Shown here in pieces: positions 1 through 41,033 of a stretch of 41,033 bases of DNA. Under the pieces are notes generated by a model. It did not search any database. It had not been told where the DNA came from and saw only the letters and a list, made by a program, of their open reading frames with translations. Every line of letters starts with the position of its first letter. Position 1 is the stretch's first letter. Where the stretch lies: assembly GCA_016932935.1 (NCBI GenBank), contig JAFGBX010000038.1, forward strand, positions 1 through 41,033. Direction: 5' to 3'. Source of the stretch: Promethearchaeota archaeon. Lineage in GTDB: Archaea; Asgardarchaeota; Lokiarchaeia; Sigyniarchaeales; Sigyniarchaeaceae. Position numbers and translations under genes: made by a program.

Positions 1-41
1 TATGTTCACATGATCACGCCTCAAGCAGAGAGGTCATCTCA

Positions 42-1244
42 TTGCACTGCAAAAAGACGGCACTCCTTGCCTTTTCGATTGTATCGGTCCTGTCCATCTT
101 CCTCGCAAGCAACACCGCCGCCATCGTGGAAACCAAGCCCGAAATAAAGGAAGGCGGCCTGTATTGGGAATACGTCTCGTTCGGGGAGGTGAATCCCGTC
201 CCGTTCACGTTGAAGACCGCCGGGAACGTTTCGGTATGGCTTCTCACAGCATCCGAGTTTGATCCCCTCCTCCTGGACAACGGAACGTGCCTGGCCCCTG
301 CAATTGCAGCCGACCTCAACACGGTCGACGATGGCGTTTTGGTTAACGGCGTATACACGATCGAACGGCAGTGGAACGTCGAATTACTGAACGCCACGTA
401 TGGCCTCCCCAAAGCCACCCCGCCCGGCGAGGGCGCAAAGCCAACGGTCTACTTCTATCTCGTCTTGCAGAACCACGGCCCCGGCGATCAGCGCGTGATG
501 GTACAGCTCAAGCCAGTTCTCTATTTCCTCAACCACCTGAGCGTCTCGACGAAGTGGCTCCAGATATTCCTCAACGCGACCCTGGTCATCTGGCTCTTGT
601 GGAGCGGGTTCACGTACGCGAAGTCGGAAACGCAAAAGAACAAGGCGAGGATGTACTACGGCTTCGGGGCCGGGTTCGGCTTCGGTCTGGCGGCCAGGGT
701 GGTCGGAGAGACCATCCATTACTACGACCGGGACGTGGGGCTCTACCTTTTCCCGCAAGACAGGCTCGAGGGGGGCATTGCAGGCGTCATATTCAACAGC
801 GCGGCGACCACGGCGATCCCGGCCGTGCTCCTCGTCATGCTACTCTCGCTGGCGTTCGTGGGCTTCTCCTACATCGTCGAGAAGATCGTCAAGAACCGGA
901 AGCCCGTCTTCACGGTGAACTTGATCATCGCCGCTGCTGCCACGCCCCTCGTGCTGTTTTTCGGTGAATACACGGATTACATCCTCGGGTACGTCATGAT
1001 CTCCATCATCCTCGCACTGGTGAATGTCTTGCTTGTTTACATCGCCGTGGCGAGGAGCACGAGCGGGGACCTCCGCAAGCAGGCCATCTACACGATGATA
1101 GGAGTCATCATCCCGGTCTTCTTCCAGGCCTTCGACGCCGCCATAAGCTTTGGTAGCTTCCCAGGCGCCGGGGAAATCAAGGGCATCGTCCTCAACTCCG
1201 TGATCGTGTTGGGGCTGCTCCTTTTCTATAAGAGCAACAAGTGA
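42..1244 (+). CDS. Membrane protein: signal peptide, extracellular domain, then about 7 TM helices (possibly 5'-incomplete)
   Basis: Hydrophobic N-terminus (KKTALLAFSIVSVLSIFLASNTAA), about 150-aa region with NxS/T sequons, then 7 hydrophobic segments with positively charged loops (KSETQKNKAR, KNRKP, RSTSGDLRK) on alternating sides. TTG start at 42; the frame is open to the window edge, so an upstream start is possible. Confidence 0.75.
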   Translation: MHCKKTALLAFSIVSVLSIFLASNTAAIVETKPEIKEGGLYWEYVSFGEVNPVPFTLKTAGNVSVWLLTASEFDPLLLDNGTCLAPAIAADLNTVDDGVLVNGVYTIERQWNVELLNATYGLPKATPPGEGAKPTVYFYLVLQNHGPGDQRVMVQLKPVLYFLNHLSVSTKWLQIFLNATLVIWLLWSGFTYAKSETQKNKARMYYGFGAGFGFGLAARVVGETIHYYDRDVGLYLFPQDRLEGGIAGVIFNSAATTAIPAVLLVMLLSLAFVGFSYIVEKIVKNRKPVFTVNLIIAAAATPLVLFFGEYTDYILGYVMISIILALVNVLLVYIAVARSTSGDLRKQAIYTMIGVIIPVFFQAFDAAISFGSFPGAGEIKGIVLNSVIVLGLLLFYKSNK

Positions 1245-1323
1245 GAATGCATCGCCCCTCCACGAACGTATCCTTTACATTTCCGTTCCATCCCCGCAAG
1301 AACGCAATGGTAATGATAGATCC

Positions 1324-3237
1324 ATGACAGAAACCAAAAACATGGGCGGCGAAGCGACGGCCCGCCCTGACAAGCCCGAGGAAGCCAAGCCAGTGCAAAT
1401 GGCTAGAGAGGAGGATTTGTGGGACAAAATTGGCTTCCACCGCCCGCTAGGTGGCTTCTGGTTCAGACTCATACTCGAGCTCGGCATCATCCTCATCCCG
1501 ATCCTGTTCGTCTCGTTCTGGCTCACGATACTGTACCCTTACCCGGAGAGCCTGGGATATTCAACGGCGTTCTCGGGGCTGTTCGTGCTCGTGTTCACGG
1601 CGTTCGACATCGGCACCGCGAACACGTTGAACAGGTTCGTGGCAGACTCCGCGATTAAAAACCCCGCGAAGATGGTCCAGTACATCCAATACTTCATCTG
1701 GTACCAGGCGATCACGGGGCTCGTGCAGATCACGATCTTGAGCCTGTGGACGGTCTTTTTCATGCCGAACACCCCGCAAGCCTACGGGATCTGGATCATC
1801 CTCCTGGTCGTGTCCAAGCAATACCCGGGCTACCTGAACGTCTTCAAGACCGCCCTCGGCTCGCTCCAGCAGTTCAACAAGAAGTCGGCCGTGGACTTCC
1901 TCCAGTCCGAGGCGTTCCAGCGCCTCACCGAGATCGCGTTCGTGTTGCTCGGCCGCTGGCTCGGCGGGCTGAACCCGGCGGTGGGCGAGCTCATGGGCAT
2001 CGCGATCGGGTCGGTGCTGGGCCTGTACCTCGACGACGTCGTCGCCATGGTCGTCTCCGGGTACCTCCTGGCGAGGCACCTCAAGCCGTGGGGCATCGAG
2101 TTCCGGGACCTGTTCCGCTGCGAGTTCGACAGGCACCTCGTGAAGGAATGCTTGTGGTTCGGGTTGCGGACGGGCATCCCCGGCCTGCTCGTCGCGAACA
2201 CGCAGATCATCGGCCTCACGCTGTTCCTCGCGTTCCTCCCCCAGTACACGACCTTCGTCGTCCTCCACGGCATGGCCACCCAGCTCGTCGCCGTCACGCA
2301 GCGTTTGGTCGATCAGGACTTCTCGCCCCTCTTCACCGAGGCCTACCAGAACGGCAAGAAGAAGCTGTGCCAGTATTACCACGCGCACGCGATGCGGTTC
2401 TTCGCAATCAACACGGGATTCGCCATGGCCATCATGCTCATCGTCATGACGGTGCTCGGCGACGTGTTTGCCGCCTTGAACCTGGAGCGCTACATGCTCA
2501 CGTTGCCGTTCCTCGTCCCGGCCGCGCTAGCCCGGGTCTCGAAGACCTACTTCAACTACCCCGAGGGCATCATGATCGCCGCGCACAAGCCAACGCAGTG
2601 GATGATCCTGAAGGTCATAGAGGAGGGGCTGAGGATCCTCTTCCTCTGGTTGACGGTCGTCGTGTTCCGCGTGCAAGATCTGGGCATCTACGGGATCGTC
2701 TACGTGCTCTCCTTGGTCGACTACCCGGCCTACCTCGTGAAGGCGATCATCGCGTACACGTTCATCGACCGCCACGTGTTCAAGATGCGCCTCATGACCT
2801 GGCAGACCTTCGTCGCCCCGTCCTTGTCTTGCGGGATCCTCTTCGGGGTCTTCACCGCCCTCAAGCTGCTCGTGCTCGACCCGCTGATGAAGTGGAACTT
2901 CATCGTGGCGATCGCCATCGGCATCGCCGGGATCGCGGTGCTCGTGTTCACGTTCTACTTCCCGCTCACCGTGCTCCTGGGCGGGTGGGACGACAACAGC
3001 ATCAGCGACTTCAAGAGGGTTGTCAAGATGACCGGCCCGAGCAAGATCCTCGTGAACCCGATCGCGAAGATGATCTTCAAGACCGTCCCGATCGCCCGCC
3101 TCCACAACCGGTTCAAGTACGACGAGTCGGAGGCGTTCGCGGAGCTCAAGGAGCTCGTCGCGCTCCGCGATGAGAACCGGGAGAACGCCGCTGCCAAGCC
3201 CTTGTCGAAGAAGGGGCGCTTGCTGTCGATGCTATGA
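1324..3237 (+). CDS. Polytopic membrane protein, MOP-superfamily flippase-like (MATE/Wzx-like)
   Basis: 637-aa ORF with many TM segments. Layout resembles polysaccharide flippases (FDIGTANTLNRFVADSA, long TM pairs). Family call is weak. Confidence 0.6.
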   Translation: MTETKNMGGEATARPDKPEEAKPVQMAREEDLWDKIGFHRPLGGFWFRLILELGIILIPILFVSFWLTILYPYPESLGYSTAFSGLFVLVFTAFDIGTANTLNRFVADSAIKNPAKMVQYIQYFIWYQAITGLVQITILSLWTVFFMPNTPQAYGIWIILLVVSKQYPGYLNVFKTALGSLQQFNKKSAVDFLQSEAFQRLTEIAFVLLGRWLGGLNPAVGELMGIAIGSVLGLYLDDVVAMVVSGYLLARHLKPWGIEFRDLFRCEFDRHLVKECLWFGLRTGIPGLLVANTQIIGLTLFLAFLPQYTTFVVLHGMATQLVAVTQRLVDQDFSPLFTEAYQNGKKKLCQYYHAHAMRFFAINTGFAMAIMLIVMTVLGDVFAALNLERYMLTLPFLVPAALARVSKTYFNYPEGIMIAAHKPTQWMILKVIEEGLRILFLWLTVVVFRVQDLGIYGIVYVLSLVDYPAYLVKAIIAYTFIDRHVFKMRLMTWQTFVAPSLSCGILFGVFTALKLLVLDPLMKWNFIVAIAIGIAGIAVLVFTFYFPLTVLLGGWDDNSISDFKRVVKMTGPSKILVNPIAKMIFKTVPIARLHNRFKYDESEAFAELKELVALRDENRENAAAKPLSKKGRLLSML

Positions 3238-3312
3238 TGCATACGATCCCCTCCTCTTTCCGCACCTCCCCATGCCAGGGAGTTCTTTAACCAGTATTCC
3301 TGGTTCGCACCT

Positions 3313-4656
3313 ATGCCGGCGAACGAGAGCCGAGAGAACGGGGCAGGCCCCGGCGTTCCCACCGGGGGCTCCATGGCCGATTACTTGTCGCAGTTCAACA
3401 TCGACCCGCGGAAGGCCCTCTTCACCCTGATGCTGTGCACCTTCATCGACCAGCTCGGGTACACGCTCATCTTGCCGCTCTTGCCCGGCGTGGCGAAGGG
3501 CTTTGGCGTTGCGGACCTCGAGATCGGCGGGATCATCGCCGCGAACGCCGCGACCGCCCTGGTCTGCGGCCCCGTCCTCGGCAAGCTGAGCGACCGCTTC
3601 GGGCGCAAGCGGCTGCTCATCATCTCGATGCTCGGCACCCTCGCGTCGTTCACGCTGCTCTCCTTGTCGACCAACCTCGCGGGCATCATCGCGTCCAGGG
3701 TGCTCGACGGCATCTTCAGCGGCCAGATCCCCATCGTCAGGGCGTACGTCGCCGACATCACGGGGAAGAGGGAGCGCACGGACGTGATGGGCAAGATGAT
3801 GGCCAGCTTCTCCCTCGGCCTCATCATCGGGCCCTCGATCGGCGGCCTCCTCGGCGAGCTGGACTGGCGGTACCCGGTCATCTTCGGGATGGTACTCTCC
3901 GCGCTCGGCACCGCCCTCGTGTTCAAGATCCTCGTGGAGAGCATGCCCCCCCAGCGTGTCGCCGAGATCAAGGCGCGGAAGGCCGCGAGCGCGGCCCTCG
4001 CCAGCCAGCCCAACGGGTTCGACGCTGAGTCGCTGCTCACGAGGCCCATCGCCATCCGGCTCGTCCAGATCTTCTTGCAAGTTCTCGCGTTCAACGCGTT
4101 CATATCCACCTTGCCGCTCGTGCTCGAGGAGCGGTTCCTCGTCTCGCCATCGCAAATCGGCCTCTTGTTCAGCGTGTTCGGCATCGAGCTCATCGTTTTT
4201 AGCGGCCTGGCCCTCAAGCGCGTCCTCAAGCGCTTCGGTGAGGCCAAGCTCCTGGTCGCGAGCATAGCGCTCCTGGCGTCCTCGTTCGTGGTCTACCCGT
4301 TCATCGACAACTTCTGGTTGCTGTTCGCCTTCATCACGCCCCCCACCGTCGCCATGGCCCTGTTCCGCCCGATCGTCCAGAGCACGCTCACGAAGGCCGC
4401 GCCCGAGTCTCGGCAAGGGGAGGCGAACGGCTGGGGAACGACCATGCAGGGGATAGCGCAGGTCGTCGCGCCACTCGTGTCCACATCGTACCTCCAGGCC
4501 GGCTCGTTGCTCTTGTTCGGCATCACGGTCTCGGCGTACTATTTGATCGGTTGGACCATATCGGCCGTCTTCGTCGCGCTATTGATCGTCGCCATCATCG
4601 ACGTGAGGCTGTACCCGAGGGACTTCGAGGAGCTCGTGAGGCCCCCCGTCGCGTGA
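3313..4656 (+). CDS. MFS transporter
   Basis: MFS loop 2-3 motif GKLSDRFGRKRLLIISM; about 12 TM segments. Confidence 0.88.
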   Translation: MPANESRENGAGPGVPTGGSMADYLSQFNIDPRKALFTLMLCTFIDQLGYTLILPLLPGVAKGFGVADLEIGGIIAANAATALVCGPVLGKLSDRFGRKRLLIISMLGTLASFTLLSLSTNLAGIIASRVLDGIFSGQIPIVRAYVADITGKRERTDVMGKMMASFSLGLIIGPSIGGLLGELDWRYPVIFGMVLSALGTALVFKILVESMPPQRVAEIKARKAASAALASQPNGFDAESLLTRPIAIRLVQIFLQVLAFNAFISTLPLVLEERFLVSPSQIGLLFSVFGIELIVFSGLALKRVLKRFGEAKLLVASIALLASSFVVYPFIDNFWLLFAFITPPTVAMALFRPIVQSTLTKAAPESRQGEANGWGTTMQGIAQVVAPLVSTSYLQAGSLLLFGITVSAYYLIGWTISAVFVALLIVAIIDVRLYPRDFEELVRPPVA

Positions 4657-4818
4657 GGCCGTCATGAGCGGGGCGGGCGGGCACATCGCGCCAGGTTGTA
4701 CGAGTCGGGACAGCCCCGATAGGCAGGAGGAGGCCCGACGCTTCACGATTCCATTCCATCCGCGTGCAGTACTATACCTGCCCCTTCCTCTCGTTGAGGA
4801 AGTCTCCCCTCGTATGGA

Positions 4819-6363
4819 TTAGGAATCGAGCCATTGCTCGATCTGCTTGGCATGCGCGGGCGTCCAGCCCTTGTATGTGTTCGCAATGACGTCCTCGTAC
4901 GTCGCGCGCGGGTTCTTCGCCCCGTATTCGAAGAGCGGGATCGTCCTCCCCTTGAGCTTGTCCCGGTAGGCGCGGAAGGAGGCCTTGCACCACGCTTGCC
5001 ACTCCGCGTGCACGCGCTCGTAGTCGCAGACCCCGCGCAGCTTCGCGTCGAGCTCCTTCACCACGCCCGGCTCGCCCTTCGCGAGGTTGGTGATCTCGTC
5101 GGGATCGGCGGCGAGGTCGAACAACTGGGGCTCGAAGCCGGGGTAGGCGACGTACTTCCACCGCCCCGTCCGGAGCATGAACATGGACGTGTTCGCCGCG
5201 GTGCCCGTGTACATCGAGAACGCGTAGTCGCGGCTCCACCCGGGGGTTCCCTTGAGCAGCGGCAGGAAAGATTCCCCGTCCAGGCGGCTCGTGGCGCGCT
5301 CCTTCGGGATGCCGGCCAGGTCGAGGATCGTGGGGTAGAGGTCGACCAGGGAGACGAAGTCCTCGACGACAACGCCCTGCCGGGTGCCGGGCCCGGCGAC
5401 GATGAGCGGGACTCGTGACGCCGAGTCGTACATGTTCATCTTGTAGAACATGTCGTGTTCCATATTGTTCTCGCCGTGGTCGGCCGTGATGATCACGTGG
5501 GTGGTCTCCAGCAGGCCCAGCCCCTCGATCTCGTCCAGTACCTCGCCGATGAGGCCGTCGGTCTCGGCCACCATTGCGTAGTATATCGCCCGCGTGCGCT
5601 TCACCGAGGCCGGGTCGAGCCCGTGCGCCCAGGCCTTCGAGATCCGCTGGTACTCGAGGACGGGATGCAAGGGCTCCGGATCCTTCGGGGGAACGGAGAC
5701 GGCGTCTTGGTCGACCTTGGAGAGCCAGTGCCTCGTGGTCTTGAACGCCGGGTGTGGCGTCGTGAGGCTCAAGTAGAGGAAGAACGGCTCGCCCTTCCCC
5801 TTCTTCTGCCGCTTGGCCTGTTTTTTGAGGAAGTTCCTCGCCTTCGCGCAGCGGATCCAGTCCTCCACGTGGAACTTCTGGGCGTCCGACTCCTTGACCC
5901 TCGGCGCGGGCTGCAGGTACGAGGGCAGTTGGATGTTGGCGGCGCACGTCCAGTCCGTGATGCGGTTCTGCTGGGAGTGCCCGCCGGAGATGTAGTCGTG
6001 CTTTCCGATGCCGATGTCGTTAGCCCGGCCCTTTGCACCCCCTTTTTTCCTAGTCGCGAGGATGTAACCGCCCTCGCGGGTGAGCACGTCGCGCAAGATA
6101 GGCGTGCCGGGCTCCAACCCCTTGTGGTTGCTCCAGCTCTTGCAGTTGAACGTGTACTGGCCCGACCACATGTTGGCCCGCGCGGGGCAGCAGACGGGCT
6201 GGGGAGTGTAATGGTTCTTGAACAGCACCCCGCGGGCCGCGAACCGGTCGATGTTGGGCGTGACCTTCTTGAGCGCCGGATCCCCGAGGCACCCGAGCAC
6301 CCGGCCGTCCCAGGACTCGACCATGATGAGCACGATGTTCGGCCGTGCCGGTTGTTGTGCCAT
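4819..6363 (-). CDS. Type I sulfatase, arylsulfatase K-like
   Basis: NIVLIMVESWDGR N-terminus, formylglycine motif C-C-P-A-R within VCCPARANMWSG, ITADHGE metal/active-site motif, MLRTGRWKYVAYPG..PQLFDLAADPDE C-terminal motif. Start placed at MAQQPARPN (6363) rather than the ORF-track start at 6459. Confidence 0.92.
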   Translation of the reverse strand: MAQQPARPNIVLIMVESWDGRVLGCLGDPALKKVTPNIDRFAARGVLFKNHYTPQPVCCPARANMWSGQYTFNCKSWSNHKGLEPGTPILRDVLTREGGYILATRKKGGAKGRANDIGIGKHDYISGGHSQQNRITDWTCAANIQLPSYLQPAPRVKESDAQKFHVEDWIRCAKARNFLKKQAKRQKKGKGEPFFLYLSLTTPHPAFKTTRHWLSKVDQDAVSVPPKDPEPLHPVLEYQRISKAWAHGLDPASVKRTRAIYYAMVAETDGLIGEVLDEIEGLGLLETTHVIITADHGENNMEHDMFYKMNMYDSASRVPLIVAGPGTRQGVVVEDFVSLVDLYPTILDLAGIPKERATSRLDGESFLPLLKGTPGWSRDYAFSMYTGTAANTSMFMLRTGRWKYVAYPGFEPQLFDLAADPDEITNLAKGEPGVVKELDAKLRGVCDYERVHAEWQAWCKASFRAYRDKLKGRTIPLFEYGAKNPRATYEDVIANTYKGWTPAHAKQIEQWLDS

Positions 6364-6479
6364 GATAGTCGGTTCCCATTCCCAGGTCTGCACTTTTGAA
6401 CCTTTCCTCCCGGTTGTGAGCATTATTATCCGCTCGCGGGTAAGATGGTAGACATCCACAAACCAACGGCAGATCGTTC

Positions 6480-7412
6480 ATGATTTCATCGACCTTCACC
6501 TTCAAGGACGCCCACGGCGTCGACATCTTCGTCTATAAATGGCTCCCCGACGGGGCGATCAAGGCCTGCGTCCAGCTATCCCACGGCCTGGGGGAGCACG
6601 CGGGGAGGTACGAGCATTTCGCTGAATCTCTCACCAAGGCTGGCTACGCGTGCTACGCGGACGACCACCGCGGCCACGGGAAGACTGCCGGGGACGTGTC
6701 CAAGCTCGGCATCTTCGGCCCCGGCGGCTGGGATGCCGCCGTCGAGGACATGAAACAACTGACGGACATCATCAAGAAGGAACAGCCTGGCAAGCCGGTC
6801 TTCCTCTTCGGCCACTCGTGGGGTTCTTACTTGAGCCAGAACTACATCCAACTCCACGGCGCCGAGCTGAAGGGTGTCGTGCTCTGCGGCTCGACAGGCA
6901 AGCAGACGTTCATCATCCAGAAGCTCGGTCCCTTGCTAGCGAAGTCCCAGGCCAAGAAGATCGGCGCGGACACCCCGAGCGCGTTCATCTTCAAGATGAC
7001 GTTCAAGAAGTTCAACAAGCCCTTCGAGCCGTCGCCGACGGGCACGGACTTCGACTGGATCAGCCGCGACGAGGCGATCGTGAAGAATTACGACGCCGAC
7101 CCGTACTGCGGGTTCCAGATAACCCCGGGCTTCAGCCTGGAGTTCGCGAACGCGCTCAATCGCCTGTGGAAGCCGGAGAACGAGGCGCGCATCCCCACGA
7201 GCCTGCCGGTATTCATCGTCGCCGGCACGATGGACACGACCAACGGGCGCTTGAGGATGCTCGAACCGCTCGTGAAGCGATACAAGGAACGGCTCGGCAT
7301 CAAGGACGTGTCCGAGAAGTATTACGAGGGCGCGCGGCACGCGATATACGAGGAGACAAACAAGGACGAGGTTCACGCGGACATCATCGCGTGGCTGGAC
7401 GCCCGCCTCTAA
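6480..7412 (+). CDS. Alpha/beta hydrolase, monoacylglycerol lipase/lysophospholipase-like
   Basis: SHGLGEHAGRYEHFAESLTKAGYACYADDHRGHGKT, nucleophile elbow GHSWGS, C-terminal YEGARHAIYEETNKDEV. Confidence 0.88.
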   Translation: MISSTFTFKDAHGVDIFVYKWLPDGAIKACVQLSHGLGEHAGRYEHFAESLTKAGYACYADDHRGHGKTAGDVSKLGIFGPGGWDAAVEDMKQLTDIIKKEQPGKPVFLFGHSWGSYLSQNYIQLHGAELKGVVLCGSTGKQTFIIQKLGPLLAKSQAKKIGADTPSAFIFKMTFKKFNKPFEPSPTGTDFDWISRDEAIVKNYDADPYCGFQITPGFSLEFANALNRLWKPENEARIPTSLPVFIVAGTMDTTNGRLRMLEPLVKRYKERLGIKDVSEKYYEGARHAIYEETNKDEVHADIIAWLDARL

Positions 7413-7462
7413 TCCCGCCCTCTTATCAAGGACGATGTTACAGCGTCCGCCAGGCGCGGCGT

Positions 7463-8614
7463 TCATCTGGTGCCCGGCGCTCGCCAGTCGAACAAGGCGG
7501 GAACATCGTCCTTCTGGACCACCAGGTCCTTGAAAGACCGCCCTGGCGGGATCCCGAAGAAGTGCCATTCCGCGAACCGCATCAGCGCCTCCCGGTCCTC
7601 GTCGTTATGCTCGTGCCCGCCCAGCCGGTAATTGACCCCGTTCCGGTCTGGAACCCCGAGGTATTCGTAGACGGGCTCCGTGGCGAGGAACGCGCAGCTC
7701 GTCCCTTCCGGGTTCGCCCAGACGTCCCCGATGCCCTCCACGCGCAGCAGCGGTCGCGGCGCGACCAGGCCCATCACGAAATGCTGGTCGAACGGCAACA
7801 GGCTTTCCCGGCGCGCGAACTTGGCGAATTCCGGGTGCATCCAGGCCCACCAGCGTTTTCGGTCGACCAAGTCGCCCAGGCTTTCGGCACGATCCCCCAG
7901 GGCGAGAAAAGAGCCAGCGCCACCGCAACCGGAACCAGCCGGGTTCACGAGCGAGAACCGCTCGTCGAGCGCGCCCGCGAGTAAGGCCGCCTTGCCGTTG
8001 CGGGAATGCCCTGACACGATCACATGCTGCTTGTTGACCTCCTTCCTCGTGAGCGCGTAGTCCAGCACGCGGCGGGCGCCCCACGCCCATATGGCGATAG
8101 ACCCCCACGTGTAATTGCCGGGCTCGACCTCGTCGTAGGCCCGCCTGGCCGGGCCGCGGAGCGGGTTCCCTTGCTTGTCAGGCTCGATCTGCGTGTTCTG
8201 GAACGTGATGACCTCGTATCCTTGATCCAGCATGTCGAAGAACGTGCCACCCCCCACGCATACCAGCGTCGGCAGCCCGTCCTTGCCGAACTCGGGTATC
8301 TGCTTCCGCTTCTCGTCCACGGACTTCTCCGACGGGAGCCAGATCGAAACGTCGACGGAAAAGGTGACGTCGGGGCGTTCCACGTGCGGCGTGAACACGA
8401 GCTGGATCGACTCGAGGACGTCCCCGAAATCGAACCGCCGGATACCCTTCTGGACGGCGTCAACCCGTGCCGGCGGGCCGGGCATCGTGCCGTATTCGAA
8501 ATCTAGGATGATCTCTTTTATCTCTTCACGCCGCGTCTCCCATTCTGTTAGGCTGGCTACCCGCTTTCCGTTATTGCGCACGAATGGATCCGGGAATTTT
8601 TTGATGAGCTCCAT
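7463..8614 (-). CDS. Glucuronoyl esterase-like alpha/beta hydrolase (CE15-like)
   Basis: VIVSGHSRNGKAALLAGALDERF nucleophile motif, NPAGSGCGGAGS, terminal GGHEHNDEDREALMRFAEWHFFG: the CE15/acetyl-xylan-esterase-like pattern. Confidence 0.75.
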   Translation of the reverse strand: MELIKKFPDPFVRNNGKRVASLTEWETRREEIKEIILDFEYGTMPGPPARVDAVQKGIRRFDFGDVLESIQLVFTPHVERPDVTFSVDVSIWLPSEKSVDEKRKQIPEFGKDGLPTLVCVGGGTFFDMLDQGYEVITFQNTQIEPDKQGNPLRGPARRAYDEVEPGNYTWGSIAIWAWGARRVLDYALTRKEVNKQHVIVSGHSRNGKAALLAGALDERFSLVNPAGSGCGGAGSFLALGDRAESLGDLVDRKRWWAWMHPEFAKFARRESLLPFDQHFVMGLVAPRPLLRVEGIGDVWANPEGTSCAFLATEPVYEYLGVPDRNGVNYRLGGHEHNDEDREALMRFAEWHFFGIPPGRSFKDLVVQKDDVPALFDWRAPGTR

Positions 8615-8670
8615 CGTATCCCACCTCGATCAAAGGAAACATCAAATTAAGAGGAGAAACAGGTTAGGTT

Positions 8671-9828
8671 TCACACGAGATCTTTGTCCTGGTAGGTGTG
8701 CTGCAGCGCCGGGTAGTCGGTAGGCTTGTCATCGAAGGGGAAGGTGATTTTCTTGCCGTGCACTTGGCTGAGCAAGATCGCGCGCAATAACTCGATGGAT
8801 TTTCGCCCCTCGTTGACATCAACGGAGATGCTGTTCGCATCGTCGTTGGCGACGGCGTTGATGAAGTTGTCCATGACGGCCTTGTTCAGGTTGATCTTTA
8901 GCGAGGGGACGTACGACCACATGCGCTTCGCCTTCTTGAGGGCCTTCTTCCGGTAGTCCTCGAAGAAGCGGGGGATGCCGAACAGCCCCTTGTCGTTCTT
9001 CCGGTGCACGATGGCGCCCTCCGTGCCGTACACGCCGAACACTTCGTCCCGGTCGTGCTGGTATGCGACGCCGGCCTGGATGAACCCCATCGAACCGTTC
9101 TGGAACTCGACGATGGCGCTGGTGTTGTCGTCGGTCTCGACGAGCGTGTGCTTCGCGACGCGGCTCGACGCGAAGACCGACTGCACCGGGCTGGGCGATA
9201 TCCACTGGAACAGGTCGATGTGGTGCATTATCTGGTTCGCGATGGCGCCGCCGCCCTCGGTGGGCCAATGCCCCTTCCATCCCTCCCAGTCGAGGTCCTT
9301 GTTCTCGGGCACGGGGCTCGAGTTGAGGTAGTAGTCCTCCTTGCGCCACCAGTGGTATATTGCATTTATCTGGAAGACCTCGCCGATGTCCCCCGATTTC
9401 ACCGCGTTCCTCAGGGCGACGTAGATCGGGTCGAACCGGTGCTGGAAGCCGACCGCGAGCTTGATCCTGGATTTTTCAACCGCAGCCGCCATCTCGTCGG
9501 CCTGCGGCAGGTTAATACACATTGGCTTCTCGCAGTAGACGTGGATGCCCCGCTCCGCCGCGGCGATCGCCTGGGGCGCGTGCACGTAGTGCGGCGTTGC
9601 GACGATCACGATGTCGGGGTTTTCTTTGTCCATCATCTCCACGTAGTCCGTGTACACCTTGCAGCCGAACCGCTCGGCCGCCCGGTTTCGGGCGATCTCG
9701 AGGATGTCGGCGATCCCGACGAGCTCGAGCTGGTGGGGGTCGTTCTTCGGCCATCTCGCAACGCGGTTCGCCCACGAACGGCCGCGGCCCCCGCCGCCGC
9801 CGATGACGCCGACGCGATAGTGTGCCAT
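8671..9828 (-). CDS. Gfo/Idh/MocA-family oxidoreductase
   Basis: N-terminal Rossmann motif VGVIGGGGGRGRSWANRVARW, CEKPM motif, DIVIVATPHYVHAPQA. Start at MAHYRVGV (9828). Confidence 0.9.
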   Translation of the reverse strand: MAHYRVGVIGGGGGRGRSWANRVARWPKNDPHQLELVGIADILEIARNRAAERFGCKVYTDYVEMMDKENPDIVIVATPHYVHAPQAIAAAERGIHVYCEKPMCINLPQADEMAAAVEKSRIKLAVGFQHRFDPIYVALRNAVKSGDIGEVFQINAIYHWWRKEDYYLNSSPVPENKDLDWEGWKGHWPTEGGGAIANQIMHHIDLFQWISPSPVQSVFASSRVAKHTLVETDDNTSAIVEFQNGSMGFIQAGVAYQHDRDEVFGVYGTEGAIVHRKNDKGLFGIPRFFEDYRKKALKKAKRMWSYVPSLKINLNKAVMDNFINAVANDDANSISVDVNEGRKSIELLRAILLSQVHGKKITFPFDDKPTDYPALQHTYQDKDLV

Positions 9829-9853
9829 GTGCGCTTCAATGTCGCCGCCTATT

Positions 9854-9866
9854 AAGGTATATTTTC
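9854..9866. promoter_or_regulatory. Candidate archaeal TATA-like element between divergent Gfo/Idh/MocA and sialidase-like genes
   Basis: aaggtatatttt in the 65-nt divergent intergenic region. The 11-mer aaggtatattt also occurs on the minus strand at 14520-14530. Confidence 0.4.
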
Positions 9867-9893
9867 CCAAACAGCGCGCGTTGATCACAACGC

Positions 9894-11057
9894 ATGAGGC
9901 GCCGGTTCACCCACAAGACCGCGGCTGCCGCCTTCGCGGTCGCCTTCCTCGCGGCCAACGCGCTCGCCGTGTACTACCTTTGGTACAAGGGCCCGCATTG
10001 CGATGGAAGATGTTACACGATCAACCAATCGTTCGACTTCCAAGGCGGCAGTTACCCGCGGTTGGCCCAGGCTGGCGACCTCCTCCTGGTGGCCTACTCG
10101 GACGGGCGCTTCGTGCTCGACGGCGTCAACCTCACGTCCGGAGCGCAGATCGGCCCTCGCGTGATCATCCCGCACGGCATCGACGCTGCCCGTTCCACGC
10201 TCCACTACGCAGAGGCGTTGGACTTCGTCATCTGCGTGTACAACCACGACGCGGCCGCGTCGTGCGGCATCGCCTGGGCGCCACGGGGCGACGTCTTGAA
10301 CGAATCCTCGTGGCAGAGGCGGGACAACCTGGTCGGCCCCGTTTTCAAGGAGTTCTTCCACGTCGGCTTGTGGGAGCCGTACCTCGCGCCGTACAACGAC
10401 ACGACGTTCCTTCTATACTACTCGAACCAGACGATCTTCGACCCCGCGCAACCGATCGATGCCAGCGGGTATTACTTCCTCCTGGAAGGGTACAAGGTCG
10501 TCCAGAAGATAGACATTTGCTGGGTGCAATGGAACGGGACGGGCTTCACCGCGCGCTACTGCGGCGCCGCGTCGCACGACATCCCCGGTGGGCCGATACA
10601 CTACAAGGACGGCATGGCCTCCAGCGTGGCGGTCGGCGAGAACGGGACGTGCAAGGAGTACCTCATGACCTTCGAGCAGTTCAAGCCGCCGACCTACGAC
10701 GTCAACATCGCCATGGTGAGGATCCGTGTCTCCGAGGCCGGCGTGGAGACGCTGTGGCGCCGGGACGTACCCAAGAGCTCGGGGGGGGCGCCGTTCATCG
10801 CACGGTTGGGCGACGGGACGTTCGTGACCAGCTTCCGCCACTACTACACCGGCGACGGCACGAACCGCATCGCCTTCGTGGCCATGGCGGCTGATCAGGC
10901 GACCTCTTCCCAACCCATCTACCTCGCCGCCGGCGTGTTCGGCTGGCCCTCGATCCTCGCCGACTCGCAGGGTCGGTTGTGGCTCGCGGGCGAGCTGTTC
11001 AACCCCGGGTCGGTGACCGTGATGCGAATATCGATGGACTTCAACTGGCACTGGTGA
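9894..11057 (+). CDS. Membrane-anchored sialidase/GH93-like beta-propeller protein
   Basis: N-terminal signal anchor; GLWEPYLAPYNDTTFLLYYSNQ, KDGMASSVAVGENGTCKEYLMTFEQ and FGWPSILADSQGRLWLAG resemble sialidase/GH93 six-bladed propeller repeats. Confidence 0.6.
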   Translation: MRRRFTHKTAAAAFAVAFLAANALAVYYLWYKGPHCDGRCYTINQSFDFQGGSYPRLAQAGDLLLVAYSDGRFVLDGVNLTSGAQIGPRVIIPHGIDAARSTLHYAEALDFVICVYNHDAAASCGIAWAPRGDVLNESSWQRRDNLVGPVFKEFFHVGLWEPYLAPYNDTTFLLYYSNQTIFDPAQPIDASGYYFLLEGYKVVQKIDICWVQWNGTGFTARYCGAASHDIPGGPIHYKDGMASSVAVGENGTCKEYLMTFEQFKPPTYDVNIAMVRIRVSEAGVETLWRRDVPKSSGGAPFIARLGDGTFVTSFRHYYTGDGTNRIAFVAMAADQATSSQPIYLAAGVFGWPSILADSQGRLWLAGELFNPGSVTVMRISMDFNWHW

Positions 11058-11061
11058 ACAG

Positions 11062-12438
11062 ATGGCCGTTCGAACTTCAACTCCAGAGGAGGCCGGCCGC
11101 GTCCGGCCGATCGGGTTCCGCAACGTGGTCACGATCCTGCTCCTCGGCACGACGGGGCAGATCGCTTGGCTGCTCGAGAACAACTGGTTCAACACGTTCG
11201 TATACGACATGATCACGAAAGACCCGGCCCCGATCGCCTGGATGGTCGGCGTGAGCGCGGTCGTCGCGACCCTCACCACGCTCATCATCGGAGCGGCCAG
11301 CGACCGTACGAGGAGTAGGTTCGGCAAGAGAAAGCCTTTCATAGTGTTCGGGTACATCATCTGGGGAATCATCACCGCCGTGTATCCGGTGGTTGATTGG
11401 ATCCAGCATGTCGGCTTTGCGGTTGTTATGGTGATTATTCTCGACGCGGTGATGACCTTTTTTGGCTCCACCGCCAACGACGCTGCCTTGAACGCGTGGA
11501 TGACCGACGTCGGCCATTCGAGCAATAGGAACCGCATCCAGAGTTTAAATTCGATCACGGCTCTGTTAGCAAGCATCGTTGGGCTGGGCCTCGCGGGCGT
11601 GATCATCGAATCGCTCGGCTATTTCGTGTTCTTCTACATGCTCGGCGGCATCGTTACCGTGAGCGGGCTGATCGGCGCGGCCTTGATACCGTCCTCCAAC
11701 GAGTTGCTCGTCGCCGGGAAGCACGAAGGATCGGTATGGGGAGAAATATTTGGCCTCCTCGACCTGCGCGTCTTGCGGGACAACCGCACGCTCTTCCTCC
11801 TCTTCGTGAACATGGCCATCTCGGGCATCTCGTCCCAGGTGTACGCCCCCTACTTGCTGATCTTCGTGGAGCACTATCTCGGGATAGGAAAGGACGTGAT
11901 GAGCCTATACCTGGTCGTCATCCTTGCGGTTACGCTGCTATGCCTCGCAGTAGTCGGCTTGATAAGCCACCGGTTCAACCGGCGGACGCTTGTCACGGTT
12001 GGCACGATCACGGGGGCGGGTTTCATGGTTCTGGCGGGCATTCTTGTTCCCATCTTGATGCATCACCCTGGCTTCGTCCCGTGGGCGTTGTTCTTGTACG
12101 TGCTCGGGTTACTCCCCGGTCTCGCGGCGGGCGTCGCCCACGGCGGCTGGCTTCAAGACACGTACCCCGAGGGCAGCGTAGGAAAGTTCCAGGGGGTCAG
12201 GATGATATTCATGGTGCTATTGCCCATGGTCATCGGCCCGCCCATCGGTGCGGCCATCATCAAGACCTTCGGCATACCTGATGGCACCGGTGGGTTCATC
12301 CCGACGCCTGAAATCTTCCTGGTCGGTGGTATCATCTCCTTTTTTGCTGCCATCCCCATATTGCTAATACCGAAATCCGATGGCGTGGTCAGACTCGATC
12401 AGCTCGTGGTTCGGCCTCTGGGAGAGGAATCCCGCTAG
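11062..12438 (+). CDS. MFS transporter, GPH (glycoside-pentoside-hexuronide)-like
   Basis: SDRTRSRFGKRKPFIVFGYIIWGI motif typical of GPH transporters; starts 4 nt after the preceding stop. Confidence 0.85.
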   Translation: MAVRTSTPEEAGRVRPIGFRNVVTILLLGTTGQIAWLLENNWFNTFVYDMITKDPAPIAWMVGVSAVVATLTTLIIGAASDRTRSRFGKRKPFIVFGYIIWGIITAVYPVVDWIQHVGFAVVMVIILDAVMTFFGSTANDAALNAWMTDVGHSSNRNRIQSLNSITALLASIVGLGLAGVIIESLGYFVFFYMLGGIVTVSGLIGAALIPSSNELLVAGKHEGSVWGEIFGLLDLRVLRDNRTLFLLFVNMAISGISSQVYAPYLLIFVEHYLGIGKDVMSLYLVVILAVTLLCLAVVGLISHRFNRRTLVTVGTITGAGFMVLAGILVPILMHHPGFVPWALFLYVLGLLPGLAAGVAHGGWLQDTYPEGSVGKFQGVRMIFMVLLPMVIGPPIGAAIIKTFGIPDGTGGFIPTPEIFLVGGIISFFAAIPILLIPKSDGVVRLDQLVVRPLGEESR

Positions 12439-12516
12439 GCGCGGGCGTGGAATACTATTTTTAACTAGGTCGAAGCACTAGTGTAATGGAGAACGTCGAG
12501 ACCGTTTCGTTCTCAG

Positions 12517-13518
12517 ATGGGTGCAATCCCGCCTCGCACCCGCGTGGAAAACTGCTGGATGGATGGGAAAACCGTGAGTTCTGGTATCACGACGTTTCTG
12601 GCCGAGTGGGACGAGAGCACGGGACCGAAGATAATCGACTCGTACCCAGCGTCGAAGAAGATGGATCTGGAGGACATCACGATGCAGATCTTCACTGGCT
12701 TCCAGACCGTGTTCGGTACGTCCGACGACGTGGCGTTCGACCGCACCAACCTCGTGCTACCCTTGAAGTCGTACAAGGTCACCGCGAAGATCCTGCTCGA
12801 TTCCTACCGATCCAAGCAAGTTCGTGGCGGCCGGCTGCCGTTCATCGTAGCGTTCCTGGTTCCCATCAAGTTCTTCGAGAGGGAGCTGCACGTCTACAAC
12901 GGGATCCAGGAGCGCATCGTCGACCAGTACGCGAAGGCGAAGGCCATCGACCTGAAGTCCTACTTCGAAGATGTCGTGGCGGAGACCGAGAAGCTCGCGA
13001 TGAAGACGCGGGATAAGGCCGAGTCCTTGTTGAAGAAGAAGGAATACTGGAAGTCCGTCGAGGAGTTCCGCACTTCGCTCTTCTTGCTCAAGCTCACGAG
13101 GAACGCCCCGGCGATCGAGGAGACCTTGAAGAAGATGGAGGCCGCGATCACCAAGTTCTCCAAGGAAATCCTCGACGAGGTCGGGAAGAAGATCAAGAGC
13201 GGCAACTGGAAGGAGGCCGAGAAGGATCACTTGCTGGCCGTACGCCTCGCCAAGGAGGTCAAGAACGAGAAGATCATCGCCCTCTACACGGGCAGGCTCC
13301 ACGACTTCTACACGAGCTGGATCAAGGCGCTGGAGAGGGAATCGAAGGTCGCGCTGAAGTGCAAGGACATGGAGGCCGTCCGGGACGTCCAGGACAGGAT
13401 CGTGAAGCTGGCGCAGAAGACCAAGGACGAGAAGCTGATTCGGAAGCACGAAAAGGAGCGGGACAAGCACGCCCCGCCTGAACCGGATGAGGAAGAGAGC
13501 CTATACGAAGAGGAATGA
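12517..13518 (+). CDS. Longin-like domain protein with helical C-terminus
   Basis: TTFLAEWDESTGPKIIDSYP resembles the first strand/turn of longin/uDENN-type domains (xxGPxI). Followed by a charged helical (TPR/HAT-like) region. Internal ATG at 12559 is an alternative start. Confidence 0.65.
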   Translation: MGAIPPRTRVENCWMDGKTVSSGITTFLAEWDESTGPKIIDSYPASKKMDLEDITMQIFTGFQTVFGTSDDVAFDRTNLVLPLKSYKVTAKILLDSYRSKQVRGGRLPFIVAFLVPIKFFERELHVYNGIQERIVDQYAKAKAIDLKSYFEDVVAETEKLAMKTRDKAESLLKKKEYWKSVEEFRTSLFLLKLTRNAPAIEETLKKMEAAITKFSKEILDEVGKKIKSGNWKEAEKDHLLAVRLAKEVKNEKIIALYTGRLHDFYTSWIKALERESKVALKCKDMEAVRDVQDRIVKLAQKTKDEKLIRKHEKERDKHAPPEPDEEESLYEEE

Positions 13519-14475
13519 CTTCACGAGCCACTTGAAGTTCTCCTCGATGCCATCGCTGTTCACTGCGCTGCATAGACCGATCCGGTAGTTTAGGCCGGCA
13601 ACCTTGCCAGGCTTGAGCAGCGCGTCGATGGACTTCTCGGTGAACGACGGGTTCAAGTCGATCTTGTTACCGAGGATCAGCACGGGGGTGTTCTCGGCGA
13701 CCTTGTGCTGGCCGTCCTTCGAGAAGAAGTTCTCGACCATGCGGTCGAACTCGCGTCTCGAGTCCTCGAACTGCTCCTTGCTCGCCGTCGCGTCGATCAC
13801 GAAGATGATTGCGTTGGGATCCACGTTCTGGTCGTACCAGCGCTCTCGGATCTTCTCTTGCCCGCCCAGGTCATAAATGTTGAACTTGAACGCATCAACA
13901 GCCGATCTGATGATCTGCATACCGAGCGTGGGCTTGATGCCAGGGCTGAACTTCTTGCCCGTCACCACGTTGATGATCGACGACTTGCCGACGGCCTGGA
14001 GCCCGAGGATCAGCATCTTGCCCGGTTTTTGCGCTTCCGGCTTCCGGCGGCATGCCTCGTAGCAGTCCGTGACGAGCAGCTTGACCAGCTTGTAGGCCTT
14101 CTCGATGCCTGGATCCTTCTTGTCGCTATCCCCGTAGAACCCCTTGTACCCGTCCTTGATCGACTTGAGCGCGGTCGCGAACTTGGCCAGCGTCGATTCG
14201 AAGATCGAGGGCTTGAGATTGTCATCGACCGTGAGGGTGAGCATCGCCATCTCCTTGTTCCCCCTTGCCCATTGGCTATCCATAAAGAAGAGGTAGTTCG
14301 CGCAAGAGAAGGACTCCCCGCCGATCTTTGAGTGGTGCTCGAAGAACCCCTCGCCTTCCGACACGTCGAACAGGCGCACGAGCACGGCCTCGACGTCCTT
14401 TGAGACCGCCCTGGGGATGGCATCGAACGCGAAAGGCCCGCGCTGGCCGTGGAAGTGCATGAGGACAAGGTTCAT
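13501..14475 (-). CDS. Small GTPase, Arf-like, with N-terminal longin-like domain
   Basis: G1 GLQAVGKSS, G2 PTLGMQ, G3 DLGGQE (Arf/SR-beta/Rag type), G4 NKID, G5 CSA. Preceded by about 140 aa starting NLVLMHFHGQRGPFAFDAIP (longin-like). Confidence 0.88.
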   Translation of the reverse strand: MNLVLMHFHGQRGPFAFDAIPRAVSKDVEAVLVRLFDVSEGEGFFEHHSKIGGESFSCANYLFFMDSQWARGNKEMAMLTLTVDDNLKPSIFESTLAKFATALKSIKDGYKGFYGDSDKKDPGIEKAYKLVKLLVTDCYEACRRKPEAQKPGKMLILGLQAVGKSSIINVVTGKKFSPGIKPTLGMQIIRSAVDAFKFNIYDLGGQEKIRERWYDQNVDPNAIIFVIDATASKEQFEDSRREFDRMVENFFSKDGQHKVAENTPVLILGNKIDLNPSFTEKSIDALLKPGKVAGLNYRIGLCSAVNSDGIEENFKWLVKSFLFV

Positions 14476-14515
14476 GGCCCTTTACCTTTGACTCTCAGAT
14501 AATAGAGGCCGAGCT

Positions 14516-14530
14516 AGGTAAATATACCTT
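14516..14530. promoter_or_regulatory. Candidate archaeal TATA-like element between divergent GTPase and radical-SAM genes
   Basis: aggtaaatatacctt: AT-rich, near-palindromic island in a GC-rich context, about 41-55 nt upstream of the GTPase start on the minus strand. Confidence 0.4.
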
Positions 14531-14597
14531 GAGGGGAGACCTTGCCTCAAAGGAGGCAAAAAAAGCCATCCAACCTCAAGCACCCCCGCTGATTTAC

Positions 14598-16031
14598 ATG
14601 AAGGCCCTCCTCATCCAACCGGATTACCCGCTGGATCACAAGTACAACCCGAAGAACGCCTTGCTGCTGCCACCCCTGGGCCTCGAGTGCATCGCTGCCC
14701 AAGTGCGCGACGTAGCCGAAACGCGCATCGTCGATAACCGGTTGCATGGCCTATCCTGGATCAAGGAGGAGATCGGCAAGTTCCGCCCGGACATCGTGGG
14801 TATCAGTAGTTGTTTTAGCTTCGGCATCGAACACGCGCTCGGCCTCGCGAGGATTGCGAAGGAGCAAGGAGCGGTGACCGTACTCGGCGGGTGGCACCCC
14901 TCGTTACTCGCGGACGACGTCCTCGCGTCCCCCCACGTCGACATCGTCGTCAGATCCGAGGGCGAGCTTTCCTTCCGGGAGCTCGTCCAGCGCGGAAGCC
15001 CGGTTGGCGTGGCGGGGGTCTCGTACAAGGAGGGAAAGCGCGTCATCCACAACCCAGACCGCTCGTTCGCCGACCTGGACACTTTGAAGCTGCCCTCCCG
15101 GGATCTTCGCGTCAACGGTTCAAGGCACGCGTACGGGTTCTTCGGGTACCCGGTCGACGTGGTGGAATCGAGCCGCGGCTGCCCATATAACTGCACGTTC
15201 TGCTCCATCCACAGGTTCTACCGCAGAACGTATCGCCACCGCTCGGTTACACACGTGATGAACGAGTTGAGGGAGATCCGGAAGCGTTGCAGGTCGGTGT
15301 ACCTCATCGACGACAACTTCGTCGTGAACCCGGGGCACGTGAGCCGGCTGTGCGACGAGATCATCCGCGAGCGGCTGAACATGGTATTCATGACCACGAC
15401 GCGGGCCGACACCGTGGTCAAGCACCCCGAGCTATTCAAGAAGATGGCGGAAGCGGGCTTCATCCTCGTGTTTATGGGGCTGGAGAACTTCTCCAATGCC
15501 TCGCTCGAGAAACTCAACAAGCAGTTGAGCTTCAAGCAGATCACGGCCGCCATCAAGATCTTGCACGACCTCGGTTTCATCATCCAGGGCAACATCATCC
15601 TCGGCGCCGCCCTCTCGGACACCGAGGCCGATCTGGAGAGAACCATACGGGTCGCCAAGCACCTCGACGTGGACATCACCACCTTCTCCTTGCTGACACC
15701 CTTCCCCGGCACGGAACTGATGGAGCGCGTCCAAGGGGAGGGGCTGCTCCTAAAGGAGGGGGGCGCCTGGCGCGATTTCAACTGGGTGACCCCGACGATC
15801 AGGTACCCGCACATAACGCCGGATAGGCTCGCTACGTACCACTTGAAGGCCTACGAGGAGGTCCCGTTCTTCTCCCACCCTGGGCGGAGGATCGTCAGGA
15901 TACTCCGGGCGAGGCATTTCTCTTTTCTCATCTACCGGCTAGCTAATTGGGAAACGTTGAGGGGAGTCGTCTTGATGCTTGCGAACTCACTCCACCGGTT
16001 CCTCAACAAGAGGCGGAGGCCCGCCACCTAA
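14598..16031 (+). CDS. B12-binding-domain radical SAM protein
   Basis: SRGCPYNCTFC 4Fe-4S motif; N-terminal cobalamin-binding-like domain (DIVGISSCFS, VTVLGGWHPSLLADDVL, VVRSEGELSF). Start at MKALLIQPDYPLD (14598). Confidence 0.88.
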   Translation: MKALLIQPDYPLDHKYNPKNALLLPPLGLECIAAQVRDVAETRIVDNRLHGLSWIKEEIGKFRPDIVGISSCFSFGIEHALGLARIAKEQGAVTVLGGWHPSLLADDVLASPHVDIVVRSEGELSFRELVQRGSPVGVAGVSYKEGKRVIHNPDRSFADLDTLKLPSRDLRVNGSRHAYGFFGYPVDVVESSRGCPYNCTFCSIHRFYRRTYRHRSVTHVMNELREIRKRCRSVYLIDDNFVVNPGHVSRLCDEIIRERLNMVFMTTTRADTVVKHPELFKKMAEAGFILVFMGLENFSNASLEKLNKQLSFKQITAAIKILHDLGFIIQGNIILGAALSDTEADLERTIRVAKHLDVDITTFSLLTPFPGTELMERVQGEGLLLKEGGAWRDFNWVTPTIRYPHITPDRLATYHLKAYEEVPFFSHPGRRIVRILRARHFSFLIYRLANWETLRGVVLMLANSLHRFLNKRRRPAT

Positions 16032-16102
16032 AGGGAGAGTAGGGGCATCATCCAGTAGATCAAGGCGTAGACGTCCTCGGACAACTGGAGGAGGCCTGGC
16101 AG

Positions 16103-17338
16103 CTAGGTCGCGTCCAGTTCCCAGAGGGGGGCCCTCATCTTGCCGAAGTGCCCGTAGCGGAAGTAGGGCACGTGCACGCGTACGCCCCTTCCGGCGAGCT
16201 GCTTGAGCACCGGATCCTCCATTTGGAACTGCGAAACGGCCACCGCTTCGAGGCTGGGCATCTGGAGGAGCTCGACTGGAAACTGGCAAGAAGAATCGGC
16301 CATCTTGAGGTGCTTGAGCTGGGACATGGAGAGAATCACCCCTGGGAACTCGCGTCCCTTGTAGCCGTTCAGGCCGAGCACCTGGAGATGCGAGAACGAG
16401 TCGAACCAGCCCGGCATCGCGGCGATCTCGTTCGAGCCCAGGTCCAGGTACTTGAGCCCGTCGCAGGCCCGCAGCTCCTCCGGCACCTCCCGCAAGGAGT
16501 CGTGCATGATGTCGACGCGGGCGGCGTCGCGGAGACCCCCGAGCAGCCTGGCGAGGAGCGCACCTTGCGATGCCTCCCGGACGAGGAAGCTCGCGTCCAG
16601 CACGAGGAGCCGAGCGAGGCCTTCCACGCTGGCCGGTAGCTGGCGAAGTGGGACGTCGGCGATCTTCAGGACCTCGAGGTTTCTGAGGCTCGAGAACGAT
16701 TCGGGTAAAGAATGGAGCGGGTTATTTGAGACCTCCAACCGCTTCAATTTAGCCAAGGATCCAAGGTTTTCTGGCAAAGCTACGAGCTTGTTGAGCCCCA
16801 GCTTGAGGGATTCCAGGTTCCGGAGCGTGCAGACGCTGCACGAGACCTCGCGGAGCTGGTTGGCCTCGAGGGATATGGACTCCAGGCGTGGGCAGCTGCC
16901 CAGGGGCGCCGTTACGAGCCCGCCCAAGTGGTTCCACGAGACATCGATCTCGCGGAGCCCCTCGGAGCCAGCGAGAGGGGCGAGATCCAGCGTCGTGAGC
17001 GCGTTCTGATACAAGTCGAGGAGTTCGAGGTGGGGGAACTTGCCAAGCGTGAGCTCGTATACGCATGGCTCGGTAGAGGCCATCGTGATGTCACCTTGGA
17101 GATCGATGCGACGCAGCGGGCAACCTTCTAACTTCCTCAAGTCCACGTGAACGCCGTGGAAGTCGTTCCCGCTCAGGTCGAGATCCTCGAGCGAATGTAG
17201 GGTGCCGATCGCGTCGAAATCAACGTCTAACAGCAGCTTGTCGTGGAGATCGAGCCGCTTCGTCTCGGCTGGCACGACGACGAAGAACGACTCGCCGGGA
17301 TACCGCTTCCCGTCGATCCGCACGGTGCCGCTTGGCAT
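16103..17338 (-). CDS. Leucine-rich repeat protein
   Basis: Repeated LxxLxLxxNxL units: LEDLDLSGNDF, LELLDLYQNAL, LREIDVSWNHL, LESISLEANQL, LESLKLGLNKL, LKRLEVSNNPL, LKYLDLGSNEI. Confidence 0.92.
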   Translation of the reverse strand: MPSGTVRIDGKRYPGESFFVVVPAETKRLDLHDKLLLDVDFDAIGTLHSLEDLDLSGNDFHGVHVDLRKLEGCPLRRIDLQGDITMASTEPCVYELTLGKFPHLELLDLYQNALTTLDLAPLAGSEGLREIDVSWNHLGGLVTAPLGSCPRLESISLEANQLREVSCSVCTLRNLESLKLGLNKLVALPENLGSLAKLKRLEVSNNPLHSLPESFSSLRNLEVLKIADVPLRQLPASVEGLARLLVLDASFLVREASQGALLARLLGGLRDAARVDIMHDSLREVPEELRACDGLKYLDLGSNEIAAMPGWFDSFSHLQVLGLNGYKGREFPGVILSMSQLKHLKMADSSCQFPVELLQMPSLEAVAVSQFQMEDPVLKQLAGRGVRVHVPYFRYGHFGKMRAPLWELDAT

Positions 17339-17411
17339 AGAGAGCCTCCATTAGGCTTAGATTCGATTGAATCTATGGATCACCATCGACAATAAAAGGT
17401 GCAAGCGAACC

Positions 17412-18263
17412 ATGACTGCGATCGAACTGGGTTTCTTGTCCGCAAACGTCTACAACGGCGTGCCGCTCGAGAAGGCGCTCCAGTCCCTGGCCAAACACGG
17501 CTACACGAGGGTCGAGCTCGGCGCGCAGCCCGGCCACACGCACGTGAAGGCGGAGAAGGTGCTGTCCGGGGGTGCCGGGGAGATCAAGGGCGTCGTGAAG
17601 CAGAACGGCTACGAGATATCGGCCCTCTGCTCCCACGTGAACCACCTCCACCCCGACGAGAAGAAGCGCGAGGAGCTCAACGCGTTCTTCAAGAAGAACA
17701 TCGAAGCCGCGGCCGCGCTCGACGTGTCGTGCCTGACCACGTTCTCTGGCTCGCCGGCCAGCTGGCAGCACCCCGGCAGCGCGGACTGGGGCCTCTTCAA
17801 GGCCGTGTTCGACGACTTGACCGACTTCGCGGGGCAGCACGGCTGCAAGCTCGCCATCGAGGTGCACTTCGGCTCCATGACCTACAACGTGAAGACTATG
17901 AGGAAGATGTTCGAGACCGTCCCCGCCAAGAACCTCGGCCTGAACTTCGACCCCTCCCACTTCATCTGGCAGCTCATCGACGCGCAAGCAGCGGCGGAGG
18001 AGTTCCCGGCCCGCATCTTCCACACGCACGCCAAGGACGTCAAGGTGTTCCCGGACAAGCTCAGGGTCTGCGGGGTGAACGACCGCTCCTACTACTCGCA
18101 GCGCATGCCCGGGTGGGGCGACTTCGACTGGAAGCGCTTCATCCTCTTCTTGATGGCCCAGACCGATTGCGACGTGCTGAGCGTGGAGCACGAGGATCCC
18201 ATGTTCGTCGGCGAGATCGGCTTCGTGAAGGCCGCGGAGTTCTTGCGCCCTCTCTTGATTTGA
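17412..18263 (+). CDS. Sugar phosphate isomerase/epimerase (xylose isomerase-like TIM barrel)
   Basis: ELGFLSANVYNGVPLEKALQSLAKHGYTRVELG, GLNFDPSHFIWQ, IFHTHAKDVK, VLSVEHEDP: AP-endonuclease-2 superfamily pattern. Confidence 0.88.
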   Translation: MTAIELGFLSANVYNGVPLEKALQSLAKHGYTRVELGAQPGHTHVKAEKVLSGGAGEIKGVVKQNGYEISALCSHVNHLHPDEKKREELNAFFKKNIEAAAALDVSCLTTFSGSPASWQHPGSADWGLFKAVFDDLTDFAGQHGCKLAIEVHFGSMTYNVKTMRKMFETVPAKNLGLNFDPSHFIWQLIDAQAAAEEFPARIFHTHAKDVKVFPDKLRVCGVNDRSYYSQRMPGWGDFDWKRFILFLMAQTDCDVLSVEHEDPMFVGEIGFVKAAEFLRPLLI

Positions 18264-18309
18264 TCTGCCACGTTTTCTCTCCATATTGTGATCGCCGAGG
18301 TGCTGGAAG

Positions 18310-19398
18310 TTGGGCCGCTCCAAGAACAAGAAGGCGCTGCGCTGGTGCGGCTGGCTCGTCGGGATCTCGTATTGCGCGCCACAACCGGGCGGGGTTACGC
18401 ACGACCACTTGCACCATCTCTTGGAGGAGATGGCATCCCACGGGATGAACTACCTCAGCTTGATGATGCAGAGCTACGCCTACTTCGACCCGGAGCACGA
18501 CGGGTACGCGTGGCCGGTTTCGAACCCCAGGCTCGCCGGATACATCGACGAGAGGAACATCAATGCCAAGCGGGAGTCCGAGTTCGTCTCGAGGGTTCTG
18601 CATGAGGCCGAACGACGCGGGGTCGCCGTGGAGATGACGCTCAACTGGGGGATCTGGAACAACGCCAGGATCGCCAAGACCTACCCCGACGCGTGCCTCC
18701 AGCACGGCAAGGATGGGCGCCCGCTGGCGGGCTCTCTCCACTGTCCGGACTCGCCGGGGGCGTGGCGGCTCGGCCTCGACGAAGTGGACGACCTTTTGTC
18801 GTTCTATGGCAAGTACCCGGCTTTGAAGCGTTTCGCCTTCGAGCGGATCAGCTACGCCGGGCGTGCCGGCTGCTATTGCCCGTACACCAGGGCCGCGTGT
18901 TCCCCAAAGCACGCGAAGCCGCTGGAACGAATGCCCACCGCCGAGATGGTTCGCTGGAAGGCGGAGAACATCGGGCGGAAGATCACCGAGTTCACTTCCT
19001 TCATCAAGGCAAGGTTTCCCCGCGTAGAGGTCGGTTGTTCCACAGTCGGGAACCCGCATTGGGGGCACGACCCTGCCAGGTTCAGCGAGTGGGGAATCGA
19101 TTACGTCCAACCCCACACGATCCAGTTCAAAACGGGCAAGCGGCAGCTCCACCGCACTTGGGCACACCTCTCGCCGAACCCGATGGTACTCCACTTCGAC
19201 TTGCGGGATCGGGCTCCCCAAAACTATCCCATTTGGCAGAAGACCCCCAAGATAATCAAGCAGGTTCTCTCGTGGGTGCGGAACGCACCGTGCCAGCACA
19301 TCGATGGCATCGTCTTCTTCAACGAGCCCGTGGTCTCCCCGCAGAACCGACAGGCGATGTACGACGCTCTCGAGGCGGGCTTCCATGTCGGGGAGTGA
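18310..19398 (+). CDS. Uncharacterised protein, probable TIM-barrel glycosidase-like
   Basis: 362-aa ORF with barrel-like pattern (GMNYLSLMMQSYAYF, GVAVEMTLNWGIW, KRFAFERISY, HIDGIVFFNEPVVSPQN). No clear family recognised. Confidence 0.6.
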   Translation: MGRSKNKKALRWCGWLVGISYCAPQPGGVTHDHLHHLLEEMASHGMNYLSLMMQSYAYFDPEHDGYAWPVSNPRLAGYIDERNINAKRESEFVSRVLHEAERRGVAVEMTLNWGIWNNARIAKTYPDACLQHGKDGRPLAGSLHCPDSPGAWRLGLDEVDDLLSFYGKYPALKRFAFERISYAGRAGCYCPYTRAACSPKHAKPLERMPTAEMVRWKAENIGRKITEFTSFIKARFPRVEVGCSTVGNPHWGHDPARFSEWGIDYVQPHTIQFKTGKRQLHRTWAHLSPNPMVLHFDLRDRAPQNYPIWQKTPKIIKQVLSWVRNAPCQHIDGIVFFNEPVVSPQNRQAMYDALEAGFHVGE

Positions 19399-19479
19399 TG
19401 CACGGGTGATCGGCCGGTGCAAAGGTTTTCCCGCGATCGCCGACGTGTAACCCTTGACTGACGGAGGTGGCGCCCAGCA

Positions 19480-20688
19480 GTGAATCAGAATCCCGGTGAC
19501 GACCCGCGAGACGAGCAGATCTTGCTAAGGCACGTTCGAAAGTATGAGGCGGCCTTTGCCAGCAGAGGGGCCGATCTGGAAAGCTTGATGCAAGCTTACA
19601 GCAGTTTAGGTAACTTTTATCAGCTCTCTGGTCGTTTAAACGAGGCGGAGGCTACGTACAACCAGGCAATCGAGTTCAAGAAGACGCGTGCCGCGGAGAT
19701 AAGCTACGACGGCGTCTTGCTCGTGGTCAGCTCGATCCACACGGAGCTCGGCATCGTCCATCGCAAGCGCGACGAATTCGCCGCCATGGTGCCGTGCTTC
19801 GAGGCCGCCCTTGAGATAACGAAGAGGCTGGCCGCAAGCTCGCCAGATGAGTACAAGCCCCGACTCGCGGAGTCCTGGAACAACCTCGGCACCGCGCTCC
19901 GCAAGGTCGGGAAGCACGACGATGCATGGAAGGCGTACCAGACCGCCCTCGAGTTGCGAAATGGGCTTGCCGTACCGGGAAATCCCGATAGGTATCACGA
20001 CCTCGCCAATACCCAGGCAAACATCGGGACGCTGCTCCGCGAGCAGGGCAAGCTAGAGGAATCGAAGGCCGCCTTCGAGGCCGCCGTCGAGGCACACCAA
20101 AAGATCCCCGCGGGCGAGGCCAAACCGTTCATGGCAACCCGCGCCAACTTGTTCAACAGCCTCGGGGTCGTGAAGAACGACCTGGAGGACTTTGCCGGGG
20201 CCATCGAGTATTATAAGAAGGCATTGGCGGTGTACGAGCGCTCGATCGGCGAGAAGGCCGCGTCCCGCGTGCCCGAGATGGCGATGGTCTGCAACAACAT
20301 CGCGAGCGCCTACAAGAGCGCTGGCCAGCTCGACGCCGCCGAGCAAGCCTTCTTGAAGAGTTACGAGCTGTACAAGGGCCTGGTACAAGAGGAACCCCAC
20401 GTCTACTCGCGGTTCCTCAAGGTCGCCATGGAGAACCTCCGGATCTTCTACTCGCAAGTTGGAAAGCAAGAAAGCGGCTTGAGACTGGTCAAGGACACGC
20501 TGGAATTCATACAACAGGTCGCGGGCGTCGTGGACGGGAAGATCGAGGCCGTGAAGGGGAAGATAGACGAGCAGCTCAAGCTCCAGGCAGCGAATGCCCC
20601 GAAGAAGGTAGGCAGGAATGACCCGTGCCCGTGCGGGAGCGGGAAGAAGTACAAGAGGTGCTGCTTGCCGAAGGGACGCAACTCATAG
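19480..20688 (+). CDS. TPR protein with C-terminal SEC-C zinc-binding motif
   Basis: Repeated TPR units (LAESWNNLGTALRKVGKHDDAWKAYQTALEL, NSLGVVKNDLEDFAGAIEYYKKALAVYE). C-terminal KKVGRNDPCPCGSGKKYKRCC is a canonical SEC-C motif. GTG start. Confidence 0.9.
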   Translation: MNQNPGDDPRDEQILLRHVRKYEAAFASRGADLESLMQAYSSLGNFYQLSGRLNEAEATYNQAIEFKKTRAAEISYDGVLLVVSSIHTELGIVHRKRDEFAAMVPCFEAALEITKRLAASSPDEYKPRLAESWNNLGTALRKVGKHDDAWKAYQTALELRNGLAVPGNPDRYHDLANTQANIGTLLREQGKLEESKAAFEAAVEAHQKIPAGEAKPFMATRANLFNSLGVVKNDLEDFAGAIEYYKKALAVYERSIGEKAASRVPEMAMVCNNIASAYKSAGQLDAAEQAFLKSYELYKGLVQEEPHVYSRFLKVAMENLRIFYSQVGKQESGLRLVKDTLEFIQQVAGVVDGKIEAVKGKIDEQLKLQAANAPKKVGRNDPCPCGSGKKYKRCCLPKGRNS

Positions 20689-20701
20689 CAGCCGCTGGAG
20701 C

Positions 20702-21751
20702 TCACCGCTGCACCCTGCCTGACGAATCCCCCGCCAAGAGCCTCGTCACCTCGTCGACCGAGACGCGGTTGCAGTCCCCGGGGATCGTGTGCTTCAGCGC
20801 CGATGCCGCCACGGCGAACTCGAGCGCGTCTTGCATGTCCATCTTCTTGTAGAGGGCGTAGATCAAGCCGGCAGCGAACGCGTCCCCGCCACCGACCCGG
20901 TCGACGATGTCGGTCAGCTGGTACTTTCGCGAGAGCCGCGCCTTCCCCTCCTTCCGCGAGCTGCACATCGCTGACAAGTCGTTGTGGTCTGCCGAATAAC
21001 TCTCCCGCAGCGTGATGGCGACGAGCTCCACGTTGCTGTGCGCGTCCAGCACTTGCCTCGCCAGTGCCTCGTACTTTTTCGCCGACAGTTCCACGCCGCC
21101 GATCTTCTGATCCAGCTGCATGCCGAGCGAGTTCTGGACGTCCTCCTCGTTCGCCACGACGACGTCCACGTGCGGCATCAGCTGTACCATGACCTCGGGC
21201 GCCTTCTTCCCGTACTTCCACAGGTTCTTGCGGTAGTTCAAGTCGCACGAGACCGTGAGGCCGCGCTCCTTCGCCGCTCCGGCTGCGGCGACCGAAAGCG
21301 CCGCGCAAGACGCGGAGAGCGCCGGGGTGATGCCCGTGACGTGAAACCACCGCGCCCCGGCGAAGACCGCGTCCCAGTCGAAGTCTTCGGGTTTCGCCTC
21401 GGAGATCGACGAGTGCTCGCGGTCGTATGTCACGCTCGACGGCCGGGGGCCGGCGCCGGCCTCCAGGTAGTACGTCCCCACGCGCCTGCCCTGGCGGGCG
21501 ACCTTCGAGGTGTCGATGTTCATAGAACGGAGGAACGCGATCGCGGCGTCGCCTATCGCGTTCTTCGGCAACGCGGTGACGAAGCGCGCCTCGATGCCGA
21601 GATGTGCCAGCGATATGGCCACGTTGGCCTCCCCGCCGCCGAACGTCGCCTCGAGGGCTGGCGATTGGAACAAGCGCTCGTTCCCGGGCGACTTCAGCCT
21701 GACCATGATCTCGCCGAGGGTCACGACCGCCTTCTTTTCCGTTTGAACCAT
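20702..21751 (-). CDS. kdgK: PfkB-family sugar kinase, probable 2-keto-3-deoxygluconate kinase
   Basis: VVTLGEIMVRLKSPGNERLFQ, GGGEANVAISLAHLG, PfkB signature DIVDRVGGGDAFAAGLIYAL. Adjacent to KDPG aldolase. Confidence 0.88.
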   Translation of the reverse strand: MVQTEKKAVVTLGEIMVRLKSPGNERLFQSPALEATFGGGEANVAISLAHLGIEARFVTALPKNAIGDAAIAFLRSMNIDTSKVARQGRRVGTYYLEAGAGPRPSSVTYDREHSSISEAKPEDFDWDAVFAGARWFHVTGITPALSASCAALSVAAAGAAKERGLTVSCDLNYRKNLWKYGKKAPEVMVQLMPHVDVVVANEEDVQNSLGMQLDQKIGGVELSAKKYEALARQVLDAHSNVELVAITLRESYSADHNDLSAMCSSRKEGKARLSRKYQLTDIVDRVGGGDAFAAGLIYALYKKMDMQDALEFAVAASALKHTIPGDCNRVSVDEVTRLLAGDSSGRVQR

Positions 21752-21776
21752 TTCATTCTCCCCTTGATGGATCCCG

Positions 21777-22421
21777 TCATTGCTTCAATTCCTTCACGAC
21801 GCCTGATGCCTTGCTGCAGGCGGCGGTGATATCGCCGAATCTCTGCTCCTTGATGAGCTGCTTCGGTGCGAGGAAGCTGCCACCGACTGCCAGGACGTTG
21901 GGAGCGGCGAGGTAATCCTTCAAGTTGGCCAAGGAGATGCCGCCCGTCGGGATGAACCTGAGCTCGGGATACGGCCCCTGCACCGCTTTCAGCCACTTGA
22001 TGCCACCGGACTCCTCGGCGGGGAAGAACTTCAGCGTGTCGAGGCCCATGCCGACCGCGGCCTCGATCCCGAGGGTGGAGTCGACGCCCGGAATGAAGGG
22101 CAAGCCGGCATCGATCGCGACCGCGACCACCCCTTCGTTGAAGCCGGGCGAGACCAGGAACTCCGCACCCGCCCGTATGGCACGCGAGGCCTGCTCCTTG
22201 GTCCGGACCGTGCCCGCTCCATAATGCAGCCCGGTTCCCGCGCCCTTCAACGCGAGCAGCGCGTCTCCCGCGCCCTCCGTCCTGAAGGTGATCTCGATGT
22301 AGTGCACGCCGCCTTCCAGGAGCGAATGCGCTAGAGGTACTGCGGAGGCTGCATCGCCGATCTCCACGACGGCGACGAGCTTGCATCTTTTCAAGTCCTG
22401 AACCAGGGCACTCATCTGCAT
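21777..22421 (-). CDS. eda: KDPG aldolase (2-dehydro-3-deoxy-phosphogluconate aldolase), bacterial Eda type
   Basis: IEITFRTEGA, GAGTVRTKEQA, FLVSPGFNEGV, LKFFPAEESGGIKWLKAVQGPYPELRFIPTGGIS. Start moved in from the ORF-track 22742 to MQMSALVQDL. Confidence 0.92.
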   Translation of the reverse strand: MQMSALVQDLKRCKLVAVVEIGDAASAVPLAHSLLEGGVHYIEITFRTEGAGDALLALKGAGTGLHYGAGTVRTKEQASRAIRAGAEFLVSPGFNEGVVAVAIDAGLPFIPGVDSTLGIEAAVGMGLDTLKFFPAEESGGIKWLKAVQGPYPELRFIPTGGISLANLKDYLAAPNVLAVGGSFLAPKQLIKEQRFGDITAACSKASGVVKELKQ

Positions 22422-22497
22422 CGCCAGTGACGATCGATCTCCAGGGGGACGATATTTAGGTTTCGACTTGGATGTGTTATTACCGCCGCAACAAGGG

Positions 22498-24120
22498 ATG
22501 ACGCGAATGAAGACCATCCACTTCGTCATCTGGGCCTCCCCCCTCGCAACCTTCCTCGGCTTTTTCCTCACCCGATGGATCGTTGCAGCCTGGTCCATCG
22601 AGCCAGCTGTCGGTGCTGGTGCCCTCGGGTACGGGTTCCTCGTCGCGGGCTTCTTCGTCTTGCTCGGCTTGCTGGTCAAGCACTCGCTCTTCCAGTTGAT
22701 CTTCTCTATCGCCTTCATCGTCGTCTCGCTCGCCCCGATCACGCTCTACATCGGATGCTACGCGCAGGCCTACACCCTCGCCTTCATGGGAACCGTCTTC
22801 ATGGACGCGGTCGCTGTCTACAACATCGTGGATTGCGCCCGGAAGAAGGGAGGGGCGAGGAACTGGGTTCTGATGCGAAAAGCGTTCTGGGCGGTCTTCA
22901 AGAACAAGGAGGCGAGGGGGATGAAAGCTGCCAGGAAGCGATTGCTGGCCGGCCTGATCGTCCTCACCGGCCTATACGGGAGCATGGGGTTCCTCATCGC
23001 CGCACCCTTCTACGCCGACAAGGCCCCGCGGATCTTCACGATCACGGACGCACAATCGGAGGACTACGAGCTGTTCGTGTACTTCCCGGATTATGCCGCA
23101 ATCAACGACACGATATGCGACATCTTCGACGAGGTGAACGCCACGTTGTCGTTCCCCCTCACCGAGGACAGGTTCGCCGTGGGAGACGCTGGCGGCGACC
23201 TGGCAGCGAATAGAACCGCCTTGTTGAACGCCCGCGGCATCAAGGTCGAGGTGTGGCCACTGTTCGAGTGGGACGAGGGCAGCTACCCGAGCATCAGCGA
23301 GATCGACAGGTGGCCGGTTCTCTACGAGAAGTTCCACAACTGGACGGTCAGGAACGCCATCACGGTCGACTACATGATGTGGGACATCGAATCGGGCGGG
23401 GAGCTGGGGATGGGCAACGGCGACATCGAGGACTGGATCCAGCCGTTCAAGGTGATCGCGGAGCACGGCCGCAACTCGCTGCGCATCAAGCAGCTGGACG
23501 AGGTCTGGGGGGAGTCGCTGGCGACGATCCGCGCCCTCGGCGAACGGTGCCGCGCCGACGGGCACCTCATGGGCACGACCACGCACACGATCATCGAGGA
23601 CCTGTTCGACGGCGACGCGGACGGTCAGAAGTTGTCGGGCCTTCCCGTGTGGGACGCCGCGGACGCGTTCGATTTCATCTCGATGATGGTGTACCGGGGA
23701 TGTGAATGGGGCGGTGAGCCCGCGACGGCCGATTACGTCTACGATTACACGCGCATGAACGCCCTCGTCAACAACCAGCCGGGCGACACGGTGGCGGTCT
23801 GCCTTGGATGCATCAACTACACGCCCTACCCGAACGTGACGAGCGTCGTGAGCGACGTCCACCTGGCCCTCGCCGCTGGCGCGAACATGATCCGGCTGTT
23901 CCAAGCAAACTCGTGGATCAACGGCGTGGGCACCTGGCAGAACCCGAACGGTAACTGGGTCTACGGTGGGCCGGCCCATGGTGTTTCGGGCTTGCGCGAC
24001 CTGCTCCTGGCATGCCGGGTCGGCGGGACGGCCACCTACCAGCCAACGGCTGGGCGGCGACAAGCCTTGCTCTCCAGCGTCGCGTACGACGTCCTGTTCG
24101 ACCTGGGAAAGCCGTTCTGA
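22498..24120 (+). CDS. Membrane protein with about 5 N-terminal TMs and a C-terminal extracellular TIM-barrel-like (glycosidase-like) domain
   Basis: Hydrophobic segments to about residue 180, then soluble domain containing TVDYMMWDIESGGELG, DAADAFDFISMMVYRG, AGANMIRLFQAN. Family not identified. Confidence 0.6.
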   Translation: MTRMKTIHFVIWASPLATFLGFFLTRWIVAAWSIEPAVGAGALGYGFLVAGFFVLLGLLVKHSLFQLIFSIAFIVVSLAPITLYIGCYAQAYTLAFMGTVFMDAVAVYNIVDCARKKGGARNWVLMRKAFWAVFKNKEARGMKAARKRLLAGLIVLTGLYGSMGFLIAAPFYADKAPRIFTITDAQSEDYELFVYFPDYAAINDTICDIFDEVNATLSFPLTEDRFAVGDAGGDLAANRTALLNARGIKVEVWPLFEWDEGSYPSISEIDRWPVLYEKFHNWTVRNAITVDYMMWDIESGGELGMGNGDIEDWIQPFKVIAEHGRNSLRIKQLDEVWGESLATIRALGERCRADGHLMGTTTHTIIEDLFDGDADGQKLSGLPVWDAADAFDFISMMVYRGCEWGGEPATADYVYDYTRMNALVNNQPGDTVAVCLGCINYTPYPNVTSVVSDVHLALAAGANMIRLFQANSWINGVGTWQNPNGNWVYGGPAHGVSGLRDLLLACRVGGTATYQPTAGRRQALLSSVAYDVLFDLGKPF

Positions 24121-24130
24121 CCCGGACTCG

Positions 24131-25084
24131 TCATCCCACGACCCGCCTCCAGGCGTCCACCAGTTCTACCAGCCTGGACTCGTCCGCGGGGACGAAGATG
24201 CAGACTATCTCGGATCGCTCTCGGGTTACCGGGGAGGGCGAGAACCGCAGCTGGCCGCCCACCGCGTCGACGTGGTACCACCCGCCGTCGAGCCGGCAGA
24301 AGCCCTTGAACCGCAAGATCTTATCCTTGACCGCGTCGTAATAGCTGAGGACTTCATCGCGGGCGAGCGTACGGCTCGATTCCAGGACGAGCTTCCCTGG
24401 CTGGTTCCCCGGCTCGTTCAGGCTCCTGTCCGGACGGGGCACCTCCCCGCCGGCCTCGCCTGGATGGAGCGCCGCTGGCAAGGGGATCGCTGCCCCCGTG
24501 GCATACTCAACGCGGGCGCCCTGGTTGATCCACCGGATCCTCGCGGCGATCGCCTCCTTCTTGGGATCCACGGGCTCCTTGAGCAGGTCCACCTTGTTAA
24601 CGACGACGATGGTCGCTTGCTTGACTTGGCGGTGAACGACGGGGAAGAGGTCGAGCTGGCTGACGAACATCGCTGCGTCGACGAGGCAGATCGTGCCGGC
24701 GTGCGCGAACTCGTGATCCGGGTCGATGTCTGAGGCTATCTTGATGTCGGCCTTGACAGGGGAGGGATCGGCCATGCCGGAGGCCTCGACGACGATGAGG
24801 TCGGGCTTGTGGCCCGCCAGGGCGCGCAGCCCGGCGACGAACTCCCAGTGCCGGCACGAGCAGAAGATCGAGCCGCCGGCCACGCCATGCACCTCCGGGA
24901 CGTTCCCGTGGCCGTGGCCGCGGCTGATCACCTCCGAGTCCACGTTCACGTCGCCGAAATCGTTAACGAGCACCGCGATCCTCCGGCCCCCTTCCGTGGT
25001 GGAGAGGAGGTAGTTGATGAACGTGGTCTTGCCGCTCCCGAAGAAGCCGGTCACGAGATAGACGGGGATGGAGGGCTTCGCCAC
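24131..25084 (-). CDS. CobW/G3E-family (COG0523) GTPase
   Basis: VYLVTGFFGSGKTTFINYLL Walker A, NDFGDVNVDSEV, DLIVVEASGMADPSP, VVNKVDLL. GTG start at 25084, 13 nt after the upstream stop. Confidence 0.88.
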   Translation of the reverse strand: MAKPSIPVYLVTGFFGSGKTTFINYLLSTTEGGRRIAVLVNDFGDVNVDSEVISRGHGHGNVPEVHGVAGGSIFCSCRHWEFVAGLRALAGHKPDLIVVEASGMADPSPVKADIKIASDIDPDHEFAHAGTICLVDAAMFVSQLDLFPVVHRQVKQATIVVVNKVDLLKEPVDPKKEAIAARIRWINQGARVEYATGAAIPLPAALHPGEAGGEVPRPDRSLNEPGNQPGKLVLESSRTLARDEVLSYYDAVKDKILRFKGFCRLDGGWYHVDAVGGQLRFSPSPVTRERSEIVCIFVPADESRLVELVDAWRRVVG

Positions 25085-25097
25085 GGGTGCTGCACCT

Positions 25098-27395
25098 TCA
25101 TGCCCTTGGTTTTCGCTTCCATAGGAACACGTCGAGCACCGTGATGACGCCACACACCGCGAACCCGATCGGGAGTATCCAGACGTATTCGCTATCGAAC
25201 AGGAAGTTGTGCTTCGGGTCGTATATCCCGTCGCCCGCCATCTCGACGTAGTCGACTCGCCGGCCCCTGAGCCATTGGACGAGGCCCGTCCTGCAATATT
25301 CCCCCGTCTGTCCCTCGCCGTCGAACAGCACGCCACCGTTCGAAGCCGCCGTCGTCTGCGTCCAGTCGTGGTGCTCGAATCCCCAACCGGGATAACCCGG
25401 CATCGTCAAGTGCTTCGTGCCGTTCGCCCAGAACTCGAAGCACAGCTCGTCCTTGTGCACGTGCGATTGCTCGTACGTCTTGGCGGTGGCCGTGAGGTAC
25501 GATGCGTTGTCCCCCCACTCCGTGCGCAGCATAACCAGGCCCGAAGCCGGTGCCACGTAGCTGCACCCGCTGTAGGCCGGGTGGGGGGAGACCTTCGCGT
25601 CGAGCACGGGTTCCCTGGGCACGATGGAATGGTTGCCGAACAGGAAGTGCTCGATTGGCGACGTGGCGGTCGTGTTGCTGTATCGCTTGTAGTAGAGCCA
25701 CATCAGCTCCTGGGCGAGCTCGTCACCACCGGTTCCACCCGTCCTCGCGAAGAACGGGGCGAGGATCATCGCGTTCTGCGCCCCTGAGGTCTCGGAAGCG
25801 GCGTCCTCGAACAGCGGGAAATAGCCGTCGGGGGTCGCACACCTCGCGGAGAACCGGTACACGGAGTGGAACCGGTCGTCGACGAAATAGTTGGGAAACC
25901 CGAGGCCCGCGAACCGGGCGAGTGTGATGAGGAACCGCTTGTGGCTCGAGAAGGCGTACCCGATGTATCCCTGGCCCTCGTAGATGCCGCCCTCCAGCTT
26001 CACGTTCTCGCGGAGGTAATGGTCGGTCTTCTCGAGGGTGGCCCGCACCAGGGCGGCGTCCTTCAGCTTGAGCCCAGCGAGCCCTGCGCCCGAGCTCACG
26101 ACCAGCTCCCAATTGTTGTCCCCGCAACCGGGCAAGTAATCCCCGACGAACAGCGCGTACGCAGATATCTCTCCCCTGATCGCCGTGTTGTTTTCGGCCG
26201 AGACAAGGCCCTCGATGAAGTCCCACGCGAGGACGTAGTTGGCCAGGTTGATGCCGTGGTGGAGGTACTTCGGATCCTCGTCGATGCGATTGATGTGGTC
26301 GTGGACGAGCAGCAAGAACTTGACCACGGCATCCGCCCGGGTGGTGTTTTGCGTGAGCCACGCGTCGAACGCCAGGCTCAGCGCCCGCGACGACCGCTTC
26401 ATCACGCTGGCGATCGACGTGTCGGAGAGGTCGTGTCCCAGGGCGGTGACTGCGTCGCTGTTTAACTTCGTGGAAAGCGCCCCGTCGATCCCCGGCGCTG
26501 ACGCGTTGTATCGTGCTTGCAAAGCGGGCAGTTCAGACGCGTTGCTGAACAGGAACGGCGTGCCCGCTGGCAGACTGGCTAGTGACGCCGATATCGATGC
26601 CTCCGATGCGAGCGGCACGGTCATACGGCTCGATGCGGCTTGCTGCTCGGCCGTCTCTGTTTCCGCCATCCATTTCGAGCCGCCAACCGATTCGAACGTC
26701 TCCACTTGTGACGTGGCAACTCCGGACGTGATATTCACGATGTTGGCGCCCGCGACGAAGGCCCCGGTTCCCTCGCGCTCCATGAGGATGGATCCCTGGA
26801 ACTGGAAGTGTGGCGACGGATGGTACGTCGTGTTGATCGTCAAAGTCTGGCCGGCGGCCCCTGGCACGTGCAGCCGCAAGGTATTATTCACGAGGATCTC
26901 GCGGTCCGAGACCAGCGTCACTGGGCAGGGCTCGCTCGCGTTCTCGATGCCGATGGCGAGCCAGGTGAGCCGCGCCTCACCCTTGTCGCCCAGCTTGGCC
27001 TTCAAGTAGGGTTCGAACCGGTCGGTCTCCGCGTTGAAGCCCGATGCACCCTCGATGCTTGCGACGTTCCCGATGAGTTCCACCTGGACGGCGCCGCCCG
27101 CTTGCTGCCACGTCGCGCCCCGGCTCGTGATGCCCATGGTTCCTAGGCCGTGCACAACCAGGGTGAACTCCTCGGCAGCGTCCGTGGCGGTGTAGTGGTC
27201 TTGGACGACCGCGATCGCGGGCTGATCGCTCGTCGGGTGCACGAACCAGATCGCCCGGTCAACGCGACCGCCCGTCGTGGCTTGCAAGTAGGCCTCCTCT
27301 ATGCAGAAGGCGATCCCGACCCCTGCCGTCGCGATCGACAGGAGGAACGTGAGCAAGACGAAGAAACGGCCGATTTTCGGGTTAAGGGGACGCAT
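25098..27395 (-). CDS. Heparinase II/III-like protein with N- and C-terminal TM anchors
   Basis: SHVHKDELCFEFWANGTKHLTMPGYPGWGFEHHDW resembles the heparinase II/III C-terminal HxHxDxLxF motif. N-terminal TM (FFVLLTFLLSIATAGVGIAF) and C-terminal TM (WILPIGFAVCGVITVLDVFLWKRKPRA). Confidence 0.8.
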   Translation of the reverse strand: MRPLNPKIGRFFVLLTFLLSIATAGVGIAFCIEEAYLQATTGGRVDRAIWFVHPTSDQPAIAVVQDHYTATDAAEEFTLVVHGLGTMGITSRGATWQQAGGAVQVELIGNVASIEGASGFNAETDRFEPYLKAKLGDKGEARLTWLAIGIENASEPCPVTLVSDREILVNNTLRLHVPGAAGQTLTINTTYHPSPHFQFQGSILMEREGTGAFVAGANIVNITSGVATSQVETFESVGGSKWMAETETAEQQAASSRMTVPLASEASISASLASLPAGTPFLFSNASELPALQARYNASAPGIDGALSTKLNSDAVTALGHDLSDTSIASVMKRSSRALSLAFDAWLTQNTTRADAVVKFLLLVHDHINRIDEDPKYLHHGINLANYVLAWDFIEGLVSAENNTAIRGEISAYALFVGDYLPGCGDNNWELVVSSGAGLAGLKLKDAALVRATLEKTDHYLRENVKLEGGIYEGQGYIGYAFSSHKRFLITLARFAGLGFPNYFVDDRFHSVYRFSARCATPDGYFPLFEDAASETSGAQNAMILAPFFARTGGTGGDELAQELMWLYYKRYSNTTATSPIEHFLFGNHSIVPREPVLDAKVSPHPAYSGCSYVAPASGLVMLRTEWGDNASYLTATAKTYEQSHVHKDELCFEFWANGTKHLTMPGYPGWGFEHHDWTQTTAASNGGVLFDGEGQTGEYCRTGLVQWLRGRRVDYVEMAGDGIYDPKHNFLFDSEYVWILPIGFAVCGVITVLDVFLWKRKPRA

Positions 27396-27401
27396 TGTTC
27401 A

Positions 27402-29543
27402 TCAACGTTTCGTTTTCTTTCGGAGGTTGTACACTATCGTGACGCCCATTAACGCGACCGGGATGGCCAATCCTATCACGACAGTGAGAAGCTCGGTCTC
27501 CATGCAACTCTGCGCGGGGATGGGCGGCTGCCCCTGGTAGAAGATCAGCATCACCGCGTGCTTCGGCTCCAGATGCAGGTCATAGTGCCCACTGATGCCG
27601 TCCGCATAACACGTGGTTCCCCCGAAGATGCCGACCACGGGCACCGAAAGGCGGATGACAGATGTGCTGTTCCCCAGCCCGCCGATGATGTATTGCGTGC
27701 CGGGCCCGTCTAGGTTCACGCCGATCGCCGCGGGGCGGCCCCGCCACGTGCCACGGGCGATGATGTCCTTGCCCATGAACGCGACGTTCTCGGGCAAGGC
27801 CGGGGCGTCCCACCGCAGCGTCCACGCCAGCTTAGCGTTATACACGTTCAAACCAGTATAGTTGTCACCGTAGTACACTGCACCGCCGCATGCCGAGGCG
27901 ACCATCACGCTGCGCAGGTCCTTCGTGTCGAACGCGTCGGGATCCGGGGTGTTGAACGCCGCGCCCCACCAGAACGATCGGAGCAGCGCCGTCTTGATCT
28001 GCCAGTCCGTGAATATGCCCTGGTACCCGCTGTCACAGGTGACGCGGGAGGCGACGAGGTTGGGGTACTTGGCAAGCGACGGAAGGCCGATCGGGGTGCC
28101 ACACAAGAGAACCGGCAAGTTATACGTCGAGGCGTACTGGTCGAGCAAGTCAAAGTACTGGATGGCACGCTCAGCTCGTGTCTTATCCGCGTTCCAGAGC
28201 GAGGCGTTCCACGCGTCCTGGTAGATGGTGTCCGTGATGAAATCGACCTTGATACCATCGATGCCTTGCGCCGCCCACGTCGCGAACACGTCGGCCATGT
28301 ACGCCTGTACCTCGGGCATGCTCAGGTTCATCTGCACGTAGCCCCAGCCACCCCAGCACCGCACCCATTCCGGGTGTTCCACCTGGATCCAGACGGGGGC
28401 CCACCCGATGCGGTTCCAGAGCAAGAGCTTGTACCCGGCAGCGTGCGCCTTCGTGGCGATCGCGTCCACGCCGCTCGGGAACTTCTCCACGTTCCACGTG
28501 CTCCAGTTGTAATCCTGTCCAGTCGTTCCCTCGTAGCACCAGCCGGAATCGATGATGTAAAAACCATAACCGCCCTCTTTCAGCGAGATCGTCCTGTCGA
28601 GGTCATCCGAAACCGTGTTCTCGTCGATGTTCCCGTACCTGTTGTACCAGTCGCAAGCCCCCGCGGACGCGTTGAAGAAGTTGTCGACAGTCCTTGCCCT
28701 CACGGGCGGGTTGAACGACCGGACCTGCTCCGCGTAGGACATGAATAAATCTGAAAAGTTGCTCCCGAACTGGATCCAGCACGTTTCCAGCGAGATCGCG
28801 GTTTGATTGTACGCCTGGTACCCGTCGACGATTGGCATCTTGACCGCGAACGACGAGCCGTGTAGCATCACCTCGGTCTCGAGGAGTTCCGAGGTCACCG
28901 CCCCGACAAGCAGTCCAGTAGAGGCATCGTGGATCAACGCCGGCGTGCGAGTGAAATCCACGTCGGCATCACGAACGAGCTTGACGGCGAAATTACCCCA
29001 GATATCGAGGCCCTCGAAGTAGGAAAGCCATTTATTCCCTGGATCCATGAACGGGAGCACGTCCGACTTCGCGCAAGTGATCAGCTCGAACCTCCCCCCA
29101 CTGAACGAGAGGTCTGTCTTCGGGAATAGCGACGCGTTGAGCAGCACGGCGCCCAAGGACGGGTAGATGCGGATCTCCTCGACGAGCATCGCGTCGGTAT
29201 TGTTATACGCGAGGATGTACCGGACGCCGGTGCCCCGCCCGTCGCTGAACGACGAGTTGGTCAGGGATTCCAGCGTCGCCGAGGCTGCAAAGGAGCGGGC
29301 GCTGGTGTTGCCCGCTGGCACGTAGCCAAAGTCGACCTTCGCGTTCTGGAACAGCAACTGGTCGTTCACCGTGATGGATTGCCCGTCTTGGGTGCAAATC
29401 ACGAGCGATTCCGGCGCCGAGCCCCGCACGCCTACGTACCGGTCTTTTTCGCAAGTGCGCGTGTTCGGGAGGAAGCAGCATAGGGTCGCAAACGTCACCA
29501 TCAGAAGCACAGCCGCGGACAGAGCCAGACCCTTGCGTTCCAT
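27402..29543 (-). CDS. Clan GH-D glycosidase (GH36/GH27 alpha-galactosidase-like), membrane anchored at both ends
   Basis: GYGFYIIDSGWCYEG, HAAGYKLLLWNRIG, GIDGIKVDFITD (nucleophile region), VTCDSGYQG. N-terminal TM and C-terminal TM with KKTKR tail. Start at MERKGLALS (29543). Confidence 0.82.
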   Translation of the reverse strand: MERKGLALSAAVLLMVTFATLCCFLPNTRTCEKDRYVGVRGSAPESLVICTQDGQSITVNDQLLFQNAKVDFGYVPAGNTSARSFAASATLESLTNSSFSDGRGTGVRYILAYNNTDAMLVEEIRIYPSLGAVLLNASLFPKTDLSFSGGRFELITCAKSDVLPFMDPGNKWLSYFEGLDIWGNFAVKLVRDADVDFTRTPALIHDASTGLLVGAVTSELLETEVMLHGSSFAVKMPIVDGYQAYNQTAISLETCWIQFGSNFSDLFMSYAEQVRSFNPPVRARTVDNFFNASAGACDWYNRYGNIDENTVSDDLDRTISLKEGGYGFYIIDSGWCYEGTTGQDYNWSTWNVEKFPSGVDAIATKAHAAGYKLLLWNRIGWAPVWIQVEHPEWVRCWGGWGYVQMNLSMPEVQAYMADVFATWAAQGIDGIKVDFITDTIYQDAWNASLWNADKTRAERAIQYFDLLDQYASTYNLPVLLCGTPIGLPSLAKYPNLVASRVTCDSGYQGIFTDWQIKTALLRSFWWGAAFNTPDPDAFDTKDLRSVMVASACGGAVYYGDNYTGLNVYNAKLAWTLRWDAPALPENVAFMGKDIIARGTWRGRPAAIGVNLDGPGTQYIIGGLGNSTSVIRLSVPVVGIFGGTTCYADGISGHYDLHLEPKHAVMLIFYQGQPPIPAQSCMETELLTVVIGLAIPVALMGVTIVYNLRKKTKR

Positions 29544-29614
29544 AGGCCCACCTCTGGGCTGTTGCATTTAAGAGTTCCCGGTCGGGCACGGCTTTGCCGT
29601 GGCAGACGATGCAC

Positions 29615-30997
29615 CTAGTGGATATCGAGCTTTCCGAGCACCGCACTGCAGAAGTGTTCCAGAAGCGAGAAGTCATCGAGAAACGATAGGATCGTGTAGC
29701 GATCACGGATCAGCCGTGCACAAAGGATAGCGTCCTCGAGCAACGACATCGTGTAGCCGAGCTCCGCTGGCTCGAGCGGGATACTGGCTTCTCCCATCAA
29801 TTTTTCGAGTGCTGGGAGGGAGAAAACGTACCGATCTCGCAAGCTCGCGAGTTCGTCCCAGGATTCCGAAATGCGACCCATCCTCGCCGACATCTCCGAG
29901 CGCCCCGCCATCGAACTCCGCCACGACCCGACCATCCTCTCGCCCAGGGGGCCATACGCGGCGAGCAACCGCCGTTCCCGGCTCTCGGATCGACGCGAGT
30001 GCGTTGAATCCAAGGCCAAGTTCTTGAATTCATCATACTCCAGAGAAAAGACCTCGTGGTACAGCGCTGAAACGATGTACGTGCCGACCGCGACGGTCTC
30101 GCCGTGGAGATGCTCGGGAACGTGGCCAGAAAGCCCCTTCATTTCCAAGAAGTGCGAGACGTGGTGCTCGGAACCGGAGATGGGGCGGGTTGAGCCTACC
30201 ATCGCTGCAGACAGGCTTGACCATAACAAACCCTCGATCAAGGCATGAACCATCTCCTCGTCGTAGCCCTTCTTGAGTCTGAAGGCACGCACGCAGCCAT
30301 CCAAGGCGGTTTGAACCATGCACGCCGTGCGGGCACAATGGTATTCCTTGTTCATCACGCGCGACAGTTCCCAGTCCATCCGAGCGGTGGACTTCCCGAG
30401 CAAGTCACCGAAACCCGCGGCCTTCATCTCGTCCGGCGCGCTCGCCAGGACATCGAGATCCGCGACGACGGCGCACGGCGGGCTGGCCGGGTATGACGTC
30501 TTCAAGCCCTGGGTGATGATCGCAGACACGCTCGAAACGAACCCGTCGACCGAGGGGGCCGTGGGAATCGAAACGAACGGAACGTGCATCTCGCTCGCGA
30601 TAAACCTCGTGATGTCGGTGATCGTGCCAGATCCGACGGCTAGCAACAGGCGCGTGTCCCTTGAGATGCAATGGCGTGCCGCGTCGAGCGCTTTCTCGTC
30701 GGGAACCACGTGGCCGTCAGCTCGGAGCTCGCAAACATCGCTTGGTACCCTCCCCGCGCTCAAGAGCTGTTCGACCCTACGCCCGGCCGCCTGGAACGTG
30801 TTGCCATCGCAGATGATCCCGACGGGCCCGCTGCCTCCAAGCCTTCTAGCGATCCCCGGGACGCCCTCGATGGTGCCATGGCCGACGTCGATAGAGTCGA
30901 CGTGCACCGAGTGCGCCCGCCCGCAAGGGCAGCCCTCCACGTTCACGAGTTCCGTGTACTTCGTTCTATCATGACCTCCTCGCGTGGCGCGCGGCAT
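29615..30997 (-). CDS. sn-Glycerol-1-phosphate dehydrogenase, AraM-like
   Basis: CPCGRAH N-terminal motif as in AraM, LLAVGSGTITDITRFIA, PTAPSVDGFVS, metal-ligand motifs GFGDLLGK, SGSEHHVSHFLE, HGETVAVGT. Confidence 0.88.
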   Translation of the reverse strand: MPRATRGGHDRTKYTELVNVEGCPCGRAHSVHVDSIDVGHGTIEGVPGIARRLGGSGPVGIICDGNTFQAAGRRVEQLLSAGRVPSDVCELRADGHVVPDEKALDAARHCISRDTRLLLAVGSGTITDITRFIASEMHVPFVSIPTAPSVDGFVSSVSAIITQGLKTSYPASPPCAVVADLDVLASAPDEMKAAGFGDLLGKSTARMDWELSRVMNKEYHCARTACMVQTALDGCVRAFRLKKGYDEEMVHALIEGLLWSSLSAAMVGSTRPISGSEHHVSHFLEMKGLSGHVPEHLHGETVAVGTYIVSALYHEVFSLEYDEFKNLALDSTHSRRSESRERRLLAAYGPLGERMVGSWRSSMAGRSEMSARMGRISESWDELASLRDRYVFSLPALEKLMGEASIPLEPAELGYTMSLLEDAILCARLIRDRYTILSFLDDFSLLEHFCSAVLGKLDIH

Positions 30998-31020
30998 GAT
31001 GCCGAGGGCGTGATGGCCGC

Positions 31021-31066
31021 CTCATCACACCTTGGCCTATAACCTCATCTCACCTTGGCCTATAGT
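31021..31066. repeat. Tandem pair of 23-nt direct repeats in a divergent promoter region
   Basis: ctcatcAcaccttggcctataAC (31021-31043) followed directly by ctcatcTcaccttggcctataGT (31044-31066); 20/23 identical, located between G1PDH (start 30997) and GDPD (start 31095). Confidence 0.85.
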
Positions 31067-31094
31067 CATAAATGCCTACGCCGAGAAATAACCA

Positions 31095-31853
31095 ATGATA
31101 AAAATGTACAAGCAGAAGAGGACGGCCACACGCCCGATGACGGTGATCGCGCACCGGGGCTACAGCTCGATGTACCCAGAAAACACCCTGCTAGCGTTCC
31201 AGAAGGCCATCGAGATCGGGGCAGACTACATCGAGTTCGACGTCCGGCGCACGAAGGACGACGTCCTGGTCGTGTCACACGACGCGTCGTTGGAACGATG
31301 CGGTAAGACGAACGCGCGCGTTGACAACAGCACGCTGAGCGAGCTCCGGGCGATCAATCTCGGGAGCGGTCAACAAATCCCGACCCTCGAAGAGGTGTTC
31401 CGGCTGTGCAAGGGGAGGATAGGGATGCACCTGGAGATCAAGGGGTTCGGCATCACGCCGCAGATCGCTCGGATGATACGGGAGCAATGCGTGGAAAGCG
31501 AGGTGATCGCCTCGAGCTTCAAGCACGTCGAACTGATGCGCATCAAGGAAGAGGTGTCCGACTTGCCTTGTTCAATCGTCGTCCCCGCGGAGAGCTATGA
31601 GGGAGCGAGCCCGGCGGTCATGGAGGGTACGTTCCTCTTCAAGGCAATGGCATTCAAGGCTACAGGGATCCACGTGAGCCAATCATGCTTGAGCGAAGAG
31701 CTCGTGAAAAAGGCTCACGACGCAGGCTTGTATCTGAACGTCTGGAACGTGGACTCGCCGATCATCTGGGAGGCGTGCCTGGAGATGGGGGTCGACGGGG
31801 TCTTCACGAACGACGCGGGAGGGCTAATCCAGTACCTCGGACAAGTGGAATAG
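31095..31853 (+). CDS. Glycerophosphodiester phosphodiesterase (GDPD)
   Basis: IAHRGYSSMYPENTLLAFQKAIEIGADYIEFDVRRTKDDVLVVSHDASLERC: canonical GDPD N-terminal motif. Confidence 0.95.
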   Translation: MIKMYKQKRTATRPMTVIAHRGYSSMYPENTLLAFQKAIEIGADYIEFDVRRTKDDVLVVSHDASLERCGKTNARVDNSTLSELRAINLGSGQQIPTLEEVFRLCKGRIGMHLEIKGFGITPQIARMIREQCVESEVIASSFKHVELMRIKEEVSDLPCSIVVPAESYEGASPAVMEGTFLFKAMAFKATGIHVSQSCLSEELVKKAHDAGLYLNVWNVDSPIIWEACLEMGVDGVFTNDAGGLIQYLGQVE

Positions 31854-31867
31854 GTTCGTGATGCGGC

Positions 31868-33190
31868 ATGGTGGAAAGAGTTGACGTGCTCGTCGTCGGT
31901 GCCGGCACCACGGGCGTCTACTTCGGCTGGCTGATGGCCAAGAAGGGCCATTCGGTCTTGATCATCGACAAGGACGCGAGGGAGAAGGTGGATCAGCGGC
32001 TGGAGATCATCCACTTCGTGCCGCGGGTCATGAAGCAGCTGGGAATCCCGGTTCCGACGGAACCGCCCGAGTTCGTGCTGCGCTACAAGGACATTGCGGT
32101 GTCGAGGCTGCCGCTCTGGCTGCAGCGCATGTACAAGCTGCTGGAAGCTAGTGGCGTCCGGCTCGATTTCTCTTGTGAGTTCAAGGAGCTCATATACGAT
32201 AACGGCCGGATCGTGGGTGCCAGGGTGGAGGGCGATGGCGCGGAGCGCGATATCCTCGCACGCCTCGTGGTCGATGCCTCGGGAATCGCCTGTGCCGTCC
32301 GCTCAACCCTGCCCAAGGATTACGGCGTGGACACGTGGAAGTACGACCCGACGAGGATGTTCTACGTGATCCTCCATTACATCAAGTGGAAGGAACCCGA
32401 CAAGCCCCATCCAAAGGTGGGGGACATCATCCCCTCGTACTTCCAATTCTTCGACCCAGGCTATGGCGGGGACGATTGCATCATGGGCATCGCCGTCCCG
32501 GACTCGTTCGTGAACGCGGAAAAGATGATGGCGGAGATCATCGAGAGATACCACTATCCCCCCTTCGAGTTGAAGAAGCGGGAATTCAATTACTTCCCCT
32601 TGTCACCGCCCCCGTACTCGCTCGTAGGGGACGGTTTCTTCTGCGCGGGAGACTCGGCCTCCATCATCAACCCCCTGGCCGCGCGGGGCATCGTCGAGAC
32701 GTGGACGCTGCTGAAGAACGTGGAACCAGAGTTCGACAACGCATTGAAATCGGGGGAATACCTCTCGAAGGAACGCCTTTGGAACGTGAACGTGAAGCAT
32801 TTCCGCCACGAAGGCGCGGATCTGGCCCACACACTCATGATCGCCTCGTTCGTCCACTTCATCCCGGAGAAGGAGATAAATCTACTCTTCGATCAGCTAC
32901 GCCCCATCGTCGACACGTCCACCAGCAGCGACGACGACTCCGCTCCCGAGGAGTTCGCGCTATCGTTCGGGATGCTCGTCAAGATCCTCTTCAAGGTGAT
33001 CGGGTGGCTGTTCCGGCGGAAGGTGTCCTTGAAGAGCATCAAGCACGTGCTGCGGATCAACGGGCTTGCTGGACGGATCAAGAAGCATTACCAGCGGTAC
33101 CCGGAGGAGCCGGACGACTTCGAGGGCTGGGCTCGAAAGGCTGACGAGATCTGGGCGAATCGTCGACTTCCAGCCCCGCCAAGAATGTAA
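31868..33190 (+). CDS. Geranylgeranyl reductase-like FAD-dependent oxidoreductase
   Basis: DVLVVGAGTTGVYFGWLMAKKGHSVLIIDKD FAD motif, LVVDASGIACAVRSTL, GDGFFCAGDSASIINPLAARGI. Confidence 0.8.
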   Translation: MVERVDVLVVGAGTTGVYFGWLMAKKGHSVLIIDKDAREKVDQRLEIIHFVPRVMKQLGIPVPTEPPEFVLRYKDIAVSRLPLWLQRMYKLLEASGVRLDFSCEFKELIYDNGRIVGARVEGDGAERDILARLVVDASGIACAVRSTLPKDYGVDTWKYDPTRMFYVILHYIKWKEPDKPHPKVGDIIPSYFQFFDPGYGGDDCIMGIAVPDSFVNAEKMMAEIIERYHYPPFELKKREFNYFPLSPPPYSLVGDGFFCAGDSASIINPLAARGIVETWTLLKNVEPEFDNALKSGEYLSKERLWNVNVKHFRHEGADLAHTLMIASFVHFIPEKEINLLFDQLRPIVDTSTSSDDDSAPEEFALSFGMLVKILFKVIGWLFRRKVSLKSIKHVLRINGLAGRIKKHYQRYPEEPDDFEGWARKADEIWANRRLPAPPRM

Positions 33191-33230
33191 ATAACGAACC
33201 GATCGCGCGCGCGTGTTCTTGTTTCTCGAA

Positions 33231-34571
33231 TCAAGCTCCGGGAATCATACAACTCATCACGACAGGATCGTGGTCGCTGAGCCATTGCTGACCTGCGTTC
33301 GCCTCGGGCACGGCCTCGATCATTGCCACGTGGACGTCCATGGTCACGAAGATGTAGTCTATCACCATAGGGGGCGCATAGCCGTGCCTCAACCGGAACG
33401 CGTTGTACACCGGCTTGGAACCGTAACCCTCGAGAAAGGAGTAGAACGGGAAGATCGGCGGCATGTTGAAGTCACCAGTCACTATCACCGGCAACCCAGC
33501 CGTGCGGCTCGCGATGTCCCCGTTCAGCTGCATGGACGCCTTGATATGGAACTCGGGGTAGAAGCCGTAGTGGGTGTTATAAAAATAGAACTCCGCGCCG
33601 GTCGCCTTGTCCCGCAGATGAACCCACTGGTACGTCCGCTTGATTGTCTCGGTGAGCCAAGTGCGGCTGGACACCTCGGGCGTGTCGGAGAACCAGAGCG
33701 TTCCGCTGTCGAGGAGGTCGAACCTGTCGACGTCGTAGAAAATGGCATCATGTTCCCCGGTCTGGTTTCCGAACGGTGTTTCCCGGCCGATACCAACCCA
33801 CGTGTAATTCCGGCTGGAGAGCGTGGAGTTGAGGTAGTCTCCTTGTATTTTAAAAACCTCTTGCAGGCCGAACACGTCTAGGTCCAACGAATCGATGTAA
33901 TCGGACAAGGGTGCCCGCCGCTCCGGCCACTGCTTCAAGGTACCATCCTCGCCCGCGTACAAGATATTGAAGCTCATGGTCTTGATCTCGATCCCGCCAC
34001 TGAAAGCTGGGCGGTTGACCGGCGTTAGCAAGAGCCCAAGGGAGGACACGCACGCGACGACCAGTACCAGGGCGATCGTTTCCTTCCGTTTGTAGTTCAT
34101 ATCCGGATTTCGATTATAGAACGGGATCCCCTTCTTAACGATCCAAAGCACAGCGATCCCGGTTCCCAAACTGAACGAAATGATGTACATTCCGTCGAGA
34201 CCGAGGATCCGGCCCGCGACGACCACCCCGTAGAAGACGACGAGCGTTGCTATCAGTGCCGCAAGGATGAACCGGAAGAACCCCGCGCGAATCCTTTGGC
34301 CCGTCCCGAGGCTTCTTACACCCCCATCACCCGCCAAACCGTCCCGAAGCATCAAGTAACTAAAAACACGCGTTGCGAGGATCGTGAAGAATAATGCCGT
34401 CAGCAGCGGTGCGCAAGGGCCTATGACGACTATAATGGCCATCTCCAAGAGTATATGCGACCACCTCCTCCGATCCTGTCCTGTGTAATGCCGATAGAAG
34501 AAAACGCTGAAAGAATAGGCGAAAAACGCCGTCAGGATAAGGAGGACGAGGTTGAACTCTAGTAGCAGCAT
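33231..34571 (-). CDS. Endonuclease/exonuclease/phosphatase (EEP)-family protein with N-terminal membrane domain
   Basis: About 5-6 TM segments, then MSFNILYAG, DVFGLQEV, FYFYNTHYG, VTGDFNMPP, WLSDHDPVVMS. Start placed at MLLLEFNLVLL (34571); an upstream start at 34625 is also possible. Confidence 0.85.
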   Translation of the reverse strand: MLLLEFNLVLLILTAFFAYSFSVFFYRHYTGQDRRRWSHILLEMAIIVVIGPCAPLLTALFFTILATRVFSYLMLRDGLAGDGGVRSLGTGQRIRAGFFRFILAALIATLVVFYGVVVAGRILGLDGMYIISFSLGTGIAVLWIVKKGIPFYNRNPDMNYKRKETIALVLVVACVSSLGLLLTPVNRPAFSGGIEIKTMSFNILYAGEDGTLKQWPERRAPLSDYIDSLDLDVFGLQEVFKIQGDYLNSTLSSRNYTWVGIGRETPFGNQTGEHDAIFYDVDRFDLLDSGTLWFSDTPEVSSRTWLTETIKRTYQWVHLRDKATGAEFYFYNTHYGFYPEFHIKASMQLNGDIASRTAGLPVIVTGDFNMPPIFPFYSFLEGYGSKPVYNAFRLRHGYAPPMVIDYIFVTMDVHVAMIEAVPEANAGQQWLSDHDPVVMSCMIPGA

Positions 34572-34668
34572 ATGCTTCACCCACGCGGTTAGCTCTAAAT
34601 ACTTGCACCAATGATCCCTCCTCATTGCGATATTTGAAGCAAGCCTACATCCGGCAGGGAAGGCAACC

Positions 34669-35061
34669 ATGGAGCAAACCGTGTCCGCGAGGAACCCAAC
34701 GACCGTCAAGGCCGCACGGCTCCTATCAACGGGCTCGTTGTTGGGCTGGATCCTCTTATACGTCGCTGTAGTTGTTTTGATCTCCTCCGGGGAAGAGGGC
34801 CACCTTGCCCACCAGTTTGTCCATCCGATCGGAGCGGGGTACATAGGCTCGGGTCTTGCTGGCACCGTACTTATGCTGAAGGAGGCCCGCGTGGTTGCCG
34901 GGGGCAGCATCATCTTCTGGGGTTACGTCGCCACGACATGTACGATGGTGGTTCTTGCGTTCCCGCTCTTCATCCCCGATAGCTCGGGATTCGAGTGGTA
35001 CGTCTACGTGATGCTGGTGCTTCTGCTCGCGGGCGTTATAGGTGGTAGCCTTGTTCTGTGA
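34669..35061 (+). CDS. Small integral membrane protein (about 4 TM)
   Basis: 130-aa ORF, four hydrophobic segments, ATG start; no family recognised. Confidence 0.6.
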   Translation: MEQTVSARNPTTVKAARLLSTGSLLGWILLYVAVVVLISSGEEGHLAHQFVHPIGAGYIGSGLAGTVLMLKEARVVAGGSIIFWGYVATTCTMVVLAFPLFIPDSSGFEWYVYVMLVLLLAGVIGGSLVL

Positions 35062-35203
35062 TAATGGCAGCCATCGAACATGTGTTTGACCTCAAAGGCG
35101 TTCCCATAAATAAATTATGAATTGCGCCGTTATCGAAGATGATTACTAGCATGCATCGATTAACGTGAACTAAAACATACCGAGCAGAGATCTACAGAAG
35201 GAG

Positions 35204-36619
35204 ATGGAAAAGGTGGAGGGACCCAGCAAAGATAAAACTAGGTTGAACCAATTGCTCTTGTATCTCGTCACGACGCCCCAAACCCTCGGCAATCCGGGCA
35301 CGTGGCTCCCGGTCAACGTGCTCTACTTGTCGACGCTCTTCTGGCCCGGTGAGCCATTTCAGGGGGAAAAACTAGGTTTCGTTTATGGTATGTTCTTGAT
35401 CATCACCGCCACGATGCGCCTCGTCTATGGCCTGATCGTCGATCGTGTCAATAGAAAGAGATTGATGGTCATTCACAACGCGTTATGCGCGCTCGTCGTG
35501 CTTCTCTATGCGTTCATTCCCGAAGGGAATGGTAACACCTCATTCTTGTTCTTTTTCTTCCTAACGATGGTGTTAGGCTTTATGAAAGGTGGATCGTGCG
35601 AGAACGATTCGCCCGTGCTTAATTCCCTCATCGACGACGTCGTGGATGAAGGAAAGCGATCAGGCGTGTTTGGCATGCTGGGCATGATCGTGCAAGTCGT
35701 TGGCATTCCGGGGTTGCTCGTCTCGGCGTGGGTGTTTGAAAACTACTGGCGCTTCTTCTTCCTCGCCGTGGGCATCATGTTACTCGTCCCCGTCGCCCTC
35801 ATCGCGCTCAAGTTCGAGGAACCAAAGCGTGGCGCGAAGAAACAAGAACTGAAGGAGGTCTTGAAACGGGATGACAAGGTGTACGATTACAAGCTCTCGA
35901 GGGAGACCATTAAGTCGACCGTCCTCAGCCCCACCAACGTGCTCGCCTTCGTCGAGGGCTTTTTCACGCAAGCGATCCTCGCCGTGCCATGGTTCTTGGT
36001 TTTCTCCTTCTTGCAAGCGCCACCGAACAACCTCAGCGCGCTCAACCTGGGCCTGCTCGCCGTTTTCTTCGGGGTTCCGGGGGGCTTTTTCGGCGCGCTT
36101 GGCGTCGCAAAATGGTTTAACAAGTACGCGAACAAGTTACGGGCCAGGATAGGCTTCATCATCCTGTTCTTGTCGCTCTCGTTCGTGTCTTACCTGGCCA
36201 TGGCTTCGATTCCATATCCCCACATCACGAGGGAGACGGGCGCGGACTTCCTCTTCATCATCCAGCAGCCCGCGTACATCTTCCTCGGGCTGCTCTTTTT
36301 CGTCGCCCAGGTCTTCATGATCGGGCACACGGTCAATCAGCGGCCGATCTTGCAGAAAGTGAACCTCCCGGAGGCCCAGGGTCTCATCATGGGGGCAAAC
36401 CATTTCCTCGAAATCGTAGGCAATGGGTTCGGCGTGATGCTCTCAGGCTTCTTGCTGGTCGCGTTCGGCAGGAATTATGCCTTGACCGTGCTGGTTTTGG
36501 TGCTGGTCGGCGTCATCGGCACGGCGATGTGGGCACTTGACTTGAGGTACGTCGAAACGGACGTGGACCAGGTGTCGAAGCTTCTCAGCACACGTGCAAG
36601 GGAACTCGGAGGATTATAG
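35204..36619 (+). CDS. MFS transporter
   Basis: About 12 TM, LVYGLIVDRVNRKRLMVIHNALCALVVLLYAF; SD-like aagaaggaga just upstream of ATG 35204. Confidence 0.8.
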   Translation: MEKVEGPSKDKTRLNQLLLYLVTTPQTLGNPGTWLPVNVLYLSTLFWPGEPFQGEKLGFVYGMFLIITATMRLVYGLIVDRVNRKRLMVIHNALCALVVLLYAFIPEGNGNTSFLFFFFLTMVLGFMKGGSCENDSPVLNSLIDDVVDEGKRSGVFGMLGMIVQVVGIPGLLVSAWVFENYWRFFFLAVGIMLLVPVALIALKFEEPKRGAKKQELKEVLKRDDKVYDYKLSRETIKSTVLSPTNVLAFVEGFFTQAILAVPWFLVFSFLQAPPNNLSALNLGLLAVFFGVPGGFFGALGVAKWFNKYANKLRARIGFIILFLSLSFVSYLAMASIPYPHITRETGADFLFIIQQPAYIFLGLLFFVAQVFMIGHTVNQRPILQKVNLPEAQGLIMGANHFLEIVGNGFGVMLSGFLLVAFGRNYALTVLVLVLVGVIGTAMWALDLRYVETDVDQVSKLLSTRARELGGL

Positions 36620-36775
36620 CCGATTTACGTCCGATCGGCAATCGAGCCTATTGAATCGATCGCGCCACGAAATTCTTTAAAGGCATCCATTTCGATAGTC
36701 ATTCCAGAACAGATCGATGCGAAAGCCTCTGGGTAGCAAGTTTGCACCCGTCATACAAGGAGGAAGAATCGGAAA

Positions 36776-37978
36776 TTGAAGGTGAAAGACAGATTCATGG
36801 CGGTATTCGAGCACCGCACCCAGGATCTCGACAGGATCCCCATCTTCATGAGCGGGGCACCTGTGACGGGCTTATTCCACCAAGCATGGGTCGACGAAGT
36901 CGCCGACGAGAACCTGCCGGACGAGTCCGTCAAGATCATCCCCGGCGTGGGCGACATGACGCTGCAGACGTGGCTCGGCGCCGAGTCCGCCCATGTATCC
37001 ATCCCGGCGGTGTGCAACTATCCCTACTCGGAGATCAAGCCGGGGGACAAGCATTACAAACCGGGAGCGAGGAGGACGGTCGACGTGTCTGGCCGCATCA
37101 TGGAACAGAGCACGATGCACGGCGTGCCGTATTCCTGGCACGTGGGGCCGTATTTCGACACGTGGGAGGCGCGAGAAGCGTTCCTCGCCGAGCACGGCGA
37201 GTTCTGGGACGACAGGTTCGCCCCCGGGGAGGAACACGTGAAGCGGTTCAAGGACCAGTGGAGGGCCCTCGAGGAGGACGGCTCGTTCTTCCCCATGGGC
37301 GGCGCGTGGATCATATGGGAGGCGATATTCGAGGGGGTGGGCCCCCTCGCGTTCGCCAGGATGTCGAGGAAGGAACCCGCGAAGCTGGATAGGATCCTGG
37401 AGCAGAACGCGATGCCCATCATCCGGTCACTGTCGATGCAGCTCGAGACGGGGCTGGTCAACGTGGTCTCGTTCCCGGACGACCTCGGCCAGAAGGATAG
37501 GCCACTTCTTTCTGTCCAGCATTACGACCGGTTTATGAAGCCGATCCTCGTGCAATATGCGAACTTGTGCCACAAGCACGGCGCGAAGCTCATGATGCAC
37601 AGCTGTGGGTTCATCGAGCCACTCGTTCCAAGCTTCATCGATGCGGGCCTGGACGCGCTCCAGGCTCTCGAAGCCACGGCGAACATCGACCACGCGCGCC
37701 TGCGGAAGGCCACCAAGGATGAATTGATCCTCGTTGGCGGGATGGACTCGAGCCTCGTGCTCACCTTCGGCACGCCGGATGACGTCGTCAGCGAGGTGAA
37801 GAAGAAATACCAGGACATGATATGGAACCCGGATGACACGTGCTACATCGCAGGGCCCACCCACGACATCCTGGATTGCTCGGTTAAGAACGTCGAGGTC
37901 TTCCGCGACTCCATGCGAAAATATGGCACTTACGAGAACGGAAAACCCCTGGCCCTCCACGGAAGCGTGGCCAGGTAG
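36776..37978 (+). CDS. Uroporphyrinogen decarboxylase (URO-D)-superfamily protein
   Basis: KLMMHSCGFIEPLVPSFIDAGLDALQALE, ELILVGGMDSSLVLTFGTPDDV, CYIAGPTHDI: URO-D/MtaA-like C-terminal pattern. TTG start with aaggagga upstream. Confidence 0.82.
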   Translation: MKVKDRFMAVFEHRTQDLDRIPIFMSGAPVTGLFHQAWVDEVADENLPDESVKIIPGVGDMTLQTWLGAESAHVSIPAVCNYPYSEIKPGDKHYKPGARRTVDVSGRIMEQSTMHGVPYSWHVGPYFDTWEAREAFLAEHGEFWDDRFAPGEEHVKRFKDQWRALEEDGSFFPMGGAWIIWEAIFEGVGPLAFARMSRKEPAKLDRILEQNAMPIIRSLSMQLETGLVNVVSFPDDLGQKDRPLLSVQHYDRFMKPILVQYANLCHKHGAKLMMHSCGFIEPLVPSFIDAGLDALQALEATANIDHARLRKATKDELILVGGMDSSLVLTFGTPDDVVSEVKKKYQDMIWNPDDTCYIAGPTHDILDCSVKNVEVFRDSMRKYGTYENGKPLALHGSVAR

Positions 37979-38052
37979 GCGTTCCTCGTCTTCCCCGGCC
38001 TCAGGATCGAGGTAAAGCTATTATCGGACGCGGAGAAGATAGGAGGCTGGTG

Positions 38053-39693
38053 ATGCACGTGAACGCGATATTCCCCCTCCCCGTCAAGATCACGGAAATT
38101 GCGGGATCTCTCGCAGTTCCAGAAAAGGTTCTCGATGCCCTGGCAGGTCCAAGCGCCGGTTTCCAAGCATATGCGGATCGACTCGCTCGACTCGATGTTC
38201 AACTGCACACCTCGCCAATTAACACCCCGATTGCGGGCATCGGCACCGAAGGATACACGCTAAGGGTGTCAAATGATGGCATCGCCATAGGAGCCAATTC
38301 CGAGGCCGGATGCTTCTACGGCGCCCAGACCCTGCGCTGGATGCTCCAGCCCGACGGGAGTGGTGAGACGTGCACGTGCCAGGCCGGCTTCTGCGAGATA
38401 ATGGACTACCCGCGCTTCCCGTACCGCGGCTACATGCTCGACGAGGGCCGCTACTTCCTGGGTGTGGACGTGGTGAAGTCCGTGCTCGATTGGATGGCAC
38501 TCTTGAAGTTGAACCGGTTCCACTGGCATCTAACGGAGGATCAAGGTTGGCGCGCCGAGATCAAGAAGTATCCTAGATTGACGGAGATTGGATCCAAGCG
38601 CGACAGCACGCCCCGCTACCGCAACCGCGAGCCACCAAATGGGGAAACGAACAGCGACGGGACGCCTCACTGCGGGTTCTACACGCAGGAGCAGGTAAAG
38701 GACGTCGTGGCCTTCGCGGGCAGGCGGCACATCACGATCGTCCCTGAAATCGAGATGCCGGGCCACGCGACCGCCGCGTTGGCGAGCTATCCCGAGATGC
38801 GGTGCGTCTTGCCCGACGACCTCCCTCCCGGTGGTGCGGACGTCCTCGGGCGCCACTTGGACGGCTCCAACATCAAGGTCGCCACTCGATGGGGTGTTTC
38901 CGCCAACATCTTATGCGCGGGAAACCCTAAAACCATCGACTTCCTCCACGACATCCTCAAGGAGGTCGTCGACCTGTTCCCCGGGCCGGTCATCCACATC
39001 GGCGGCGACGAGGTGCCGAAAACGCAATGGATCTGTTGCGAACGATGCCAGGAGAGGATCGCCAACCTCGGCCTCAAGTCGGAGGAGGAGTTACAGAAAG
39101 CCTTTACTGCCGAGATCATCGACTATTTGGCAAGCCTGGGCAAGCAGACCATGCTGTGGAACGAGCACACCGACGAGGGGCTCGCCGCACGGAAGGACAA
39201 TGTCATTTGCCAGTACTGGACGGGATCCCTGGACAAGGTGGCCGGATTCCTCGAGAAAGGCGGGAGGCTGGTCATGAGCCCGTCGAGCCACGTGTACGTG
39301 GATCACTCGTACGCGCTGTTGCCGCTGAGGAAGGTCTACCACTACGAGCCGCTGGGTGAGGAAGCCGAGAAGGCTCTCAGCAAGCGGGCGTTCGAGAGCG
39401 CGAGCTCGGGTGGGATCATCGGCGTGGAGGCACCCATGTGGGGCGAGGTGTTCAAGAGCAAGTGGCAGGTCGAGTATTGCACCTTCCCGAGGCTGCTCGC
39501 GGTGGCCGACATCGCGTGGGCACCAAAGGGCGCCAAGGATCATGCTGGTTTCATGAAGCGCGTGGAGCGGGCCTTGGAATACCTCGATGTGCTCAAGATA
39601 AACCATGCCACGCTCGAGGACGCCGATCCAAGCGACGCGACGATCGAGAGGGCTAAGAAGCACCCCGATTTCGGCGGATATGCTTACTTCTAA
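38053..39693 (+). CDS. Beta-N-acetylhexosaminidase, GH20
   Basis: RFHWHLTEDQGWRAEIKKYPRLTEIGS, IVPEIEMPGHATAALASYPE, catalytic VIHIGGDEVPKTQW; RBS-like aggagg upstream. Confidence 0.95.
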   Translation: MHVNAIFPLPVKITEIAGSLAVPEKVLDALAGPSAGFQAYADRLARLDVQLHTSPINTPIAGIGTEGYTLRVSNDGIAIGANSEAGCFYGAQTLRWMLQPDGSGETCTCQAGFCEIMDYPRFPYRGYMLDEGRYFLGVDVVKSVLDWMALLKLNRFHWHLTEDQGWRAEIKKYPRLTEIGSKRDSTPRYRNREPPNGETNSDGTPHCGFYTQEQVKDVVAFAGRRHITIVPEIEMPGHATAALASYPEMRCVLPDDLPPGGADVLGRHLDGSNIKVATRWGVSANILCAGNPKTIDFLHDILKEVVDLFPGPVIHIGGDEVPKTQWICCERCQERIANLGLKSEEELQKAFTAEIIDYLASLGKQTMLWNEHTDEGLAARKDNVICQYWTGSLDKVAGFLEKGGRLVMSPSSHVYVDHSYALLPLRKVYHYEPLGEEAEKALSKRAFESASSGGIIGVEAPMWGEVFKSKWQVEYCTFPRLLAVADIAWAPKGAKDHAGFMKRVERALEYLDVLKINHATLEDADPSDATIERAKKHPDFGGYAYF

Positions 39694-39708
39694 GCGAGCT
39701 AGCGGAAG

Positions 39709-41033
39709 ATGTTCAAAACCGGTGTATGGGAGCCGCGCCCCCCGATAATAAAGCCGTGGAAGGTGATCCCGAAATTGCCCGAGTTCGCCGGGGCGTGGGT
39801 CGTCTCGGGCGACCTGGATGGGGACGGCGACCTCGAGTTCGTGACGGGACGGAACGTCGCGCAGCACATCACCGCCATCGCAGCGTTGATGCAGGATGGT
39901 AGCACGCTCTGGACGTGGGGTGGTTCGGGCGCTGGAGAATATCGGATAGCTTATGATATCCCTCTACAAGTGTACGACATCGATGATTGTGGCAATCCCG
40001 AGGTCATTTTCAGCACGGGGCGCACCTTAAGGGTTTTAAACGGGAGCGACGGGGAGGAGAAGGCGAGGTGGATCCTCCCGGACGGTTTGGAAGTAGCTGA
40101 CTGCATCACCTTCGCAAACCTCAGGGGGCTCGATCGCCCGAAGGACATCATCGTCAAGAGCCGCTATACCAAGCTCTGGGCGTTCACGAGCAAGTGGGAC
40201 ATGCTCTGGGAATGGCCCCCGTGCGGCAAGGAGCTCGGCAACACACCTTTCGGGATGGCTCTCAAGACGTGCCACCATCCGGAGCCTTTCGACCTCGATG
40301 GCGACGGTAAAGACGAAATACTTGCGGGGAACGTCATGTTAGACCACGACGGGTCGGAGCTTTGGGCGCTCAATTCGGACAACTTGGCATCAAGGGGGCA
40401 CCTGGACGCGATGCGGGTCGTGCATGCTGCCCGGAACCTTGCGGACGTGCGGATGCTCGTGACCTACTGCGGGGGGAACACCTTGGCGATGGTCGACGGG
40501 AACGGGAACCCCGTTTGGGAACACGCCGACGGGCACCATTACGAGAGCATCGACTTCGGCCCGATCTCGCCGGATGGACAGCTCGGGCTTTATGTGGATA
40601 TCACGACGCGTCCATATTTTGGAAACAACCGCGGTCGCCTTTATAACATCGACGGCACGCTCATCGGGGAATATTCGATGGATTATAGCCGCCACCACCG
40701 GATGGTCGATTGGAACGGGGACGGTGCCAACGAGATCGTGCTCGGGAACGCCGCCGCTCTCGTGAACACGCGAGGGGAACACGTCGCATCTTTTGATTTG
40801 GGACCAGATTGGAGGCGCATCAGAGCTAACCCAGAAAGCCTCGATCTCTGGTTCAACAGGCCGGGGGACGCCGAGCCACTGGTATCTGTGCTCCCTATCG
40901 TCAAACCGCGAGCTAAAAAACCGCAAGGCGACGTGTTATTACACACGCAAGAGAGAATATACATCTACGCAAATCCTAGCGATGGTGGAACGCAAGCATG
41001 CACCTCACCCTCGGACAGACCATATAGGGACGA
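39709..41033 (+). CDS. FG-GAP/VCBS-type beta-propeller protein, rhamnogalacturonan-lyase-like (3'-truncated by window end)
   Basis: Manually translated; open from ATG 39709 to window end (441 codons, no stop), so absent from the ORF track. Repeated VSGDLDGDGDLEFVTG, QVYDIDDCGNPEVIFS, PFDLDGDGKDEILAG, VDWNGDGANEIVLGN. Confidence 0.78.
   Translation, partial: MFKTGVWEPRPPIIKPWKVIPKLPEFAGAWVVSGDLDGDGDLEFVTGRNVAQHITAIAALMQDGSTLWTWGGSGAGEYRIAYDIPLQVYDIDDCGNPEVIFSTGRTLRVLNGSDGEEKARWILPDGLEVADCITFANLRGLDRPKDIIVKSRYTKLWAFTSKWDMLWEWPPCGKELGNTPFGMALKTCHHPEPFDLDGDGKDEILAGNVMLDHDGSELWALNSDNLASRGHLDAMRVVHAARNLADVRMLVTYCGGNTLAMVDGNGNPVWEHADGHHYESIDFGPISPDGQLGLYVDITTRPYFGNNRGRLYNIDGTLIGEYSMDYSRHHRMVDWNGDGANEIVLGNAAALVNTRGEHVASFDLGPDWRRIRANPESLDLWFNRPGDAEPLVSVLPIVKPRAKKPQGDVLLHTQERIYIYANPSDGGTQACTSPSDRPYRD

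Follow-up and report, generated by a model that had tools for sequence, protein, structure and literature searches.

A longin–Arf GTPase fusion and a second longin protein in Asgard archaea as a possible GTPase switch carrying a longin-type GAP of its own

Does an Arf-type GTPase that carries a longin-like domain at its N-terminus have its regulator next door, in a longin-like protein whose gene converges on its own? Asgard archaea possess dozens of small GTPases, the regulators of which are almost unknown. In humans, the NPRL2 and C9orf72–SMCR8 complexes switch such GTPases off. GAP and GEF partners in Asgards are hard to assign from gene layout (Tran et al., PMC10933270). The window that we consider, which is the whole stretch of 41,033 nucleotides analyzed, comes from a Sigynarchaeota-like Asgard genome; judged by the GTPase gene, Ca. 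Sigynarchaeum and MAGs of Sigynarchaeota are among its close relatives. Below, LonA denotes the longin-like domain on the GTPase and LonB that of the partner protein.

The locus consists of a convergent pair of open reading frames, at 12517–13518 (plus strand) and 13501–14475 (minus strand), with 3′ ends that overlap. The stop codons given in the initial annotation (TGA at 13516–13518 on the plus strand and TAG at 13501–13503 on the minus strand), and the 18-bp overlap that they imply, are reproduced from the ORF coordinates. Taken alone, a tail-to-tail overlap of this length is ordinary. The plus gene probably starts at ATG 12559 rather than at 12517, because in the orthologue from a related genome (G001; 78% identical, and 80% when counted from this Met) an in-frame TAG precedes the same Met. 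The features of the pair are as follows.

12559–13518, plus strand: gene of the LonB partner, 319 aa from the likely ATG at 12559 (longest ORF from 12517), comprising LonB and a helical TPR-like tail
12586–12993, plus strand: LonB longin-like domain, residues 10–145, with the motif WDxxxGP...YP (LonB profile; hhalign to C9orf72/SMCR8)
12823–12825, plus strand: codon of LonB Arg89 (VRGGRLPF), a possible arginine finger within what is predicted to be the β4–β5 loop
13006–13515, plus strand: helical TPR-like C-terminal region of the LonB partner (the homologous tail at locus L068 scores as TPR_2)
13501–13518, no strand assigned: overlap of both coding 3′ ends, 18 bp (equivalent overlap in G001, contig C228)
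13501–14475, minus strand: LonA-Arf GTPase gene, 324 aa
14041–14475, minus strand: LonA longin-like domain, residues 1–145 (LonA profile; hhalign to human NPRL2)
14263–14265, minus strand: codon of LonA Arg71 (WARGNKE), candidate catalytic arginine finger (conservation with the catalytic Gln)
13510–14037, minus strand: Arf-family GTPase domain, residues 147–322 (PF00025; best PDB match 8oul_A)
13858–13860, minus strand: codon of the switch II catalytic Gln206 (DLGGQE; motif)

The genes flanking the pair are unrelated to it, and include those for an MFS transporter, a B12/radical-SAM protein, and a leucine-rich-repeat protein. Elsewhere in the window, we note a glucuronyl-esterase-like protein (PF22244; 7466–8614), a leucine-rich-repeat protein (16106–17338), and a TPR protein with an SEC-C motif at its end (19480–20685).

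The minus-strand protein contains all of the G motifs (GLQAVGKSS, KPTLGM, DLGGQE, GNKID, and CSA), in agreement with the five motifs, Arf-type DLGGQE included, that had been read from the sequence at the outset. The Pfam Arf model (PF00025) matches residues 147–320 with an E-value of 8.5e-32, ahead of Ras (4e-13), RagA (6e-8), and SRPRB (5e-7), and the best PDB match is 8oul_A, deposited as 'Arf GTPase' (E 9.3e-18), with ARL3 next. Judged by this model and by the presence of GxxxxGK[ST], PT in switch I, DxGGQ in switch II, and NKxD, the GTPase domain is a member of the Arf family. An SR-β-like assignment finds its Pfam model far below that of Arf, and the partner protein shows no NG-domain match; the Rag layout is absent, as the GTPase domain runs to the C-terminus with no roadblock after it. 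The extra N-terminal domain of about 140 aa described in the initial annotation corresponds to LonA (residues 1–145), which has no significant Pfam match. Because LonA stands in place of the Arf-type N-terminal amphipathic (myristoylated) helix, the protein is, from its domain layout, not a classical Arf. Matches to LonA at E ≤ 1e-6 were obtained in 78 of the order's 79 genomes, with weaker matches elsewhere in the phylum. Some LonA proteins, of about 386 aa, have C-terminal halves that by hhalign are neither GTPase nor longin. Nearly all genomes of family f12 (G065–G087) have one LonA-like match that is weak (E about 1e-12) and apparently lacks a fused GTPase, and at L183:8308-13904 (G142) there is a run of neighboring small-GTPase genes that includes the LonA-Arf type and that a 307-aa LonB gene adjoins.

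The plus-strand protein, LonB included, has no significant Pfam match; matches to SCIN, PspC, and similar Pfam/NCBIfam models were set aside as chance-level hits in the helical region. The LonB profile matches it with an E-value of 7.6e-42, a figure to be read in light of the window sequence being a member of that profile (as it also is of the LonA profile). Of the phylum's 228 genomes, 97 carry a LonB. The helical tail has a homologue at L068 that reaches the TPR_2 cut-off (1.8e-6), and clear TPRs occur on other LonB partner proteins. On visual inspection, the 693-aa LonB–TPR partner at L064:7318-9399 seems to have another longin-like domain at its end (IWIFSGDSGLLIYSYAP...). Of 72 LonB proteins, 21 carry a receiver domain (PF00072, E about 2e-23). 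LonB occurs also without a GTPase, joined to receivers and TPRs. The receiver fusions are a possible direct route from two-component signaling to small GTPases. Receiver–LonB proteins of about 300 aa are common in Lokiarchaeia (L043:1471-2355, L066:8958-9905, and about 20 similar loci).

The two proteins could nevertheless be accidental neighbors, with LonA-Arf being one of many Asgard longin–GTPase fusions and the plus gene encoding an unrelated longin–TPR protein. Several observations fit this reading: tail-to-tail genes are not co-transcribed, the flanking genes are unrelated, G002 and many other loci lack the overlap, and small GTPase genes in MK-D1 lie generally outside operons with longin genes (PMC10933270). 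Against it stand 25 proteins of related genomes in which a single ORF has the order LonA–GTPase–LonB, so that both domains are fused around the GTPase. Some of these end after LonB (487 aa in G002, at L083:7301-8764), while many are extended by PAS, GAF, and HATPase_c domains to about 1120 aa. In addition, separate LonA-Arf and LonB genes are neighbors again outside G001, with the adjacency reaching a distant genus: in G058 (convergent, 25 bp apart) and in G057 (on one strand). For 21 loci and about two LonB genes per genome, roughly 0.02 such adjacencies would be expected by chance, given an assumed gene number, and on this rough estimate the neighborhood of the two genes appears far above chance. 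We therefore regard an accidental pairing as very improbable. The initial annotation had called for a survey of the pair across Asgard genomes; conservation holds for the protein pair, given the fusions and the adjacencies, and not widely for the convergent overlap, which was seen in the window genome and in G001. As adjacency, too, is absent at many other loci, the conserved feature across the genomes compared is the protein pair and not the gene overlap. Some genomes have LonA without a detectable LonB, and a search of viral contigs found no homologues. Contig C228 of G001 has an end at which short repeats of the GTPase C-terminus are followed by its N-terminal 43 residues (L070:5241-5612); we considered a truncated GTPase gene here and rejected it, a chimeric contig end being simpler, given that this N-terminus is intact on contig C27.

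To place the two longins among known families, we compared their profiles with eukaryotic sequences. LonA and LonB are related to one another (hhalign probability 92%, E 7e-7), and the alignment places their Arg loops opposite each other. The LonA profile scores 37.3 against human NPRL2 (probability 85%, E 6e-6) and 28.6 against SMCR8, and the LonB profile scores 29.6 against C9orf72 over 127 columns, 27.9 against SMCR8, and 24.4 against NPRL2. By comparison, the top score among 234 unrelated or shuffled decoys was 21.5, and among a further 240 unrelated Asgard fragments 20.6. The NPRL2, FLCN, SMCR8, and C9orf72 query sequences were verified against PDB chains; the YKT6, SEC22B, AP2S1, TRAPPC1, and LAMTOR2 controls scored at background. 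Neither FLCN nor yeast Npr2 gave a significant score in the comparison. The local alignment of LonA with NPRL2 spans only 32–35 columns (β1–β2–α1), the Pfam NPR2 model gave nothing above its cut-off in 29 genomes and did not find the LonA genes, and an hmmsearch of both profiles against PDB sequences returned no longin. Weak Pfam matches among LonA members to Afi1 (0.0046) and Folliculin (0.035), which are below threshold in a scan of many members, are suggestive; neither protein, nor any of the fusions scanned, has a DENN match.

In these comparisons, both longins side with the heterodimeric longin–GAP complexes and not with longins at large, the SNARE, adaptin, TRAPP, and roadblock controls staying at background. 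The proposal that both N-terminal regions are longin-like is thus borne out at the profile level, with similarity to NPRL2 and to C9orf72/SMCR8 above all decoys. Among the relatives that the initial annotation had put forward, NPRL2 finds support for LonA, whereas FLCN and Rag/roadblock do not; we had ourselves considered FLCN as the nearest relative of LonA because of the ARG motif, and dropped it when the profile comparison gave no support. AlphaFold models built from a three-sequence alignment (window, L001, and L002) have pLDDT values of 39 for LonA alone and 42 for the full GTPase protein, and the order of elements in these models, β-β-α-β-β-α-α, agrees at low confidence with the longin topology (β-β-α-β-β-β-α-α). 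A longin fold of LonA and LonB in three dimensions is presumed here from the profile similarity.

The catalytic residue of NPRL2 is Arg78, and the arginine finger of both FLCN and NPRL2 lies in the β4–β5 loop. More generally, the catalytic Arg of longin/DENN GAPs is found between β4 and β5 (PMC8213707, PMC12803157), and in SMCR8 it is Arg147, which is located on the longin domain and directed at the γ-phosphate of ARF1 (PMC8213707). Each of our longins has one conserved Arg in the β4–β5 loop (with strand boundaries as predicted), within WARG in LonA and VRGG in LonB. LonA Arg71 is present in all 29 proteins that have the switch II Gln and in all 17 LonA proteins without a GTPase, but in only one of nine members of a kinase-fused clade with Lys for Gln, and in none of three members of another Gln-less clade. 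The nine-member clade retains the P-loop, the switch I Thr, and Trp213 in 9/9 proteins and NKxD in 8/9, and among about 42 conserved columns it has lost Gln206, Arg71, Gly72, Phe8, and Gly13. Gln-less branches account for 37% of the length of the tree, and all eight inferred Arg71 changes fall on them (p about 4e-4, with changes inside one clade not fully independent). Independent co-losses of Arg71 and Gln number only two, three other Gln losses retain Arg71, and an independent-pairs (sign) test was not significant, the pairs being too few. In the kinase-like region of several proteins of the nine-member clade (L080, L157, and L161–L164), the H-box has Asn for His (FVNDIN, compared with FAHDMN in L074). 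Since the H-box His is replaced in addition, the Lys-for-Gln clade appears to have lost several catalytic functions, and its fusions of about 1120 aa are likely scaffolds composed of a pseudo-GTPase and a pseudo-kinase.

The second candidate Arg complicates this picture. An Arg occupies the LonB Arg89 position in 66 of 72 LonB domains, and a global profile alignment places LonB VRGGRLPF on SMCR8 EARGFVRPF, with Arg89 on Arg147. Because the LonB Arg equals that of LonA in conservation, and does not vary in the Gln-less clade, either it or neither of the two could be the finger. One reading would thus make LonB the GAP subunit, its VRGG Arg serving the GTPase that is fused to LonA, or else other GTPases in trans, with LonA as the non-catalytic half; the conservation of the residue, its alignment with the catalytic Arg of SMCR8, and the existence of LonB without a GTPase, on receivers and TPRs, all speak for it, whereas loss of the catalytic Gln is tracked by the Arg of LonA and not by that of LonB, and we consider this reading improbable. 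Alternatively, LonA and LonB could form a platform that promotes nucleotide exchange or binds effectors, similar to TRAPP, Mon1–Ccz1, or Ragulator, with each Arg stabilizing its loop or contacting the GTPase rather than taking part in catalysis. GEF or scaffold roles are frequent for longin and roadblock dimers (PMC10933270), the LonB Arg persists in the Gln-less clade, and the LonA Arg is retained where three other GTPases lack the Gln or are degenerate, as well as in the GTPase-free LonA proteins. However, profile similarity is seen with longin-GAP subunits and not with TRAPPC1 or LAMTOR2, and the Arg71 changes are confined to Gln-less branches; a platform of this kind seems to us rather unlikely.

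We favor, at a probability of roughly 0.5, a GTPase switch that brings along a longin-type GAP, with the second longin as a link to TPR or two-component signaling. Under this model, LonA would replace the Arf amphipathic helix at the N-terminus of the GTPase, and the plus-strand protein would contribute LonB on a TPR-like arm. The two longins would form a heterodimer cupping the GTPase, as SMCR8–C9orf72 does ARF1, and Arg71, from the β4–β5 loop of LonA, would enter the active site beside Gln206 and accelerate GTP hydrolysis. LonB would complete the platform and connect it to an input or target, via TPR arms here and via receiver or PAS/GAF/HATPase domains in relatives. The sequences themselves show the gene structure, the Arf family, the likeness of both longins to those of NPRL2, SMCR8, and C9orf72, the fusions, the adjacency, the conservation of each Arg, and the joint loss of Arg71 and Gln; we infer the LonA–LonB dimer, the GAP chemistry, the role of the LonB Arg, and the process controlled. 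The suggestion that this is a module of GTPase and regulator, made at the outset, gains support from the fusions, the gene adjacency, and the profile comparison with longin-GAP longins.

Three known systems invite comparison. The C9orf72–SMCR8 complex, a longin–DENN heterodimer and ARF GAP (PMC8213707), likewise brings an Arf-family GTPase together with two distinct longins; LonB resembles both C9orf72 and SMCR8, LonA resembles SMCR8, and an Arg stands at the position of SMCR8 Arg147. Here, in contrast, no DENN domain is recognized, LonA is covalently attached to the GTPase, and LonB has TPR, receiver, or kinase-like partners. NPRL2 of GATOR1, a Rag GAP, is nearest to LonA by profile, and shares with it the FxxxxGPxIxxxxP start and the loop Arg, but the GTPase here is Arf-type by sequence rather than Rag, and LonA is fused to it. 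The Myxococcus MglA–MglB–RomR system (PMC6785124) also joins a prokaryotic small GTPase to a GAP of the roadblock/longin class and a receiver-domain protein; there, however, MglB is a roadblock homodimer encoded by a separate gene and the finger is a switch I Arg of MglA itself, whereas here we find longins, and the candidate finger comes from a longin.

Some of this ground is already known. Tran et al. (2024; PMC10933270) described longin–GTPase and longin–GTPase–roadblock fusions in MK-D1, with AlphaFold models, and 'NPRL2-like longin domain' is an asCOG, a category of Asgard proteins (PMC9834061); given the shared N-terminal longin on an Arf/Rag-like GTPase, LonA probably belongs to this family. 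According to a proposal by Zhang et al. (PMC3521125), the longin/DENN mode of GTPase binding has a prokaryotic root by way of roadblock proteins. The main texts of PMC10933270 and PMC9834061 describe no LonB, LonA–GTPase–LonB order, arginine-finger signature, or two-component fusions, and open-licence main texts yielded no report of the LonA–GTPase–LonB order, the likeness of LonB to C9orf72/SMCR8, the Arg signature with Gln co-loss, or receiver–longin fusions.

The value of the pair for further work is that the GTPase and its candidate GAP share one polypeptide and the fusion identifies the second longin, while the single residues Arg71, Arg89, and Gln206 offer a direct assay. At somewhat less than even odds, we propose that these proteins are prokaryotic relatives of GATOR1 and C9orf72–SMCR8, with the GAP longin fused to its GTPase and the second longin wired to two-component signaling, and that the heterodimeric longin GAP predates eukaryotes. 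If true, the heterodimeric longin GAP, represented in humans by NPRL2 in mTORC1 amino-acid sensing and by the ALS-linked C9orf72 complex, would have a prokaryotic counterpart, and Asgard small-GTPase signaling would be linked to two-component systems. The LonA/LonB–GTPase pair may thus be a prokaryotic forerunner of the NPRL2 and C9orf72–SMCR8 regulators.
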